Assembly: GCF_014764505.1 (NCBI RefSeq) | Contig: NZ_JACXWX010000001.1 | Location: 558,001 to 622,000, forward strand | Length of the DNA: 64,000 bases | DNA from: Phormidium tenue FACHB-886 | Lineage (GTDB): Bacteria; Cyanobacteriota; Cyanobacteriia; Elainellales; Elainellaceae | Direction of reading: 5' to 3' | Part shown: piece after piece, positions 1 through 64,000 of the stretch | Layout: each line of letters opens with the position of its first letter | How positions within the stretch are numbered: position 1 is the stretch's first letter | Notes under the pieces: model-generated | Seen by the model: the letters and a program-made list of their open reading frames with translations, nothing else | Database searches by the model: none | What the model was told of the DNA's origin: nothing | Program-made: the position numbers and the translations under genes

Positions 1-312
1 CGAGACAGAGTAGAAGGGATATTGATGGGCATAGTTAGTCGTGCCATCGAGCGGATCGATCGCCCAGAGAAACTCGTTTGTTCCGGCGATGCTGCCAGAT
101 TCTTCTGCCAAGATTGCATGATTTGGACAGTGCCGCTGGATGATCTCTAGAATGACTGCTTCAGAGGCTTTGTCTGCTTCGGTCACTAGATCACCGGGTC
201 GCCCTTTTTCCTCAACTTCTGTGAGCTTGCCCGCATAGGCTTGCAGAACAGCACCACCCGCCAGAGCGGCTTCTGTCGCGATCTCAAGGAAGGTTTGGAA
301 TGTCTCTTTCAT
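1..312 (-). CDS. Inositol monophosphatase family protein (N-terminal part, cut by window edge)
   Basis: The reverse strand reads open from an ATG at 312 to the window edge (104 codons). It begins MKETFQTFLEIATEAALAGG. It then shows GDLVTEADKASE, the metal-site stretch ILAEESG and the family signature WAIDPLDGTTNY near residues 83-94. These are hallmarks of the Mg-dependent IMPase/SuhB family, soluble phosphatases acting on inositol phosphates and related sugar phosphates or 3'-phosphoadenosine compounds. The true substrate cannot be told from this half. The C-terminal metal and substrate residues lie outside the window. The next gene upstream, a ferredoxin at 360-728, is on the same strand 47 bp away, so the two may be co-transcribed. 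Confidence 0.9.
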   Translation of the reverse strand, partial: MKETFQTFLEIATEAALAGGAVLQAYAGKLTEVEEKGRPGDLVTEADKASEAVILEIIQRHCPNHAILAEESGSIAGTNEFLWAIDPLDGTTNYAHQYPFYSVS

Positions 313-359
313 CCGATGTGTCCTGCTTCGGGGAGGGGAGCTATCACGCCTACAGCGTT

Positions 360-728
360 TTATTCTTCATCTAGGGGTAAGCCCTGCCGGACTTTGCCTT
401 TGCCGAAGTGCCGACCAAACTGTAGCTCATACACTTCATCTTCGTCTTGAGTTTCGACCTGCAAGTCCGACTGGGCATAGCTGACACACAGCAACGCATA
501 ACCCGACTGCCGCAAGTGGGGAGACAGACCCATGGCTTCGGGCTGGTGGACTTCACCTGCCAAAACTCGCACCGCGCAAGTTGTGCAGGCTCCGTTGCGG
601 CAGGCAAACGGCAGCTCAACGCCTTGGCTCTCGGCGGAGTGCAGGACATAGCGATCGTCTGGGACTTGAACAGTGTGGTAGGTGCCGGTCTGACGATCGT
701 GAATCTGGACAGTGTGGACGTGGCTCAT
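360..728 (-). CDS. Plant-type 2Fe-2S ferredoxin
   Basis: This 122-residue soluble electron carrier has the chloroplast-type cluster pattern C43-x4-C48-x2-C51-x29-C81 (FACRNGACTTCAVR, later ALLCVSYA). In this family the four Cys bind one [2Fe-2S] cluster that passes electrons from photosystem I or reductases to acceptors. The frame stays open upstream to 869, but the extra 47 residues look nothing like a ferredoxin. The ATG at 728 (MSHVHTVQIHD) starts where family members start, so it was chosen. Compared with PetF (about 97 residues) it has a longer C-terminal tail ending in an acidic and then basic stretch, so it is probably a paralogue with a specialised partner and not the main photosynthetic ferredoxin. 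Confidence 0.9.
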   Translation of the reverse strand: MSHVHTVQIHDRQTGTYHTVQVPDDRYVLHSAESQGVELPFACRNGACTTCAVRVLAGEVHQPEAMGLSPHLRQSGYALLCVSYAQSDLQVETQDEDEVYELQFGRHFGKGKVRQGLPLDEE

Positions 729-946
729 GCAAATAGGTAGAAAAAGATTTTGAAAAAAGCTTGAATGTACTTGAACGTAAAAGACAGTCCAAACCCCATC
801 ATAGTGCGTGGAGGCAACCGGGCAGAACGCGAGCCCAAAATTCGGAGATCGATTGAAAATAAGCCACACTATTTTCAGAGTGAGCCAAAATCTGCTAATG
901 TAGTGAGTCTGTGGCTAAGGTTTAGTCGCACTAAAATAAATCCCCT

Positions 947-1033
947 GGAGAGATGGCCGAGTGGTTGAAGGCGCAGCACTGGAAATGCTGTTTAGGGGTA
1001 ACTCTAACGAGGGTTCGAATCCCTCTCTCTCCG
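947..1033 (+). tRNA. tRNA-Ser(GGA)
   Basis: An 87-nt class II tRNA. The acceptor stem GGAGAGA/TCTCTCC has discriminator G. The D arm is GCCGAGTGGTTGAAGGC. The anticodon stem is CAGCA/TGCTG with loop CTGGAAA (anticodon GGA, reading UCC/UCU). There is a long variable arm typical of Ser, and a T arm GAGGG-TTCGAAT-CCCTC. CCA is not encoded. Confidence 0.96.
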
Positions 1034-1131
1034 TCCATAATTAGTTTGATTTAGCCTGGTTTTCCGAACGGCAGTATCGGGGAAAAGCCGTTACGATCGG
1101 AGATAACCCCTCTCCAAACTGCCTCCTAACC

Positions 1132-3192
1132 ATGTCAGACTTTCAGATTCAAGCGCCGTTTCAGCCGACCGGAGACCAGCCCAAAGCGATCGCCAAACTG
1201 ACTGAGCTTGTTTCCGCCGGAGAGCGCTATCAAACGCTGCTTGGCGCGACCGGAACTGGCAAAACTCACTCTGTTGCCAGAGTGATTCAAAATATAGGGA
1301 AACCAACGCTGGTGCTGGCACACAACAAGACGCTAGCAGCGCAGCTCTGCAACGAGCTACGTGAGTTTTTCCCCGATAACGCCGTTGAATATTTCATCAG
1401 CTATTACGACTACTACCAACCGGAAGCCTACATCCCGGTGACGGACACCTACATTGCCAAGACTGCCTCAATCAACGAAGAGATCGACATGCTGCGCCAC
1501 TCTGCCACGCGATCGCTGTTTGAGCGGAAAGATGTAATTGTGGTGGCGTCCATTAGCTGTATTTATGGCTTGGGGATTCCGTCTGAGTATTTGAATGCTT
1601 CCATTCCGTTCCGGGTTGGCATGGAGATGGATCAGCGGCAGGTGTTGCGCGATCTAGCCTCGGTGCAGTACGAGCGGAACGACCTGGATGTGGGGCGGGG
1701 GCGCTTCCGCGTGAAGGGCGATGTATTGGAAATTGGACCGGCTTACGAAGATCGGATCATTCGGATTGAATTTTTTGGCGATGAAATTGATGCAATTCGC
1801 TACATCGATCCGCTGACGGGCGAAACGCTGCAGAGCATGGAAGCGCTGAATGTTTACCCAGCGCGGCACTTTGTCACGCCAGACGATCGCCTAGAGGAAG
1901 CTTGTGCGGCGATTGAGCAAGAGCTAAAAGACCGCCTGGCCGTTCTGGAGAGCGAGAATAAGCTGCTGGAGGCACAGCGCCTAGAGCAGCGCACCCGCTA
2001 CGATTTGGAAATGCTGCGGGAAGTGGGCTACTGCAACGGGGTGGAAAACTACGCCCGTCATCTGGCAGGACGGCAGCCCGGATCGCCGCCCGAATGTTTA
2101 ATCGATTATTTCCCTGAAGATTGGCTGTTGGTGATTGACGAGTCGCACGTCACCATTCCCCAGATTCGCGGCATGTATAATGGCGATCGATCGCGCAAAA
2201 TGACGCTGATCGATCACGGCTTCCGGCTACCCAGCGCAGCAGACAACCGTCCTTTAAAAGCCGATGAATTTTGGCAGAAAGTCAATCAGTGTATCTTTGT
2301 TTCTGCGACACCTGGTAGCTGGGAACTAGAAATCTCAGGCGGCAAGTTTGACGTACAAGGCGAAGGCAAAGCAGAAATTAAAACTTACGTTCCGGGCACG
2401 GGTCATGTCGTTGAGCAGGTGATTCGTCCCACAGGTGTACTCGATCCAGAAATCTTTGTGCGTCCTACTGAGGGACAGATCGATGATTTGTATGGCGAGA
2501 TTCAAGAGCGCGTTCTGCGGAATGAGCGAACGCTGATTACGACGCTAACTAAGCGCATGGCAGAAGACCTGACCGAGTATCTGCAGGAGCGAGGCGTACG
2601 GGTACGCTATTTGCACTCAGAGATTAACTCGATCGAGCGAATTGAGATCCTGCAAGATCTGCGGGCCGGAGATTTTGACGTGCTGATTGGTGTCAACCTG
2701 TTGCGGGAAGGGTTAGACCTGCCAGAAGTTTCGCTGGTTGCCATTCTGGATGCTGATAAGGAAGGCTTCTTACGGGCAGAGCGATCGCTGATCCAGACGA
2801 TTGGGCGGGCAGCGCGACATGTGAAGGGGCAGGCAATTCTCTATGCCGACAACCTGACCGACAGCATGGCACGCGCCATCAGCGAAACTGAGCGCCGTCG
2901 TCAGATTCAGATGGCACACAACGAAAAGCACGGGATTACTCCACAGCCGATCATCAAGAAGTCCAGTAATGCGATTCTGCAATTCCTGGAGGTTTCGCGG
3001 CGGGTCACCTCACAGGAGCTAGAGCAGATCTATGAACACTCTGACGATCTACCGCTAGAGAACATTCCCGAGCTGATCGTTAAACTGGAAGCTGAAATGA
3101 AAGAAGCCGCCAAAAAGCTGGAGTTTGAGGAGGCTGCTAAGATGCGCGATCGGATCAAGCACCTACGCGATCGGCTGTTGGGTAAGCACTAG
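1132..3192 (+). CDS. uvrB: Excinuclease ABC subunit B
   Basis: UvrB (686 aa, normal length) is the damage-verifying helicase-like subunit of nucleotide excision repair. It is loaded by UvrA and then recruits UvrC. Visible elements are the Walker A GATGTGKT (residues 38-45), the beta-hairpin region [12 protein letters not shown] (about 91-102) that inserts between DNA strands, the helicase motif DESHV near 340, the motif VI region QTIGRAARH near 545, and a C-terminal UVR motif ([16 protein letters not shown]) that contacts UvrC. The start ATG matches the conserved N terminus [16 protein letters not shown]. Its stop codon overlaps that of the convergent mtnA by 2 bp, so there is no room for a separate terminator. 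Confidence 0.98.
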
Positions 3193-4247
3193 CTGACTTG
3201 CTTCTCCCGAAACTGGATTAATTCACTGGGCTGCACCACGCCATGCTCAGTGACGATGCCTGTGATTAATTCGGCAGGAGTGACGTCAAACGCCGGGTTG
3301 TAAAAGTCTGCGCCGACCGGGCAGATGCGCGTCTGTCCGATCTGGTAGATTTCTACCGGATCGCGTTCTTCAATGGGGATTTGGCTGCCGTCTGCCAGTC
3401 CAAAGTCAATAGTAGAGAGGGGAGCCGCTACATAGAACGGCACGTTATGGGCTTTAGAAATGATCGCTAAGCCATAGGTGCCAATTTTGTTGGCGGCATC
3501 TCCGTTGGCAGCAATGCGATCGGCTCCCACCACCACCGCATCGACTAAGCCCTGCTTCATGCAGTGTGCCGCCATGCTGTCGGCAATTAGCGTCACGGGG
3601 ATGCCTTCTTGAACGCACTCCCACGCCGTGAGTTTTGCACCTTGTAGGCGGGGGCGCGTTTCATCGGCGTAAAGCTTTTCTAGCCGCCCTGCGTGCCATG
3701 CCGATCGAACAACGCCCAAAGCTGTACCGTAGCCTGCCGTTGCCAGTGCGCCTGCGTTGCAGTGAGTCAGCAGCCGCAGCGGATGTGGCGTTTTGGGTAG
3801 GACGCTGAGTCCGTGGTCGCCAATCATTTGGCAGGTTTCAATATCTTCCGCGTTGATCGCCTTTGCTGCTTCCAGCAGGGTTTGCTTCAGGAACTTGACC
3901 GGACCCACGCTCTGTCGGGCTGTTTTCATCATGCGCTCGATCGCCCAAAACAGGTTAACTGCCGTGGGACGGGTGGCTTTTAGCTTGGTTGCCACCGCTT
4001 CGAGCTGAATCAAAAATTGTTCTCGATCGTCAGTCTGAATTTCTCGCGCTCCGAGATACATACCGTATGCTGCCGCTACGCCGATCGCTGGCGCACCGCG
4101 CACAATCATAGTTTTGATTGCCACTGCCATGTCGTCACTGCGGCTGATCTCAACGACCTCGAAGCTGGTTGGCAGATGGTTCTGATCGATTAGCCGCACA
4201 TGATCGTCGTACCAAACGACTGGAAAAACCTGATTTGTGATAGACAT
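3189..4247 (-). CDS. mtnA: S-methyl-5-thioribose-1-phosphate isomerase
   Basis: This 352-residue enzyme of the methionine salvage pathway converts 5-methylthioribose-1-phosphate to 5-methylthioribulose-1-phosphate. Family hallmarks are [18 protein letters not shown], the catalytic-Cys motif [11 protein letters not shown], and [20 protein letters not shown] with the catalytic Asp. The open frame runs upstream to 4325. The ATG at 4247 ([15 protein letters not shown]) fits the family N terminus and was chosen over an N-terminal extension with no similarity. It is transcribed convergently with uvrB. The methyltransferase gene at 4359 diverges from it across 111 bp. Confidence 0.95.
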
Positions 4248-4358
4248 GGTTCTATTCGGGTAGGTGAATCTACAGAGGAAACTCCAGATTAGTTCAACTA
4301 TATCCGGCGATGGGAAGCGTGTCACATGAAAGTGAAGCGTAAGAGGTGAGGAGGAAAG

Positions 4359-5153
4359 ATGGATCAGGCTGTCTCGCGTTTATATGCTGAGAACCCGACA
4401 GGACGCTTTTCTAATCGGGCGGAAGACTATGCCAAATATCGACCAACCTATCCACCGGAAGCGATCGCTCTGATTTTGTCCGGGTTGGGCAATCCCACAG
4501 GTTTGGCTGCCGCTGATGTGGGAGCGGGAACTGGAATTTCAGCTCGGCTGCTGGCAGATCGGGGAGTGCGAGTAGTGGCGATCGAGCCTAATATCGCTAT
4601 GCGGGAAGCCGCAGAGGCTCATCCGGGGGTGGAATTTTGGGATGGAACAGCTGAACAGACGCGGTTGCTAGCTCAGTCGATCGATTTAGTGCTTTGCTGC
4701 CAGTCGTTTCATTGGTTCAATCAGCCATTGGCGCTAGCAGAATTTCATCGCATCCTCAAACCCAGGGGGAGATTGGCGCTGATGTGGAACGATCGAGATG
4801 AAACAGATGCCTTCACTGGCGAGCATGGGCAGATTATTCACCAATTTGCAGATCGCCGGATTTATAGCGACAAACGCCGCAAATCGCCTGAGCTTCTAGC
4901 CCACAGCCTGTTGTTTAGAAACTTTCGGTCGGAAATATTTCAGCATGTTCAGCGGCTCGATCGAGAAGGCTTAATTGGGCTGGTGCTGAGTGCGTCCTAT
5001 GTGCCTAAAACAGGAGATGCTCATGAGCAGCTAATCCAGCATCTAAGCGAGCTGTTCGATCGCTGGGCAGATGCAGCGGGCGAGGTGGCACTGGCGTATT
5101 CTACTTATCTCTACTGGGCAGAGCCTGTGGATGCCGGCGATTCTTCTGATTAG
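4359..5153 (+). CDS. Class I SAM-dependent methyltransferase
   Basis: A 264-residue cytosolic protein with a Rossmann-type SAM-binding core. Motif I is [16 protein letters not shown] (residues about 50-65), followed by [14 protein letters not shown] with the acidic residue that holds the SAM ribose. The motif IV region is [14 protein letters not shown], and then [19 protein letters not shown]. The FHWF and LKPRG layout matches the UbiE/Methyltransf_11 group, in which small molecules are usual substrates. The start ATG follows GAGGAGGAAAG, a strong ribosome-binding site. Substrate unknown; neighbours give no clue. Confidence 0.85.
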
Positions 5154-5322
5154 TTCTGGTTACTTCCACCGCTGGAGCAGGCAGAAGCGACATAAATAAG
5201 CCACAATGCGGTGGGGTATTTTAGTTTTGTGGGGGCACGGTCTGCAAAAGAACAATCTGAGATGTTCGATTGCGGGGCGCTACGGAGCTGAATGCAACAG
5301 TGGTTTCAGCAGGTGCGGGGGT

Positions 5323-6048
5323 ATGAAGGCGATCGCTTCAAAATGGCTCAGTCTGGGGCTGAGCTTGAGTTTTGTAGTGGCATGGCATGTGGGATGGCAA
5401 GGCAGCGCATTTGCCCAAACGACTCCCCCTGCTGATGAACCCGTTGAGGGTGATCCAGCACAACAGCTTGATCTAGACCCTGCTTTAGTTGAAGATAGCC
5501 CAGTTCTGCAACACTGGCTCGAAGAAGTTCCGGATGTCTTATCTGAGATTCGCAATGACCCTAGCTTTCGGACGCGCCTGCGATTGGGCTATGCCAATTC
5601 TGAAGATACATCTGGCGTTAGCTTAGGCATTGAAGATGTATTTCTGGGACGCACAGGGCTGGCTGCTAGCGCGGATTATCAAGCTGCTTTTGAGGATGAC
5701 CGCCAAGCCTACGGTACAGAGCTCCGCTATTATGTGCTGCCGTTGGGCGATCGCATCAACCTTGCGCCAACGGTGGGCTATCGCCGTATAGAAGCCGATC
5801 GTTTCACGACGGACGGCGTGACGGTGGGGGCGCGGCTGATGTTTTCGCTTTCCCGCACAGGCGCAGCCGATATTGCCGTTGCTCAGAGCTTTGTGTCGCC
5901 TGGCTCTAGCGAAGAAGTTGGCATTACCACGCTCTCCTTTGGCTATGCCGTGACCCAGAATCTGCGCCTCTCTACTGATTTTCAAACCCAAAATACACCT
6001 GAGAGCAAAGACGATCGCATTGGTGTTTCTCTAGAATGGATGCCTTGA
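5323..6048 (+). CDS. Exported protein with beta-rich C-terminal domain (possible outer-membrane barrel)
   Basis: I do not recognise the family. From the ATG at 5323 (MKAIASKWLSLGLSLSFVVA) the 241-residue product has a clear Sec signal peptide with a cleavage-like AFAQ near residue 30. An acidic linker follows, and then roughly 130 residues of alternating polar and hydrophobic stretches (RLRLGYANSEDTSGVSLGIED, AVAQSFVSPG, LRLSTDFQTQNTP) ending in SLEWMP. The alternating pattern and an aromatic residue near the C terminus suggest a small outer-membrane or periplasmic beta-barrel; that is inference. The frame is open upstream to 5206, but the signal peptide fixes the more likely start. The next gene begins 42 bp downstream. 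Confidence 0.7.
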   Translation: MKAIASKWLSLGLSLSFVVAWHVGWQGSAFAQTTPPADEPVEGDPAQQLDLDPALVEDSPVLQHWLEEVPDVLSEIRNDPSFRTRLRLGYANSEDTSGVSLGIEDVFLGRTGLAASADYQAAFEDDRQAYGTELRYYVLPLGDRINLAPTVGYRRIEADRFTTDGVTVGARLMFSLSRTGAADIAVAQSFVSPGSSEEVGITTLSFGYAVTQNLRLSTDFQTQNTPESKDDRIGVSLEWMP

Positions 6049-6090
6049 TTGCCGTATTTCTCATCTTCCTATCCCCTTCTATCTCCCAAA

Positions 6091-6996
6091 ATGCTTCCTT
6101 TCCAACCGCCCGGTTTTGGGCAGCGCATCTGCAAAACTTCTCTAGGGATTGTGGCATACTACACGCCGATCGCTCCTCCATGGCGCACAGCCACCGCACC
6201 TGCAGCGGATCTGCCGCCGCTGTTATTTTTGCATAGCTTAGGTGGAGGCTCATCAGCCTATGAGTGGTCGAAGGTGTATCCTGCCTTTGCCCCAGACTAC
6301 CGGGTAATTGCGCCAGATTTGATTGGTTGGGGACAGTCTTCTCATCCCGTCAGAGACTATCAGGTTGAAGACTATCTGACGATGATTGCAGAGCTGCTAG
6401 AGCAGGCAGGGTCGCCCGTGCCAGTCGTGGCATCTTCACTAACAGCAGGCTTAGTGATTCGGTTGGCAATTCAGCGACCAGAATTATTCAAATTTTTGTT
6501 CTTGGTTTCTCCGGCGGGGTACAGCGATTTTGGGGCTGAATATGGGCAAGGAATTGCTGCCAAACTAGCAGGAATTCCCGGACTCGATCGCCTGATCTAT
6601 ACGCTTGGAGCTGCAAACGAATTTGCCGTTAGAAATTTTTTAGAACAGTTTTTATTTGCCAAGCGATCGCGCTTAACTTCTGAAACCGTTGAGGCTTATT
6701 TAGCTTCAGCGACTCAGCTTAATGCGGAGTACGCAGCGCTCGCTTCATTGCGGGGCGACTTATGCTTTGACCTAGCGCTATATCTGGAGCGATTAACTGT
6801 ACCGACTTATATCGTTTGGGGGGAAAAATCCCGTTTTGGCAGCTCGGCGACAGGGCAACGGTTAGTGAAGCTGAATCCTGCCGTAATTCGGGCGTTTTGG
6901 GCGATCGAAGAAGTAGGAGTGCTGCCTCAGTTAGAGACGCCTGAGGTTGTAGTTGGATTCCTTTCTGCTGCGCTTGCCCAAGCGGATTCTCTATGA
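6091..6996 (+). CDS. Alpha/beta-hydrolase-fold protein with degenerate catalytic triad
   Basis: A 301-residue protein with the alpha/beta-hydrolase layout. It has an oxyanion-type stretch LLFLHSLGGGSSAYEW, the early motif VIAPDLIGWGQS, a nucleophile elbow VVASSLTAGL that keeps the central Ser, and a C-terminal PTYIVWGEKS then GVLPQLETPEV. In active family members the last two stretches read GE.D and GH.P..E.P. Here the acid is Ser and the His is Val, so the usual Ser-Asp-His triad looks incomplete. It may be a non-hydrolytic scaffold or use other residues. The ATG at 6091 (MLPFQPPGFGQ) was chosen over a TTG at 6049. The gene lies upstream of psbA on the same strand, 241 bp apart. Confidence 0.8.
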   Translation: MLPFQPPGFGQRICKTSLGIVAYYTPIAPPWRTATAPAADLPPLLFLHSLGGGSSAYEWSKVYPAFAPDYRVIAPDLIGWGQSSHPVRDYQVEDYLTMIAELLEQAGSPVPVVASSLTAGLVIRLAIQRPELFKFLFLVSPAGYSDFGAEYGQGIAAKLAGIPGLDRLIYTLGAANEFAVRNFLEQFLFAKRSRLTSETVEAYLASATQLNAEYAALASLRGDLCFDLALYLERLTVPTYIVWGEKSRFGSSATGQRLVKLNPAVIRAFWAIEEVGVLPQLETPEVVVGFLSAALAQADSL

Positions 6997-7163
6997 ATTG
7001 AAGTAACATAAATTGGTTAAGAAAAAGAGAGTTTAATTTATAGAAATTAATAGAACAAAGGCGTAGAAGATTTTGCTGCCCGAAAGCCAGTAGACGTCAC
7101 AAAACTTCATCTCAAATCATTACAAATTTGCGCCCATATTTGCAAAAATTTGCCTCATCCTAA

Positions 7164-7177
7164 ATACTGATCAGTAT
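7164..7177. promoter_or_regulatory. 14-bp perfect palindrome upstream of psbA (possible operator)
   Basis: ATACTGATCAGTAT is a perfect 14-bp inverted repeat about 60 bp before the psbA start codon. It directly follows an AT-rich run. TAAATA at 7161-7166 could serve as a -10 element with TTGCAA at 7140-7145 as a suboptimally spaced -35. If so, the palindrome would sit at the transcription start. A role in psbA control is inference. Confidence 0.35.
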
Positions 7178-7237
7178 CGAGCAGCAGTTGTTCGACCATA
7201 CATAACGTCAAACATTCGTAATACCAAAGCAATCATC

Positions 7238-8320
7238 ATGACTACCACATTTCAAAAGCGTGAGAGCGCTGGCTTGTGGGATCGCTTTTGCGCTTGGGTC
7301 ACCTCCACTGACAACCGCCTCTATGTGGGTTGGTTTGGTGTGTTGATGATCCCAACGCTGCTGAGCGCTACCATCTGCTTCATCATTGCATTTGTCGCTG
7401 CTCCTCCTGTGGACATCGACGGTATCCGTGAGCCTGTTGCAGGTTCGCTGATCTACGGCAACAACATCATCTCTGGTGCAGTTGTGCCTTCGTCAAATGC
7501 GATCGGCTTGCACTTCTACCCGATCTGGGAAGCTGCTTCCCTAGATGAGTGGCTGTACAACGGCGGTCCTTACCAGCTCGTTTGCTTCCACTTCTTGATC
7601 GGCATCTTCTGCTACATGGGTCGTCAGTGGGAATTAAGCTACCGCCTCGGTATGCGTCCCTGGATCTGTGTGGCTTACAGCGCGCCCTTGGCGGCTGCAA
7701 CCTCTGTGTTCTTGATCTACCCGATCGGACAAGGTTCCTTCTCTGACGGAATGCCGCTGGGTATTTCTGGTACGTTCAACTTCATGTTTGTGTTCCAGGC
7801 TGAGCACAACATTCTGATGCACCCCTTCCACATGCTGGGTGTAGCAGGTGTATTCGGTGGTTCGCTCTTCTCCGCAATGCACGGTTCGCTGGTTACTTCT
7901 TCTCTCGTCCGTGAAACGACCGAAGTTGAAAGCCAAAACTATGGCTACAAGTTTGGTCAAGAAGAAGAAACCTACAACATCGTGGCAGCTCACGGCTACT
8001 TTGGTCGTCTGATCTTCCAATATGCTTCGTTCAACAACAGCCGCGCGCTGCACTTCTTCTTGGGTGCATGGCCTGTGGTTGGCATCTGGTTGACGGCAAT
8101 GGGTATCAGCACGATGGCATTCAACCTGAATGGGTTTAACTTCAACCAGTCTGTGTTGGATAGCCAAGGTCGTGTGGTGAACACTTGGGCAGATGTGCTA
8201 AACCGCGCCAACCTCGGTATGGAAGTAATGCACGAGCGCAATGCTCACAACTTCCCGCTCGATTTGGCTGCTGGCGAAGCAGTTCCCGTGGCGCTGCAAG
8301 CTCCCGCAATTAACGGCTAG
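7238..8320 (+). CDS. psbA: Photosystem II D1 protein (Q130 form)
   Basis: This is the 360-residue D1 reaction-centre protein of photosystem II, with five transmembrane helices in the thylakoid membrane. All key residues can be located: YZ Tyr161 and His190, His198 to P680, His215 and His272 to the non-haem iron, Ser264 at QB, and the Mn4CaO5 ligands Asp170, Glu189, His332, Glu333, His337, Asp342 and Ala344. Ala344 is followed by a 16-residue extension ([16 protein letters not shown]) that CtpA removes in the family. Residue 130 is Gln, the state of the D1:1 (low-light) form, whereas Glu130 marks the high-light form. Cyanobacteria usually carry several psbA copies; only one is in the window. 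A strong terminator follows. Confidence 0.99.
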
Positions 8321-8342
8321 TTCTTGAGTCAATAGCTAGTTG

Positions 8343-8371
8343 AAAAGCGCCCTCAATCGAGGGCGCTTTTT
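8343..8371 (+). terminator. Rho-independent terminator of psbA
   Basis: A perfect 12-bp stem (AAAAGCGCCCTC / GAGGGCGCTTTT) with loop AATC ends in a run of five T, 23 bp after the psbA stop codon. It is the clearest intrinsic terminator in the window. Confidence 0.95.
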
Positions 8372-8436
8372 GATGGTTTATGTTGATGTTTTACCAAGTA
8401 GAGTGCTATTAGAACAGGTTCCATCCGCTGCCATTG

Positions 8437-8823
8437 CTATACTTCATAGATCTCCAACGGCAGATCGTCTGGATCTTTGAAGAAGGTGAACCGCTTCCCG
8501 GTCAAGGCATCAACCCGAATGGGCTCAACTTCAATTCCTTTGGACTGTAGATCGCTGACGATCGTCTCTATTCCTTCTACCGCAAAAGAAAGATGCCGCA
8601 GCCCACAAGCTTCCGGACGGCTGGGTCGCATTGGCGGATCGGCAAATGAGAATAGCTCGATCGCATCGGCTTCTCCGACGCGCAAATCTAGTTTGTAGGA
8701 GTGGCGATCGGCTCTAAAGGTTTCTGCGATCACCGAAAATCCTAAAAGCTCTGTATAGAAGCGCTTAGACGTCTCGTAATCTGAGCAAATAATCGCCACA
8801 TGGTGAAATCCTTTGGTTTGCAT
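8437..8823 (-). CDS. VOC (glyoxalase I-like) family protein
   Basis: A 128-residue single VOC domain with paired beta-alpha-beta-beta-beta modules. It opens with HHVAIICSDYETSKRFYTELLGF and has the second-half metal-type positions LRHLSFAVE and LPLEIYEV. This His/Glu pattern resembles the YaeR/GloA2 type, often annotated as lactoylglutathione-lyase-like; the actual substrate is not known. The ATG at 8823 has GGAG 8 nt upstream and was preferred to a GTG at 8838. It follows the sugar-dehydrogenase-like gene on the same strand by 14 bp, so the pair probably forms an operon. Confidence 0.85.
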   Translation of the reverse strand: MQTKGFHHVAIICSDYETSKRFYTELLGFSVIAETFRADRHSYKLDLRVGEADAIELFSFADPPMRPSRPEACGLRHLSFAVEGIETIVSDLQSKGIEVEPIRVDALTGKRFTFFKDPDDLPLEIYEV

Positions 8824-8837
8824 CGCTGCTCCTACCA

Positions 8838-10190
8838 CTAAACGCCTTGGTATTGCACCCGGTAAATTCGTCCGTTGCCTTCATCTGTAAACAACAGACT
8901 ACCATCCGGCAAAACTAAGGTTCCGACGGGACGCCCCCAAACGGTAGGCTCAGACGGGTTTAGCACAAAACCTGTGACAAAATCCTCATAGTGACCAGCT
9001 GGACGATTCTCAGCGCCAAACGGTACAAACACCAGCTTGTAGCCTGTGCCCTGATTGCGGTTCCAGGAGCCACGAAATGCTACAAATGCCCCGTTCCGAT
9101 AGCGCTCTGGAAAGGTTTGCCCATTGTAAAACTGAATTCCCAAGGCTGCTGAGTGCGCCTGAAATAAGACATCTGGCGTTTGGGTACTGGCAGCCAGCTG
9201 CGGATTACGGCTTTGCCCATTTTCCACCTGACGTGGATCGAGGCGATCGGGCGCCAGATAGGCGTAGGGCCATCCATAAAATTTGCCCTGCTGGACGCGG
9301 GTGAGATAGTCAGGAACGAGATCATCACCCAATCCATCCCGCTCATTTACCGTGGCATACAGATCGTTTGTGACCGGATGGAATGCTAACCCAACCGGAT
9401 TACGTAACCCGGATGCAAATGTTTGCTGACCAGAGCCATCTAGGTTCATCACCTGCACAGAAGCCCGTGGCAACGGTTCCTCCTCCACGTTTGACTCCGA
9501 CCCGATCGACACATACAGCTTTTGCCCATCCGGTCCAGCCACCACGTTACGCGTCCAGTGCTGGTTGTAGCCGCCCCCCGGCAGTTCGGCAATTTGTTCG
9601 CCAGTTCCTTCCAGCTTTTGTTGCCCGCTCTGATAAGGAAACCGCAGGACTGCATCAGAGTTTCCCAAAAAGAAATAATTGCCAGCAAACGTCATGCCAA
9701 ACGGAATATCTAATCCATTCTCGGCGGTGGCAAAGATCTGATTCACTTCTGCTGCTCCGTCGTTGTTGCGATCGTTTAGCAGCCGAATCTGATTCTGCGG
9801 TGTTTCTGTGACCAGCACTTCTCCACTGGGGGTCAAGGCAAGCCAGCGGGGGCGGTTAAGCCCTTCGGCAAACACATTCACCGTGAATCCCTGTGGTACT
9901 TTTAGCTGGGGGCTGGCAGGAATGCCTACCACGTTGGGAGATTTAGAAGCGCTTTCGGTGGCAAAGGGCTGAGGCAAGTCTGCCAGCGTAATTTTGATTG
10001 GGGTGGGCGAGAAGGCTTCAGTTGGCACAAGGTTTTGCGGCGGCTGGGCTTGAGCAACTTCGGCAGGTGCGCTGGGGAATGCCGCGCTGGGAGCAGCTGG
10101 AGCAGGCGACTGACTTGAAGACTCTTGGGCTGCACTACAGGCAGTGGTTGCCAGCACTAGCGCCAAAACGGTGCTTTTGAGGAACTTCAT
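8838..10190 (-). CDS. PQQ-dependent sugar dehydrogenase-like lipoprotein (sorbosone dehydrogenase family)
   Basis: A 450-residue exported beta-propeller. The ATG at 10190 opens a lipoprotein signal (MKFLKSTVLALVLATTAC, Cys18). A low-complexity Ala/Ser/Pro/Gln linker to about residue 75 comes next. The catalytic propeller follows, with GFTVNVFAEGLNRPRWLALTPSGEVLVTE, NQHWTRNVVAGPDGQKLYVSIGSESNVEEE, GLRNPVGLAFHPVTNDLYATVNERDGLGDDLVPDY and a C-terminal GSLLFTDEGNGRIYRV. Family members oxidise sugars or sorbosone with PQQ in the periplasm, but many cyanobacterial ones are untested and the host may not make PQQ. No SD-like sequence is obvious. The VOC gene follows directly. Confidence 0.85.
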   Translation of the reverse strand: MKFLKSTVLALVLATTACSAAQESSSQSPAPAAPSAAFPSAPAEVAQAQPPQNLVPTEAFSPTPIKITLADLPQPFATESASKSPNVVGIPASPQLKVPQGFTVNVFAEGLNRPRWLALTPSGEVLVTETPQNQIRLLNDRNNDGAAEVNQIFATAENGLDIPFGMTFAGNYFFLGNSDAVLRFPYQSGQQKLEGTGEQIAELPGGGYNQHWTRNVVAGPDGQKLYVSIGSESNVEEEPLPRASVQVMNLDGSGQQTFASGLRNPVGLAFHPVTNDLYATVNERDGLGDDLVPDYLTRVQQGKFYGWPYAYLAPDRLDPRQVENGQSRNPQLAASTQTPDVLFQAHSAALGIQFYNGQTFPERYRNGAFVAFRGSWNRNQGTGYKLVFVPFGAENRPAGHYEDFVTGFVLNPSEPTVWGRPVGTLVLPDGSLLFTDEGNGRIYRVQYQGV

Positions 10191-10458
10191 AGAGGAAAGG
10201 CTTTGTGGTCGACTACTTTTATGTAGCAAATCTCAGCCTGGATTGACCGCAGGTTTGGGCGTTATCTGTCGTAGGAGAGATTCTCAAAGATTCATCTTGA
10301 CGATCGTTCTTTGCGTCCTCCATCAATCCTGCCTAGCCCAACGGCAGCCCTGAACGATTGATTAGAGCAAAATAGAAATGCGGTAAAGTAAGGGTCAGCG
10401 AAACGAACTTTAATCGAGTAAGCCAGTAGTTTCGCTCAGCATCTTGTAGCCTCCCTTT

Positions 10459-11325
10459 ATGACAACCTTCCCAGCCGTTAAAAAACAACTTTCCCCGCAG
10501 CTGCGGCGGACGGTGTCCCTAATTGGCATGTATTTCTTGCTGGGGGCGATCGCCCTCGCCATGCTGCTACCCCTCCTGTGGCTGGTTAGCACGGCGTTTA
10601 AATCTCCCGGCGAAGACATCTTTCAGTTTCCTCCCCGCTTGATTCCAGCGCAGCCAACCCTGGAAAACTTTGTCAAGGTTTGGGAGGCGAATCCGTTTGG
10701 GCAATATCTGTTCAACAGCATTTTGGTGGCTGTCCTTACCGTGGTGCTGAATCTGCTGTTTTGCTCGCTGGCGGCCTATCCTTTGGCAAGGCTAGCCTTT
10801 CGGGGGCGAGAGGCAGTGTTTACGCTGATCGTCTCTACTATTCTGATCCCATTTCAAATCGTCATGATTCCGCTCTACATTCTGGCGGTGAATCTGGGAT
10901 TGCGAAACAGCTACCTGGGGCTAATTTTTCCGGCGATCGCCTCTGCGTTTGGCATCTTCCTGCTGCGGCAAGCCTTTCAGGGGGTGCCCAAGGAGCTAGA
11001 AGAAGCCGCTCGGATGGATGGTTGTTCTGAGCTAGGGATTTGGTGGTTCGTGATGCTGCCCTCTATCCGTCCGGCTTTAGTCACGCTTGCTATTTTCGTC
11101 TTTATTGGCTCTTGGAGCGATTTTCTTTGGCCACTCATTTTGCTGGATCAGCCAGAGTACTACACGCTGCCGCTGGGGGTTGCTAAGCTAGCAGGTGCAT
11201 TTTCGCTAGACTGGCGGTTGATCGCCGCTGGCTCTGTGATCTCGATCGCTCCAATTCTGTTCTTCTTCCTGCTGATGCAGCACTACATCGTGCCGACCGA
11301 ATCGGGTAGTGGAGTCAAAGGATAG
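10459..11325 (+). CDS. Carbohydrate ABC transporter permease (MalG-like), orphan
   Basis: A 288-residue inner-membrane permease with about six transmembrane helices. It carries the cytoplasmic EAA loop EEAARMDGCSELGIWWFVMLPSIRPAL near residues 180-205, which docks on the ATPase. N- and C-terminal features (STAFKSPGEDIFQFPP, PTLENFVKVWEANPFGQYLFNS, and the end MQHYIVPTESGSGVKG) place it in the MalG/UgpE/GgtD group of sugar importers. No second permease, binding protein or ATPase gene lies nearby, so partners must be elsewhere. It begins just after the divergent sugar dehydrogenase gene (269 bp apart) and is followed 69 bp later by yidD. Confidence 0.9.
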   Translation: MTTFPAVKKQLSPQLRRTVSLIGMYFLLGAIALAMLLPLLWLVSTAFKSPGEDIFQFPPRLIPAQPTLENFVKVWEANPFGQYLFNSILVAVLTVVLNLLFCSLAAYPLARLAFRGREAVFTLIVSTILIPFQIVMIPLYILAVNLGLRNSYLGLIFPAIASAFGIFLLRQAFQGVPKELEEAARMDGCSELGIWWFVMLPSIRPALVTLAIFVFIGSWSDFLWPLILLDQPEYYTLPLGVAKLAGAFSLDWRLIAAGSVISIAPILFFFLLMQHYIVPTESGSGVKG

Positions 11326-11394
11326 GAAACACAGCTCAGGGTGCTGAGTTGCCGTTTGGCTACAATGCTCCAGCCATAGCGATAAAATAAAGCT

Positions 11395-11649
11395 ATGAAA
11401 ACCCTCCTCATTGGCTTGGTCAAAGGCTATCGGCTGTTTATTTCGCCGCTGTTTCCACCGACCTGTCGGTTTCAGCCAACCTGTTCCCAGTATGCGATTG
11501 AAGCAATCTCCCGCTTTGGGGCGGCGCAGGGAACTTGGCTGGCAGTCTGCCGCATTGCCCGCTGCCACCCATTTCATCCAGGGGGCTACGATCCAGTGCC
11601 CTCTAAAGCCTGCTGCGCTCCCCAGGCTGATCAAGAACCCCAGCCGTAA
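11395..11649 (+). CDS. yidD: Membrane protein insertion efficiency factor YidD
   Basis: An 84-residue YidD (normal length). Its N-terminal amphipathic/basic segment is [18 protein letters not shown], followed by the signature [18 protein letters not shown] with conserved Cys, and [18 protein letters not shown]. YidD assists YidC-dependent membrane protein insertion at the inner face of the membrane. It is usually beside rpmH-rnpA-yidC; here it is separate, behind a sugar permease gene, a position seen in some cyanobacteria. It converges with the FHA gene, 14 bp apart. Confidence 0.95.
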
Positions 11650-11663
11650 ATCAGCCAAAGATT

Positions 11664-12188
11664 TTACTGGCTGTCCATCAGCTCGCCCTGCTCCGGCGAA
11701 CCGTTGCCCGTCAGCTTCAAAGTAGTGGATTGATTCCCAGGAGAGCCTGCTCGCGAAGCTGCTGTATTATCCTCTGGATCGCCTGTCATATTGGGGCTGA
11801 TGAGTGTAATGTCGTACTCATCAGGCGGAATTGTTGTAATGGCATCGCGCTTCAGCAGGTAGTAGATCGCTTGCACCTGCGGACCAAAAATTACCTTGTC
11901 TTGGTCCTGCAAATCGTGGGCTTGCAGCTTGCGACCGTTGATCAGCAACCCATTGGCGCTAGGCTTACCCTTTAAATTACCATCTACGATTCGGTAATAA
12001 TAGCTACCATCCTCGTTAGGGAGCTGAACCAGGGTGGCGTGCCGACGAGAGACAAACTGAGAAATCAAACGGATATCACATTTGGGATCTCTGCCGATTG
12101 AATAAACCGGACTGTCAAGGGCATATTCTCGCCGTCCCTTATCGTCCTCAATAATGAGTAAGTGACTTTGGTGCGGTGCGGAGGTCAT
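11664..12188 (-). CDS. FHA domain protein
   Basis: A 174-residue cytosolic protein with one forkhead-associated phosphothreonine-binding domain. GR-x-S-x-x-H-type elements are present as YSIGRDPKCDIRL (residues about 27-40), VSRRHATL (about 46-53) and GLLINGRKL (about 83-91). The last 60 residues are Pro/Gly/Ser/Asp-rich and probably disordered. FHA domains dock on phosphorylated partners of Ser/Thr kinases; no kinase gene is nearby. The ATG at 12188 (MTSAPHQSHLLIIEDD) was chosen; a 25-codon upstream extension has no domain-like sequence. Confidence 0.9.
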   Translation of the reverse strand: MTSAPHQSHLLIIEDDKGRREYALDSPVYSIGRDPKCDIRLISQFVSRRHATLVQLPNEDGSYYYRIVDGNLKGKPSANGLLINGRKLQAHDLQDQDKVIFGPQVQAIYYLLKRDAITTIPPDEYDITLISPNMTGDPEDNTAASRAGSPGNQSTTLKLTGNGSPEQGELMDSQ

Positions 12189-12519
12189 CAGCGAAGGAGT
12201 GAGTGCAACTACTGAGCAACGGTCTCCAGAGCAAAGAGAGCAAAAGCTACTGACCCTTTCCACCGTTTGATTATCTTGGAAGATAGTAAGTGCTTTGACT
12301 TATCCTAGCTCTCAATCTTATCTTTTCCTCAAACTCTAGCAAAAAGTCAGCCGGAGAACCTCGTCAAAATCCGTAGGGACGATTGTCGTTGCAATACATC
12401 TCCTAAACGCATCTTCCCCTTCTTAATTTTGCAAGAATGTGCATGGAATCCATCTTTGACTCCTTGCCGTCTTGACCTAAAAGCTGAAGTAAGGCTTGCT
12501 CAGGTAGCAAAGCGCACAG
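12189..12519. other. Gene-free spacer before tRNA-Ile
   Basis: About 330 bp with no supportable reading frame on either strand. It must hold the FHA gene promoter (its minus-strand start is at 12188) and the 3' processing region of the minus-strand tRNA. No hairpin with a T tract was seen. Confidence 0.5.
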
Positions 12520-12592
12520 TCCAGGGTACAGGAGTTGAACCTGTCTGAGGCGAATTATGAGTTCGCTGCCTAAACCGCTCGGCCAACCCTGG
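12520..12592 (-). tRNA. tRNA-Ile2 (CAT anticodon, presumed lysidine-modified)
   Basis: A 73-nt cloverleaf on the minus strand. Its acceptor is CCAGGGT/ACCCTGG with discriminator A, its D arm GCC-GAGCGGTTTA-GGC, and its anticodon stem GCGAA/TTCGC with loop CTCATAA (anticodon CAT). The variable loop is CTCAG and the T arm ACAGG-TTCAACT-CCTGT. The AACTCATAATT core and D arm resemble chloroplast trnI-CAU more than elongator or initiator Met tRNAs. Ile2 identity therefore rests on similarity. CCA is not encoded. Confidence 0.8.
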
Positions 12593-12703
12593 AAATTTCT
12601 ATAATTAGGCTTTCATTGTATCCTGATGCCAGGGAAATGTGCAGCCGTACTCTCCAAAGTTCCGGAGGCGTGCGCCTAGCTTTCCCGCTCCTACGAGGTT
12701 TGT

Positions 12704-12955
12704 ATGAGACTGAATTCAACGGTTGTCTTGACGTTAGTTCTATTAGTTCTGATGGTGGGGGCTGGTCTTGCTAGCGCCACCTGGGGATATAAGCTGGGGC
12801 GTGAAGCGCTCAAAGGTATCACTCAACCCGACGCACGCCCTGTCAACAATTTGACGGATGCCCAAGGTAAACCGGTACGACGAGACAGCGTCACCTTCCT
12901 TAAGGAGGAGCAAATTCTCAAGGATGTCAAGGCAAGAATGGAGGGAGGACAGTAG
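12704..12955 (+). CDS. Small single-pass membrane protein, unknown function
   Basis: An 83-residue protein. It has a hydrophobic segment at residues 6-27 (STVVLTLVLLVLMVGAGLAS), then a soluble tail with a GYKLGREALKGI stretch, and a charged C terminus (LKEEQILKDVKARMEGG). It looks like a conserved cyanobacterial hypothetical anchored by its N terminus. The ATG follows CGAGGTTTGT, a usable ribosome-binding site. I cannot assign a function. The neighbours are tRNA-Ile (divergent) and a CNNM-type gene downstream. Confidence 0.7.
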   Translation: MRLNSTVVLTLVLLVLMVGAGLASATWGYKLGREALKGITQPDARPVNNLTDAQGKPVRRDSVTFLKEEQILKDVKARMEGGQ

Positions 12956-13040
12956 GAGGGATAAGGGATGAAGCCGTTAGAAAAGGGCGATCGGCTAGCT
13001 TCAAGCGTATGCGGGCAATTGAATTGTTGCTTTACCTTGG

Positions 13041-13082
13041 CTCCCCCCTCGTTGCTCATCCCTCCCCCCTCGTTGCTCATCC
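13041..13082 (+). repeat. Two perfect 21-bp tandem copies
   Basis: A pyrimidine-rich unit (CTCCCCCCTCG then TTGCTCATCC) occurs twice back to back, with a partial third copy (CTCCCC) after it. It lies in the spacer just ahead of the CNNM-type gene. It may be a replication-slippage product; no function is evident. Confidence 0.8.
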
Positions 13083-13121
13083 CTCCCCTTCCACTTCCAG
13101 TTCTCGTTCTTTTTCTTGCGG

Positions 13122-14666
13122 ATGATTTCCCTTACTGGTGCATTAGCAACTGAGACACTGCCTCTCCTGACAGGTTCTGATGTACTGCTACGGCTTTTGT
13201 CAGTGTTTCTGCTGATTGCGATTAATGCTTTCTTTGTGGCAGCCGAGTTTTCGATCGTCTCAGTCCGGCGATCGCGGATTAATCAGCTTGTCTCGGCTGG
13301 AGATGCCCAGGCCAAAACCGTGCAAGATCTGCAGCGTGGACTTGATCGGCTTCTGTCTACGACTCAGCTTGGCATCACTCTCTCTAGTCTGGCACTCGGC
13401 TGGATTGGTGAAAACACAATGGCAGTTCTGCTGGCGGTGGGCTTCTCTGGACTGCCGCTATCGACGACCACCCACGATTTTTTGATTCATTCGATCGCCG
13501 TTCCAACTGCTTTCTTGCTGATTGCCTATTTACAGATCGTGTTAGGAGAACTGGCTCCGAAATCTTTGGCGCTCCTGTTTCCAGAGCAGCTCGCGCGGTT
13601 TTTGGGAACACCCAGTTTGGCGATCGCTCGCTTGTTTAATCCTTTCATCTGGATCTTGAACCAGTCTACCCGCTGGCTGCTGCAGCTCTTTGGAGTGAGC
13701 TACACGGGACAAGGTTGGTATAACCGGGTCACGCCGGAAGAGCTACAGCTAATTATTGCGACATCGGCAGAGTCTCCGGGGCTAGAAGAAGAAAAGCGGG
13801 AACTGCTGACGAATGTGTTTGAGTTCACTGAGGTTTCTGCTGGGGAGGTGATGGTTCCCCGTACTAGCTTGGTTGCCATGCCCAGCGATACAACGCTGCA
13901 GGAGATGTTAGTCGAAGTGGCAGAGTCGGGGCATTCCCGCTATCCCGTCATGGGAGAATCGCTAGATGACATTTTGGGAATTCTCCACTTCAAAGAGCTG
14001 GCAGAGCCAATCGTTCAGGGGACTTTGCATCCAGGTGACTCGATCCAGCCGTGGGTTCGTCCGGCTCAGTTTGTCTCAGAAAGTATGCCGCTAAATGAGC
14101 TACTCCGGCTAATGCGGCGCACAGGGCAGGCGATGGTGATTGTGGTCGATGAGTTTGGGGGAACGGCTGGCGTTATCACGGTGCAAGATTTAGCCGCCGA
14201 GATTATTGGCGAAACTAGCGAGTCTGAGAGCCCCGAAGAGATTGCGATTCGGTTTGTCGATGAGCAGACTTCGATTGTGCAGGCGCAGACCGATCTGGAA
14301 GAAGTGAACGAGTTGCTAAATCTGGAGCTGCCGATCGCCGAGGACTACCAAACCTTGGGTGGTTTTGTGATTTACCAGCTGCAGAAGATCCCGGCGATCG
14401 GTGAAACACTGCACTATCAGAACTGCCAGATGACAATAGAATCGATGGATGGACCCCGGGTAGAGCTAATTAAAGTGGAGCGGCTAGAGCTTGAAGCGAT
14501 CGACAGCACAGGCATGCTAGACAACCCTGAAATGATTGCGCTAGAGGCGGTGGAGCTGGACTCGATTGCCGATCCGCTCGATCGTCCTGCATCTGCTAAT
14601 CAGAACGGCAACGCTGATTCTGGGGCGACTCCGGGAGATTGGCAGTCTAGAGCGTCTGAAAAATGA
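13122..14666 (+). CDS. Hemolysin C / CNNM-type integral membrane protein with CBS pair
   Basis: A 514-residue protein with the standard layout of the family. It has a DUF21 transmembrane region (residues about 15-200, with FFVAAEFSIVSVRRSR and GELAPKSLALLFPE), a CBS-domain pair (about 215-340, MVPRTSLVAMPSDTTLQEM, then MVIVVDEFGGTAGVITVQDLAAEIIGE), and a C-terminal CorC/HlyC domain (about 350-435). An acidic tail rich in Leu/Asp/Ser follows. CNNM/CorC relatives are linked to Mg2+ or Co2+ transport; the older name hemolysin is historical. The ATG at 13122 was preferred to a TTG at 13116. Its stop overlaps the EVE gene start by 4 bp (ATGA), so the two are translationally coupled. Confidence 0.92.
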   Translation: MISLTGALATETLPLLTGSDVLLRLLSVFLLIAINAFFVAAEFSIVSVRRSRINQLVSAGDAQAKTVQDLQRGLDRLLSTTQLGITLSSLALGWIGENTMAVLLAVGFSGLPLSTTTHDFLIHSIAVPTAFLLIAYLQIVLGELAPKSLALLFPEQLARFLGTPSLAIARLFNPFIWILNQSTRWLLQLFGVSYTGQGWYNRVTPEELQLIIATSAESPGLEEEKRELLTNVFEFTEVSAGEVMVPRTSLVAMPSDTTLQEMLVEVAESGHSRYPVMGESLDDILGILHFKELAEPIVQGTLHPGDSIQPWVRPAQFVSESMPLNELLRLMRRTGQAMVIVVDEFGGTAGVITVQDLAAEIIGETSESESPEEIAIRFVDEQTSIVQAQTDLEEVNELLNLELPIAEDYQTLGGFVIYQLQKIPAIGETLHYQNCQMTIESMDGPRVELIKVERLELEAIDSTGMLDNPEMIALEAVELDSIADPLDRPASANQNGNADSGATPGDWQSRASEK

Positions 14667-15118
14667 GGGCTATGCGCTATTGGTTGATGAAATCTGAGCC
14701 GACCGCTTATGGCATTGCTGCTCTAGCAAAAGATAAACAAACCCTGTGGGATGGCGTTCGCAACTATCAGGCGCGAAACTTTTTGCGGGAGATGCAGGCA
14801 GGCGATCTGGTGTTTTTTTACCACTCGAACGTTGAGCCACCTGGGATTGTGGGGCTGATGAAGGTTGTGGAGTGCGTGGACGATCCAACCCAGTTTGATG
14901 TGAAAAGCAAGTATTATGATCCCAAATCCACTCCAGAAAAACCGCGTTGGCAAACGGTGATTGTAGAGTTTGTGCAGCAGTTCCCTGGCATGGTAACGCT
15001 CGATTGCCTACGGCAGACCTTTACTCCGGATGAGCTGTGGGTAGTGCGGCAGGGCAATCGGCTCTCGGTGATGCCTGTGGAAGAGACGATCGCCAAGCGA
15101 ATTCTTGAGATGAATTAA
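14663..15118 (+). CDS. EVE domain protein
   Basis: A 151-residue EVE (PUA-like) domain protein. It shows the family start YWLMKSEPTAYGI, then LWDGVRNYQARNFLREMQAGDLVFFYHSN (residues about 29-57) and PPGIVGLMKVVE, and a C-terminal TLDCLRQTFTPDELWVVRQGNRLSVMPV. EVE domains bind modified bases in DNA or RNA; free-standing ones like this are widespread and their role is not settled. It overlaps the CNNM-type gene by ATGA. A second ATG at 14672 (MRYWLMKSEP) matches the family N terminus slightly better. Confidence 0.92.
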   Translation: MRAMRYWLMKSEPTAYGIAALAKDKQTLWDGVRNYQARNFLREMQAGDLVFFYHSNVEPPGIVGLMKVVECVDDPTQFDVKSKYYDPKSTPEKPRWQTVIVEFVQQFPGMVTLDCLRQTFTPDELWVVRQGNRLSVMPVEETIAKRILEMN

Positions 15119-15338
15119 GTCCTGCGTTTAGACCATTTTTGAGGGTGCGCTCCGGGTCCCAAAAGTGCCTCTGTCCTAACTGCTGCAGCGGCTGCTATGA
15201 ATCGGTTAGATAAAAGTATGAGTGACCAGAATAGTGCAGACATTTTCACAAGCTAGAACAGCTTGGTACTCTAGAAGTGTCTGAATCTAGTGTTAAATCT
15301 GCGTTGAAATCGACAGTTGATATAGGTAGCCCAGCGGT

Positions 15339-18300
15339 ATGACTCATCCTTTCCTTGATCGCCTCCATAGCCCCGATCGCCCCGTCATTGTGTTTGATGG
15401 TGCAATGGGCACCAACCTCCAGGTGCAGAACCTGACCGCCGCAGATTTTGGTGGTGCAGCGTATGAAGGATGCAATGAGTATCTCGTCGTCACTAAACCT
15501 GAAGCCGTGGAGAAAGTCCACTGCGACTTCTTAGCCGCCGGCGCAGATGTGATCGAAACAGATACATTTGGCGCTGCGTCGATCGTGCTGGCAGAATACG
15601 ACCTGGCAGATCAAGCCTATCAGCTTAACAAAATTGCCGCCGAGCTAGCCAAGCGCTGTGCTGCCAAATATTCCACCGCCGACAAACCCCGCTTTGTGGC
15701 AGGCTCGATGGGCCCTACCACCAAGCTGCCGACCCTGGGACATATTGACTACGACACCATGAAAGCCTCCTTTGAGGAGCAAGCCGAGGGGCTGTATGAC
15801 GGCGGAGTTGATCTGTTCATTGTGGAGACCTGTCAGGATGTGCTGCAAATTAAAGCAGCGCTGAACGCGATCGAAGCCGTATTTACCCAGAAGGGCGATC
15901 GTCGTCCGCTGATGGTGTCGGTGACGATGGAGCTGCAGGGGACGATGCTGGTCGGCTCAGATGTCTCTGCCATGCTGAGCATCTTAGAGCCCTACCCGAT
16001 CGACATTTTGGGGCTGAACTGTGCCACCGGACCCGATCGCATGGCAGAACACATCAAATATCTGTCGCAGCATTCGCCGTTTGTGATTTCCTGCATCCCC
16101 AACGCTGGTATCCCAGAAAACGTTGGCGGGCATGCCCACTACAAGCTGACCCCTACCGAGCTAAAAATGGCGCTACTGCGCTTTGTCGAGGATCTGGGGG
16201 TGCAGGTGATCGGTGGCTGCTGCGGCACTCGCCCCGATCATATTCAGCAGTTGGCAGAAATTTCTGCCAGCCTGTCGCCTAAGGAGCGTCTCGTGCGAGT
16301 GCCGCGCTGGGAGCTAAATGGCAGCGCACCTGCCGATCCGCGTCCGGCGCTGAGCTATCCCCCGGCGGCTGCCTCGATCTACTCCGCGCAGCCCTACAGC
16401 CAAGACAACTCCTTCTTGATTATTGGCGAACGTCTCAACGCCAGTGGCTCTAAGAAAGTGCGGGAGCTGCTGAGTGTAGAAGACTGGGATGGGCTGGTGG
16501 CAGTGGCGCGATCGCAGGTGAAAGAAGGTGCTCACGTCCTGGATGTCAACGTAGACTACGTGGGGCGTGACGGCGAAAAAGACATGCACGAACTGGTGTC
16601 GCGCCTTGTGACCAACGTGACGCTGCCGCTGATGCTCGACTCGACCGAGTGGCAAAAGATGGAGGCGGGGCTAAAAGTGGCGGGCGGCAAATGTTTGCTG
16701 AACTCCACCAACTACGAAGACGGCGACGAGCGCTTCTTTAAAGTGCTGGAGCTAGCCAAAGCCTATGGCGCAGGTGTGGTAGTCGGAACGATCGACGAAG
16801 ACGGCATGGCCCGCACCGCCGAGAAGAAACTTCAGATTGCCCAACGCGCCTACCGCGATGCCTTGGAGTATGGTATCCCAGCTCACGAAATCTTCTACGA
16901 CCCGCTAGCGCTGCCGATCTCAACTGGAATTGAAGAAGACCGGGAGAACGGTAAAGCGACGATCGAAGCGATCCGGATGATTCGGGAGAACCTGCCCGGT
17001 GTCCATATTCTGCTGGGTGTGTCCAACGTTTCCTTTGGTCTCAGTCCGGCGGCGCGCATTGTGCTGAACTCCATGTTTTTGCACGAAGCGGTGCAGGCAG
17101 GCATGGATGGGGCAATCATCAGTGCCGCTAAGATTCTGCCCCTGGCAAAAATTGACCCGAAACACCAGGAAGTTTGTCTTCAGCTGATCTACGACCAACG
17201 CCGCTTTGAAGGCAATGTATGCGTCTACGACCCGCTAACTGAGCTCACCAAACTGTTTGAAGGCGTTTCGGCAAAAGACACCCGCTCGACTGCCTCCCTT
17301 GCCGATTTGCCGATCGAGGACCGCCTGAAGCAGCACATCATAGACGGCGAACGGATTGGGCTAGAAGATGCACTGGCGATCGCCTTAGAAAAATATCCGC
17401 CCCTGCAGATCATCAATACCTTTTTGCTGGACGGCATGAAGGTCGTGGGTGAACTGTTTGGCTCTGGGCAAATGCAGCTGCCCTTTGTGCTGCAGTCGGC
17501 AGAAACCATGAAGTTTGCGGTGGCGTATCTCGAGCCGTTCATGGAAAAAGAAGAATCAGGAGATAACGCCAAAGGCACATTCATCATCGCCACGGTGAAG
17601 GGTGATGTACATGACATCGGCAAGAACCTGGTTGACATCATTCTGACCAACAACGGATATCGAGTGATTAATCTGGGCATCAAACAGCCCGTTGAAAATA
17701 TCATCGATGCCTACCGGCAGCACAACGCCGACTGTATTGCCATGAGCGGTCTGCTGGTGAAATCCACCGCCTTCATGAAAGAGAATTTGGAAGTGTTTAA
17801 CGATCGCGGCATCACTGTCCCGGTCATTCTTGGTGGCGCTGCCCTCACTCCCAAATTTGTCTACGAAGACTGCCAGAATAGCTACAAAGGGCGGGTGGTT
17901 TATGGCAAAGATGCCTTCTCCGATCTGCACTTTATGGACAAACTGATGCCCGCCAAAACCGGAGGAAATTGGGATGACCAGAAAGGCTTTTTGGATGAGG
18001 CGACAGCGGATTTGATAGCGGATATAGCGGATGAGGAGATTGTGGCAGCCGTGGAAGCAAGCGCTATTGCAGAGCCAGTGCCAGTAGATACGCAGCGCTC
18101 GGAAGCAGTGACGCTGGATCTCGATCGCCCCACGCCGCCATTTTGGGGGACGCGGATTCTGCAGCCTGAGGAAATCCCGATCGAGGAGCTATTTGGCTAT
18201 TTGGACCTGCAGGCGTTGATTGCGGGGCAGTGGCAGTTCCGTAAGCCCAAGGAGCAATCGCGTGAGGATTATAATGCCTTTCTTCAGACCAAGGTCTATC

Positions 18301-18938
18301 CGATTCTAGAACTGTGGAAGCAGCGAATCGTTGCCGAGAATCTTCTGCATCCCCAGGTTGTATACGGCTATTTCCCTTGTGCATCCGCAGGTAATTCGCT
18401 GTACCTTTATAATCCGGCTGAGCCAACGCTGCAAGCCGAGCCCGTTGTGACGTTCGATTTTCCGCGTCAGAAGTCGATGCGGCGATTGTGTATTGCCGAT
18501 TTCTTTGCGCCCAAGGAAGCGGGGACGATCGATGTCTTTCCCATGCAGGCAGTCACAGTCGGCGAAATTGCCACTCAATTTGCTAAGCACCTGTTTGACT
18601 CCAATCAATATACGGACTACCTCTACTTCCACGGCTTAGCGGTGCAGGTGGCAGAAGCGCTGGCAGAATGGACTCATGCCCGCATTCGTCGCGAGCTCGG
18701 ATATGGCAGCCTGGAGCCTGACAACATCCGCGATATTCTAGCCCAGCGCTATCAGGGATCGCGCTATAGCTTCGGCTATCCGGCTTGTCCCAATATTCAG
18801 GATCAGTACAAGCAGTTGGAATTGCTGGACGCGCAGCGGATTGGGCTGCACATGGATGAGAGCGAACAGCTTTATCCGGAGCAGTCTACGACAGCGATCA
18901 TCGCCTATCACCCAGCCGCTAAATACTTCAGCGCATAA
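15339..18938 (+). CDS. metH: Cobalamin-dependent methionine synthase
   Basis: A 1199-residue four-module MetH that transfers a methyl group from 5-methyltetrahydrofolate through cobalamin to homocysteine. In order it has a homocysteine/zinc module with GLNCATGP (near 227) and [10 protein letters not shown] (near 292), and a pterin-binding module (about 345-620, [23 protein letters not shown]). Then comes the cap and B12 domain with the base-off motif DVHDIGKN (near 755), SGLLVKST and LGGAALT. The C-terminal activation domain binds SAM (about 930-1199, [20 protein letters not shown]). A linker rich in Ala/Glu/Val separates the B12 and activation domains. No cobalamin riboswitch was seen in the 220-bp upstream region. 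Confidence 0.98.
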
Positions 18939-18968
18939 GGGATATAGCCCCTAAACTGAGAATCTTTT

Positions 18969-19003
18969 TGTGAGGAAGCTCCGCCGCGCGGAGCTTCCTC
19001 ACA
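18969..19003. terminator. Long perfect hairpin between convergent metH and transporter operon
   Basis: A 16-bp perfect stem (TGTGAGGAAGCTCCGC and its complement) with loop CGC lies 30 bp past the metH stop and 20 bp past the end of the convergent permease gene. Neither strand has a strong T tract after the stem, so it may block transcription from both sides or protect mRNA 3' ends. Confidence 0.6.
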
Positions 19004-19023
19004 ATTGTTCTAAGGCTTTTGTT

Positions 19024-19956
19024 CTAAGGCTTTCCTTCCTGGGTATAGGGAATCCCCAACGCAGCAGGCGGCGTTGCTTTTCCGGCGATGCCAATCAGCG
19101 CCAGCAGCGCGATCGCATAGGGCAGCATTGCCAAGAGCTGGTAGGGAATCTGCAGATCAAACGTTTGAATCCGGAGCTGTAGCGCCTCCGTTGCGCCAAA
19201 CAGCAGACAAGCCAGCATCGTATAGACCGGATGCCACCTGCCCAAAATCAGCGCTGCCAGCGCAATAAACCCCTTGCCAGCGCTCATGCCTTCGGTAAAA
19301 AAGCGGACATGGACCAGCGCCAAATATGCCCCCCCGATGCCGCAGAGCGCCCCGCACAGCAGCACGCTGAGATAGCGGACGCCAACCACCGATAAGCCCG
19401 CCGTATCTGCTGCCCGTGGGTAATCGCCCACTGCCCGCAGCGCCAACCCCCAGCTAGACCGAAACAAAAGATACGTGACGATCGGCAGCAGCCCCACCAG
19501 CCCATAAAACAGCAGATCTTGGTTGAAGAAAACTCCCAGCACCGGTATCTCTTTTAAGCCTGGAATGCCGATCGGGTTAATTCCCGTTAGTTGCACCGTG
19601 CCGCTGTCAAACAGCACTCTGGCTCCATACGCTGTCAATCCAGCCGTTGCCAAATTAATCGCCAGCCCCGACACAAGTTGATTGACTCGCAGCGTCACAC
19701 ACAGGTAAGCATGGAGCAACCCCACCACGCCGCCGATCAGCAGCGCTGCCAGCACCCCCAGCCACACATTGCCCGTGCCGATCGACATTGCCGCACTGAC
19801 AAACGCCCCTGTCAGCATCATCCCTTCCAGCCCAATGTTGAGTACTCCCGATCGCTCGGAGAGCAACCCGCCCAGCGCTACAAATACCAGTGGCACCGTT
19901 AGCCGCAAACTAGCCGCAAGATAATCGGTTAAGAAGTTCAGAGCATTAGCAGACAT
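19024..19956 (-). CDS. Nucleoside-type ABC transporter permease (NupQ/YufQ-like)
   Basis: A 310-residue polytopic permease of the BPD_transp_2 family. It has GALLSERSGVLNIGLEGMMLTGAF-type segments near the N terminus and GAVGDYPRAADTAGLSVVGVRY in the centre, the usual NupQ/BmpD-type marks. Together with the permease at 20591, the ATPase at 21694 and the BMP lipoprotein at 23179 it forms a purine-nucleoside-type importer. It is the last gene of the operon. Its final codons and stop fall in a short tandem duplication (19007-19033). An acetyltransferase gene separates it from the first permease, followed by a 98-bp AT-rich gap in which TTTTTAGTAAT occurs twice. Confidence 0.9.
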   Translation of the reverse strand: MSANALNFLTDYLAASLRLTVPLVFVALGGLLSERSGVLNIGLEGMMLTGAFVSAAMSIGTGNVWLGVLAALLIGGVVGLLHAYLCVTLRVNQLVSGLAINLATAGLTAYGARVLFDSGTVQLTGINPIGIPGLKEIPVLGVFFNQDLLFYGLVGLLPIVTYLLFRSSWGLALRAVGDYPRAADTAGLSVVGVRYLSVLLCGALCGIGGAYLALVHVRFFTEGMSAGKGFIALAALILGRWHPVYTMLACLLFGATEALQLRIQTFDLQIPYQLLAMLPYAIALLALIGIAGKATPPAALGIPYTQEGKP

Positions 19957-20054
19957 AGTATAGAAATAGTTTTTTAGTAATTATTAATCAGATATTTTTA
20001 GTAATCAGGAATAAGTATCTTCTAGAGAGCCATGATAGGTAACCGTCCTTTCAA

Positions 20055-20594
20055 TTACCTCTGTCGAACCCGTGCAAATAGTCTCAAATCGTGAAATTCT
20101 CCCTTCCAGAAGCCATACTGCCGCAAGATGCCTTCCTCCACAAAGCCGAGTTTCTTGAGCAGCCCTGCCGAAGCAACATTATCCAGCATGACCATTGCCT
20201 CAATTCGCCGCAGATCGAGCGTCTCAAAGCCATACTGCAGCATCGCCTTCAGCGCTTCGCTCATGATCCCCTGCCGCCAGTATGCCTGTGCCAGCTCGTA
20301 GCCAATTTCAGCGCGAAACGGAGTCCGGTAGCTGTAGCCGCAGGAGCCGATCGGCATGCGATCGCCCTGCCGGACAATCCCCCAGCGAATTCCCTGTCCC
20401 GATTTGAACCGATCCGTCCAGCGTTGGATCAACCGCTGCATTTGCTCAGGCTGAGTCGGCGGCTCTAGATCGTGATAGCGAATCACTGCAGGATCGGCAA
20501 ACACTCGAAAAAGAGCCTCTGCATCCGAAGGGACGGTTGCTCTCAGCAGCAGATGTTCGGTTTCGAGCTGGGGAAAGGAGCGGCTGGCAATCAT
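20055..20594 (-). CDS. GNAT family N-acetyltransferase (RimJ/RimL-like)
   Basis: A 179-residue acetyltransferase. It opens with LETEHLLLRATVPSDAEALF and has GSCGYSYRTPFRAEIGYELAQAYWRQGIMSEAL (residues about 95-127), where the Q/R-x-x-G-x-G/A acetyl-CoA loop is QAYWRQGIM. It then has LDLRRIEAMVMLDNVASAGLLKKLGFVEEGILRQYG. This is the Acetyltransf_3 type, which acetylates protein N termini or small amines. Its ATG overlaps the stop of the upstream permease gene (ATGA), so it is translationally coupled inside a nucleoside transporter operon. That placement is unusual. Confidence 0.9.
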   Translation of the reverse strand: MIASRSFPQLETEHLLLRATVPSDAEALFRVFADPAVIRYHDLEPPTQPEQMQRLIQRWTDRFKSGQGIRWGIVRQGDRMPIGSCGYSYRTPFRAEIGYELAQAYWRQGIMSEALKAMLQYGFETLDLRRIEAMVMLDNVASAGLLKKLGFVEEGILRQYGFWKGEFHDLRLFARVRQR

Positions 20595-21697
20595 GACGCA
20601 GGCGAGGATGGAGGAGTGGAAGGGACGAGTGGCGATCGGCGGGTTTTGTACTGCAGCACCAGACTAATTGCCACAAACAGCAGGGTAAGCCCCTGAATCG
20701 CATAGATGACCGTCACAGGGACACCCGCGCTGCGCTGCATCACATTTGCTCCGCTGCGCAAGGTAGCAAAGAAAAACGACGTGAGAATGACGCTGATCGG
20801 GTTGCCGCGACTCAGGATGGCAATAGCGATCGCATCAAAGCCGTATCCAGGCGAAAAGTTTTCAAACAGCCGACGCTTCAGCCCCAGCACTTCCGAACTG
20901 CCCGCCAGCCCCGCCAGCCCACCCGAAAGCGCCATCACAGCTAAAATTGTTCTTTCTACGGGGATGCCGGCATAGCGCGCGGCGATCGGATTTTGCCCCA
21001 CCGCATCGATTTGGTAGCCCCACGGCGTGAGGGACAGCAGCACCAGCAGCAGCAGGGCGATCGCCAAGCCCACGAAGATGCCCGCATGGGCCTGGCTCTT
21101 CGCCAAAATTGTTGGTAAATAAGCCGATTTTGCCACCAGCGGTGAGTAGGGACTGGGAGCGCCCACTGCCTTCAGTGGCGCATTCACCAGATAGCTAATC
21201 AAATATTGAGCAATATAGTTGAGCAGCAGGGTGGTCAGCACTTCATTTAGCCCTCGTGCCACCTTCAGATAGCCCGGAATTGCTCCCCAGAGCGCCCCCA
21301 GCCCAAACCCACCCAGCAGCGCCAGCGGTAGATGAATCCACATTGGCAAGCCCGACAAGCCCAGCCCCACCAGCAGGCTGCCCAAGCCACCCATGTAGAT
21401 CTGCCCCTCCGCCCCCAAATTAAACTGCCCAGCCCGCAGCGCCACCAGCACCCCCAAACTTGCCAGCAGCAGCGGCGTCATTTTGGTCAGCGTGTTGGCA
21501 AAGCCGAAGTAGGTGGTCAGCGCTTCCCGAAACAGGGCGGAGTAGGCAGCGATCGGATTTGCCCCCGCCATCAACATCAAGCCAGCCCCCGCCAGCAGCG
21601 CTGCCACCACCGCCACCACCGGCGGCACGGCAGCCCACAGCCAGCGGCGGACTGGAATAGCCGCAAAGGGGCGCTCAGCGAGAGTCACTTGGCTCAT
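20591..21697 (-). CDS. Nucleoside-type ABC transporter permease (NupP/YufP-like)
   Basis: A 368-residue permease of the BPD_transp_2 family with about ten hydrophobic segments. It contains TLTKMTPLLLASLGVLVALRAGQFNLGAEGQIYMGG and AIPGYLKVARGLNEVLTTLLLNYIA, typical of the larger permease of BMP-type nucleoside importers. It overlaps the ATPase gene upstream and the acetyltransferase gene downstream by 4 bp each (ATGA), showing tight coupling. It pairs with the permease at 19024 to make the membrane channel. Confidence 0.92.
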   Translation of the reverse strand: MSQVTLAERPFAAIPVRRWLWAAVPPVVAVVAALLAGAGLMLMAGANPIAAYSALFREALTTYFGFANTLTKMTPLLLASLGVLVALRAGQFNLGAEGQIYMGGLGSLLVGLGLSGLPMWIHLPLALLGGFGLGALWGAIPGYLKVARGLNEVLTTLLLNYIAQYLISYLVNAPLKAVGAPSPYSPLVAKSAYLPTILAKSQAHAGIFVGLAIALLLLVLLSLTPWGYQIDAVGQNPIAARYAGIPVERTILAVMALSGGLAGLAGSSEVLGLKRRLFENFSPGYGFDAIAIAILSRGNPISVILTSFFFATLRSGANVMQRSAGVPVTVIYAIQGLTLLFVAISLVLQYKTRRSPLVPSTPPSSPAS

Positions 21698-23178
21698 TGC
21701 AAGATCTCCTGTTTCTCGGCTCCGCCTGCCATCAGCAGACCGATCTGGCTGAGCGTTGCCGTTTTGCCATCCAGAATATCGAGGATTTCTCCGGCATAGA
21801 TGACGGCAATTCGATCGCTTATTGCCATCACCTCCTCTAGCTCAGTCGAGATATAGAGAATCGCTGCCCCTTGTGCCCGCTGGGTAAGCAACGCCTGCTG
21901 CACTGCTTCCGTTGCGCCAATGTCTAAGCCGCGAGTTGGCTGCATTGCAATGATCAGGGCAGGCGAGCCATCCAGCTCCCGCGCCAAGATGACCTTCTGC
22001 TGATTGCCGCCAGAGAGCTGACTGGCTTTGAGCTTGGGGCTGGTAGCACGGATGTCAAACGTTTGGATTGCTCCCTCTGCGTAGCGGTTAATGCGATCTG
22101 CCTGCAAGAAGAACCGACGGCAGAACGGCAGCGATCGAAACGCCTTTAAGATCAAATTGCGGGCGATCGAAAAGCTCAACACCAGCCCCTGCTTCTGTCG
22201 ATCCTCCGGAATGTAGCCAATCTGCTGATTCTCTCCCAGCCGCTGGATCTTGCCCTCGGCGATCGGCGACAGCCCAGCGATCGCATCTGCGAGCTGTCGC
22301 TGTCCGTTGCCATCTACCCCCGCCACACCCAGAATTTCCCCGGCATGGAGCTGAAACGAAACCCCCCGCACCGCCGGAACGCCGCGATCGGTCTTGACCC
22401 AGAGATTTTCTACCGCCAGCCGCACCTCGCCTCTGGGGCGGGCAGGCGGGCGCTGGTTGACCACGACCTGCCGATCGACCATCATCTGCGCCAGCGCTTG
22501 GCGGCTGGTGGCGTGCGTGGGCAGACTAGCGACTACCTTGCCGCGCCGCAAGACTGTCACCGCATCGCAGGCTGCCATCACTTCATCGAGTTTGTGGGTA
22601 ATGAAAATAATTGTGTGCTGATTGGCGGCGAGCTGCCGCAAGATCTGTAGAAAAGAGGCGATCTCGGTTGGCGTTAAAACAGCAGTCGGTTCATCGAGGA
22701 TGAGAATCTTGGCGCGACGGTAGAGAACTTTTAGGATCTCGACGCGCTGCTGAATGCCCACCGCCAAATCTTCAACTTTGGCAAACGGCGGCACCTCCAG
22801 CCCATACTCGCGCCCCATCTGCTCGATCGCTGCTGCCTTGGCAGGCAAATTTAGCCGCAGATCACGGTCTGCGCCCAGAATAATATTCTCTGTCACCGTC
22901 AGGCGCGGCACCAGCATAAAGTGCTGATGAATCATGCCGATGCCATAGTGTGCTGCCACACTGGGCGAGCTGATTTGGATCGGCTGGTCTTCCAGGTAGA
23001 TCTGCCCCGCATCTGGCTGATACAAGCCCGACAGCACATTCATCAGGGTTGATTTGCCCGCCCCGTTTTCGCCCAGCAGCGCATGGATCGATCCTGCTGC
23101 CACACTGAGGCTAATGTCATCGTTGGCAACAAAATCACCAAACCGTTTAGTGATCGCTTCCAGGCGCAGATAGCTCAT
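21694..23178 (-). CDS. Nucleoside-type ABC transporter ATP-binding protein with two ATPase domains (NupO/YufO-like)
   Basis: A 494-residue protein with tandem ABC domains. The N-terminal half has Walker A GENGAGKST (residues about 36-44), the signature region AVGIQQRVEILKVLYR and Walker B LILDEPTAVLTP. The C-terminal half has a degenerate Walker A (GVDGNGQRQL), a signature LSGGNQQKVILARE and ALIIAMQPTRGLDIGA. A fused double ATPase with a degenerate second Walker A is standard for sugar and nucleoside importers of the RbsA/YufO type. It overlaps the permease gene by 4 bp and begins directly after the stop of the binding-protein gene. Confidence 0.93.
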   Translation of the reverse strand: MSYLRLEAITKRFGDFVANDDISLSVAAGSIHALLGENGAGKSTLMNVLSGLYQPDAGQIYLEDQPIQISSPSVAAHYGIGMIHQHFMLVPRLTVTENIILGADRDLRLNLPAKAAAIEQMGREYGLEVPPFAKVEDLAVGIQQRVEILKVLYRRAKILILDEPTAVLTPTEIASFLQILRQLAANQHTIIFITHKLDEVMAACDAVTVLRRGKVVASLPTHATSRQALAQMMVDRQVVVNQRPPARPRGEVRLAVENLWVKTDRGVPAVRGVSFQLHAGEILGVAGVDGNGQRQLADAIAGLSPIAEGKIQRLGENQQIGYIPEDRQKQGLVLSFSIARNLILKAFRSLPFCRRFFLQADRINRYAEGAIQTFDIRATSPKLKASQLSGGNQQKVILARELDGSPALIIAMQPTRGLDIGATEAVQQALLTQRAQGAAILYISTELEEVMAISDRIAVIYAGEILDILDGKTATLSQIGLLMAGGAEKQEILQ

Positions 23179-24252
23179 TTAAGACTCGACCAGCCGCACA
23201 GAGGCTTTGCCGCCCTCTTCAATATCTTCAAAGGTCAGCTTACCGTCTTTCATGCGTTTCTCTAGATCGGCAACTTTGGTCTTGAGATCCGCAGGCAGCG
23301 CTTCGTTAAACTTGCCCATCCGCACCAAGTCTGGCTGCTCCAGCCCGATCACATATTGCTTGCCTTCAGCTTTGCCCTGCCCCGCTAGCTCTGCGACATA
23401 GGTGATCGCCCCACCAATATCCTGCACCATACTGGTTAGCACCGCTTTGGGAGCCAGGTCATACTGATCGACTGCATTACCGATCGCGTAAATTCCTTTT
23501 TCCTGTGCCGTTTCCAGCACTGCCGGAGCTGAGTTGTCCAGGTTATGCACAATCACATCCACGCCGCTAGAAATCAGCGCCAGCGCCGACTCTTTGGCTT
23601 TAGCAATATCGTTGAAGTCGCCGACGTAGTTCACCACAACCTCGGCTTTTGGATCGATCGACTTGGCTGCCAGCTCCAGCACTTTGCCTTGCTGCTGCGT
23701 TGCCTTAAATTCTAACCCCGCCATGTATGCCAGCTTCTTAGTTTTGCTCATGGTTGCGCCAACGATGCCTGCCAGGTAGCAGACCTGGTTGTAGTTGGTC
23801 TGCACGGCAGCGTAGTTTGCGCCGGATACTGTGCCGTTGACTGCCAAAAAGAAGCTATCTGGAAACTCGCCTGCAACTTGCTCGATCGCTGCATCAAACT
23901 GTCCGCCGTGTCCAACTACCACGTTGTATCCTTGACGGGCAAACTCTGACAGCGATTCAGTTTGGTCGGCTTGCGCCACCTTCTCGACATAAGCCACTTC
24001 TGCACTCAGTTTATCTGCAGCACGCTTCACGCCTTCGTAGCCCAACTGGTTCCAACCACCGTCGGTGATCACCCCAGGTAGGACGATCGCCATCCGCAAT
24101 TGCTGACCCTGTGCAGGCGTTCCTGCTGTAGAGGGGCTGGAGCTAGCATCTGAGGTGGGTGCGGAAGACGCGCAGGCTTTTAGCAGGAGGCTGGTGGCAA
24201 GGGTGGCAGAACCATAGAGCAGGAAGGAACGACGATCGAATTTGTTTGACAT
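23179..24252 (-). CDS. BMP-family substrate-binding lipoprotein (nucleoside ABC transporter)
   Basis: A 357-residue periplasmic lipoprotein and first gene of the transporter operon. The N terminus DRRSFLLYGSATLATSLLLKAC combines a twin-arginine-like RR motif with a lipobox (Cys27). The mature part has the BMP/PnrA-type fold marks ITDGGWNQLGYEGVKRAAD, VVGHGGQFDAAIEQVA, YMAGLEFKATQQQGKVLELAAK and GIYAIGNAVDQYDLAPKAVLTSMV. Family members bind purine nucleosides; a ligand other than nucleosides is possible. No riboswitch was recognised in the upstream region. Confidence 0.93.
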   Translation of the reverse strand: MSNKFDRRSFLLYGSATLATSLLLKACASSAPTSDASSSPSTAGTPAQGQQLRMAIVLPGVITDGGWNQLGYEGVKRAADKLSAEVAYVEKVAQADQTESLSEFARQGYNVVVGHGGQFDAAIEQVAGEFPDSFFLAVNGTVSGANYAAVQTNYNQVCYLAGIVGATMSKTKKLAYMAGLEFKATQQQGKVLELAAKSIDPKAEVVVNYVGDFNDIAKAKESALALISSGVDVIVHNLDNSAPAVLETAQEKGIYAIGNAVDQYDLAPKAVLTSMVQDIGGAITYVAELAGQGKAEGKQYVIGLEQPDLVRMGKFNEALPADLKTKVADLEKRMKDGKLTFEDIEEGGKASVRLVES

Positions 24253-24422
24253 AGGGGGATAGGCGGCAGGGGGATAGGGGGCAGTTTAGGGATTTAGCAC
24301 TCTAGCAGCATCAAACTTGCGGCATCGAGCAGTCTGCTTTCGTTGATACCAAATTACGCTTTTAGTTGAGCTGATTTCAAGATGGGCCAGGACTTTTGGT
24401 AGCACAGCCTGTCTACTAAAAT

Positions 24423-24453
24423 CCGAGCCGTGGGGGTCTCCCCCACGGCTCGG
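24423..24453 (-). terminator. Intrinsic terminator-like hairpin (minus strand)
   Basis: A 14-bp perfect stem (CCGAGCCGTGGGGG and its complement) with a 3-nt loop. Read on the minus strand it is followed by ATTTTAG, a short T tract. It lies 119 bp beyond the end of the broken small gene at 24572-24777, which it may have served. Confidence 0.65.
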
Positions 24454-24571
24454 AAACAAGCACATACCGCAACTCCATCAACCCCCCGCATACCAGAAGA
24501 TCGCAAAAGAAGATGCAAAATCACAAACACAAAAAAAGCAAAAGTAACCCAACCCCCAACCCAAAAGCCAC

Positions 24572-24777
24572 CTAAACCATCATTTGACTCAGAGCAACGA
24601 GAACCTTATCAGAGCCATCCGGGGCAGGCTGCGGCTTGCCCCATTCATACACCTTGGCATATCCCCGCAGATGTTGTTCTCGCACATAATTCCCCACAGT
24701 TTCTGGCATACCAATCCCAACGATCGTCAAAAAACGCGATCGGGATTAATCTGAATCGGCGCAGCACTATAGGTCAT
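24572..24777 (-). pseudogene. Small gene split by a frameshift at a run of six T
   Basis: On the minus strand an ATG at 24777, with GGAG 10 nt upstream, opens MTYSAAPIQINPDRVF and hits TGA at 24727-24729. Adding one T to the T6 run at 24729-24734 would join it to a second open segment. That segment starts TIVGIGMPETVGNYVREQH, continues KVYEWGKPQPAPDGSDKVLVALSQ and ends at TAG 24572-24574. The join would give a product of about 68 residues. The two parts read as one plausible small soluble protein, and terminator-like hairpins lie on both sides. I do not recognise the family. It may be a true pseudogene, a base-calling error in a homopolymer, or programmed slippage. Confidence 0.45.
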
Positions 24778-24827
24778 GACAGTTTCACTCCACGCAGGAA
24801 TTGAGTTAACGAGATACCCAAAACCAA

Positions 24828-24873
24828 AGCCACTCTGACTTTGCTTTCTTGCCAAAGCAAAGTCAGAGTGGCT
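24828..24873 (-). terminator. 20-bp perfect hairpin (terminator-like)
   Basis: The arms are 20-bp perfect complements (beginning AGCCACTCTGACTTTG) around loop CTTGCC. On the minus strand it is followed by TTGGTTTTGGG, T-rich enough to act as a terminator for the glycosyltransferase gene that ends at 25122. It also shields the small broken gene that starts 51 bp further on. Confidence 0.6.
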
Positions 24874-25121
24874 AGTGGAGTGATAAACTGCCCTGCGAAC
24901 TGTTCGTTGCAGTTTTGAGAGTTAGTCGCCTGCGGCGGCTGCGAACAGCCTCAAGTGACGCTTTGATTGCAGATATTTTTAGTGCTGAAAGACAACCGCA
25001 CTGGAGAACCAGACTCTTAGCAAGTGGTTTTTGATACAGGTTTACAGGCTTGAGCGACTGAACCCAATGATTTGTTATGCCAAGTTAAAACAAGTTAAAC
25101 TACCGCAGCTAAACTAATAGG

Positions 25122-26075
25122 TCATGCTCGATTCAGCAGCGGCTGCAAGGGTTTAATCACTTTACTAAATTGCGTTCCTACATAGGTTAAAAGCCCCTGT
25201 GGGTAGTAGCGCAGCGTTAGGTATAAGACAATTCCAGCTTCCTGCAGCCGCCCCCGCTTCAAATACGGCACAATGTCATAGCTCAGGTAGGGGCTGTAGA
25301 GCCTGCACCACTGCTGTAAGCCCTCCCGATGAGCTGCTGCATCTTCTGGGTTTCTTTGGGCAAACGGCTGCTGCTTAGCATAAACTGCCAAAACTTCCCG
25401 GAGATGTTTAGAAGTCCAGGTTTGCTGAGACAGCGTATTGCTATGCTCCCGATACTCAACGACCGGTCGGTCATAGCTGCCACAGGGAAACTCAGCCGCC
25501 GCCCTGAGATAAAAATCATAGTCATCAGTCGCTCGTAAGCTTCGATCGAGGTAACCGATCGCATCAAACAGCGCCCGCCGAAAAATATGTCGCCCAAACG
25601 GATTTAGGCAAACTCCTCTTAAAAGCGTTTGATATACCGAACCCGCTACAGGTAGCTCTAACCCCTTACGCCCCTGCTGAGCGGGCTTCCCGTTCTCGTC
25701 AATCAGGCGACAGGGACCAAAGGCAAACATCCACTCAGGATGATCATTTAGCGCATTCACACCAGTTTCAATCGCGTGGGGCAAGAGGCGATCGTCACAG
25801 TCCACCATCACAATATATTCTCCAGAGCTTTTGGCAATTGCCTGGTTTCGTGCGCCGGCTGCCCCTTGGTTGGGTGAAAGCGAGAGGCACTTCACCTGAG
25901 AGTATCGATCGGAGTATCGATCGATAATGGCTCTGCTGCCATCCGTTGAAGCATTGTCAACCACAATAATTTCAGCGGCAGAATAAGTCTGGTTCAAAAC
26001 ACTTTCGATCGCTTCCGCAAGATAGCGTTCGCCGTTGTAGCAGGGCATGATAACCGATACTGTTTTCGTCGTCAT
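25122..26075 (-). CDS. Glycosyltransferase family 2 protein
   Basis: A 317-residue GT-A glycosyltransferase. It starts with VSVIMPCYNGERYLAEAIESVLNQ and then IIVVDNASTDGSRAII. SSGEYIVMVDCDDRLLP (residues about 85-101) contains the metal-binding DxD-like CDD. The acceptor half has RRALFDAIGYLDRSLRATDDYDFYLRAAA with the ED-like catalytic region. It probably adds a sugar to a cell-surface polysaccharide or glycolipid; donor and acceptor are unknown. The C terminus is weakly hydrophobic. It stands alone, with long spacers on both sides. Confidence 0.92.
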   Translation of the reverse strand: MTTKTVSVIMPCYNGERYLAEAIESVLNQTYSAAEIIVVDNASTDGSRAIIDRYSDRYSQVKCLSLSPNQGAAGARNQAIAKSSGEYIVMVDCDDRLLPHAIETGVNALNDHPEWMFAFGPCRLIDENGKPAQQGRKGLELPVAGSVYQTLLRGVCLNPFGRHIFRRALFDAIGYLDRSLRATDDYDFYLRAAAEFPCGSYDRPVVEYREHSNTLSQQTWTSKHLREVLAVYAKQQPFAQRNPEDAAAHREGLQQWCRLYSPYLSYDIVPYLKRGRLQEAGIVLYLTLRYYPQGLLTYVGTQFSKVIKPLQPLLNRA

Positions 26076-26811
26076 AGCATTCCTTTTACGGGGCTAAGGG
26101 ACAGAGAGTAGAAGCAAAGCAGAAACAACAAAGGTGGGCTGCAAAATCTGACTGAGTTCGTCATTTCGCCCTGCTATAGCAGGTTGTCTGAATCAGCAAT
26201 CCTGAGTCAAAAATTCTGGATTAGCAACGCAGTACAGCAGATATAAAGAGGCAGGAAAAACCGGCTATTTACTCGTTCTGCTGCTCTCGTCGCGCTTCTC
26301 AGAGTCGAGCTCAAAAGATGCACGAAAAGTCTACTGGAATTAAACCAGTCATAATCTTTGATCAGTACTTATAAGGTAGTTTTGACTACAATTTCTTCCC
26401 TTAACCTGAATTTCACTTCATTTCTACAAATTAGGGCTGATTTGGGTAAAAACTTCATGAAGCTGCTTGTCAATCCCAGTATATTCAAGTAACAGATGTG
26501 TCAAATTTGTTCTGACTGAAGCCTTCTTCTTTTCCTTGGCTCCTCCATCCATTGGACATAGCGCTGCAGCAAGGCATCGAATAATGCTATACGGAAGTAA
26601 TAAATTGCTAACAGCTTTGATGCACAAATTATCTACAGGGTTGAGGATTGCAATCCAATACCTCGTCAGCAAAAACGGGTTTCATTCCTCGTTTTTCGAT
26701 GAACTCCTTCCAGTCCAAAGTAATTTGCAAAAAAAACTTTGCACAAGCTGACCATTCAATTATTCATGGCTAGACTAATGAAAGTTCTTTAGACTCGCCT
26801 GAACCATCCCT
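26076..26811. other. Gene-free AT-rich stretch before the ParA/ParB-like cassette
   Basis: Some 740 bp with no convincing gene. Open frames of about 80-95 codons on both strands (26424-26672 minus, 26467-26751 plus) lack start signals and look like chance or decayed sequence. The AT-rich second half lies directly ahead of the cassette and may be a decayed integration flank or its control region. Confidence 0.5.
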
Positions 26812-28230
26812 TTGGATATTTCTCATCAGCTCAAATTTCTTACGTCTATCACACCGGAGAGCAACGAGTCTGATATTACGCACAAAGTTGTGCTGCCACT
26901 CCTCTATATCCTTGGCTATCGTGATAGTGACTGGAGATCTCAAGTTGGAATTGGAAAAAACAAAGCAGATTTTCTGGTAAATCCTCCCAGCCTGTTGACG
27001 CATCATCCGCCATACTTGGTGATTGAGGTGAAAGCGTCCAACAAAAAAATTTCTCAAAGCATCTGGCAGATTAGCGAATACATGCGGCAATCTAGAGCCG
27101 TTCTGGGTCTTCTAACTAACGGCTATACGTTTCATCTGCTCTACCACCACCAAGGGCAAATTGTCACGATCGCCGAATATTCTCAGCCAACTCTGGTTAA
27201 ACACTTTGGCTTGGTTTACAAACTGCTCAGCAAAGCAACCTGCTTAAAAGTTCGAGGTGTTGTAGAGCGAAGCCAGGAGCAAATTCACTTAAGATTTGCC
27301 AGCTTGATTTCAGACGCATTTGATAGCCAAGAAATGCTGAAGCTATTAAGTAGGACTGAAAGCATCCAGCAACCCACTAAAAAGGATCGTAATATGATTA
27401 TCACTGTGTTCAACAACAAGGGTGGAGTTGGCAAAACAACCTTAACGATTAACCTGGCAGCGACATTAACAAAGTTAGGCAAACGAGTGTTACTCATTGA
27501 CATTGACGCTCAAGCCAACTTATCTATGGGATTAGGGATCGACCCATTAAATGATATTGAACTAAAGGGCAAAAAAGATATTACTCACTTACTGGTAGAA
27601 CCAAGAACCAGGCTTGGTGATGTAATTTACCAAAAGCGATGGGGTGATATTCAGCTAGACATCGTGCCGTCACATATAAGATTGAGCAAGATGGAGAATG
27701 AATTAATCCAGACGGTTGATAGCGATCGTATTTTGGTTAAAAAATTAAAGAATCATGGATATGATTTTATTTTTATCGATCCACCTCCGTCTTTTGGTAA
27801 GGTCAACAGTATATCGTTGATGGCATCATCCAGTATTTTAATCCCTACTCAACTGTCACCCTATCCAATTCGGGCATTAGAGTATGTGATTAACCGAGTA
27901 GAAGAAGTAGAAGATTACAAAGAAGAACCGCTGCCTATTCTGGGAGTTGCTGTCAGTATGTATGATCAGCGGTCAACCAGTTTCAATCTTGCAATGGAAG
28001 AGTCGCTTCGAGAAACTTTGGCTAAAAATTCAAACGGCAGGACAATCGAATTGTTTCCCGAAAGCACCTGGATACCCAGATTGAATGTCATCTCCAAATG
28101 CCCAGATCAAGGGTATCCAATTCAGCATGCAGAATTTGATGGTAATTTGAGTTCACAGGATCGAGAAACGGCTCAAACTGCAGTTTTGAAACTAGAGAAA
28201 CTGGCCAGCCACTTGATGAGTGTAATTTGA
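26812..28230 (+). CDS. HsdR-N (PD-(D/E)xK nuclease-like) domain fused to ParA-family ATPase
   Basis: This 472-residue protein has two parts. Residues 1-140 look like the N-terminal domain of type I restriction R subunits: DITHKVVLPLLYILGY, then KADFLV (Asp53), YLVIEVKA (Glu72, Lys74) and QISEYMRQSRAVLGLLTNGY with Gln86. This is the D...ExK...Q pattern of an active-looking nuclease. Residues 196-472 are a ParA/Soj ATPase with deviant Walker A KGGVGKTT (203-210), VLLIDIDAQANLS, YDFIFIDPPPS and a C-terminal helix. An in-frame stop at 26800 leaves TTG 26812 as the only reasonable full-length start. An ATG at 27394 with AAGGA 7 nt upstream could give ParA alone. Base composition is more AT-rich than neighbours. 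The ParB-like gene follows 11 bp later. Biological role unknown; partition or defence are both possible. Confidence 0.85.
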   Translation: MDISHQLKFLTSITPESNESDITHKVVLPLLYILGYRDSDWRSQVGIGKNKADFLVNPPSLLTHHPPYLVIEVKASNKKISQSIWQISEYMRQSRAVLGLLTNGYTFHLLYHHQGQIVTIAEYSQPTLVKHFGLVYKLLSKATCLKVRGVVERSQEQIHLRFASLISDAFDSQEMLKLLSRTESIQQPTKKDRNMIITVFNNKGGVGKTTLTINLAATLTKLGKRVLLIDIDAQANLSMGLGIDPLNDIELKGKKDITHLLVEPRTRLGDVIYQKRWGDIQLDIVPSHIRLSKMENELIQTVDSDRILVKKLKNHGYDFIFIDPPPSFGKVNSISLMASSSILIPTQLSPYPIRALEYVINRVEEVEDYKEEPLPILGVAVSMYDQRSTSFNLAMEESLRETLAKNSNGRTIELFPESTWIPRLNVISKCPDQGYPIQHAEFDGNLSSQDRETAQTAVLKLEKLASHLMSVI

Positions 28231-28241
28231 GGAGGGACATA

Positions 28242-29147
28242 ATGAGCCAAGACATCCGACGTGAGTTGATCAGTAGAAATCTTGGTATTAAACCCATTAA
28301 TCATGGGCAAATCCATACTTTTCAAATTGCTCTTCCAGATTCCAGAAAACAAGCTATTTCTTTGGAGCAAAGACAGGCTATTGAGAAAAGCCTTGTAGCG
28401 CACCAAAGTAATTTAATTTCACTCATCGTACGGCGTACAGATGCTTATGAGGATGAAGATATTGAATATGAGTTGGTTTATGGAGCTGATTGGCTACAGG
28501 TTGCTCAAGAACTAGATGTTGAGAAGGTTTGGGCGTGGGTTTTTGATATGACAGAAGAGCAGGCGATCGCGGCTATTGCCGAAATGGAATCGCTATCAGG
28601 AACTTCCAAAACTCCACAGTTCTCTGAAAAATCTTCTGATGAAATTGGCTCTGATATTGCAACTCTGATCGATCAAAAACTTCAGCTTGCTACCGATTCA
28701 ATTAGAAATTCGATCGCTTCGGCTCTCAATGGAATAAAACACGACCTAGACGAAAAGCTAAAGATTCTGAACTATAGAATCGATAGCCTAAACGACACAG
28801 GCAATAATCCGGACGGGCTAGAGGCAGTTCTAGAAAAGCTTGACACAATTCAGCAACAGCTAGCATCTCGGAAACCCCCAGTAAAATCAATAGGAAACCC
28901 AGTCAATCTACTAGAAGCCTCAGAGCAAGACATCGAAGCCGTTTTGAAACAAGTAGGGACTCAACCTAAACAAATCCGTGCTGCGATCGAGGCAGTTCGA
29001 TTCTGCAAACAATCTCAAGAAGGGCTGACATGGAGCAATTTGGAACATTCTGCTAAAGCGAAAAGCAGCTCTTCATACAAAATTGCTGGATTTGCTGAGG
29101 GAGCTTTGGCTCGACTGCAAGCAGCAGCATATATTCCTGAAGAGTGA
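28242..29147 (+). CDS. ParB-like N-terminal domain protein with coiled coil
   Basis: A 301-residue protein. Residues about 25-115 resemble a ParB/Srx fold: SLEQRQAIEKSLVAHQSNLISLIVRRT, then EYELVYGADWLQVAQELDVEKVWAWVFDMTEEQAIAAI. The canonical GERR CTP-binding box is replaced by YGADWL, so CTP switching may be lost. Residues about 140-215 are heptad-rich (LIDQKLQLATDSIRNS, LDEKLKILNYRIDSL, LEKLDTIQQQL), a likely coiled coil. The last 80 residues form a small helical domain (DIEAVLKQVGTQPKQI ... SYKIAGFAEGALARLQAAAY). GGAGG sits 6 nt before the ATG. It forms an operon with the nuclease-ParA gene and is probably its partner. Confidence 0.8.
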   Translation: MSQDIRRELISRNLGIKPINHGQIHTFQIALPDSRKQAISLEQRQAIEKSLVAHQSNLISLIVRRTDAYEDEDIEYELVYGADWLQVAQELDVEKVWAWVFDMTEEQAIAAIAEMESLSGTSKTPQFSEKSSDEIGSDIATLIDQKLQLATDSIRNSIASALNGIKHDLDEKLKILNYRIDSLNDTGNNPDGLEAVLEKLDTIQQQLASRKPPVKSIGNPVNLLEASEQDIEAVLKQVGTQPKQIRAAIEAVRFCKQSQEGLTWSNLEHSAKAKSSSSYKIAGFAEGALARLQAAAYIPEE

Positions 29148-29276
29148 TGCAGAATACTTTGTACTCATTTTGCACTTATTTGGACAGTACGAGTCTTCTC
29201 TACTGATTAGATTAATTGGTAGAAGCAGTGATTTGCCCTTTAGCTCTCACCTTTCAATCTTCCAGGGTCAGCTCTC

Positions 29277-29921
29277 CTACTGTTGAAACTGAGTCAATAG
29301 CCAAGCTCCCACCTGTGATTGATCCGTTTCTCGACCGCGCCGCAGCGCCTCCTCCAGAACAGCGATCGTCAGCCCCGGTAGCACCTGCGACTCCTGAATC
29401 CGTTTACTTCCCTGATCTGCCACCGCATAAGCAAGCAGTTGAGCATTCTGCACATCCACCACCCAATACTCACTCACGCCCAACTCCTCATACAGCGCTC
29501 GCTTCGTACCAATGTCATCAAGCAGCGTCGTCACTGCAACCTCAATCACCAAATCAGGAGCAGGCAGACGATTCAAATCAATCACAGAAGTTCCGCGTGG
29601 AATGAGCTGAGCGCGATCGCCAACATAATAGGAGACATCCGGCTGGCACTCCCCCACATCCACCTTGCGATAGCTACAGTTCGGCAAAATCTTGAGAGGA
29701 ATCCCTCTTGCAATTCCAAACAGGTTCACCGCTAGAGAAATAGTGCCATCATCTTCTGCGTGATCATGTCCAACGGGTGACATTTCAACTCTCATGTGGC
29801 CTTGGTAATAGTACCCTTTTGCCTGCCCATGAATCGGGTCTTCGATCGCCCGAACATATTCCTCCCAGGAAGCAGCAATCCAGGTATCCGTGCGCGATTG
29901 AGTTTGCTGTAAGTTGTTCAT
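29277..29921 (-). CDS. Uma2 family (DUF820) restriction-endonuclease-fold protein
   Basis: A 214-residue protein of the Uma2 group, which is greatly expanded in cyanobacteria. The PD-(D/E)xK-like core reads QPDVSYYVGD, then APDLVIEVAVTTLLDDIGTKRALYEELGVSEYWVVDVQNAQLLAY (residues about 125-170), with the Asp, Glu and Lys expected for metal-dependent nuclease chemistry. Activity and targets of this family are largely untested. It is convergent to the ParB-like gene, 129 bp apart. A link to that cassette is possible but may be chance because Uma2 genes are common. Confidence 0.9.
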   Translation of the reverse strand: MNNLQQTQSRTDTWIAASWEEYVRAIEDPIHGQAKGYYYQGHMRVEMSPVGHDHAEDDGTISLAVNLFGIARGIPLKILPNCSYRKVDVGECQPDVSYYVGDRAQLIPRGTSVIDLNRLPAPDLVIEVAVTTLLDDIGTKRALYEELGVSEYWVVDVQNAQLLAYAVADQGSKRIQESQVLPGLTIAVLEEALRRGRETDQSQVGAWLLTQFQQ

Positions 29922-30000
29922 CGCTCAACCCCTCCAGATTTTGTCTGCCGTAAACCTGCGATCGCCTTTGCTAAAGCATCCCACCCGTTAGAAAGAGCAT

Positions 30001-30297
30001 CTAAACTTGCCGCGCCGTTTTCAGCAGCCAATCCACCAGCGGCTGCACCGCCAGCGGCATCGTCGATTCACTAAAACTCAAAGTTTGCGATTGCTCGTGA
30101 TTTTCCACCGTCAGGCGATACTGGAAGCGATCGGGCTGATTAGTCGGCGCAATCAGCGCCGGCAGCTGAGCAAAATTGCTCGCCTCAACGAGCTGATGGA
30201 GCTGAGCCGCTTCATCGGCAGCAAGGCAGGTTGTGTCGATCGACGTGGTCATAGGAATGCCCATAAAACCGCCGCTCCGTTCTAGAGTGATTCGCAT
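30001..30297 (-). CDS. Emfourin-like protease inhibitor family protein
   Basis: A 98-residue soluble protein whose start MRITLERSGGFMGIPMTTSIDT and later FQYRLTVENHEQSQTLSFSE and QPLVDWLLKTA match the layout of emfourin. That family contains inhibitors that block protealysin-like M4 metalloproteases. No M4 protease gene is in the window, so its target is unknown. The call rests on motif recall, so a distant homologue with another role is possible. It diverges from the thioesterase gene at 30398. Confidence 0.7.
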   Translation of the reverse strand: MRITLERSGGFMGIPMTTSIDTTCLAADEAAQLHQLVEASNFAQLPALIAPTNQPDRFQYRLTVENHEQSQTLSFSESTMPLAVQPLVDWLLKTARQV

Positions 30298-30397
30298 GGT
30301 ATTTTTCTCCGCTGCCCCGCTCTTTTTCGCGGCTCTTTCTCTAGGATAGATCTTGTCAGTCTTGACTCTAGTGTTGTTCTCAGAACTTCTAACCCTT

Positions 30398-30865
30398 ATG
30401 CAATTGCAAACAACCGATGCGATTCAGCCCACTAGCGGCAATGTGGTAGAGAACTGGTTTGAGTATCCCGTGCAGGCACAACCTCACCACACCGACTACT
30501 CTGGAAACGTTTGGCACGGCTCTTATATCACCTGGCTAGAAGAAGCGCGAGTCGAGTGTTTACGATCGCTTGGCATCGAATTTGCCGACCTGGTAGAGAT
30601 CGGCTGCGATTTGCCCGTTGTAGAACTATCGATCCGCTATCACCGCTCAATCCGGATGGGCATGGCAGCGATCGTCCGTGCCAGAATGCTAAATACGAAA
30701 AGTATCCGCCTCAACTGGGACTATCGCATTGAATCTCCAGATGGTCAAGATCTCTACGTCACTGCCCAAGTCGCGCTAGTGGCCGTCGATCGCGAGAATG
30801 GCAAAATTCTTCGCAAGCTGCCGCCACTAATGCAGGATGCACTGAAGCGGCTGACTCAAAGCTGA
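30398..30865 (+). CDS. 4HBT hotdog-fold acyl-CoA thioesterase
   Basis: A 155-residue hotdog thioesterase. It has VQAQPHHTDYSGNVWHGSYITWLEEARVECL, containing the family active-site stretch (D-Y-S-G-N-V-W-H), and VVELSIRYHRSIRMGMAAIVRARM. In cyanobacteria, relatives include the DHNA-CoA hydrolase of phylloquinone synthesis, so that role is possible but unproven. The ATG at 30398 (MQLQTTDAIQP) was chosen; the frame extends to 30353 without family-like residues. It converges with the YgfZ gene, 21 bp apart. Confidence 0.87.
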   Translation: MQLQTTDAIQPTSGNVVENWFEYPVQAQPHHTDYSGNVWHGSYITWLEEARVECLRSLGIEFADLVEIGCDLPVVELSIRYHRSIRMGMAAIVRARMLNTKSIRLNWDYRIESPDGQDLYVTAQVALVAVDRENGKILRKLPPLMQDALKRLTQS

Positions 30866-30886
30866 CGGCTCAAAGTTAGAGCATAC

Positions 30887-31945
30887 TCATGCCGGATACT
30901 CATGGGTCACATAAGGCAATGCGGCGAGTTCTGCCGCATTGCCATTCACCTGAACTGCTAGCTCCGGCGCAATTGCCTTGGTGCGAATATACGCTAATCC
31001 CAGCCAGCCTGCTTCTGTCTCAACGCAGCTTGTCAATTTCCCAATCTTCTCTTCACCGTTGAAGATCGGCGTCTCTGGCTCCGCAGGCTGGCTCAGCCGC
31101 ACGCCCCAAAGCTGCTGCTTAACGCCTTTATAAGTATGCAGACGGGCGATCGTCTCTTGCCCAATGTAGCAGCCTTTACTAAGCGAAATGGTGTCCCAGA
31201 GCCCCGCCTCTAAAGGATTGACATCTTCGGTTAGCTCTCGACCCGGCACAGGTCGTCCCTCAGCAATTCGCAGCTCCTCCCAAGCTTGTTCGCCCAAAGG
31301 AACTGCCCCCGCTGCTGTCAGCCTTTGCCACAGGGATGCTGCATGCTGACTTCCGGCAATTAATGTGTAGCCTGGAGTCGTCAATCCACTTCCCACAGCA
31401 GCGCGTATTTCCATATCCCCCAGCCTGAAAACTTGGTGGCTTGCAGCAGGCTGATTGGTAATCGCTTCCAGCCCTAGTTCGTTCATTAGTGCTGCACTAC
31501 CAGTTCCCAGCAGGGTAAACGCGATCGTGCTTTCAGTAATATCCTTTGGCTCCACCTTGTCTGCAAAGAAGATAAATCGATCCATCCACTCCATAAGTTT
31601 CTGGCTGTATCCAGGTGAAGTCAGCAACAGGATCGCATCGTCCAGCACATAGGCTGTCACCAGATCGATCGTTCGTCCTGTAGAGTTGACAAACACCGTA
31701 TCGCAGCCTTGACTCGGTTTTAGCGCTTGAATATTATTGGTAGTCTGGTTGTGCAAAAAGCGGAGGCGATCGTCTCCCGTCAGCAAAATGCGTCCCCAGT
31801 GGCTGCGATCGTAGAGGGCGACACCCGTTCGGGCAGCTTCCAGGGCAGTGCGATTATTGCCAAAGTCGATCGGGATTGGCTGTGCAACGGTTTCTGCAAA
31901 CGTCGCCCCTTGTGCTGCTTGTACGTCTCGCAACGCCTGAATCAT
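30887..31945 (-). CDS. ygfZ: Folate-binding protein YgfZ
   Basis: A 352-residue GcvT-like protein. It carries the YgfZ signature KGCYIGQETIARLHTYKGVKQQLWG (residues about 245-270) with the conserved Cys. N-terminal parts are RTALEAARTGVALYDRSHWGRI and RFLHNQTTNNIQALKPSQGC. YgfZ/IBA57 proteins use folate to help repair or build 4Fe-4S clusters and affect tRNA thiolation. Unlike GcvT it is not in a glycine-cleavage operon. The ATG at 31945 (MIQALRDVQAAQG) is chosen. An upstream 19-codon extension starting at 32002 lacks family similarity. Confidence 0.92.
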   Translation of the reverse strand: MIQALRDVQAAQGATFAETVAQPIPIDFGNNRTALEAARTGVALYDRSHWGRILLTGDDRLRFLHNQTTNNIQALKPSQGCDTVFVNSTGRTIDLVTAYVLDDAILLLTSPGYSQKLMEWMDRFIFFADKVEPKDITESTIAFTLLGTGSAALMNELGLEAITNQPAASHQVFRLGDMEIRAAVGSGLTTPGYTLIAGSQHAASLWQRLTAAGAVPLGEQAWEELRIAEGRPVPGRELTEDVNPLEAGLWDTISLSKGCYIGQETIARLHTYKGVKQQLWGVRLSQPAEPETPIFNGEEKIGKLTSCVETEAGWLGLAYIRTKAIAPELAVQVNGNAAELAALPYVTHEYPA

Positions 31946-32098
31946 AATGTGTATCCATTCCACTTTGCATTCCTGTTTGGATCTTAACCGAAGGCAAGAC
32001 AAACGAATTTTTGAGGGGGTTACGGCCTTGCAAAACTCCCAATTCCAGTAGGCTACAAGAAATTCTTGTACTGCGCTTCGCGTATAAGAGCCAGGAAA

Positions 32099-32135
32099 CC
32101 AGTGTTCACAGGAGCAAAGCTCCTGTGAACACTGG
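32099..32135 (-). terminator. 17-bp perfect hairpin after the stress-protein gene
   Basis: Arms CCAGTGTTCACAGGAGC and complement around loop AAA. It lies 38 bp past the stop codon of the universal stress protein gene (32173). On the minus strand the stem is followed by TTTCC, only a weak T tract, so factor-assisted termination or RNA protection is possible. Confidence 0.6.
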
Positions 32136-32172
32136 CTTCTTAAAGAAAATCAATTCTTAATAGCTAACTCGA

Positions 32173-32820
32173 CTACTGCTCCAGTGGAATTCCCAGCACT
32201 GGGCAGGGGAAGCGCGAAGACAACTGCCGCACCAGCGGATGTTTAGCCGAACGGCAGCCCACCACCAACAAATCAGCAAGCTGCGCCTCAACGACTCGCC
32301 GCAGTTCCGTTGCCACCTCTCCAAAACACAAATGCGCCTCCAGTGAACCCCGCCACTCATCCGCTAGACAGCGTGCTTGCCACAGCACCTGATCGGCTTG
32401 CTCCAGCAGCGCTACCGAAGCCGCCGATCGCTCGGCTGTGGAGCGAGGTAAAGTCATGACAGCGCCATCTGTCTGACCAACTTCAGGTTTCACAGTGCAC
32501 AGAGGTGGCAGCGTTAGGATGGGTGACGGTAGCCCGATCGGGGCGATCGACACCGCTCGCTTGGCAGGCAGCACATACACCACATGCACCATCACCTGCT
32601 TGCGAGTGGCTAAACGGGTTTGGTGTGCCATCCACAGCGCAAAATCGAGGGCGATCTGGCTCTGGGGAGAACCGTTGTAGCCGATGACTAGATTGGTGGA
32701 CTGGCAATCTCGTTTGGCGGCAGCAAAAGACTCTAATCCGGGTTGCAGCAACATCTGCGCTGCCAAGTTGTCTTGACCATAAGCACTTTCTAAGCGGAGC
32801 AGCATTGATTTAATCAACAT
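32173..32820 (-). CDS. Universal stress protein family protein
   Basis: A 215-residue protein from the ATG at 32820 (MLIKSMLLRLESAYG). The USP core has NLVIGYNGSPQSQIALDFALWMAHQ and ADLLVVGCRSAKHPLVRQLSSRFPCPVLGIPLEQ. The usual ATP-binding G-x2-G-x9-G-S/T at the C-terminal end is not kept (GCRSAKHPLV), so it may be a non-ATP-binding type. It is 165 bp downstream of the NrtD-like ATPase gene on the same strand, beyond a 14-bp hairpin. It may be loosely co-expressed with the importer. The open frame extends upstream to 32898, but the added residues look like a signal-less hydrophobic run. Confidence 0.8.
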   Translation of the reverse strand: MLIKSMLLRLESAYGQDNLAAQMLLQPGLESFAAAKRDCQSTNLVIGYNGSPQSQIALDFALWMAHQTRLATRKQVMVHVVYVLPAKRAVSIAPIGLPSPILTLPPLCTVKPEVGQTDGAVMTLPRSTAERSAASVALLEQADQVLWQARCLADEWRGSLEAHLCFGEVATELRRVVEAQLADLLVVGCRSAKHPLVRQLSSRFPCPVLGIPLEQ

Positions 32821-32928
32821 GGTGAGGAGCAAAAATAAAAGAACTGATTGAAAGAGGAAAGGGAATGATAAAGAGAAGGGCTTGCGACCGTTCCTCAAAT
32901 TTTTAGCAGAGTCGTGTGAGTTTGTAGT

Positions 32929-32980
32929 GCAAGGCAGGAAGCAGAGGACAGACGCAATTAAGCTCGGCTTCCTGCCTTGC
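32929..32980 (-). terminator. Hairpin with 14-bp arms and 24-nt loop after NrtD-like gene
   Basis: The arms GCAAGGCAGGAAGC and its complement are perfect 14-mers. The element lies 4 bp past the stop of the ATPase gene at 32985 and upstream of the stress-protein gene. It may terminate or attenuate the importer transcript. Confidence 0.5.
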
Positions 32981-32984
32981 TCAT

Positions 32985-33839
32985 TTAATCACCTTGCGAG
33001 AAGTGCTGATCGAGAAAATTCAGCGCAAGGTTGCGGAGTTCGTAATATTCTGGCTTTTCCCGTATCTCTTGGATATTGCGTGGATGAGAAAAAGGAACCT
33101 CCAGAATTTTACCAATGTGGGCGGCGGGCCCGTTGGTCATCAGCACAATTCGATCGGACATGTACAGCGCTTCATCAACATCGTGCGTCACCATCAGCAC
33201 TGACTGGGGGTGCGTCTCCCAGATATTGAGGACTTGCCGCTGGAGTTTGCCGCGCGTCAGTGCATCTAGCGCTCCAAACGGCTCATCCATTAGCAGCATT
33301 TTTGGACGAATGGCGATCGCTCGAGCAATGCCGACTCGCTGCTTCATACCGCCCGACAGCTCATCCGGATACTTGTTGGCGGCATCAGTCAGGTTCACCA
33401 TTGCCAAGTGCTCGCTGACGATTTGCTTTTTCTCAGTGGGGGAGGCTTGCTTCAGCACTTCATCCACCGCCAAGCGGACATTTTCCTGCACCGTGAGCCA
33501 GGGCAGTAGCGAATATTGCTGAAACACCATCATTCGCTCGGCTGCCGGCTTATGGATTTCTTTGCCGCCTAGCCGCACCGCTCCCGATGTTGCTTTTTCC
33601 AGCCCTGCCACGATCTTTAGCAGCGTTGATTTGCCACAGCCAGAGTGCCCGATGACAGAAACATACTCATCTGCACCAATTGACAAATTGATGCCATCTA
33701 GAACCACAAAATCGCTGCCGTCAGCCGTTCTGTAGGATTTAGTCAAGTTCTCAACCACCAAAAATTCCTCGGTCGTTGAGGTGTGATCCTTGCCTTCCCT
33801 GGCTGAAAATTCTGGCTTAATCATGTTCCTATCTCCCAT
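32985..33839 (-). CDS. Nitrate/cyanate-type ABC transporter ATP-binding protein (NrtD/CynD-like)
   Basis: A 284-residue ATPase. It has Walker A GHSGCGKST (residues about 63-71), Q-loop VFQQYSLLPWLTV, signature LSGGMKQRVGIARA (about 165-178), Walker B LLLMDEPFGALD and switch His in VTHDVDEA. The C-terminal LMTNGPAAHIGKILEVPFSHPRN is typical of NrtD and CynD. It is the third gene of an importer operon (permease, binding protein, ATPase). A fused NrtC-type ATPase is absent. A second ATG at 33824 (MIKPEFSAREG) with AGGA before it is an equally good start. Confidence 0.92.
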   Translation of the reverse strand: MGDRNMIKPEFSAREGKDHTSTTEEFLVVENLTKSYRTADGSDFVVLDGINLSIGADEYVSVIGHSGCGKSTLLKIVAGLEKATSGAVRLGGKEIHKPAAERMMVFQQYSLLPWLTVQENVRLAVDEVLKQASPTEKKQIVSEHLAMVNLTDAANKYPDELSGGMKQRVGIARAIAIRPKMLLMDEPFGALDALTRGKLQRQVLNIWETHPQSVLMVTHDVDEALYMSDRIVLMTNGPAAHIGKILEVPFSHPRNIQEIREKPEYYELRNLALNFLDQHFSQGD

Positions 33840-33906
33840 CTCTCTAGTTTCCCTCGATCGCTTAGACTAATTTTTCCGGGGAGGCAATAGCGGCATAGCC
33901 CAAGCC

Positions 33907-35367
33907 TCACCCCAGAAATACTTTGGTCGGACGATCGGCACGGATCTCAAAGCGGTTTAAGTAGCCGATCGGGTCGCTTGGGTCAAACGCTTGCTTGTCG
34001 ATAAATCGCTCAGCCGGTTCAACTTTGTAGTCGTCCGTAGGGCACTGAATCCCCATCTCGGCAGCAATTTCACGATAGAGATCGGTTCTCCAGGCGCTGC
34101 GCGCGCGCTGTTCCGCATCGACCGGAAACTGTTCAATTTGTCCCCAGCGAGCTGCTTGCGTCATTAGCCACAAACTTTGGGACTGCCAGAGAAATGTGGA
34201 GTGATCGCCAGAGATTGGAGCAATATCAGACGGCATGTTGAAGAAGATCGTCGTATCCTTCGCGGTTATGGTTCGATCTTGGTCATCGAAGCCGCCATAG
34301 TTGTAGTTCCCCACCAAAGCAGGACCCGTAAACTTGGTGACGCACTGCGGCAGTTCATCCACATTATCGGGATTAATCACGGTGGGGGATTTGCAGGTGC
34401 GCGGCTTAGCTCCGGTAAACGATCGCGCCGTGATAATTTTGGCAACTTCTTCCCGGTTTGCCTGATCGTCGCAATATTGACAAGCTTCGATCATCGCCTT
34501 GACAAGCGATCGATACGTTTTGGGATTCTCATCGATGAATGGTTCCATGACCGCCAGCAACCGATCAGGATGTCCCTGCCAGATCTCCTTGCCCTGAGCA
34601 AAGGTAAAGCCGACCCCTTCATTGCCCATGATCGCTCTTGTATTCCAAGGCTCTGCCACCATGTAGGCCTGCATGTTGCCAATCCGGATGTTGGAAACCA
34701 TCTGTGGCGGCGGAATGATGATAATCCGAAACTCTGCGATCGGGTCTACGCCCAGCGCTGCCGCCATATACCGCACGAAATATTCGTAGATCGCAGAACT
34801 CAGAACCACTGCCCAGACGCGCTGCTCCGACGGCAACCCCTCAAAGTAATTCCGAAAATCGCGCCCGAGTGCCTCCAAATTGCCGTTGTACTCGTGCAGC
34901 GGTCGCACTCCCGCTTCCCACATGGCGCGATTCATCGTCATGGCGTTACCGTGGCGGTGAATCGTCATTGCCGCACACATCGGCGCATGCCGTGCCCCCT
35001 CTGCCCCAATTCGGGCATTGGTCACAGCCCCCGATACCACCGGCGCTGCATCCAGGCGCCCAAAAATGACGCCATCCCGCGAGGTTCCCCAGCTCGCCTC
35101 CCGGCTAAGGGTGACATTCAAGCCATATTTGCGAAAGAAGCCTTTTTCATAAGCAATTGCAAATGGAGCGCAGTCATTAACGGGCACAAAGCCGATCGTC
35201 AAATCCGGTTTCTCTAAGGTCTTCGGATCCACGACGGGCTTTACGTCTGCCTGCGTAATGGCAGCAAAGGGGCTGGGGGACTGACCTGCTGTACAGGCCG
35301 CTAGAGCAGTCGCTCCGGCAAAGCCACCCAAGCCATAAAGCATCGATCGTCGGTTAAGTGAGCTCAT
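33907..35367 (-). CDS. NrtA/CmpA-family substrate-binding protein, Tat-type lipoprotein signal
   Basis: A 486-residue binding protein. The N terminus is SLNRRSMLYGLGGFAGATALAAC with a twin-arginine motif and lipobox Cys25. The mature part has LTIGFVPVNDCAPFAIAYEKGFFRKYGLNVTL, ASWGTSRDGVIFGRLDAAP, and the C-terminal region FLWQSQSLWLMTQAARWGQ. This is the NrtA/CmpA/CynA group, which captures nitrate, bicarbonate or cyanate in the periplasm. The anion bound cannot be read from the sequence alone. It lies between the permease and ATPase genes of the same operon. Confidence 0.92.
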   Translation of the reverse strand: MSSLNRRSMLYGLGGFAGATALAACTAGQSPSPFAAITQADVKPVVDPKTLEKPDLTIGFVPVNDCAPFAIAYEKGFFRKYGLNVTLSREASWGTSRDGVIFGRLDAAPVVSGAVTNARIGAEGARHAPMCAAMTIHRHGNAMTMNRAMWEAGVRPLHEYNGNLEALGRDFRNYFEGLPSEQRVWAVVLSSAIYEYFVRYMAAALGVDPIAEFRIIIIPPPQMVSNIRIGNMQAYMVAEPWNTRAIMGNEGVGFTFAQGKEIWQGHPDRLLAVMEPFIDENPKTYRSLVKAMIEACQYCDDQANREEVAKIITARSFTGAKPRTCKSPTVINPDNVDELPQCVTKFTGPALVGNYNYGGFDDQDRTITAKDTTIFFNMPSDIAPISGDHSTFLWQSQSLWLMTQAARWGQIEQFPVDAEQRARSAWRTDLYREIAAEMGIQCPTDDYKVEPAERFIDKQAFDPSDPIGYLNRFEIRADRPTKVFLG

Positions 35368-35548
35368 AAACTGGCAGCTTAAGAGGAGGGTAGAATGCTA
35401 GTTGTCGAGACTAAAGTAGTTGTCGAGATTAAAGATTGAGCTCCGGCAGTAGGTGAAGGGAGCTGCAGTGAAGTTTCACTCAGGCTGAGACAAGCAGCAG
35501 CATGGTCGGAGCCAATCTCAGAGCCAATCTCTGCTATTCAGCGGTTGC

Positions 35549-36394
35549 TTATTGAGGAGTAGGCTGTCGATGGGTGATCAGCAGCTGCAGTCTACCCAGC
35601 AGATAATCTAAAACCAGCCCTGTGACGCCGATTACTAAGATCGCCAAAAATACCGAATTCAGGTTGAGACGGCTCCACTCATCCCATACAAAGAAGCCGA
35701 TCCCAATCCCGCCGGTTAGCATTTCTACTGCCACAATCACGAGCCAGGCAATTCCTAAACTAATCCGCAACCCCGTGAAGATATAAGGCAAAGTGGCAGG
35801 CAAAATGATTTTGGTAATCTGTCGCCAGCGGGGCATCTCCAGCACTCGCGCTACATCCAAATAGTCTTTAGGGACGCTAGAAACTCCCAGAGCGGTGTTA
35901 ATGATAGTGGGCCAAAGAGAGGTGATAAAAATTACGAAAATCGCAGAAGGGTTGGCAAGGCTAAAAATGGCAAGCGCGATCGGCAACCAAGCCACCGGCG
36001 AGACTGGGCGAAAAATTTGCACCAGCGGATTAATTGCCAGCATCGCCCGCTTCGACATGCCAATCCAGAAGCCAACCGGCACTGCCACCAAAGACCCTAA
36101 CAAAAATCCCAAAAACACCCGCCGCAGGCTAGCCAGCAGCAGCCAGCCAATTCCCAAATCGCCCGGACCTCTGCGATAGAACGGGTTCATGATGTAGTCC
36201 AAATTTGCCAGTAGCGCCTCCCAAGGGGTGGGCAGCAAAGTTGTGAAAAAAGAAGCAATGAGCCACCACAGGAGCAGCACTCCAGCAAAGCCCAACAGTG
36301 GCAACAAAATCGCATCCCGCAGCGGAGCAGGACGAGCTGCTTTTCTCCAGGTTGCTTGAGCCGCGACCGCAATCATTTGAATGTTGAGCTGCAT
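35549..36394 (-). CDS. Nitrate/cyanate-type ABC transporter permease (NrtB/CynB-like)
   Basis: A 281-residue inner-membrane permease with about six helices. It carries the EAA loop YLDVARVLEMPRWRQITKIILPATLPYIFTG (residues about 175-205) and the NrtB-type segments WWLIASFFTTLLPTPWEAL and FFVWDEWSRLNLNSVFLAILVIG. GGAGGATCA precedes the ATG at 36394 (MQLNIQMIAVAAQ), which therefore beats an upstream frame opening at 36472. It is the first gene of the three-gene importer operon. Confidence 0.93.
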   Translation of the reverse strand: MQLNIQMIAVAAQATWRKAARPAPLRDAILLPLLGFAGVLLLWWLIASFFTTLLPTPWEALLANLDYIMNPFYRRGPGDLGIGWLLLASLRRVFLGFLLGSLVAVPVGFWIGMSKRAMLAINPLVQIFRPVSPVAWLPIALAIFSLANPSAIFVIFITSLWPTIINTALGVSSVPKDYLDVARVLEMPRWRQITKIILPATLPYIFTGLRISLGIAWLVIVAVEMLTGGIGIGFFVWDEWSRLNLNSVFLAILVIGVTGLVLDYLLGRLQLLITHRQPTPQ

Positions 36395-36997
36395 TGATCC
36401 TCCAGAAAGTGACGAGGCGCGCTGGCGCACCAGCGACGAAACTACCAGACACAACGCCGTTAACCGCAGCATAAGCTTGGCTAACTACAGCAACGTCCCT
36501 CGAAACCTGAGGACACTGAAGATCGAGCAATCGTTAAAAATGCTGATTCCTCAGTCTCCCCTCAATGCCTACGGAGTTAGCTGACGGGCTAGGGCTGAGA
36601 GGTGCCCTTCTTAAAAAGGAGAAGGAATGAGGGATGAAGAAACCTTTACCCTTATTGCCTCTGCCTTCGGAAGATTCGCCCCAAGGAATTGGTTCCTCCG
36701 CTCCAGCTCTGTCTCTTCACTGACAAAGCGTCTGGATTAGGCTGACTTCACTAGACCCAATAACTCTTGAACATGTCGCGATCGAGCCGATTGCTCCTAT
36801 CACTCTTCAGCAAATTAAGCTGGATAAATCTTGAATCAACCCACTTTGACTTGCTTCTGATTCCGAGAGTTAGTTTGTGTAGCCATTGATACAGAACAAT
36901 GCACACAAACTGGCACTTATGGTCTAGTAGATAAGTTCTCACGTAATTTAGCACTATCCCTAGAGCCAGTCAACCTACCTTAAGATGGGCGACAAGC
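36395..36997. other. Spacer between anion importer and exporter operons
   Basis: About 600 bp without a supportable gene. It contains the importer promoter and possibly decayed sequence. TTTGTGT/ACACAAA at about 36876-36912 forms a small inverted repeat, and GGAATTGGTTCC is a 12-bp imperfect palindrome near 36682. No function assigned. Confidence 0.5.
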
Positions 36998-38125
36998 TTA
37001 GTTGAGCTGGCTGCGGAATTTGCTAATGCTGATTCCCAGCAGAACGATCGCAAACAGCGCCAACGCCAACACATGCTGCCACAGCTCGGCAATTCCCACA
37101 CCTTTTAGCAGAAAGCCACGGGCAATCGCCACATAGTGTTGGAGCGGGTTCAAGACTGCAGCATAGCGGAAGAAATCAGGCATACTCTCGACGGGGGCGA
37201 TCGCGCCAGAAGTTTGGATCAGCGGCAGGTTGATGAAGAACGAAGTGAGAACAACCTGCTGCTGACTTTTGGAGATCGTGGCCAGCAAAATTCCCACGCT
37301 GATGCCCACGCAAATATATAGCGCTGATACTAGAAAAAACACCAGCATGTTCCCTCGAAAGGGAACATTGAAAATTACTTTGCTAACGCTCAAGGCTAAG
37401 ACCACATCGCCCATCAGCAGCAGAAACAGCGGCACCAGCTTTGCCAGCAGAATTTCCCAGTCTTCGGCGGGTGTCATCAAAAGCTGCTCCAGGGTTCCTG
37501 TATCTTTTTCGCGCACCACCGTAGAGGAGGACACTAAGGAGCTGATTAGCGTCAGCACCAGCCCAATCACGCCGGGCACAAAGAACCAGCTGCTAATTAA
37601 CCCAGGATTATAGAGAAAAGTCACCTCTGGATTAACCAGCGGCGGGGCAGGATTAGGGCTTAGCTGGCGGTTGTATTGGCTAACGATCTGCGAGAGGTAG
37701 CCGCTGGCTATTCCGGCTGTATTAGCATCAACGCCATCGATCAGCACTTGAACTTCGGCCGGCTGATTTCTAGAGAGCTGACGATCGAACGTCGGAGGAA
37801 TCACCAGTCCCACTGTTACTTCGCCTCGCCGGACTCGATCGGTCAGCTCAGCTTCATTGAAAGTATAATAATCTGCTTTAAACAGTTCATTTTCCGTTAG
37901 CGTTGCCACCAGTTCTCGGCTCGTTTGGCTATTGGCATAATCCAACACACCCAGCTTAATTAGCTGCACATCGGGACTTAGCGCAAATCCGTAGATCAAA
38001 AGCTGAATCGTCGGCGGAAAAATCAATAGAAACAAAAGCTGCTTGTTCCGCAAGATTTGCCGAATCTCTTTGACGGTGAGCGCCCAGAAGCAGCTATTTA
38101 GCAGGCGATCGAGCAGTTTATCCAT
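36998..38125 (-). CDS. ABC-2 type transporter permease (YbhR/YhhJ-like)
   Basis: A 375-residue exporter permease. It has one N-terminal helix (LLFLLIFPPTIQLLIYGFAL), a large outer domain (about residues 55-170), and then five or six helices from about 180 on. It contains VREKDTGTLEQLLMTPAEDWEILLAKLVP, the typical ABC-2 cytoplasmic loop, and NPLQHYVAIARGFLLKGVG. It is the last gene of the HlyD / ATPase / permease / permease operon and pairs with the permease at 38213. Such systems export drugs, lipids or other hydrophobic compounds; the substrate is unknown. Confidence 0.93.
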   Translation of the reverse strand: MDKLLDRLLNSCFWALTVKEIRQILRNKQLLFLLIFPPTIQLLIYGFALSPDVQLIKLGVLDYANSQTSRELVATLTENELFKADYYTFNEAELTDRVRRGEVTVGLVIPPTFDRQLSRNQPAEVQVLIDGVDANTAGIASGYLSQIVSQYNRQLSPNPAPPLVNPEVTFLYNPGLISSWFFVPGVIGLVLTLISSLVSSSTVVREKDTGTLEQLLMTPAEDWEILLAKLVPLFLLLMGDVVLALSVSKVIFNVPFRGNMLVFFLVSALYICVGISVGILLATISKSQQQVVLTSFFINLPLIQTSGAIAPVESMPDFFRYAAVLNPLQHYVAIARGFLLKGVGIAELWQHVLALALFAIVLLGISISKFRSQLN

Positions 38126-38212
38126 AAGAAGTTTTAAATAAATAATTCATAGAAATGGCAAAAATTTTTACCCTGTTTAAAACAAATAGCTAAATTCAAA
38201 AAAATCTAACTG

Positions 38213-39316
38213 CTAATCCGATAGCTGCATGCGGCTGAGATTTCGTCGAGCTACGTTAAACAACAAAGCACCGAGAAGACACAGCATCAGCATTGAGAAC
38301 CAAACGCCAGACCAACCTGTTCCTCTCACAAACACATCTCGAATCACCAAAATGTAATAGCGAGCCGGAACAATGTTAGAAACAAGCGACAGCGGAAAGG
38401 GAATATTGCTGACTGGATAAATGAACCCAGAAAGCAGCAAAGCCGCTAAAAAACCAACGAGCGCTACGCCTTGCACTGCCGCTGTTTGGCTGCTGGCTTT
38501 GGTTCCCAACATCAGCCCAAACATGACCGCAGCCAGGATGTAGATAGGTGTGCCAATCAGGAATGGCGTTGGATCGCCTGCAAACTGCAGACTAAACAGC
38601 ACTGCACTAATCGTAATCACAATCACCGCCTCACATAAGCCGATCGCTAAGAACGCCAGCGCTTTTCCCAAAATCAGCTCGGTGGCGCTGAGGCTAGAAG
38701 CATACACCTGAATAATCGTCCCCTGTTCCTTCTCGCGCACCATCGCCAGCGCCGACAGCAAAGACGGATAAATCCACAGAATCACGGCGCAGGTTCCCGG
38801 CACAATATACAGCGATTCTTTGCGTCCGGGGTTGAACCAGATGCGGGTGCGAGTTTGCAAGCGAGTGGGAACAGATTGCAAACCCGCGTTTCGCAAGAAA
38901 AAGCGAGTGGTGGCTTCGATGTAGTTTTTTACCACGCGAGCATTATTGACATCGGTGGCATCTACAACAACTTGAATATCGCTGGGCTGCCCGTTTTGAA
39001 TCTTGTCGGCAAAGTCGGGCGGAATCAAGATCGCTGCTCTGGCTCTGCCCCGATCGAGGACGCTCTGCGTCGTGCCGCCTACCAAAGGCGCAGGTTCAAA
39101 CTGGTTGGTGGCAAACAGCCGCTCCACGTAGCTGCGGCTCAGTGGAGTATTGCTAAAATCCTGGATGGCGATCGGAATATTCTTTGCTTCTAACCGAATC
39201 GCATACCCAAAAATGAACAGCGTCAGCAATGGCAATATAAACGCCAACGCCAGTGTGAGACGATCGCGCCGAAACTGGGCTAACTCCTTAATTGCCTGAG
39301 CAAAAATTCGCTTCAT
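38213..39316 (-). CDS. ABC-2 type transporter permease (YbhS-like)
   Basis: A 367-residue ABC-2 permease from the ATG at 39316 (MKRIFAQAIKELAQFRRDRLTLALAF). That ATG overlaps the stop codon of the ATPase gene (ATGA). The open frame extends 66 codons upstream, but only as the antisense of the ATPase reading frame. Elements: an N-terminal helix, an outer domain with NTPLSRSYVERLFATNQFE and IQNGQPSDIQVVVDATDVNNA, the loop MVREKEQGTIIQVYASSLSATELILGKAL, and C-terminal helices. It forms a heterodimeric pore with the product of 36998-38125. Confidence 0.93.
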   Translation of the reverse strand: MKRIFAQAIKELAQFRRDRLTLALAFILPLLTLFIFGYAIRLEAKNIPIAIQDFSNTPLSRSYVERLFATNQFEPAPLVGGTTQSVLDRGRARAAILIPPDFADKIQNGQPSDIQVVVDATDVNNARVVKNYIEATTRFFLRNAGLQSVPTRLQTRTRIWFNPGRKESLYIVPGTCAVILWIYPSLLSALAMVREKEQGTIIQVYASSLSATELILGKALAFLAIGLCEAVIVITISAVLFSLQFAGDPTPFLIGTPIYILAAVMFGLMLGTKASSQTAAVQGVALVGFLAALLLSGFIYPVSNIPFPLSLVSNIVPARYYILVIRDVFVRGTGWSGVWFSMLMLCLLGALLFNVARRNLSRMQLSD

Positions 39317-41325
39317 GACACTTGCTCCGAGCGTTGTACGATCCCAATGAACGCGTCCTCCAATGAGAACGGAACCGCCCGGAACGACTGCAGCTCCAGC
39401 CTTGCCCCATCTGGTTTGGCATAGTCCTGAAACAGCGACTGGACGCGGGGAATGTCCGAGTCGGGATTGTCTACCACCACATGTAGGCGATCGCCAAAGA
39501 TAGAAACGCGCCACGGTTCCAGTTCGGCTTTCAGCAGGTCAGAGGCTGCCTGCGGATTGTTGGTGACGATCTCCATCAGTTTTCCAGGCTGAGCAGCTTT
39601 GATCTCGCTGGGCGTTCCTTTTGCCACCACCTCGCCTGCCACCATAAACCCCATATAGTTGCAGTGTTCTGCCTCTTCTAAGTAGTGTGTGGTTACCAGA
39701 ATTGCTGTGCCGCGACGGGCAAAATCTTCGATCAGCCGCCAAAATTGCCGCCGCGCCAGCGGATCAACTCCAGAGGTTGGCTCATCCAAAAACAAAATCT
39801 CTGGCTCATGCATCACCGATGCCCCAAATGCCACCCGCTGTTTCCAGCCGCCCGGTAGCCGTCCGGTCAGCATGTCTTCCTGCCCGACCAAGCCGCAGAT
39901 CGTCAGCACCCAGTCAATTTTCTCTCGACGCTGCGATCGCGCTACGTTATACACGCCGCAGTAAAACTCCAGATTTTGCACCACCGAGAGGTCGTCATAC
40001 AGCGTAAACTTCTGGCTCATGTAGCCAATCCGTCGCCGCAGCTCTGGGTCGCGCAAATTTTGCGATCGCCCCGCCAGCGAAATCTCACCGCCGCTGGCAG
40101 GTAACAACCCACACAGCATCTTAATCGTTGTTGTTTTTCCCGCTCCGTTTGCGCCCAGCAACCCGTAGATTTCGCCGTAGCGCACCTCCAGCGTCACATC
40201 TTTGACCGCCCGAAAATTACCAAACGTCTTGTACAGCCCGTTTGTCTCAATTGCCATGGTCGGCTTTTCTGCCTGCCTAGCTTCTCCCCGCTTCACCTTC
40301 AGCGATCGCGGAAACGGAATAAACGGCGGGTCGGCTCCCTGCTGCCGCAGGCGGGTCACAAACACATTTTCCAGCGTTGCTTCTGCATAGTCGATCTGCT
40401 GTAGCTCTAGCTGGTGCTGCCGCAACACTTCCCGCACTTTGGCATCGCCCGCTTTGTGGGAAGGAACCAGGACATCGAGCCGATCGCCAAAGGATTGGAC
40501 ATCCACAAGGGCAGGCGTAGCGGAGTGAGGGGGTGGAGGAATCGCTGCGAGGAGAGCTTGTTCGGCCGCGGGCAGGCGATCGGTTCGCACTTCCAGGCGG
40601 TGCAAGCCGAGGGTGTTTCGCAGCTCTTTGAGCGTGCCCGTTTGCTGGATGTTGCCTTCGTACATCAGGGCAATGCGGTTACAACGTTCGGCTTCATCCA
40701 GGTAGGGCGTAGCAACTACGATCGTCACGCCTTGGCTAGACAACGTTGCCAGCACATCCCAAAACTCGCGGCGAGACACCGGATCAACCCCTGTCGTTGG
40801 TTCATCTAGCAGCAAAATTTCGGGCTGGGCGATCAGGGCGCAGCACAGCGCCAGCTTTTGTTTCATACCGCCTGAGAGCTGCCCCGCCAGCCGATCGCCA
40901 AACCGCTCGAGGTTCATCAGCTTCAGGTAGCGATCGCGCCGTTCCGCAAGGCGATCGGGCGGGACTTCGCGCAGTCCAGCACTGTAGCGGATATTTTCGT
41001 TGAGGCTGAGATCGAGATAGAGGGAAAATTGCTGCGTCAGGTAGCCAATGCCTAGTCGGGCATCTCTAGGGCTGCGCCCCAAAACCTGCACCTCGCCATC
41101 GCTGGCTTCCATCACGCCTGCCAGAATTTGAAATGTCGTTGTTTTACCGGCGCCATCCGGTCCAATTAAGCCAAAAATCTCGCCGCGCTGTACGGCGAAA
41201 TTAATTCCTTTAACAGCGGTAAAGCTGCCGTAGCGCTTGTGCAGCCCCACAACTTGGATGACGCTGGTGGCGGAAGGAGAAACGAGGAAAGAGGGAGTTG
41301 AACTTGAGTCTATCGTGTGCGCCAT
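39313..41325 (-). CDS. ABC exporter ATP-binding protein with two fused ATPase domains
   Basis: A 670-residue protein. The N-terminal domain (residues about 22-245) has Walker A GPDGAGKTT, signature LSGGMKQKLALC and Walker B LLLDEPTTGVDP. The second domain (about 355-580) has GANGAGKTT, a signature LPGGWKQRVAFG and LFLDEPTSGVDP. Both Walker A motifs look intact. The variant LPGGW signature in the second half is unusual, as LSGGQ is the norm. This tandem arrangement is that of the YbhF/RbbA group. Upstream is the HlyD-type adaptor and downstream are two permeases, together a complete tripartite-type exporter lacking only an outer-membrane channel. Confidence 0.94.
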   Translation of the reverse strand: MAHTIDSSSTPSFLVSPSATSVIQVVGLHKRYGSFTAVKGINFAVQRGEIFGLIGPDGAGKTTTFQILAGVMEASDGEVQVLGRSPRDARLGIGYLTQQFSLYLDLSLNENIRYSAGLREVPPDRLAERRDRYLKLMNLERFGDRLAGQLSGGMKQKLALCCALIAQPEILLLDEPTTGVDPVSRREFWDVLATLSSQGVTIVVATPYLDEAERCNRIALMYEGNIQQTGTLKELRNTLGLHRLEVRTDRLPAAEQALLAAIPPPPHSATPALVDVQSFGDRLDVLVPSHKAGDAKVREVLRQHQLELQQIDYAEATLENVFVTRLRQQGADPPFIPFPRSLKVKRGEARQAEKPTMAIETNGLYKTFGNFRAVKDVTLEVRYGEIYGLLGANGAGKTTTIKMLCGLLPASGGEISLAGRSQNLRDPELRRRIGYMSQKFTLYDDLSVVQNLEFYCGVYNVARSQRREKIDWVLTICGLVGQEDMLTGRLPGGWKQRVAFGASVMHEPEILFLDEPTSGVDPLARRQFWRLIEDFARRGTAILVTTHYLEEAEHCNYMGFMVAGEVVAKGTPSEIKAAQPGKLMEIVTNNPQAASDLLKAELEPWRVSIFGDRLHVVVDNPDSDIPRVQSLFQDYAKPDGARLELQSFRAVPFSLEDAFIGIVQRSEQVS

Positions 41326-41404
41326 ACAGCTCTCCCTGAATACAGAATCTCCCTGAATACAGATCTCCCTGGATCATGTCTACTTCACCCCTACCGACTC
41401 ATTC

Positions 41405-42652
41405 CTAATCCTTTTCCAGCACAATCTCCCCATCGGCGGGCATTCCTGGCTTAGCAAATCCACCGGGGCTTTCGATCGCCAGCCTCACGCCAAACACTTG
41501 CTGCACACGATCGTTCTTGAAATAAATGTTTTCAGGGGTAAAAGAGGCTTCGGTGTCGATCGCCGCCACCCGAGCTTCTAAGGGACGATCGGGGGCGGAG
41601 TCGAGGTAAACTTTGGCCGGTTGACCCACGCGCACTTGCCCAATCTCGCCTTCTGGGATGAAGGCTCTCATGTAAACGGTGTTGAGATCTAAAACGGTCA
41701 GCAGCACAGTTCCGGGCGAGACGACCGTGCCAGGTTCAACGCTGCGCGTAATCACAACTCCGGTGATAGGGCTGTTGATGGTGAGATCGCTGACCTGCGA
41801 TGCAATTTGCTTGCGCTCGGCTTCGGCGTTAGCGATGTCAGCTTGGGCAGCATTGAGCTGGGTCTGGGCTTGCCGGAGTTGGGTATTGAGCCGCTGGATC
41901 TCGGCGGTATTGATGTCTGGGTTGAGGCTAGTCGATCGCGACTGCGTTAAGCCTCCTTGGGCAGCGTTGATTTGCTTTTGCGCCGCTGTCACCGCCGACT
42001 GACGGCTTTGAAGAATTGCCGCTGCCGCTCGATAGTTGGCATCTGCTTGGTCGGCTGTTTGCTGAGTGGCAGCACCCTGCTGCACCAGCTGAGCATAGCG
42101 ATCGCGATCGACTCTTGCCAAGTCAAGCTGCGATTGAGCCTCCACGACCTGTGCTTGCGCCTGTGCCAGCTGTGCTTCGGCTGTAGCAACTTGCGCCTCG
42201 GCTTGCGAAACCCGTCCTGCCGCATCGCCCTGAGACTGCTGTAAGCGAACTTGCGCCTCGGTGATCTGGCTTTGCAGAACGCTGATCTGCAGGTTGGCAT
42301 TTTCTGCCTGCTGCCGTGCGGCTCTTAGGCGGGCATCTGCACCCTGGAGCTGCGCCTGCACCTCTTCGTCGTCTAGCTTGGCCAGAAGCTGACCTTGCTT
42401 AACTTCTGCCCCTTCGCGCACTGTGACTTCCTCAATCCGTCCGGAGGCTTTGGTGCCCACATCGGTTTCGTAGCCCTCAATCCGTCCGCTAAACTCCAGA
42501 TCGCCTGTCTGCGGGCGCGACAGAAAGTACCAGGCAGCCACCCCCCCGCCGATCGCCACAATGCCCAAGGGCAGTAGAATCCGGCGTAGCGATCGTTTGG
42601 CTTGGGGGCGCTCGCCTGCAGGCGCTTGGGGGGTAGAGACAGATGGAGTCAT
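41405..42652 (-). CDS. HlyD-family membrane fusion protein (exporter adaptor)
   Basis: A 415-residue periplasmic adaptor. It has an N-terminal anchor (RRILLPLGIVAIGGGVAAWYFL, residues about 23-44), a biotinyl-lipoyl-like half motif (GYETDVGTKASGRIEEVTVREGAEVKQGQLLAKLDD), and a long Ala/Gln-rich coiled coil (about 95-265, many AQAQ and LQQSQ heptads). It ends with a beta-barrel region (TINSPITGVVITRSVEPGTVVSPGTVLL). The ATG at 42652 is chosen because the alternative at 42676 lies in the palindromic operator. It is the first gene of the exporter operon and probably under the TetR regulator at 42892. Confidence 0.93.
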   Translation of the reverse strand: MTPSVSTPQAPAGERPQAKRSLRRILLPLGIVAIGGGVAAWYFLSRPQTGDLEFSGRIEGYETDVGTKASGRIEEVTVREGAEVKQGQLLAKLDDEEVQAQLQGADARLRAARQQAENANLQISVLQSQITEAQVRLQQSQGDAAGRVSQAEAQVATAEAQLAQAQAQVVEAQSQLDLARVDRDRYAQLVQQGAATQQTADQADANYRAAAAILQSRQSAVTAAQKQINAAQGGLTQSRSTSLNPDINTAEIQRLNTQLRQAQTQLNAAQADIANAEAERKQIASQVSDLTINSPITGVVITRSVEPGTVVSPGTVLLTVLDLNTVYMRAFIPEGEIGQVRVGQPAKVYLDSAPDRPLEARVAAIDTEASFTPENIYFKNDRVQQVFGVRLAIESPGGFAKPGMPADGEIVLEKD

Positions 42653-42673
42653 GGCAGGATTCCGTAACGATTT

Positions 42674-42694
42674 CATACTAGACCGTCTAGTATG
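42674..42694. promoter_or_regulatory. 21-bp TetR-type operator palindrome
   Basis: A perfect palindrome with arms CATACTAGAC and GTCTAGTATG around a single central C. It lies between the HlyD start (42652) and the divergent TetR gene (42892). Beside it are two 16-bp direct repeats, ATGATTGACTGAATCC at 42692-42707 and the same with one change (ATTAAC) at 42712-42727, 20 bp apart. The symmetry and position are those of TetR operators that overlap the controlled promoter. Confidence 0.85.
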
Positions 42695-42891
42695 ATTGAC
42701 TGAATCCTAAAATGATTAACTGAATCCCGCAAGCAGGGATTGCAATTATTTACAAATCCGCACAAGCTTTCCTGATTGGGTGGATTTTTGGAATACGGGT
42801 AGAGCTGATGCCCCAAAATCTATAAGCTGCAGATAAACGTACGCTATGGATTCAGCCGTTTGCGTTTGCAATTCACACAGAGGTTAAACCA

Positions 42892-43512
42892 TTGGGAGTT
42901 ACCAAACCGAGACACTCACTAGTTGACGAGTCTGCCAGAACCAATAAGCAAGAACAAATTCTGCAGGGTGCAATGCAGGTCTTTCTCAAACATGGCTATG
43001 CCGGAACCAGTATGGATCGGGTTGCTGCTACATCCGGTGTTTCTAAGCAAACGATCTATAGCTACTTCCAAGACAAAGAAGGGCTTTTCACCGCGCTGAT
43101 CGAGCAAATTACAATTCACCGGCTGCAAAAAGAACTCGGCTCCAAAGAACTCTGTGGTGAACCAGATGTGCTGCTGCGGCAGTTGGCACAGGCCTTTCTC
43201 AACAAAATGGTAGACGAAGAATACCTGAATCTTTTCCGCGTGGTCATTGGCGAATCTGCCCGCTTTCCAGAGCTAGCAAAACTCTATAGCCGTACAGTGG
43301 TTCAGCGTGGTCGCAGTCTGGTTGCCGCTTACTTCCAATCGCACCCGGAGCTAAAGATCGCTGACCCCGAAGCTACCGCCCAAGTTTTCATTGGTTCATT
43401 GGTTTCGTTCATCGTTTCCCAGAAAATCCTCTACGGCGAACATCTGACGCCGATCGCCCCAGACCGCCTTATCAATACGCTAATTCCTTTGATTTTGCAA
43501 AATCAGGACTGA
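42892..43512 (+). CDS. TetR/AcrR family transcriptional regulator
   Basis: A 206-residue repressor. The HTH is at residues about 20-65: EQILQGAMQVFLKHGYAGTSMDRVAATSGVSKQTIYSYFQDKEGLFTAL, with the family recognition-helix run SKQTIYSYF. The C-terminal ligand-binding part is helical and ends IPLILQNQD, like TetR_C-type repressors. The start is TTG (42892) with AGAGG 8 nt upstream; no ATG lies nearby in frame. The gene is divergent from the HlyD exporter operon, with the operator in between. It probably represses the exporter until a ligand binds. Confidence 0.93.
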   Translation: MGVTKPRHSLVDESARTNKQEQILQGAMQVFLKHGYAGTSMDRVAATSGVSKQTIYSYFQDKEGLFTALIEQITIHRLQKELGSKELCGEPDVLLRQLAQAFLNKMVDEEYLNLFRVVIGESARFPELAKLYSRTVVQRGRSLVAAYFQSHPELKIADPEATAQVFIGSLVSFIVSQKILYGEHLTPIAPDRLINTLIPLILQNQD

Positions 43513-43574
43513 GGTAGTGAGTAGCGTTACACACATACGTTAGGACAAAGCTTTCTGTGTATGTGTATTTATTG

Positions 43575-43613
43575 TCTATGTAGAAGCCCCGCTTAGCGCG
43601 GCTTCTACATAGA
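43575..43613. terminator. Hairpin between convergent TetR and small-protein genes
   Basis: The outer stem TCTATGTAGAAGCC/GGCTTCTACATAGA is perfect (14 bp) and the GC-rich inner part is CCGC-TTA-GCGC. A second, smaller inverted repeat (ACACATAC/GTATGTGT, 43531-43566) precedes it and ends near a T-rich stretch that may terminate the TetR transcript. The large hairpin has no T tract on either side. Confidence 0.55.
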
Positions 43614-43664
43614 TACAGATAGAACTTTCATCCAAGCGCGTAGCGCCGCAGTGGAGCGGCAAGC

Positions 43665-43871
43665 CTAATCCAGCTTCAAAGCATTCACAGGTACTTCGTC
43701 CCAGGTTTCTACTTGCCGCATCTGTGCCACCCAGCCGTCTTCTTTTTGGGTGGGTGTCAGGTTCTGCTGAAACGAATCGTGGCACTCTTGCGCCTGCGTT
43801 TCATTGCAGCAGGCAATGCAGGCACGAATGATGCCCGAGGAGTCAATTTGCTCGTTTACCCAAATGGTCAT
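43665..43871 (-). CDS. Small conserved-type hypothetical protein (Cys-containing)
   Basis: A 68-residue soluble protein: MTIWVNEQIDSSGII, then RACIACCNETQAQECHDSFQQ with four Cys and a His, and a tail GWVAQMRQVETWDEVPVNAL. The Cys pattern (CIACC...C.) might bind metal, but no known family signature is present. Good start context and a compact composition suggest it is real; cyanobacteria contain short proteins of this style. It is convergent to the TetR gene. Function unknown. Confidence 0.65.
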   Translation of the reverse strand: MTIWVNEQIDSSGIIRACIACCNETQAQECHDSFQQNLTPTQKEDGWVAQMRQVETWDEVPVNALKLD

Positions 43872-44036
43872 GCTTTGGTGCCTCTAGTGCAGCTCTCTCT
43901 TGTTTTTACCGAAGAAGGGCCCGATCGAGCAACCAATCAGCCTGCATACCTGCCTGAAAATTCTCTTTTGCTCTAGGCTAGCAATAAACACCCAGCCAAC
44001 TAATCTCCCAGCTAACTCATCCAAGAGAGCCAGCGC

Positions 44037-45224
44037 ATGAATCAAGCGGAGCAGCCCGATCAAGTCCTCGCTCACCGAGTAGAAGTCGCTCAGCTAGAAG
44101 TCTCTCAGACTGCACCCCATCCATTTAGTGTGGTTTTACAAAAAATTGCTATCCTCCTCTTCCAGCTTTTGCTGACGCTGCCAATGGGCTTGGGGTTGGC
44201 AAAGCTGCATATTGGGGGCACCGCTTGGATTTTGAGCGGTGTTGCTGCAGGGGTTCTGGTGCTTCAGGTTTATCGGCTGCGGTTTCAGACTGCATCGCCC
44301 AACGCCTCTGTTCGCAAAATTGGACAAACGCTGGTTGGCATGATGATCGGCTTTGCGATTGCCAATGGCGATCTCTCAGATGTTGTCACCCATCTGCCTG
44401 TCTTTGTGCTGCTGACGCTCATCCTGCTGCTTAGCGGCGGCGCGATCGGCTATTTGTTTGCTCAGCTAAGCCAAATCAATTTGCTTACCGCTATTCTGGC
44501 AACGGTTCCGGGCGGCATCGCCATCATGTCTAGCATTGCTGCCGACTATGACCGCGATGTGCCTTTAGTTTCCCTGGTGCAGGGCATTCGCATTACCAGC
44601 GTGGTCATCTTGATTCCGTTTGTGGCCAGGGCGCTTGCCGGAGATAGCAGCAGCACGATCGCCCCTCAAACCTGGTTGAGCTTGGATGCCGCAGGCTGGG
44701 GCTGGCTGGTGGTGGCAACTGGGCTGGCAGGCTTGGGAGCCATCCTGGCGACCCGGCTGAAGGTGCCCTCGCCGCCCTTCTTTGGCTCACTGCTGCTGGG
44801 AGCGGTGTTCAATCCAGCGCTTACCCTGCTGCTAGCAACAGACTTTCGCTTTCATCCGCCTGCTTTTATTAATGTGCTGGGGCAAAGCCTTCTGGGGATC
44901 ACGATCGGCGAATATTGGGGCAACAAGCCCAGCATTCAAAAACGAGCGATCGTCGCTGCCCTGCTCTGCGTGGGATTAACAATTCTCGCAGCGCTCTTTG
45001 CCTCGCTTGTAGCGCTACAGATTACCCACTGGGATTGGCTTACCTGTCTGTTGGTGACGGCTCCCGGCGGCGCAGCCGAAATGATTTTGGTGGCGCTGAC
45101 GTTAAATCACTCGGTTGAAACCGTGACCGCCGGGCATTTGGTTCGCCTGATCGCCATTAACACCCTCTTGCCATTTTGGGTTGCAAGCCTGCAGGCAGAC
45201 CCGCGCCAAATGGAGCGTTTATGA
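44037..45224 (+). CDS. AbrB-type integral membrane protein (AbrB/ammonia-monooxygenase-like family)
   Basis: A 395-residue polytopic protein with about ten hydrophobic segments and two related halves. GQTLVGMMIGFAIANGDL / ATVPGGIAIMSSIAADYDRDVPLVSLVQGIRITSVVILIPF in the first half is mirrored by GQSLLGITIGEYWGN / VTAPGGAAEMILVALTLNHSVETVTAGHLVRLIAI in the second. This repeated PGG-x-A layout is typical of the AbrB membrane family (not the AbrB DNA-binding regulator), which is predicted to transport small molecules. It converges with a universal stress protein gene with a 6-bp overlap. Confidence 0.9.
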   Translation: MNQAEQPDQVLAHRVEVAQLEVSQTAPHPFSVVLQKIAILLFQLLLTLPMGLGLAKLHIGGTAWILSGVAAGVLVLQVYRLRFQTASPNASVRKIGQTLVGMMIGFAIANGDLSDVVTHLPVFVLLTLILLLSGGAIGYLFAQLSQINLLTAILATVPGGIAIMSSIAADYDRDVPLVSLVQGIRITSVVILIPFVARALAGDSSSTIAPQTWLSLDAAGWGWLVVATGLAGLGAILATRLKVPSPPFFGSLLLGAVFNPALTLLLATDFRFHPPAFINVLGQSLLGITIGEYWGNKPSIQKRAIVAALLCVGLTILAALFASLVALQITHWDWLTCLLVTAPGGAAEMILVALTLNHSVETVTAGHLVRLIAINTLLPFWVASLQADPRQMERL

Positions 45225-45716
45225 GTGCTGTGCTGACTGTGGCGGCACGGTTAAAACCTCACAGGGTGCATGATGCAGCACATAGTTGCTGATGCTGCCC
45301 AAGAAAAACTCGCTGAGTCCCGATCGCCCCCGCCGCCCGACCACAATTAGATCAGCTCCCCAAGTCTTTGCCAGCCCACAAATCACCACACCGGGTCGCC
45401 CTGGCGTTTGGGTAAATTCAGCTTTGATGCCTGCCTGTGTTACCGTTTGCAGGTGCGTTTGCAGAAACTCTAAGCCCTGTTGCTCGAAGTTCTCCCACAG
45501 CTTCTGGTAGGTCTCAAACGCTATCCCTTCACCGATTGCAGGCGCTCTCAAACTTGTAGAGGTTAGTGGAAGCTGAGGACTTCCCTCTTCATCAGCAGAC
45601 AAAACATGCAGCAGCATTAGATCAGCCGTGAGGCTTTGGGCAAGCGCGATCGACCGCCCAAGCACATGTTCACTCAGCGGCGATCGATCGAGAGCAACCA
45701 AGATTTTTTGAAACAT
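45219..45716 (-). CDS. Universal stress protein UspA-type
   Basis: A 165-residue UspA-type protein. It opens with FQKILVALDRSPLSEHVLGRSIALAQ and ends with LIVVGRRGRSGLSEFFLGSISNYVLHHAPCEVLTVP. The C-terminal G-x2-G-x9-GS pattern (GRRGRSGLSEFFLGS) is complete, so ATP binding is likely, in contrast to the second USP in this window (32173). Stop codons overlap with the AbrB-type gene. Its own transcription unit starts before FtsW. Confidence 0.93.
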   Translation of the reverse strand: MFQKILVALDRSPLSEHVLGRSIALAQSLTADLMLLHVLSADEEGSPQLPLTSTSLRAPAIGEGIAFETYQKLWENFEQQGLEFLQTHLQTVTQAGIKAEFTQTPGRPGVVICGLAKTWGADLIVVGRRGRSGLSEFFLGSISNYVLHHAPCEVLTVPPQSAQHS

Positions 45717-45776
45717 AGCCTATTCAAAATACTCTAGTGAACTGATAGTAGCGCCAACCGCATCATTTCCTCGCTA

Positions 45777-46943
45777 TCATTCGCTAGCCATCGCCCGCCG
45801 ATCGATCGACACCACGCCACCTCCCGTCTCCCGCGCCACTCGGATTAGTAACCCTGCCGATAGCAGGCTCGCGATCATAGAGCTGCCGCCATAGCTAAAC
45901 AGCGGAAACGGTAAGCCTGTGGTAGGTAATGCGCCCGTGGCAACGCCAATATTGAGCAGCGCCTGCCCCACCATTAGCACCATCACGCCGATCGCTACGA
46001 GCTGATGCACCCGACTGCTTGCCTTCACTGATACCCGCAGCGCCAGCGTGGCATAAACCACCAGCATCAGCATCAGCATCACACAGCCGATAAACCCAAA
46101 CTCTTCGGCAAATACAGCAAAAATAAAGTCGGTGTACTGAATCGGCAGATAAAACAGCTTCTGCTGAGAAAACCCAAAGCCTTTGCCGAAAAAGCCACCC
46201 GAGCCGATCGCTAGCAGGCTTTGCACAAGCTGGTAGCCATCCTGTCGGGGGTCTGCCCAGGGGTTTAGGAAGGAAATCAACCGGCGGCGCTGATAGGATT
46301 TAAGGCTAACGCTAACCACAGCAGCCAACAGCCCTAAACCCGCCGCACTGCCTAAATAGGAGAACGGCAGCCCAGATGCTAACGCAATCAGCCATAGCAT
46401 CATGCCGCAAAGCGAAGCGGTGCTGAGGTTCGGCTGAAGTAGGATCGCCGCGATCGTCGCTCCAAAGATGCCAATCCAGCTCAATCGCCCCGTCCAGCTC
46501 AGCCGCTCCCACTGCCCAAACACTCGTGCTGCCTGCAAAACCAGAAAAGGCTTGATTAACTCCGAAGGCTGGATGCCAACCGAGCCGATCGCCAGCCAGC
46601 GAGTTGCTCCGTTTACGGTTGTTCCCAATCCCGGCGTTAGCGTCATCAGAATCAAACCCAGAAACAGCAACACACCCCATTCTGCGAATCCCAACGCATA
46701 CTTCAGCGGTGAGTGGACAATGATATTAAAGCCAATCAACCCTAAGCCGATCCAGACAAGCTGCACCTTAAAGAAGTAGAACCCATCGCCCACTACTTTG
46801 TCTGCTTCTGGATAAGACGCAGAGAACATAACGACTAGCCCAATGAAGAGCCACAAAAAGGTGAGCCAGCGTAAGAAGCGGGCTTCTGCAGCCCAATCTT
46901 GCGTTGAAGAATCAAACAGAGGAATAAAATGACGGAGTTTCAC
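45777..46943 (-). CDS. FtsW/RodA/SpoVE family peptidoglycan polymerase
   Basis: A 388-residue SEDS protein with about ten helices. It polymerises lipid II glycan in division (FtsW) or elongation (RodA). Family marks are WIGLGLIGFNIIVHSPL, GATRWLAIGSVGIQPSELIKPFLVLQAA, SFLNPWADPRQDGYQLVQSLLAIGSGGFFGKGFG and a C-terminal TGLPFPLFSYGGSSMIASLLSAGLLIRV. The DPRQDGYQ and QPSE motifs favour an FtsW-like assignment. A GTG at 46943 (VKLRHFIPLFDSS) was chosen over a TTG at 46970, because family proteins begin near here. It is not next to mur genes. Confidence 0.9.
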   Translation of the reverse strand: MKLRHFIPLFDSSTQDWAAEARFLRWLTFLWLFIGLVVMFSASYPEADKVVGDGFYFFKVQLVWIGLGLIGFNIIVHSPLKYALGFAEWGVLLFLGLILMTLTPGLGTTVNGATRWLAIGSVGIQPSELIKPFLVLQAARVFGQWERLSWTGRLSWIGIFGATIAAILLQPNLSTASLCGMMLWLIALASGLPFSYLGSAAGLGLLAAVVSVSLKSYQRRRLISFLNPWADPRQDGYQLVQSLLAIGSGGFFGKGFGFSQQKLFYLPIQYTDFIFAVFAEEFGFIGCVMLMLMLVVYATLALRVSVKASSRVHQLVAIGVMVLMVGQALLNIGVATGALPTTGLPFPLFSYGGSSMIASLLSAGLLIRVARETGGGVVSIDRRAMASE

Positions 46944-47046
46944 AGAAGCACAGCCGAAAGACGCTTTCAAGAGTAGCGCATGTAAGCTGAACTGGCGTTT
47001 AAAGTTTGGTAAGGAGAAGGTAAGCTATTTCTCCTGACTAGAGCTT

Positions 47047-47185
47047 TAAGAGGATGTTTGAAAAGTTCCTATTCAAAATCCCCTTTTCCTAGTTTTCTTA
47101 GGCTTTACTTTCCCGAAGGGTAGGGGAATTTAGGCGATCTAACCGCTTAGCAGTATTAAAAAGGCTTTTCAAGCATCTTCTAAAA
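47047..47185. mobile_element. MITE-like element with imperfect terminal inverted repeats
   Basis: The ends TTTAAGAGGATGTTTGAAAAG (47047-47067) and the complement of 47165-47185 (TTTTAGAAGATGCTTGAAAAG) match in about 17 of 20 positions. The 140-bp interior has a C-rich stretch (AATCCCCTTTTCC) and a G-rich one (AGGGTAGGGGAATTT). No open frame. The layout is that of a non-autonomous element; mobility is inference. Confidence 0.45.
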
Positions 47186-47214
47186 GTCGTTCAGCAATCG
47201 CCGATTACGATCAC

Positions 47215-47238
47215 AAAAAAGAGGTCAATCTGACCTCT
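47215..47238 (-). terminator. Rho-independent terminator of the apc operon
   Basis: On the minus strand AGAGGTCA-GAT-TGACCTCT is followed by a T6 run (A run 47215-47220 on the plus strand). It lies 127 bp past the apcC stop codon and is well placed to end the apcABC transcript. Confidence 0.85.
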
Positions 47239-47364
47239 CTTTAACTCCTGTCAAAACTGCTGAACTGAAAGTTAGCGCTGGTGCGATTGTCTAACCTTCA
47301 ATCTTCAACCTAAAAACGGCAAATGCAGCAAAAGCTGCTGTAGCGAAAAGATAAAAACGTAGTT

Positions 47365-47571
47365 TTACGCCAAGCCCGTGTTCATTCCTGGCTTGCCTGT
47401 TGCTAATTCTACTTTCACAATTTTGCCGCCCATCTTCATGATGCGCTGCTGCTCCTTGAACCAGTTCTCATAAGGGACCAGCTTTGTGAAATAGGTGTTT
47501 TGCAGTTCCCGCTGGGTACGAATCCGGGTCTGGCTAGGAACACAGGCGGTAATTTTGAAAGAGCGAGCCAT
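47365..47571 (-). CDS. apcC: Allophycocyanin core linker LC7.8
   Basis: A 68-residue linker with the CpcD-like fold: MARSFKITACVPSQTRIRTQRELQNTYFTKLVPYENW, then GGKIVKVELATGKPG. ApcC caps the allophycocyanin trimers at the ends of the phycobilisome core cylinders and tunes their energy transfer. AGGAG lies 13 nt before the ATG. It follows apcB by 241 bp, a fairly long gap. Such gaps in apc operons often carry RNA processing sites; here a repetitive GAGCTC-rich segment near 47790-47820 (GCTGAGC/GCTCAGC) could form a stem. Confidence 0.97.
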   Translation of the reverse strand: MARSFKITACVPSQTRIRTQRELQNTYFTKLVPYENWFKEQQRIMKMGGKIVKVELATGKPGMNTGLA

Positions 47572-47812
47572 AGGTCTAAAACTCTCCTGTCGAGACTAGA
47601 AAATTTTTGTTTGAATCTAGATTTTGAACCTAGAGAGATCGAATACTTACTTCAAGTCTGGGAGTCTAGCATCAATCTTAGATCGTCACAGCGAACCAGA
47701 AGCTGCCGTTGACCACCTAACACTCATACCAAACCGCCCAGACCAGAAAAGTTAGAGGTTTTGAAATCTAAGCGCTGAGCAAAATCGCTAGCTCAGGACT
47801 CAGAGCTCAGCA

Positions 47813-48298
47813 CTAGCTCAAACCAGAGCTGATGTAGTCGAGGTAAACGCCCATTTCTTTACCAGCGTCAGCGCCCACCAAGCTAGCGGTCACTTCTTTG
47901 ATCGCTTGGATTGCCTGCACGGTAGCAGCAATGGGTACACCTAGAGAGTTGTAGGTTTCCTTCAAGCCATTGAGAACACGCTCGTCCAGGATGGAAGGAT
48001 CGCCAGCCAGCATTGCATAGGTTGCATAGCGGAGGTAGTAATCCAAGTCGCGGATGCAAGCTGCATAGCGGCGGGTGGTGTACATGTTACCACCGGGACG
48101 GGTGATGTCAGAGTACAGCAGAGACTTTGCCACTGCTTCTTTGACAATCGCAGAAGAGTTAGCGCTGATTGTGGTAGCAGCGCGAACCCGCAGCTCACCG
48201 CTGGAGAAGTAGCCCTTCAGTCTCTCCAGAGCGGCTGTGTCCAGGTACTTACCCTGTACGTCAGCAGAGTTGATTACAGAAGTAATTGCGTCTTGCAT
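47813..48298 (-). CDS. apcB: Allophycocyanin beta subunit
   Basis: The 161-residue beta chain of the phycobilisome core. Cys81 ([17 protein letters not shown]) attaches phycocyanobilin. Asn71 in [18 protein letters not shown] is the methylated asparagine of the family. It pairs with ApcA (alpha) in the core trimers that absorb near 650 nm and emit near 660 nm. Transcribed after apcA with an 80-bp gap; normal length, no oddity. Normal apcA-apcB-apcC order; apcE is not in the window. Confidence 0.98.
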
Positions 48299-48378
48299 GA
48301 TTTAGTTTCCTTAAAATTGCGTTGATCTCAATCAGAGTTAGGAATGAGAAAAAGGTGCGAATAGGATTTGTTTATACC

Positions 48379-48864
48379 CTACTGCAGAGCACCAATGACG
48401 TAATCGAAGTAGGTGCCAGCCTCAGCAGCATCTTCGCCAGACAGCAAAGAAGCAGCCACGTTCTTCAATCCACGAACGCCTTCGCCTACAGCCTCAATAG
48501 GAGTTCCCAGAGACTTGTACATTTCGCGCACGCCTACGATACCGATTTCTTCGATAGGAGTGACATCACCTGCAACAACGCCATAGGTGACAAGGCGGAG
48601 GTAGTAGTCGAGGTCACGCAGGCAGGTGGCGGTCATTTCTTCGCCATACGCGTTGCCACCAGGAGACACTACATCCGGGCGCTTCTGGAACAACTGATCG
48701 CCAGCTTGCTTGACAATGCGCTCGCGAGAGTCGGTCAGGACTTGAGCAATCCGTAGACGACGCTCACCAGAGGTCACAAAACCTTTGATCCGATCCAATT
48801 CGCCAGGGCTGAGATAGCGAGCCTCGGCATCTGCATTCACGATTGACTTCGTGACAATACTCAT
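48379..48864 (-). CDS. apcA: Allophycocyanin alpha subunit
   Basis: The 161-residue alpha chain. It has chromophore Cys81 ([22 protein letters not shown]), a start [29 protein letters not shown] and [18 protein letters not shown]. It forms the alpha/beta core heterodimer with ApcB. First gene of the apc operon. The start ATG follows TTTCGGAGGAATCC, a strong ribosome-binding site. The 500-bp upstream region must contain a strong, light-regulated promoter. Confidence 0.98.
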
Positions 48865-49368
48865 TGATGGATTCCTCCGAAAAGCAGAATGTAACCAGAT
48901 GTGTTTAAACCGGCGTTCACTGACAGACAGCTAGCCTTTTACCTCTAGGGCTTTAAGACCGTACAGCCATGTCACCAGACAAGCTTTACTTAGCTATCTT
49001 CAGTAAGTAATTCTCAGGCATTGAGTTCACACTCTTAAGGTCTTTGCAACATTTTGTAATACTTTTCCTAATCCAAGGGGAGATTCCCAACAGGCGATCG
49101 CTTTTGCGAACACATAGTAAGCCAGTTAGTCAAGCTTCTCAGCCCTGAGAACTTGTAACGAATTTTTAAGTCTCTGCAGTTTTGCTCTGCCTTATTCCTG
49201 CTCTCCGCCTCTTCGGTACTGAGTGAGACCGTGGTTGTTTTTCCATGAAAAGCAGGCTTCGCATCCAAAAAATTTAGCCCTGCATTTGAAACTTGATGTT
49301 TTTATCAGGGCATACTGGATGCCGTCATCCTGCTGCCAAACTTTGGGGCAAGAATTGGGAGACAATCA
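48865..49368. other. Upstream region of apcA and divergent glycosyltransferase
   Basis: About 500 bp between divergent starts with no gene. It must carry the promoters for apcABC (minus) and the GT2 gene (plus). No conserved -35/-10 pair could be assigned confidently by eye. Long untranslated leaders are usual for apc genes. Confidence 0.5.
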
Positions 49369-50322
49369 GTGGATTTCACAGTAGCAATTCCGACCTATAA
49401 CGGAGAGCAGCGGCTGCCAGCAGTGCTGGAGCAATTGCAATCGCAAGTTTCTAACGCCCTCTCTTGGGAAGTGTTAGTAATCGACAATAATAGCCACGAT
49501 CGAACGGCGGAAGTCGTGCAGCGTTTCCAGGCAAATTTTCCCGTTCCGCTCCGCTACCAGTTAGAGGTTCGTCAGGGCGTAGGTTATGCCCGCCAAACAG
49601 CTATTCATAATGCAGCTAGCGACTTAGTCGGGTTTCTAGATGACGATAATTTGCCTGATCCAGATTGGGTGAATGCCGCCTATCAATTTGCTCAACTGCA
49701 TCCTCAAGCGGGTGCTTATGGAAGCCGCATTCAAGGCGAATTTGATGCACCGCCGCCCCAAACTTTACATCGCGTTTTGCCGTTCTTAGCGATTACCGAT
49801 CGCGGTTCTAAGGCTTTGAAATATGAGCCGTGTAAAAAGCTTTTGCCACCTGGAGCTGGGTTAGTTGTACGGCGGCAAGCCTGGTTAGATTCTGTTGTCC
49901 CAAGCAGTTTATCTAATCTAAATTTCAGACGATCGGACGGAAATGATTGCAGCGAAGATCTGGAAGCGCTGCTGCATATTCAGCGGTCAAACTGGGAGAT
50001 TTGGTACAACCCGGCTATGAGAGTTCGCCACAAAATACCAGGATGGCGGCTGGAAAGAAGCTACCTCATGCCGCTGTTTCGCAGCATTGGGCTAAGCCGT
50101 CATGCTACTCGAATGCTCAGCGTTCCTGCGTGGAAAAGACCCTTGATCTTTTGGGCATACTTAGCAAACGATCTGCGGAGAATTGTGTCTCATTGTTTGA
50201 AATATCGAACGCAGATCAAAACCGATTTAGCTGCCGCTTGTGAAATGCAGCTTTTTGTCAGCAGCTTCGTTAGCCCTTTCTATTTATGGAAGAAACGCTA
50301 CTTCAGCAAAAGAACGATATAG
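49369..50322 (+). CDS. Glycosyltransferase family 2 protein
   Basis: A 317-residue GT-A enzyme. It starts with GTG (49369) preceded by GGGAG. FTVAIPTYNGEQRLPAVLEQL is the N terminus, EVLVIDNNSHDRTAEVVQRF follows, and VGFLDDDNLPDP (residues about 85-96) has the DDD metal site. Downstream RRSDGNDCSEDLEALLHIQ contains the catalytic ED-type region, and the C-terminal third is basic and hydrophobic. It adds a sugar to an unknown acceptor. It is followed 4 bp later by a GT4 gene, so the two probably act in one glycan pathway. Confidence 0.92.
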   Translation: MDFTVAIPTYNGEQRLPAVLEQLQSQVSNALSWEVLVIDNNSHDRTAEVVQRFQANFPVPLRYQLEVRQGVGYARQTAIHNAASDLVGFLDDDNLPDPDWVNAAYQFAQLHPQAGAYGSRIQGEFDAPPPQTLHRVLPFLAITDRGSKALKYEPCKKLLPPGAGLVVRRQAWLDSVVPSSLSNLNFRRSDGNDCSEDLEALLHIQRSNWEIWYNPAMRVRHKIPGWRLERSYLMPLFRSIGLSRHATRMLSVPAWKRPLIFWAYLANDLRRIVSHCLKYRTQIKTDLAAACEMQLFVSSFVSPFYLWKKRYFSKRTI

Positions 50323-50326
50323 CACT

Positions 50327-51466
50327 ATGCATTTGATTGTTCTAGAAAATGAGCCTAGCTCTTATCGAGGTGGACAAGAACTCAGCTTATTAGAGGTTTG
50401 CCGATCGCTCCACAAACGCGGGCACAAGATTAGCTTGTTCTATATAAAATCAGGCGATTTAATAACGCAATATCAGTCTTTCTGTCTGCATACGATCGCT
50501 CTCAAAGGATATAAGTTTAGCAAAACCAAATGGTTCAATTCTGCCAGCAGTTTCTATCACTCTGCTCGAGTTGCTTCTACCTTCAAAAATAGTGTTATCT
50601 ATACCAATAACTATCAAGATAGTTTGTTTGGGCGGGTGCTTACTTTATTGAATGGAACACCGTTTGTCTGTCATATCCGATTGCCTTGCCCGAAGACGCT
50701 AGGCATCCAAGCTAAATTAGGACTAAAGGGCGCTGCTAAACTCATTACAATCTCCAACCATACTCAAGAGGGATGGGTGCAGGCAGGCTTTCCTGCCAAC
50801 CAGTTTGAGGTGATTTACAACGGCGTTGATCTAACTACATTTAGTCCAGCGATCGACACCACTGCCAGAGAAATCCTGCAGTTCGCCTCTGACGCTCTCA
50901 CGATTTGCTATGTAGGCAGGCTAGACAAAGCAAAAGGTATTGAAACACTGCTCCGGGCGTTTGCTCAAATCGCCCCTCACCAGCCCCGCCTGCAGCTCCT
51001 AATCACTGGAAAACCGCTGATTGATCAAGTATCCTATCAAGCCACCCTACAGCAGCTTGTGGCGGAGTTGGGCATTCAGCCGCAGGTGAGATTTTTGGGT
51101 CACATCGTTAATCCAGCAATCGTCTACCACGCTAGTGACCTTGCTGTGTTACCAAGCATTTGGGCAGAGCCGTTTGGCAGAACGCTGTTAGAGTCGATGG
51201 CTTGCGGAGTGCCGATCGTCGCCAGTCGGGTGGGTGGTATTCCAGAAGTATTGACGGGTGAGTTTGCAGCAGGCTTGTTTACGGCGGGAGATGTAAATGA
51301 TTTGGCGCAAACGCTCCAGCAATTCATTAACTGGCGCGACCGCGACCCAACCTTGGGTCAGCGCTGTCGGCAGCATGTAGCTAACCACTTTTCGCTAGAA
51401 AGAGCTGTGGAGCACATCGAGCGAGTTCTGCTAGAGACTGCTGATTGCCAGAAGACGGATTTTTAG
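50327..51466 (+). CDS. Glycosyltransferase family 4 protein
   Basis: A 379-residue GT-B enzyme. The N-terminal domain has LIVLENEPSSYRGGQELSLLEVCRSLHKRGHKI. The C-terminal domain has ICYVGRLDKAKGIETLLRAFAQIA, then LAVLPSIWAEPFGRTLLESMACGVPIVASRVGGIPEVL. This is the GT4 E-x7-E signature region (EPFGRTLLE) that holds the nucleotide sugar. The ATG at 50327 is 4 bp after the GT2 stop; a frame extending upstream to 50240 is overlapping antisense-free noise. Acceptor unknown; likely surface glycan or glycolipid synthesis. Confidence 0.92.
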   Translation: MHLIVLENEPSSYRGGQELSLLEVCRSLHKRGHKISLFYIKSGDLITQYQSFCLHTIALKGYKFSKTKWFNSASSFYHSARVASTFKNSVIYTNNYQDSLFGRVLTLLNGTPFVCHIRLPCPKTLGIQAKLGLKGAAKLITISNHTQEGWVQAGFPANQFEVIYNGVDLTTFSPAIDTTAREILQFASDALTICYVGRLDKAKGIETLLRAFAQIAPHQPRLQLLITGKPLIDQVSYQATLQQLVAELGIQPQVRFLGHIVNPAIVYHASDLAVLPSIWAEPFGRTLLESMACGVPIVASRVGGIPEVLTGEFAAGLFTAGDVNDLAQTLQQFINWRDRDPTLGQRCRQHVANHFSLERAVEHIERVLLETADCQKTDF

Positions 51467-51547
51467 GCAATATCTAAAATCCGCTCCCTAAAATCCACTA
51501 AAGTGTTAAGGACATCCTCGCTGAATTTCTTTGCTAAGTGGGTTAAG

Positions 51548-52270
51548 ATGCTCGATTCGGTGTCCTGGCTTTCGGAGTCACCTGATTTGTGGCTACAGGT
51601 TGCGATCGCCCTTCTATGGCTGACGGCCGTGGGGTTGTTGGCTGCCGGATTGAAGCGTTGGTTTACAGGCGACCCAGAAATTATTCGTAAAGCGGTTCAT
51701 ATTGGCACAGGCAATGTCATCCTGCTGGCATGGTGGCTCAAAATTCCTGCATGGGTTGGCATTGCTGCTTCAGTCTTATTTAGCCTTGTTGCCCTCCTCT
51801 CCTATAGCCTGCCGATTCTACCTGGGATCAATAGCGTAGGGCGCAAAAGTTGGGGCACCTTCTTCTACTCGGTTAGCATCGGCGTTTTGATTGCTGTATT
51901 CTGGCGGCAAGCTCCTCAATATGCCGCAATCGGCATTTTAACTATGACTTGGGGGGATGGATTGGCTGCCTTAATTGGGCAACGCTGGGGGCAACATCGC
52001 TACAAGCTAATGGAAATTCAAAAAAGCTGGGAAGGATCGCTAACGATGGCGCTAGTCAGCTATGGCGTAAGTAGCTTAATATTACTGAGCATCCAGGGGA
52101 ATGTGCCGCAAACCTGGTTAGTGCCGCTTGCCATTGCTTTGGTTTCCACTGGACTAGAAGCCTTTTCAAAGCTAGGAATAGATAATCTAACGGTTCCTCT
52201 GGGCAGTGCGATTGTGGGTTTCCTGCTCAACGAAGGAATTTTAGCCTCGTTGGTAGAATTTTGGCACTAA
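51548..52270 (+). CDS. Phytol/dolichol-kinase-family CTP-dependent membrane kinase
   Basis: A 240-residue integral membrane protein of the phytol kinase (VTE5) / dolichol kinase family. Marks are IIRKAVHIGTGN (residues about 40-51), a run of hydrophobic segments, MTWGDGLAALIGQRWGQHRY with GD-type metal residue, and IQKSWEGSLTMAL, the KS(W/Y)EGS motif. In cyanobacteria such enzymes phosphorylate phytol from chlorophyll turnover to feed tocopherol synthesis; whether this one prefers phytol or phytyl phosphate is open. The ATG at 51548 was preferred to a GTG at 51503. It lies 81 bp after the GT4 gene. Confidence 0.85.
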   Translation: MLDSVSWLSESPDLWLQVAIALLWLTAVGLLAAGLKRWFTGDPEIIRKAVHIGTGNVILLAWWLKIPAWVGIAASVLFSLVALLSYSLPILPGINSVGRKSWGTFFYSVSIGVLIAVFWRQAPQYAAIGILTMTWGDGLAALIGQRWGQHRYKLMEIQKSWEGSLTMALVSYGVSSLILLSIQGNVPQTWLVPLAIALVSTGLEAFSKLGIDNLTVPLGSAIVGFLLNEGILASLVEFWH

Positions 52271-52390
52271 TTCAGCTAAAGCGAACAAACTAGAGTGCAA
52301 GTGGGTAAGCTAAACGCAGTCGAAATTTTCCACACCAACCTGACAAACTTTCTGTCTTCAAGGTTGTATTACGCTTCCTATTCTGAAACC

Positions 52391-52969
52391 ATGGCTGACT
52401 CTTCCAGGTTTGTCTTGCCAAAGTTTGTGTTGATGGTGCAACCGATGAGCCATCAAGGAGCAATTTGGCAAGCAATCTTGCGATCGCAGCAGCTTTCAGT
52501 GATCTGGGAGGCATCGGATGTTGATCTGCTTTATAGCCTCAACCGGCTCAAAGCCGCAAAAGTCTCACTGCCGGATTTGCTATTAATCGACACTCGCATT
52601 CAGCGCTTTAATCCCTATGCTGCCTGCCGTCGCTGTCGCCAGTACCACCCAGAGCTAAAGATTTTGCTGATCAACGGCGCTCAAAAAGAAGTGACGCCTG
52701 CTGAGCGAGAGTGGGCGATCGTGCAGGGTGCAGTTGATCTGCTGCCCCGGATTCAGCGCGAACGATTGATGAGCGGCGCTGCCGAGCGCATGAAGCGGGT
52801 GATGGAAATCTTGGAACAGCCCCACCACTTCAATAGCAAAACTCTTGTTGCAGCGCTGCTGAGGCTTAGCCGCAGCGAGGAGACGCCGTTTAGCAAAGGC
52901 GACAAAGTGAGCTACTACTCCGAGCGCTACTCCGACTACACTGAAGCAGAATCAACTAGCCCGGTTTAG
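52391..52969 (+). CDS. Degenerate response-regulator receiver-like protein
   Basis: A 192-residue protein from ATG 52391 (MADSSRFVLPKFVLMVQPM). Its first 130 residues follow a receiver-domain rhythm: PKFVLMVQPM, then LPDLLLIDTRIQRF with a phospho-Asp-like residue, LKILLINGAQ and GAVDLLPRI. The acidic pair at the start (here QP in place of DD) and the lysine near the end (here R) are missing. Phosphotransfer is thus doubtful and it may be a pseudo-receiver used for protein binding. The C-terminal 60 residues are basic, helical and Ser/Tyr-rich. No partner kinase nearby. Confidence 0.65.
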   Translation: MADSSRFVLPKFVLMVQPMSHQGAIWQAILRSQQLSVIWEASDVDLLYSLNRLKAAKVSLPDLLLIDTRIQRFNPYAACRRCRQYHPELKILLINGAQKEVTPAEREWAIVQGAVDLLPRIQRERLMSGAAERMKRVMEILEQPHHFNSKTLVAALLRLSRSEETPFSKGDKVSYYSERYSDYTEAESTSPV

Positions 52970-53188
52970 CCGCAGTGAACAGTAAGGGCGAAATTTTCCT
53001 AAATGACATTTCTACTGATTAGTCCTGTTGTCGCCATGGCGCTACATGCTTGGATTAGGATTCTTTTTGTGTAAAAGGTTTGTCCTAATACAGGCGCGTA
53101 GCCCTACACAGAGAACTGGAAGCAGGGCGAGAGCCAGCGCCTGTCGATCGGCTTGATGAGCTTTTGAACTCAGAAAGCATTTTCACAA

Positions 53189-53662
53189 TCAAAAGCCGAT
53201 CAGCTCAAAAAACCCTTCCTCTAGCTCATAGCCCAGCATCTTGGTTATAAACTTCAGCTTGGTGCGGCTGCCGATGTTATTTTGCTGCATCCAGTCTGTC
53301 AGCACAAACACCTTCTGCATCACGAACAGTTCCAATGCTTCTGGGTTGTATTGAATCCCATCTGGAGCAAACTGATGCGGAACCAGCATTGCCGCATAGC
53401 GAGCCAGTTCTGCTTCCCAGTCCAACACATACGGCAACCAGGGATAGCGAGCATCCAGCCGCACAAACCACAGCCGCACTTCTGGAATTTCCGATAGCTC
53501 TCTGGGGTCGCCTGCCTCACGCGGGTAGTCGATCTGAAACTGTAGCGATCGCTCTTGGGCAGCGATCCTGTTCTCCTGAATCCAGGGCTGAAGAATTGCT
53601 TCAGCAGGCGCAAGATCCAGAGCGTTGATCGCTTCACCGCTCAACGTCAAAGTAGTTCCCAT
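53189..53662 (-). CDS. CRR6-family NDH-1 assembly protein (DUF1817)
   Basis: A 157-residue soluble protein that matches CRR6-type proteins. These are known from chloroplasts and cyanobacteria as factors for assembly of the photosynthetic NDH-1 complex. Indicative stretches are PEVRLWFVRLDARYPWLPYVLDW (about residues 61-83) and YNPEALELFVMQKVFVLTDWMQQNNI (about 105-130) followed by KLKFITKMLGYELE. The ATG at 53662 (MGTTLTLSGE) was chosen over an earlier frame from 53737. It is followed by no close neighbour; gyrA lies upstream on the same strand, 89 bp away. Confidence 0.85.
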   Translation of the reverse strand: MGTTLTLSGEAINALDLAPAEAILQPWIQENRIAAQERSLQFQIDYPREAGDPRELSEIPEVRLWFVRLDARYPWLPYVLDWEAELARYAAMLVPHQFAPDGIQYNPEALELFVMQKVFVLTDWMQQNNIGSRTKLKFITKMLGYELEEGFFELIGF

Positions 53663-53750
53663 GATTCTGGTAGAGTTGCTGAGTTTTACAGGGTTATCTG
53701 CTGAAATCGAAACTACTGGGTGCTGTTGGCGTAGCACCCAGCGAGGAGAT

Positions 53751-56432
53751 TTAGCTTTCTTCTAGCTCCTCATCAGCAGGCGGAACTACAGCTTCCTCGT
53801 CGCTATTTGGAGGCAACACTAACACCTCTCCATCGTCGCCTGTCGGAAGAACCAGCACTTCTCCTTCCCCGCTTGCCGATAGCACCAGCGGCTCTTCTTC
53901 ATTGGCAGGCGGCACCAGCGCCACCGCCACGATTGCATCATCCTCATCCAGCCGCTGCACCCTTACCCCGGTAGCAGCGCGAGACTGACAGGAGATCGCT
54001 TTGACCTTCTGGCGAATGATCACGCCCCGGTTAGTGACAATGATAATTTCGTCATCCTCATTGACAACTTGCAGTGCCGCCAGCCGATCGTTGGCTTTAC
54101 GGAACTTGATCGCCCGTAGCCCCATTCCAGCGCGGTTTTGCAACCGGAACTGCGAGACAGGAACACGCTTGCCCAAGCCGCCCATGGTAATCGTCAGTGC
54201 CCAAGGCCCTTGGCTGCGATCGTCGTCCAGCTCTTCCGCTTCAGCCGCTGCCTCCAACTCTGCTTCGTCTGTAGCCGCGATCGCCGCTGCCACCTGGCTC
54301 GGCAAAATATCCATGCTGATTAGCTCATCGCCTTTCCGCAGCGACATCGCCCGAACGCCGCGCGTCGGTCTGCCCAGCGGTCGCAGTTGCTCTTGGCTTG
54401 CCAGAAAGTGAATTGCCATTCCTTGGCGCGTCCCGATCATGATGCTGTCGGTGGAACGTGCCCGCCGCACCCAGCGGAGCTGATCGCCTTCCTCCAGGGA
54501 AATTGCGATCAAGCCATTGGTGCGGATATTGCCGAACGCAGATAGCTCAGTTTTCTTGATGTAGCCTTTCTGGGTCAGCATCACCAGATATTCGTCGTTC
54601 GTGAATTCGGTGACTGGCACAACAGAGGTGATTTTCTCTTCGTGCGAGATCGGCAGCATCTGCACGATCGGCATACCCCGAGAAGTGCGTGAGGCCGCAG
54701 GAATTTGGTAGGCTTTCAGGCTGTAGGCAACGCCGCGATCGCTGAAGAACATAATGCTGTCGTGGTCGTTGCAGGTGAGGAAGTGATCGATACCGTCGTC
54801 TTCCTTCATGCGCGTACCGACTTTGCCCCGAGTAGCACGGCTCTGTGCTTCAAAGGTGCTGACGGGCATCCGTTTGATGTAGCCCTGCTCGGTGACTAGG
54901 ATGATTGCCTGCTCATTGGCGATCAGGTCAATATCGCCCAGCTCGCCGTCTGCCGTTTCGATCACCGTACGGCGTGGGTTGGCATGAGCTGCTCTTAGCT
55001 CCGTCAGCTCATTCTGGATGATTTCGAGAATCCGCTCCCGCCGCGCCAAGATGTCTTGCAAATCAGCGATTCGGCGCTGTAGCTCGTCGTGTTCCTGCTG
55101 AATTTTCTCTGCTTCCAGCGCGGTCAGACGACGCAGCTGCATTTGCAGAATGGCATCGGCTTGTACATCCGTCAGGCTATAGTTCGCCATTAGCTCTTGT
55201 TTAGCAGTGGCAGTGTCTGCCGCATGGCGAATTAGCGCAATGATCTCATCTAGATTCGCCAGCGCTACCAGCAAGCCTTGCAGAATGTGATCTCGCTCTT
55301 CGGCTTTGCGGAGCTGGAAGCGAGTGCGGCGGGTGATCGTTTCGATGCGGAAATCTAGAAAGACCTGCAGCGCCTGCTTGATGCCTAACAGCTGAGGCTC
55401 GCCGTTCACCAGCGCCAGCATGTTAACCCCAAAGTTGGTTTGCAGCGGCGTTTGCTTATAGAGGTTGTTGAGCACGACGCGCGCATAGGCATCTCGCCGC
55501 AGCTCAATCACAATTCGCATGCCATCCCGATCGCTCTCGTCGCGGATATCAGCAATGCCTTCTAGGCGGCGCTCGTTCACCATCTCAGCAATGCGCTCGA
55601 TCATGGCTGCCTTGTTGGTTTGGTAGGGCAGCTCGGTGATGATAATGGCATCCCGATCGGGGCGTCCGCGCTGCTCGATCGTTTCGATCGTTGCCACGCC
55701 ACGCATCGTGATCGAGCCGCGTCCTGTGGTGTATGCTTCACGGATGCCGCTAGTACCCAAGATTTGCCCACCCGTTGGGAAATCGGGACCGGGAATGTAG
55801 CGCATCAGCTCGATGTCGGTGATGTCGGGATTATGGATCAGCGCTACCACACCGTCTAGCAGTTCGCTCAAGTTGTGCGGCGGGATGTTGGTTGCCATGC
55901 CAACCGCGATCCCCGATGAGCCATTGAGCAAGAGCTGCGGGATGCGAGATGGCATCACCAATGGCTCTTGCTGAGAGCCATCAAAGTTGTCGGTGTAATC
56001 AACCGTGTCAGACTCGATATCGGCCAGCAGCGACTGAGTCGTCAGAGACTTCAGGCGGCACTCGGTGTATCGCATGGCGGCGGGCGGATCGTTGTCGATC
56101 GAGCCAAAGTTGCCATGCCCATCGATTAAAGGCGATCGCATCGAAAAGTCTTGCGCCATCCGCACCAGCGCGTCGTAGACTGCCGTATCGCCGTGCGGGT
56201 GATACTTACCCAACACTTCTCCGACGACACGGGCACATTTCCGGAAGGGGCGATCGTGCGTCAGTCCTAGCTCGTGCATGGCGAAGAGGATGCGGCGATG
56301 GACGGGCTTTAATCCATCCCTCGCATCCGGCAATGCCCGACCTACAATCACGCTCATGGCGTATTCCAGGTAAGACCGGGACATTTCGTTCCGCAGGTCT
56401 ATGGGAACAATCCGCTCTTGAGGGATACTCAT
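53751..56432 (-). CDS. gyrA: DNA gyrase subunit A
   Basis: An 893-residue type IIA topoisomerase A subunit. It cleaves and rejoins DNA. The catalytic Tyr122 lies in [10 protein letters not shown], and the quinolone-pocket region [10 protein letters not shown] has Thr83 and Asp87. The C-terminal beta-pinwheel (about residues 500-840) has repeats of [15 protein letters not shown] type. In place of the canonical QRRGGKG GyrA box it reads [10 protein letters not shown], a spaced variant. The last 45 residues are acidic, with GEVLVLP twice (a duplicated unit). Start [12 protein letters not shown] is family-like. I call it GyrA, not ParC, on length and pinwheel. Confidence 0.95.
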
Positions 56433-56696
56433 AGTGATTCAAAAACTCCAAAAACTTGAGCCTTCAGCTGTTGATCTGCGGTTTCAATTTGAGAGGTAGT
56501 GAGCGCTGCGAAACCTCAAATTCGCTGCCAAATTATAGTTGCTTTTGCTCAAATTTTAACATAAACACTCTAGTACATAAGTTAGTACAACAGAGCTGAA
56601 CGCCTCTTCTAGAGAGTTTAAGGAGGGGTATCTGGGTATCTGTTCTCTGCCGATTTATGCAAAAGGTCTATTTAGGCTAGTGATGAAGGAGTAGAT

Positions 56697-57026
56697 TTAA
56701 TGCATAGGGTGATCGTTCTGTTCTAGATGGGAATTGCCTAACACCATTTCGTAATGCTCTACGGTTGGAAATGGCTCATAGAAGTGATGCAGCAGCGATC
56801 GCCATTCTTGGTAAGCTGCGGACTGGCGAAAGCCGATCGTGTGATCCTGCAATTGCTGCCATTGCACTAAGAGGATGTAGCGATCTGCTGTTTCTAGGCA
56901 GCGCTGGAGTTGGTGCGCAATGTAGCCAGGGATGGAGGCGATGAGTGGGGAGGCGGTTTGGAAATTGGCTTCAAATTCGGCAGATGAACCGGGTTTGATG
57001 TTGAGGATGGCGACTTCGAGAATCAT
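56697..57026 (-). CDS. Antibiotic biosynthesis monooxygenase (ABM) domain protein
   Basis: A 109-residue dimeric ferredoxin-like ABM-type protein. It reads ILEVAILNIKPGSSAEFEANFQTASPLIASIPGYIAHQLQRC, then RYILLVQWQQLQDHTIGFRQSAAYQEWRSLLHHFYEPFPTVEHYEMV. Family members are heme-degrading or small-molecule oxygenases, but many serve unknown roles. The ATG at 57026 (MILEVAILN) is chosen; the frame is open to 57134, where it runs into an inverted-repeat element. The gene lies alone between gyrA and that element. Confidence 0.85.
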   Translation of the reverse strand: MILEVAILNIKPGSSAEFEANFQTASPLIASIPGYIAHQLQRCLETADRYILLVQWQQLQDHTIGFRQSAAYQEWRSLLHHFYEPFPTVEHYEMVLGNSHLEQNDHPMH

Positions 57027-57108
57027 GGTTGTTTTTCGGGATGGGTTGGATGAAGTGGCGATCGTTTGGAGGGGGGATTGTGTGGGTTTGTTTGGGTTTG
57101 AGGTTGTG

Positions 57109-57431
57109 ATTCGAGCCTTGGGGAGAACCCCCAAACCCTCGTCAGGGTACGGCTGCGTCCCCCGACACCCCCTCCAGATCAGGGTGATGGTGGGTAGTGA
57201 TGGGTTGGGAGACAGAAGGATTCATGTGGGCTTTAGCGTTTCAGCGGGTTGGCGTTGGATGTGCCTTGCCCTCTTATCATCAACCCAACGATCAACCCAA
57301 TGACCTTCTTGCTTTCACCGTCACCCTAACCACCCTCGGCTAGCACAATCCACCTACTCTGGAGGGGGTGTCGGGGGACGCAGCCGTCCCCTGACAGGGG
57401 GTTTGGGGGTCTTCCCCCAAGGTTCGGATTC
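57109..57431. repeat. Long imperfect inverted-repeat element (about 75-bp arms)
   Basis: The left arm 57109-57183 and right arm 57354-57431 are reverse complements with few mismatches; CTGCGTCCCCCGACACCCCC is shared exactly. The 170-bp centre contains a second, shorter inverted pair (GATGGGTTGGG with CAACCCAACGATC). No gene lies inside. The DNA could fold into a large hairpin. It looks like a MITE or palindromic repeat element. Confidence 0.75.
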
Positions 57432-57486
57432 AAATACCTCTAGCCAAAAACCACCTATGCACAACTTACTTAACCTTAAAGAACAC

Positions 57487-57684
57487 TCATTCAGCCAACT
57501 CCTCCCCATCTCGATCGCCTGCCTCAAACATCACCTCATAACGACTCGTCGGCTCAAGTCGTCGCAAAGTTTGCATATAACCTTCTGCATCTGAGAACTT
57601 ATAAAACCTGACCGCATCGATATGCTGCAAATTGGGCAACAGGCGCACGACGATCCATCGCTTGATGCGACGTTCGTAAGTCAT
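57487..57684 (-). CDS. Small hypothetical protein
   Basis: A 65-residue basic protein from ATG 57684 (MTYERRIKRWIVVRLLPNLQ), with YKFSDAEGYMQTLRRLEPTSRYEVMFEAGDRDGEE. It resembles no family I recognise. GGAG lies 12 nt before the ATG. It is divergent from an HTH gene (57887), with short repeats in the shared control region (direct GTTTAACC 57780 and 57822; inverted TAAGC-CTTT-GCTTA 57803-57816). The pair could be regulator and target, or a mini-locus of the toxin-antitoxin type; the evidence is only arrangement. Confidence 0.6.
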   Translation of the reverse strand: MTYERRIKRWIVVRLLPNLQHIDAVRFYKFSDAEGYMQTLRRLEPTSRYEVMFEAGDRDGEELAE

Positions 57685-57886
57685 AATTACGGTGTCTCCA
57701 GTAGAAATTGGGACAAGCCAGTGCAAAGGAGTTGGTCGCTGCTACGCACTGGCTTATAGTTTTTCAACTATATTACACAGTTTAACCGTGTATTAGAAAA
57801 GCTAAGCCTTTGCTTAATCCGGTTTAACCCGGCATATCTACTAGTATCCACACTCTTGAGAAATCGAAGGTTTTTAGGTTCTGAAA

Positions 57887-58120
57887 TTGGTGATTCGTTG
57901 GCGATTGAGAGAAATTATGGCTAGGCAGCGCACAACAAATAAACGCCTAGCAGAATTGATGAGTGTGCATCCGAACGCTATTTCTGCTCTCAAGAATCAG
58001 GACAATATGCCCCGCATTGGAGGAGATACACTCAACTCGCTCTGCAAGCATCTGCACTGCACCCCGAACGATCTAATCGAATACACCCCCGATCCACCAG
58101 AAATCTCAGAAGACAATTAA
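57887..58120 (+). CDS. XRE/Cro-type HTH regulator (small)
   Basis: A 77-residue DNA-binding protein with an HTH_3-like domain: IRWRLREIMARQRTTNKRLAELMSVHPNAISALKNQ (helix-turn-helix at residues about 18-37), then LNSLCKHLHCTPNDLIEYTPD. This is the YozG-like type. Start is TTG 57887 or GTG 57890, both with weak ribosome-binding sites. It is divergent to the small gene at 57684 and probably regulates itself and that gene through the repeats between them. Confidence 0.85.
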   Translation: MVIRWRLREIMARQRTTNKRLAELMSVHPNAISALKNQDNMPRIGGDTLNSLCKHLHCTPNDLIEYTPDPPEISEDN

Positions 58121-58162
58121 TTCAGAACAGCCACTCAAAGTCGATCGGCTTCTCAAAACGCG

Positions 58163-58190
58163 AAAAAAAAGGCATGACGATCGCCATGCC
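58163..58190 (-). terminator. Rho-independent terminator of geranylgeranyl reductase-like gene
   Basis: On the minus strand GGCATG/CATGCC (6-bp stem, 8-nt loop containing CGATCG) is followed by a run of eight T. It begins 43 bp past the stop codon of the gene ending at 58234. Confidence 0.8.
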
Positions 58191-58233
58191 CCTGCTGTGC
58201 TAAATCTACTCTTCTACTGGAAACTTTAAAAAA

Positions 58234-59364
58234 CTAACCTCCCATCCCCGGAATCAAACCACCACTCAGCCGCTTCAGCGCCCGCCCCGCCACATCGCTA
58301 TAGCGCACATGACCGCAGAGAATCTGTCCCATCCGCTCTGGCGCCGTAGGACGCTTCACACCCACCTTGTAGCCAATCCCCGGAACCCGATAGAACACGC
58401 TAGCAATCCGCTGGGCCCACATCATATCTGTACCCCAGTCTTGGGCGATCACTTCGCTATATTGCTCCAGTGCCGTGCTGCTGCCGCTCAACGCTTTATC
58501 GATCGCCTCAGCCGCCTTCATCCCGCTGAAGATCGACGGACGAATCCCTTCTGCCGTCATAGGATCAACCACGCAGGCAGCCTCACCTGCCAGCAGCGCA
58601 TTTTGCGTATGCAATCGCTGATCGCCATCCCATAAAGCAATTGGGTGTCCGTACTGTCTTGTCGTCTTCAAGTCAATGCCAAACGAGGCAGCATATTCAG
58701 TCAGGATGCTCTTAAAATCTTGCGGCTCCCCGCCCCGAAAGGTGCCAATGCCGATCGAGTAACCATCTGCTTTGGGAAAGTTCCAGATATAGCCGTTCTT
58801 GACCATGCCAAACTCAAAATGTACCTGCGAGTTGGGGATTGTAGCAGGCGCTTCCGCTTCAAGCGCTCCCGCCAAACGGCGCTTTCGATCGCTGAAGCCC
58901 AGCCATTTCGCCATCGGGCCTTTTGCACCATCTGCAGCAATCAGATAGCGTCCTTCTAGCGCGCCGTGGGCAGTATTGACCTGCCAGCGATCGCTCTTAA
59001 ACTCAATGCCCAGCACCTCGGTACTGTCTTTCAGCTCCGCCCCTTGCTTTTGGGCTTGCTGCACCAGGAAATGGTCAAATACATCACGCCGTACCATCCA
59101 GATCGGCTCAAGGTCTTCTAGCGTTGCCTCTACCGGGTCGCCCAGCTTCCAGGTAAACCGAAGCGAGTTGGTTTTGAGGGAGATGGCTGGAGAAAAGTCA
59201 AAGTCAAACCATTGAGCGACTTGTGGCGAAACCCCGCCTCCACAGGGCTTGTAGCGTGGGAGAGATTCCTTCTCTAGGAGCAAAACCGATCGCCCCTGCT
59301 TTGCCAGATGATAGGCAGCAGTTCCACCTGCCGGACCTGCGCCTACAATGATGCAGTCATACAT
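58234..59364 (-). CDS. Geranylgeranyl reductase family FAD-dependent oxidoreductase
   Basis: A 376-residue flavoprotein of the PHBH/GGR fold. The FAD-binding motif is CIIVGAGPAGGTAAYHLAKQGRSVLLLEKE (residues about 4-33), then PRYKPCGGGVSPQVAQWF near 40-57. The second FAD site LLAGEAACVVDPMTAEGIRPSIFSGMKAAEAI lies at about 275-306. Relatives reduce prenyl double bonds; true ChlP is about 406 residues with a different C terminus, so this is a GGR-like paralogue of unknown substrate. The ATG at 59364 (MYDCIIVGAG) beats a TTG at 59373. A T-run terminator follows the gene. Confidence 0.92.
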   Translation of the reverse strand: MYDCIIVGAGPAGGTAAYHLAKQGRSVLLLEKESLPRYKPCGGGVSPQVAQWFDFDFSPAISLKTNSLRFTWKLGDPVEATLEDLEPIWMVRRDVFDHFLVQQAQKQGAELKDSTEVLGIEFKSDRWQVNTAHGALEGRYLIAADGAKGPMAKWLGFSDRKRRLAGALEAEAPATIPNSQVHFEFGMVKNGYIWNFPKADGYSIGIGTFRGGEPQDFKSILTEYAASFGIDLKTTRQYGHPIALWDGDQRLHTQNALLAGEAACVVDPMTAEGIRPSIFSGMKAAEAIDKALSGSSTALEQYSEVIAQDWGTDMMWAQRIASVFYRVPGIGYKVGVKRPTAPERMGQILCGHVRYSDVAGRALKRLSGGLIPGMGG

Positions 59365-59920
59365 AAGACCCAAATTTTACTCCTAAGTACGCCAATATTG
59401 CCTTGCAGAGACGATCTCGGCTGGAACTCTTTGCGCTTTCTGCTGCAAGCGAATACCTTCACCAGCAGTCGCTTGCCGCTAAGCAGAAGCCATCTAAGCG
59501 GCTGGAGCCGATCGCTCACTGTGTACTTGTTGAACGATACGATGAACGTCAGCACTAGTCTACTGGGTCAGAGCCGATTGTTTACACCTGAGAACCCGAG
59601 CTGCCTAAGATAGACAATTTAGGTTCAGGCAGATTGGCTTAGGTAGACTAGGCGCAGGCAAACATGCGCGGGCAACCTATGAGCAGGCAAACTGTGAGCA
59701 GTCAAACTATAAGCAGAGAGACTCGGCAGTCCTCGGTTTGCCTCTTCAATCCATAGTCTAGAGTTCTGCAGTGGCAAATGATGTGTTTTAAACAGAAAGT
59801 TTGCGGAAGTTCTTTGAAAATACGTTGAAGATGTGAGGAAGAGTTCGGTAATTTTACGGGCAACGCTGCCTTAGTGGAGCAGTAATATTGGGAAGAAAGA
59901 CCCTCACTGGCGTGGATGAA
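59365..59920. other. Gene-free spacer upstream of geranylgeranyl reductase-like gene
   Basis: About 550 bp. Both flanking genes point left, so this is the promoter region of the reductase-like gene and the 3' flank of the acyltransferase gene. The 15-bp repeat array is its only visible structure; no open frame is convincing. Confidence 0.5.
59652..59725. repeat. Degenerate 15-bp tandem repeat
   Basis: Four or five copies of a unit like GAGCAGGCAAACTGT, each 14-15 bp with 1-4 changes (GCGCAGGCAAACAT, GCGCGGGCAACCTAT, GAGCAGGCAAACTGT, GAGCAGTCAAACTAT, AAGCAGAGAGACTCG). It lies upstream of the geranylgeranyl reductase-like gene in the gene-free stretch. No function known. Confidence 0.8.
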
Positions 59921-61075
59921 CTATGAGCGTTCAAGCCGACGTGGAGAGAAGGCATGTTTCCAACTCAGAGCTAGGCGCTCAACCCAGTGCCAAGACGGTA
60001 TGGCAAGTAAGGTAGTCAGAATAACTGAAAGAGCGAAATAAGCCATAAATCCCCACTGGCTTACTCCATATGCGGCTAGCGCTTGCTGAATTGGGAACGC
60101 ATAAATATACAACCCATAACTGTAATCCCGCTTTCGAGCAAACCCCTGGAACGGCAGAACGTTAGCTAGCCAGAACATCAAGTAGGCAGTTGTCAATGGC
60201 GAAACTAGCCAATAGACCTGCGTGAGTAAGGCAAGGGTGCCTGCTACAAACGAAAAGAGAATCAGCGATCGATTGAGCGGGGGTGTCCAGAAATAAAAGG
60301 CAGCACCCATCAGAAAGTGGGTCGTGGTTCGCAGTCCTTCAGCAGAACCAAGGGCGGTTTCATGGGAGGCATCAAGCGCATAGGCTCCCCAAGTGATGAG
60401 CAACAGCCCAATGATTACTTCTTTCCTTAGTAGTCCAATCCAACCCAGTACGCCAATCAGCAGATAAAGCCGAAATTCATGTCCGAGCGTCCAGAGTGAA
60501 CTGTTGATCGAATCGGCATAGGGGTTGGTGCTAAAAAGCGTGGAGATTGTACTCTGTCCTTTCACCCAGGCAATCTTTTCAGTGACTTTGGCTAAGTCCG
60601 GGGCCCACCCTAAAAGCGTTGGGAACACTAGCCCGATCGCCGATTGAAACGCTGCTAGGGCTGGATTGAGCAAGTTATGCCAGAAGTACCCAACATCCGG
60701 CAGAATGCCAAAAAGCAGCGGTAGAGCAATGGCTGAGAGGGCGATACAAACCCAGTAGGCTGGAAAGATCCGCAGCCCCCGGTGCCAAAGGAAGATATAA
60801 AAAGATTTAACGCGAAAGTAGCTAGCGGTAATCAAGCAGCCGCTCAGCACAAAAAAACCATCAACTGCAATTGCTCCAGCGCTGTAAGAGTCAGCCGTTA
60901 ACACTTTAACGACATCGTATCCCAGCCCGCTCAAATCGTAGGTGTGAGAATAAATGACAACTAATGCAAGCACCAAGCGAATAAAGCCGATACTGTTTTG
61001 ACTAGCGTCAAGCTGTATAGATTTGGGTAATCCTGGTCTAAAAGGCTCCATCAAGCCTCGTGAGAGCCAATTCAT
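59921..61075 (-). CDS. Acyltransferase family 3 membrane protein (OafA-like)
   Basis: A 384-residue polytopic acyltransferase. It has NSIGFIRLVLALVVIYSHTYDLSGLG (residues about 24-49) with the conserved His, then AVDGFFVLSGCLITASYF, and about ten helices, with LWTLGHEFRLYLLIGVLG in the middle and HWVERLALSWK at the end. Members transfer acyl groups to sugars of lipopolysaccharide, Nod factors or exopolysaccharides. The second ATG (61075) lies 8 nt after AGGAG and was preferred to the ATG at 61081. The substrate is unknown. Confidence 0.9.
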   Translation of the reverse strand: MNWLSRGLMEPFRPGLPKSIQLDASQNSIGFIRLVLALVVIYSHTYDLSGLGYDVVKVLTADSYSAGAIAVDGFFVLSGCLITASYFRVKSFYIFLWHRGLRIFPAYWVCIALSAIALPLLFGILPDVGYFWHNLLNPALAAFQSAIGLVFPTLLGWAPDLAKVTEKIAWVKGQSTISTLFSTNPYADSINSSLWTLGHEFRLYLLIGVLGWIGLLRKEVIIGLLLITWGAYALDASHETALGSAEGLRTTTHFLMGAAFYFWTPPLNRSLILFSFVAGTLALLTQVYWLVSPLTTAYLMFWLANVLPFQGFARKRDYSYGLYIYAFPIQQALAAYGVSQWGFMAYFALSVILTTLLAIPSWHWVERLALSWKHAFSPRRLERS

Positions 61076-61406
61076 ACTCATTTCTCCTTGCTATTGCCGC
61101 TGTTCCCAAAACCCTGGTTCTCCCTAAAGAATTCGCTATTCTGACAGCTATTCCGGAAGTTTTGACGCTATACATTCGACAGCAAAGTGTGAGTAGGAAA
61201 GTTCATCTCGTTCCAAATGCAGCAGTCATAAGCCTATACGGCGTTACGCTGTGCGTGCAAATGGGACATTTAAGGGGATGCAGCGTGACCCTCAAATAGT
61301 CCCAGTAGCGCAGCGTTTCTAAGTTTATGCATTAAAACTGGGCAGGCAAAATGCCTACCCCACAAGCGTATTTTCTTGAGTAGAGCGAATATTCTCGCTC
61401 AGTAAA
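61076..61406. other. Spacer between frr and acyltransferase genes
   Basis: About 330 bp without coding potential. It contains a small stem GAGCGA/TCGCTC at 61383-61400 and the terminator below it, both suited to end the pyrH-frr transcript, and the promoter region of the acyltransferase gene. Confidence 0.5.
61334..61360 (-). terminator. Terminator of the pyrH-frr operon
   Basis: On the minus strand GGGTAGGCA-TTT-TGCCTGCCC (9-bp stem with one T-G pair) is followed by AGTTTTAA. It lies 47 bp past the frr stop codon. Confidence 0.7.
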
Positions 61407-61955
61407 TTAGAGCGTAGTGATGTCGGTTTCTTTCTCTGCCAAAAGCTGATCGATCTTGGTTATATATTTGTCCGTTAGCTTTTGGATGCTGTCCTGCAGA
61501 TCGCGGGCTTCATCTTCTGGGACTTCGCCTGCCTTTTCTTGTTTGCGGACTGAATCAACAGCATCACGGCGGACGTTGCGAACTGAGACTTTGCCTTCTT
61601 CAGCGTACTTGGCAGCCGTTTTGACGAGTTCTTTCCGGCGATCGCTGGTTAGAGGGGGAATGTTAAGCCGGATAATCACGCCGTCATTGCTGGGCGTTAA
61701 GCCCACGTCGGACATAGAGATGGCTTTCTCAATTAGGTTAAGCGTGTTGCGATCGTAGGGCTGAATGGCGATCGTGCTAGAGTCGGGTGTATTCACATTT
61801 GCTAGCGATTTGAGCGGCGTTGGTGTGCCGTAGTATTCCACCTGAATGCGGTCGAGAATGGCAGCGTTAGCGCGACCCGTCCGAATTGTATTGAAGTTGC
61901 GTTGAGTTGCCTCAACTGCCTTTTGCATATGACTTTCAACGTCAGATAACTTCAC
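61407..61955 (-). CDS. frr: Ribosome recycling factor
   Basis: A 182-residue RRF. It begins [54 protein letters not shown] and ends with the helical hinge [25 protein letters not shown]. The protein splits post-termination ribosomes together with EF-G. The start is GTG (61955) after GGGAGG; an upstream in-frame TTG at 61970 is less likely. The start lies inside the end of pyrH (14-bp overlap), the classic pyrH-frr pair seen in most bacteria. Confidence 0.96.
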
Positions 61956-62670
61956 AAGAGCCTCCCACAATCGTTCCTATCGATTCTCCCATGATGGAGC
62001 GACGAACATTTCCCGGTACAGATAAGTCAAACACAATGATCGGGATATTATTATCTTTACATAATGCGATCGCCGTCGAGTCCATCACTTTCAGATCGTG
62101 GTTGAGCACGTAGCTATAGGTAAGGCTTTGAAAACGGCGAGCATTGGGATTCTTCTTGGGGTCAGAGTCGTAGATGCCATCTACTTTCGTGGCTTTGAAG
62201 ACTACCTCTGCATTGATTTCGGCTGCTCGCAGCGCTGCTGTGGTGTCAGTTGTAAAGAAAGGATTGCCAGAACCTGCCCCAAAGATTACCACCCGTCCTT
62301 TTTCAAGATGCCGAATAGCGCGACGGCGGATGTAAGGTTCTGCCACCTCTTGCATTTCGATCGCCGATAGTACTCGCGTTGGGATGCCCAGTTGCTCTAG
62401 TGCATCTTGCAGCGTGATGGCATTCATTACAGTTGCGATCATCCCCACATAGTCAGCCGTTGCCCGATCCATGCCGGCTGCTGCCCCTTTGACACCCCGA
62501 AAAATGTTGCCACCACCGACGACGATCGCCGTTTGAACCCCTTCCGAGACGATTTCTTTCACTTCTTGAGCAATACTTTGCACGATGCCGGGGTCAATCC
62601 CATAGGCGAGGTCGCCCATCAATGCCTCACCGCTCAGCTTTAGCAGAACACGCTGGTATGCTAATCCCAT
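61942..62670 (-). CDS. pyrH: UMP kinase
   Basis: A 242-residue amino-acid-kinase-fold UMP kinase that converts UMP to UDP. It shows [14 protein letters not shown] near the N terminus, [44 protein letters not shown], and [26 protein letters not shown]. Binding of UTP and GTP regulates family members. It is co-transcribed with frr. Normal length; no oddity. Confidence 0.97.
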
Positions 62671-62779
62671 GAAATTGATAACTTCTGTTACATTGGAGTG
62701 TTTCCACCCTAAGATAGCAGCAGAAATTTGTTCTGTAACCTAATTGAGTGAGCTGGCAGGTGTGAATCTTGACAGAGCT

Positions 62780-63319
62780 CTACGGATGCCACTTGAGAGA
62801 ACAGCCGACGGCACTGGTGAAATTTGTTTTGATTGGCTGCCCTGCTAGCAAATCAGCAATTGCATTACGCAGGTAAGCCTGCTGGACTGCTTCTGGTGCT
62901 TGAGGGCTGTCATCAATTGCGCCTATGTAGCGCACAACACCTGCTTGGTCGATTAGAAATGCCTCGGGGGTGTGACTTGCACTAAAGCTGCGGGCGACAT
63001 CTTGGGTGACATCCCGCAAATAAGGAAAATTGAGCGCCTGAGTTGCCGCAAATTCTTTCATCTTCTCGTAGCTGTCTTCTGGATGGCGCTGGTCATCGTT
63101 GGCGTTAATGCCAATGAGTGTGAAGCCCTGACTCTGAAACTCAGCCTGGATCTGCTTGAGGCGATCGAGATAAAGCCTCACAAAAGGGCAATGATTGCAC
63201 ATAATGATTACGCCCACTGCCCGGTACTGCTCCAGGTAGCGTGTGAGATGATGCACCGAACCATCTGCACCGGGAAGCTCAAAATCTGGGGCATAGCTGC
63301 CAATTTTTGTTCCTGTCAT
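62780..63319 (-). CDS. Thioredoxin-fold redoxin (AhpC/TSA family)
   Basis: A 179-residue redoxin. It has GSYAPDFELPGADGSVHHLTRYL, then VIIMCNHCPFVRLYLDRLKQI with a CNHC redox-type motif (residues about 41-44), FTLIGINANDDQRHPEDSY and ASHTPEAFLIDQAGVVRYIGAIDD with the conserved cis-Pro. Such thiol-disulfide or peroxide-acting redoxins are usual in cyanobacteria and partner thioredoxin. The ATG at 63319 (MTGTKIGSYAP) beats a GTG at 63328. It lies 109 bp upstream of pyrH on the same strand. Confidence 0.9.
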   Translation of the reverse strand: MTGTKIGSYAPDFELPGADGSVHHLTRYLEQYRAVGVIIMCNHCPFVRLYLDRLKQIQAEFQSQGFTLIGINANDDQRHPEDSYEKMKEFAATQALNFPYLRDVTQDVARSFSASHTPEAFLIDQAGVVRYIGAIDDSPQAPEAVQQAYLRNAIADLLAGQPIKTNFTSAVGCSLKWHP

Positions 63320-63727
63320 AACTAGCACATCCGCTTTAGCAGGAAAGTGACCGCAGTAAGCTACGGTTTTCGCCCTTTAGGATAGCGTAGAAGTCAGGTC
63401 ATCTACAGCTAAAGTGATTTTGCTCTCTTACGAGATGTCCGAAAAGAGTATTTTCAAGCGTTGAGTTGTTCAGCCCCCCTAAATCCTCCTGTTCTTCGAG
63501 AAGGCAGAGCCTCTGCAAAGGAGGACCATGAACAGTTTGGTTCCCCCTTTTTCAGGCTTTGTCTTTTTAGAAGTAGGGGTGATCCGCAGCCTCAAGGTGT
63601 AAAAAGTAACTTCTTAGACGTCCTCTCCCATCCGATCGCCTCTATCCTGCGTATTTCAAGTAGAGTCAATTGATGAATCGGCAATGCGATCGCAGTCCCT
63701 GCCCCGGTTCGCCGTGTCACTTATTCG
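63320..63727. other. Spacer with possible degenerate MITE-like sequence
   Basis: About 400 bp between the redoxin and ECF sigma genes. At 63425-63440 GAGATGTCCGAAAAGAG and, inverted, at 63606-63622 AGAGGACGTCTAAGAAG bound a stretch with C- and G-rich blocks (CCCCCCTAAATCC, AGTAGGGGTGATCC) like the interior of the element at 47047-47185. The resemblance is weak. Otherwise the region holds the divergent promoters. Confidence 0.35.
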
Positions 63728-64000
63728 ATGCCCACAATGGACTCAAATCCCCCCGCTCTTGGAGCGAACATTACACCTCTGACTGCGGATCTGCCAGATC
63801 TTGATTTGTTCAATGCCCTTCAGAATGGTCAAGTCCAAGCGCTTTCGCTGCTGTACGATCGCTACGCTCGGCTAGTTTACAGCCTAGCTTTCAAGGTATT
63901 GGCAAATGCCGAAGAAGCTGAAGATGTTGTGCAGGATATCTTCCTAACGCTCTGGCAGCGCAACACCTACAATCCGTCTCGCGGCTCTTTGAGCAGCTTT
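63728..64000 (+). CDS. ECF-type RNA polymerase sigma factor (N-terminal part, cut by window edge)
   Basis: The 91 visible codons end at the window edge. A short N-terminal stretch (MPTMDSNPPALGANITP) is followed by sigma region 2: LFNALQNGQVQALSLLYDRYARLVYSLAFKVLANAEEAEDVVQDIFLTLWQR, with the YDRYA and EDVVQDIF core-binding motifs. This is the RpoE/SigW-like group, possibly cyanobacterial SigG. The start may also be the ATG at 63737. Region 4, which reads the -35 element, lies outside the window, as would any anti-sigma gene. Confidence 0.92.
   Translation, partial: MPTMDSNPPALGANITPLTADLPDLDLFNALQNGQVQALSLLYDRYARLVYSLAFKVLANAEEAEDVVQDIFLTLWQRNTYNPSRGSLSSF

Follow-up and report, generated by a model that had tools for sequence, protein, structure and literature searches.

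A restriction-nuclease-type domain fused to a ParA ATPase: a two-gene module of cyanobacteria that exchanges with an FtsK-nuclease cassette

Introduction

In the cyanobacterium Phormidium tenue FACHB-886 a single reading frame appears to join a domain of the type that cuts DNA to an ATPase of the type that segregates it, and the gene for a ParB-like protein follows directly behind. Is this fusion a genuine gene, and what would a partition-type ATPase do with a nuclease? If the protein cuts DNA, partition machinery, which until now has been known as a mover of cargo, would be linked to DNA destruction. No description of a ParA-nuclease fusion was found in a search of the open literature. The two genes, here called FUS (ORF1) and PART (ORF2), lie in a stretch of 64,000 nucleotides (G000:C1:558001-622000, hereafter the window). 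We analyzed them together with their relatives in 386 sampled cyanobacterial genomes and, beyond these, in collections of plasmids, phages and viruses and in one genome scan.

The fusion gene and its partner

The original prediction, made from the window alone, held that one frame joins a restriction-nuclease-like domain to an intact ParA. Pfam agrees and places two domains in ORF1, HSDR_N_2 (PF13588; residues 44-111, 28.5-30.4 bits against a cut-off of 25) and AAA_31/ParA (residues 196-373, 153.5 bits). The start of ORF1 matches that of its homologs, and an in-frame stop lies upstream at 26800. The predicted D53, E72-x-K74 and KGGVGKTT motifs are all in place (Table 1). Q86, which had been listed as a further motif residue, is replaced in the class B fusions described below and is not a family-wide feature, and an invariant glutamate, E19, has to be added to the list. 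The genome (8.9 Mb) contains further ParA genes and a single copy of the fusion.

The nuclease-type domain has the order helix-strand-strand-strand-helix-strand in a low-confidence model. The AlphaFold model of the whole fusion has a pLDDT of 38 (5 sequences in the alignment), and its Foldseek matches, ParA (8ray), Soj (8jmj) and HsdR (3h1t), are in line with the sequence result but do not prove it independently. When the profile of the N-terminal domain was searched against the PDB, a designed repeat protein and unrelated matches came up, but no nuclease.

Table 1. Features of the FUS-PART locus; positions are those of the window.
Feature	Position	Strand	Remarks
FUS (class A), fusion of HsdR_N-type PD-(D/E)xK domain and ParA ATPase	26812..28230	+	472 aa, TTG start; same architecture in homologs
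Nuclease-type domain, residues about 13-118	26848..27165	+	Pfam HSDR_N_2 above cut-off; invariant residues
E19 codon, helix glutamate	26866..26868	+	53/53 in classes A and B; 69/70 in all classes, the exception being a gap
D53 codon, predicted metal ligand	26968..26970	+	Conserved among fusions
E72-x-K74 codons, predicted catalytic residues	27025..27033	+	70/70 fusions
ParA ATPase domain, residues 195-472	27394..28227	+	AAA_31
Deviant Walker A, KGGVGKTT	27418-27441	+	Both Walker lysines kept in 69-70 of 70 fusions
Ribosome-binding site AGGAGGG between FUS and PART	28230..28236	+	From the sequence
PART, partner gene	28242..29147	+	301 aa; ParB_N-like domain, coiled coil, C-terminal helical domain
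ParB_N-like domain, GERR replaced by YGADW	28281..28595	+	Profile match to ParB 6t1f/6sdk; PF02195 above cut-off in homologs
Predicted coiled coil	28635..28865	+	Model: long helix 132-185, helix 190-208
C-terminal helical domain, helix-hairpin-helix-like	28893..29138	+	Model pLDDT about 90; nearest structure ComEA

PART begins 11 bp after the stop of ORF1, and its long coiled coil and small helical C-terminal domain are as originally described. The window protein matches ParB_N only weakly in Pfam (E 0.046); its homologs reach 28-42 bits with PF02195, which is above the Pfam cut-off, and the profile of the family matches ParB (6t1f) and Spo0J (6sdk) at E 2e-5 to 5e-5. In the alignment to these two structures the CTP-binding GERR box of ParB is replaced by yGa/YGADW. 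The family profile thus bears out the notion of a ParB-like partner that has lost its CTP box. No HTH was found in PART.

The nearest solved structure to the C-terminus of the window protein is the helix-hairpin-helix (HhH) of ComEA (8dss), a modest match found with VIA-align (Z 4.8 over 63 residues, 2.5 A), and Foldseek returned nothing significant for the PART model in the PDB or among viral models. The C-terminus varies among relatives, being Rho_N (clade C, above cut-off), SAP/Rho_N-like (weak), HhH-like (weak) or of the window type. A small module for non-specific DNA binding may be the common theme of these ends, and this is also the probable function of the C-terminal domain in the window.

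The island that holds the two genes has a G+C content of 40-43%, compared to about 52% around it, which supports the earlier impression of an AT-rich, acquired segment. The gene-free stretch of 740 bp noted upstream is indeed there and holds no repeats. We found no parS-like direct or inverted repeats of at least 10 bp in positions 26076-26830 (755 bp upstream) or 29140-29280, a search that a distant or single parS would escape. The downstream neighbor, which had been called a Uma2-type gene, is the open reading frame at 29277-29921.

The pair resembles several known systems without coinciding with any of them. As in ParABS, FUS is a deviant-Walker ParA and a ParB_N-like partner follows in the same operon. 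Unlike ParABS, the ParA carries a nuclease-type domain, the partner has neither CTP box nor HTH, no parS was found, and the genes are mostly chromosomal with no tie to a replication origin in the loci viewed. The N-terminal PD-(D/E)xK domain with its D...ExK motif is that of HsdR and other HSDR_N proteins of type I restriction, yet Pfam finds no SF2 helicase within the 472 aa of FUS; ParA takes the place of this motor, and neither HsdM nor HsdS is found alongside. McdAB, which positions carboxysomes, and ParI, an orphan ParA that destabilizes a plasmid, are likewise chromosomal ParA-type ATPases working outside chromosome partition (PMC6328274, PMC9178275), but they have no nuclease domain, and no carboxysome genes were seen beside the window locus. 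Against the defence models of PADLOC 2023 FUS-PART gave only short or weak matches, and no model covers the pair.

Distribution and conservation of the fusion

The N-terminal domain on its own has matches in 65 of the 386 cyanobacterial genomes. Its profile gives 64 strong matches (E <1e-37) spread over ~19 family labels, and the next-best matches appear only at E about 1e-13, a wide gap from other HsdR_N proteins. The fusion is accordingly counted in 64 of the 386 genomes. Nearly all strong matches belong to frames of 450-530 aa in which ParA is encoded as well, and a PART homolog comes directly behind the fusion in nearly all cases; in one clear exception (L081) a partner-like gene lies ~1 Mb away. 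The fusion family may extend beyond cyanobacteria.

The fusions form three supported clades, A (15 rows, including the window), B (37 rows) and C, of which classes A and B are about 26% identical. Across this distance E19, D53, E72 and K74 are invariant in the 53 A and B fusions, and with clade C included each is present in 69 or 70 of 70, the gaps coming from one truncated open reading frame. K208 of ParA is also essentially invariant across the 70 divergent fusions. The nuclease domain, with a dN/dS of 0.05-0.24, is under purifying selection. Since these values and those of ParA (0.02-0.26) are low compared to the linker (up to 0.8), two functional domains have been kept joined. A chance fusion or spurious frame, in which the two parts would never be found together in homologs, is ruled out by the 70 fused homologs, their invariant catalytic residues and the dN/dS of the nuclease domain.

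ParA proteins of type Ia, such as SopA and P1 ParA, have an N-terminal HTH where the HsdR_N domain sits in FUS. The domain could thus be a catalytically silent DNA-binding or regulatory domain that has taken the place of this HTH, although Pfam shows only where the HsdR_N domain sits. We consider this very improbable: a silent domain should have lost its active-site residues, and all four are essentially invariant across three clades with deep splits between them.

The nearest relative of the window locus (L069:8001-9510, genome G060) has lost most of ParA. Its fusion frame is only 234 aa long and runs into a shortened partner gene, as after an internal deletion.

Exchange with an FtsK-nuclease cassette

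Many fusions of the family f6, which we take to be Nostocaceae, adjoin a divergent gene for a 294-aa ParA. In 9 of 13 f6 genomes without a fusion this site instead holds a co-oriented three-gene cassette, consisting of an HTH-like protein (CL17), an AAA ATPase (AAA16) and a large protein (NF) of 850-930 aa with DEDD exonuclease, PD-(D/E)xK and FtsK domains, all above cut-off. The cassette is seen at L260:8634-14422, where the HTH-like protein has 280 aa, with equivalents in L258-L264, L266, L269, L275-L282 and L110. The stand-alone 294-aa ParA (L101:7084-7968, minus strand, and orthologs) is present in 14 of the 15 fusion-less f6 genomes tested; it adjoins either module and is the last gene of the FtsK-nuclease operon.

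Among 109 f6 genomes 54 have the fusion and 54 have full-length NF; both modules occur together in 6, and 7 have neither (Fisher p 1e-16), a statistic only incompletely corrected for shared descent; one module or the other is thus present in 102 of the 109. Both states occur within 14 f6 genera. A within-genus shuffle omits the genomes with neither module and is biased toward exclusion, so we draw instead on the Fisher table and the remnants described below. Outside f6 the exclusion is not significant on its own. Of the six genomes with both modules, three have one visibly broken: G300 and G408 have a split or truncated fusion, and G400 has a stop in NF. In G412 the fusion is cut by a contig end, which leaves only G430 and G440 apparently intact for both.

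FUS-PART has repeatedly replaced the FtsK-nuclease cassette. In L288 it sits inside the NF gene, flanked by NF residues 1-485 and 795-865. C-terminal pieces of NF remain in L097, L102, L289, L290 and L291, N-terminal pieces in L096 and L099, and remnants of AAA16 or CL17 in L089, L099, L115 and L124. Class A and class B fusions have both displaced the cassette. The same two modules also swap in family f10 at a second, unrelated site with both flanks shared. This site is bordered by ThrC and a desaturase gene, and at its other end by a long partner-like gene and a kinase. The remnants and the two sites argue for repeated replacement events despite shared descent.

Two modules with unrelated functions could show the same pattern if they excluded each other only through a shared insertion hotspot, as the common f6 site beside the 294-aa ParA gene and the physical disruption seen in the remnants would suggest. 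Mutual exclusion may indeed be partly physical, with both modules using one site. As a full account we find this rather unlikely: the modules swap again at the unrelated f10 site, the f6 site can hold both (G430, G440, G300, G400), one copy then often being broken, and genomes with neither module are few.

Phosphorothioation and the displaced cassette

NF scores 229.6 bits against the SspH defence model of PADLOC, and the composition of the cassette is that of SspFGH and DndFGH, in which a Walker ATPase is combined with a small protein and an FtsK-like protein (PMC8092258). It also tracks dndC. This gene is present in 27 of the 29 genomes tested that hold the cassette, namely 14/15 in f6 and 13/14 outside, the latter compared to 30/63 among the remaining genomes tested outside f6 (p 0.002). 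Together, the SspH match, the FGH-like composition and the co-occurrence with dndC make NF-AAA16-CL17 plausibly a phosphorothioation-linked restriction cassette, and it may be the module of this kind in cyanobacteria. Within f6, 29 of 30 genomes have dndC above its curated cut-off, and those from which the cassette has disappeared are among them.

The fusion behaves differently. Outside f6, dndC accompanies 3/13 class A and 15/22 class B fusions, as against 12/28 genomes with neither module, and the window genome has none (20 bits against a cut-off of 290). FUS-PART would likewise be a nuclease or translocase module, but unlike SspFGH and DndFGH it contains no FtsK-like H subunit (Pfam), no F- or G-type proteins and no linkage to dndC. 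As the fusion is not tied to dndC, FUS-PART replaces the NF cassette without needing the modification. For the window genome and for class A, the dndC test led us to reject phosphorothioation-dependent restriction by FUS itself.

In both modules a DNA motor or segregation ATPase is combined with a PD-(D/E)xK nuclease, which also raises the possibility of a housekeeping role. FUS-PART would then be a chromosome-maintenance nuclease that acts in polyploid cyanobacteria on DNA ends or on chromosome copies that are trapped or in excess, and the FtsK-nuclease cassette would do the same job with another motor. The presence of one of the two modules in nearly all genomes of one family would fit this, as would their stable chromosomal sites between core genes. 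On the other hand, about 290 of the 386 genomes of the phylum have neither module, class A and B alleles replace each other in spite of their low identity, and the displaced cassette is defence-like and tracks dndC. A housekeeping role thus seems to us distinctly unlikely.

Plasmid and viral copies

Fusions of clade C with Rho_N partners are found on two plasmids of Nostoc sp. UHCC 0870 (NZ_CP091917.1, 3772-5136; NZ_CP091922.1, 22257-23606) and on a viral contig of 58 kb (L153). A small site-specific integrase gene (183 aa) lies near the fusion on both plasmids (L240, L241). NZ_CP091917.1 also encodes ParM and two ordinary ParA/ParB pairs, and the fusion is therefore not needed as the sole partition system there. 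ParM was seen alongside the fusion pair on NZ_CP091922.1 as well.

An ordinary plasmid partition pair was rejected for the window, as its partner has no match in the plasmid collection, no plasmid ParA match covers 80% of the fusion, and only the distant clade C occurs on plasmids. FUS-PART could still be a variant ParABS-like system in which the nuclease resolves linked DNA or clears away copies that lag behind; on plasmids it would secure maintenance or keep out rivals. A ParA and a ParB_N-like partner in one operon, the plasmid and viral copies of class C, and the precedent of ParI (PMC9178275) would be consistent with such a role. Partition needs no nuclease, however, and the partner lacks the CTP box and a detectable HTH, the 755-bp upstream region has no parS-like repeats, and the plasmids in question already have canonical ParA/ParB and ParM genes. 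We therefore judge a variant partition system unlikely.

Possible mechanism and role

The reading we prefer, although we put it at somewhat less than an even chance, is that the FUS-PART operon encodes a ParA/ParB-like, ATP-driven DNA-surveillance nuclease. ATP-bound ParA would dimerize on DNA non-specifically and so bring two of the fused PD-(D/E)xK domains together. PART would dimerize through its coiled coil, hold DNA by its C-terminal HhH- or Rho_N-type domain, and mark or bridge the target while contacting ParA and triggering ATP turnover. DNA captured by both FUS and PART might then be cut. The role would most likely be the removal or restriction of unwanted DNA, whether plasmid, phage or aberrant chromosomal DNA, and in Nostocaceae-like genomes the pair would stand in for the three-gene FtsK-nuclease cassette. 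The architecture, the conserved catalytic residues, the linkage of the two genes, their spread over three clades and the repeated replacement of the cassette are observed; cleavage, its coupling to ATP, the target and the role are what we infer.

Several observations speak against a surveillance nuclease. No defence model matches the pair, most fusion copies are stable single chromosomal genes, and an occupancy of 102/109 is unusual for defence. The plasmid copies coexist with ordinary partition genes, and a maintenance role is possible for them. The original prediction had proposed that ParA-type positioning may be coupled to cleavage, directed against plasmids or phages or in a modified partition module. 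The swap with an SspH/FtsK-type cassette speaks for a restriction-like role, but the occupation of that site in nearly all f6 genomes would also fit housekeeping. Cleavage and an anti-plasmid or anti-phage role are conjectural; most copies are single genes on chromosomes, and the pair is not covered by any PADLOC model.

FUS-PART may be a DNA-policing machine of a kind not described before. A more specific proposal, which we regard as possible but doubtful, is that it represents a new kind of immune or policing system that powers a restriction-type nuclease with a gradient-type ParA ATPase instead of a helicase or translocase; it would be an interchangeable replacement for a phosphorothioation-linked FGH-like cassette in Nostocaceae, with a clade of its own for conflicts between elements on plasmids and viruses. 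If FUS-PART cuts DNA, the roughly 100 related genomes in which one site is taken by either of two unrelated motor-nuclease modules would amount to a natural experiment, and swaps or deletions at this shared site would make the purpose of chromosomal nuclease-motor modules directly testable.

Related proteins outside the pair

Long partner-like proteins of 362-372 aa, with ParB_N and a Rho_N-like end, occur without an adjoining fusion gene at L106:10009-11109, L110:8635-9723 and L114:6887-8002. One of them belongs to a genome without any fusion (G129), where the long partner gene is adjoined by a gene for a 423-aa protein with weak PtuB/HNH-type matches (L110:10037-11305). Finally, four viral contigs (L218-L221:5929-6984) encode a 351-aa protein with an HsdR_N domain and no ParA.
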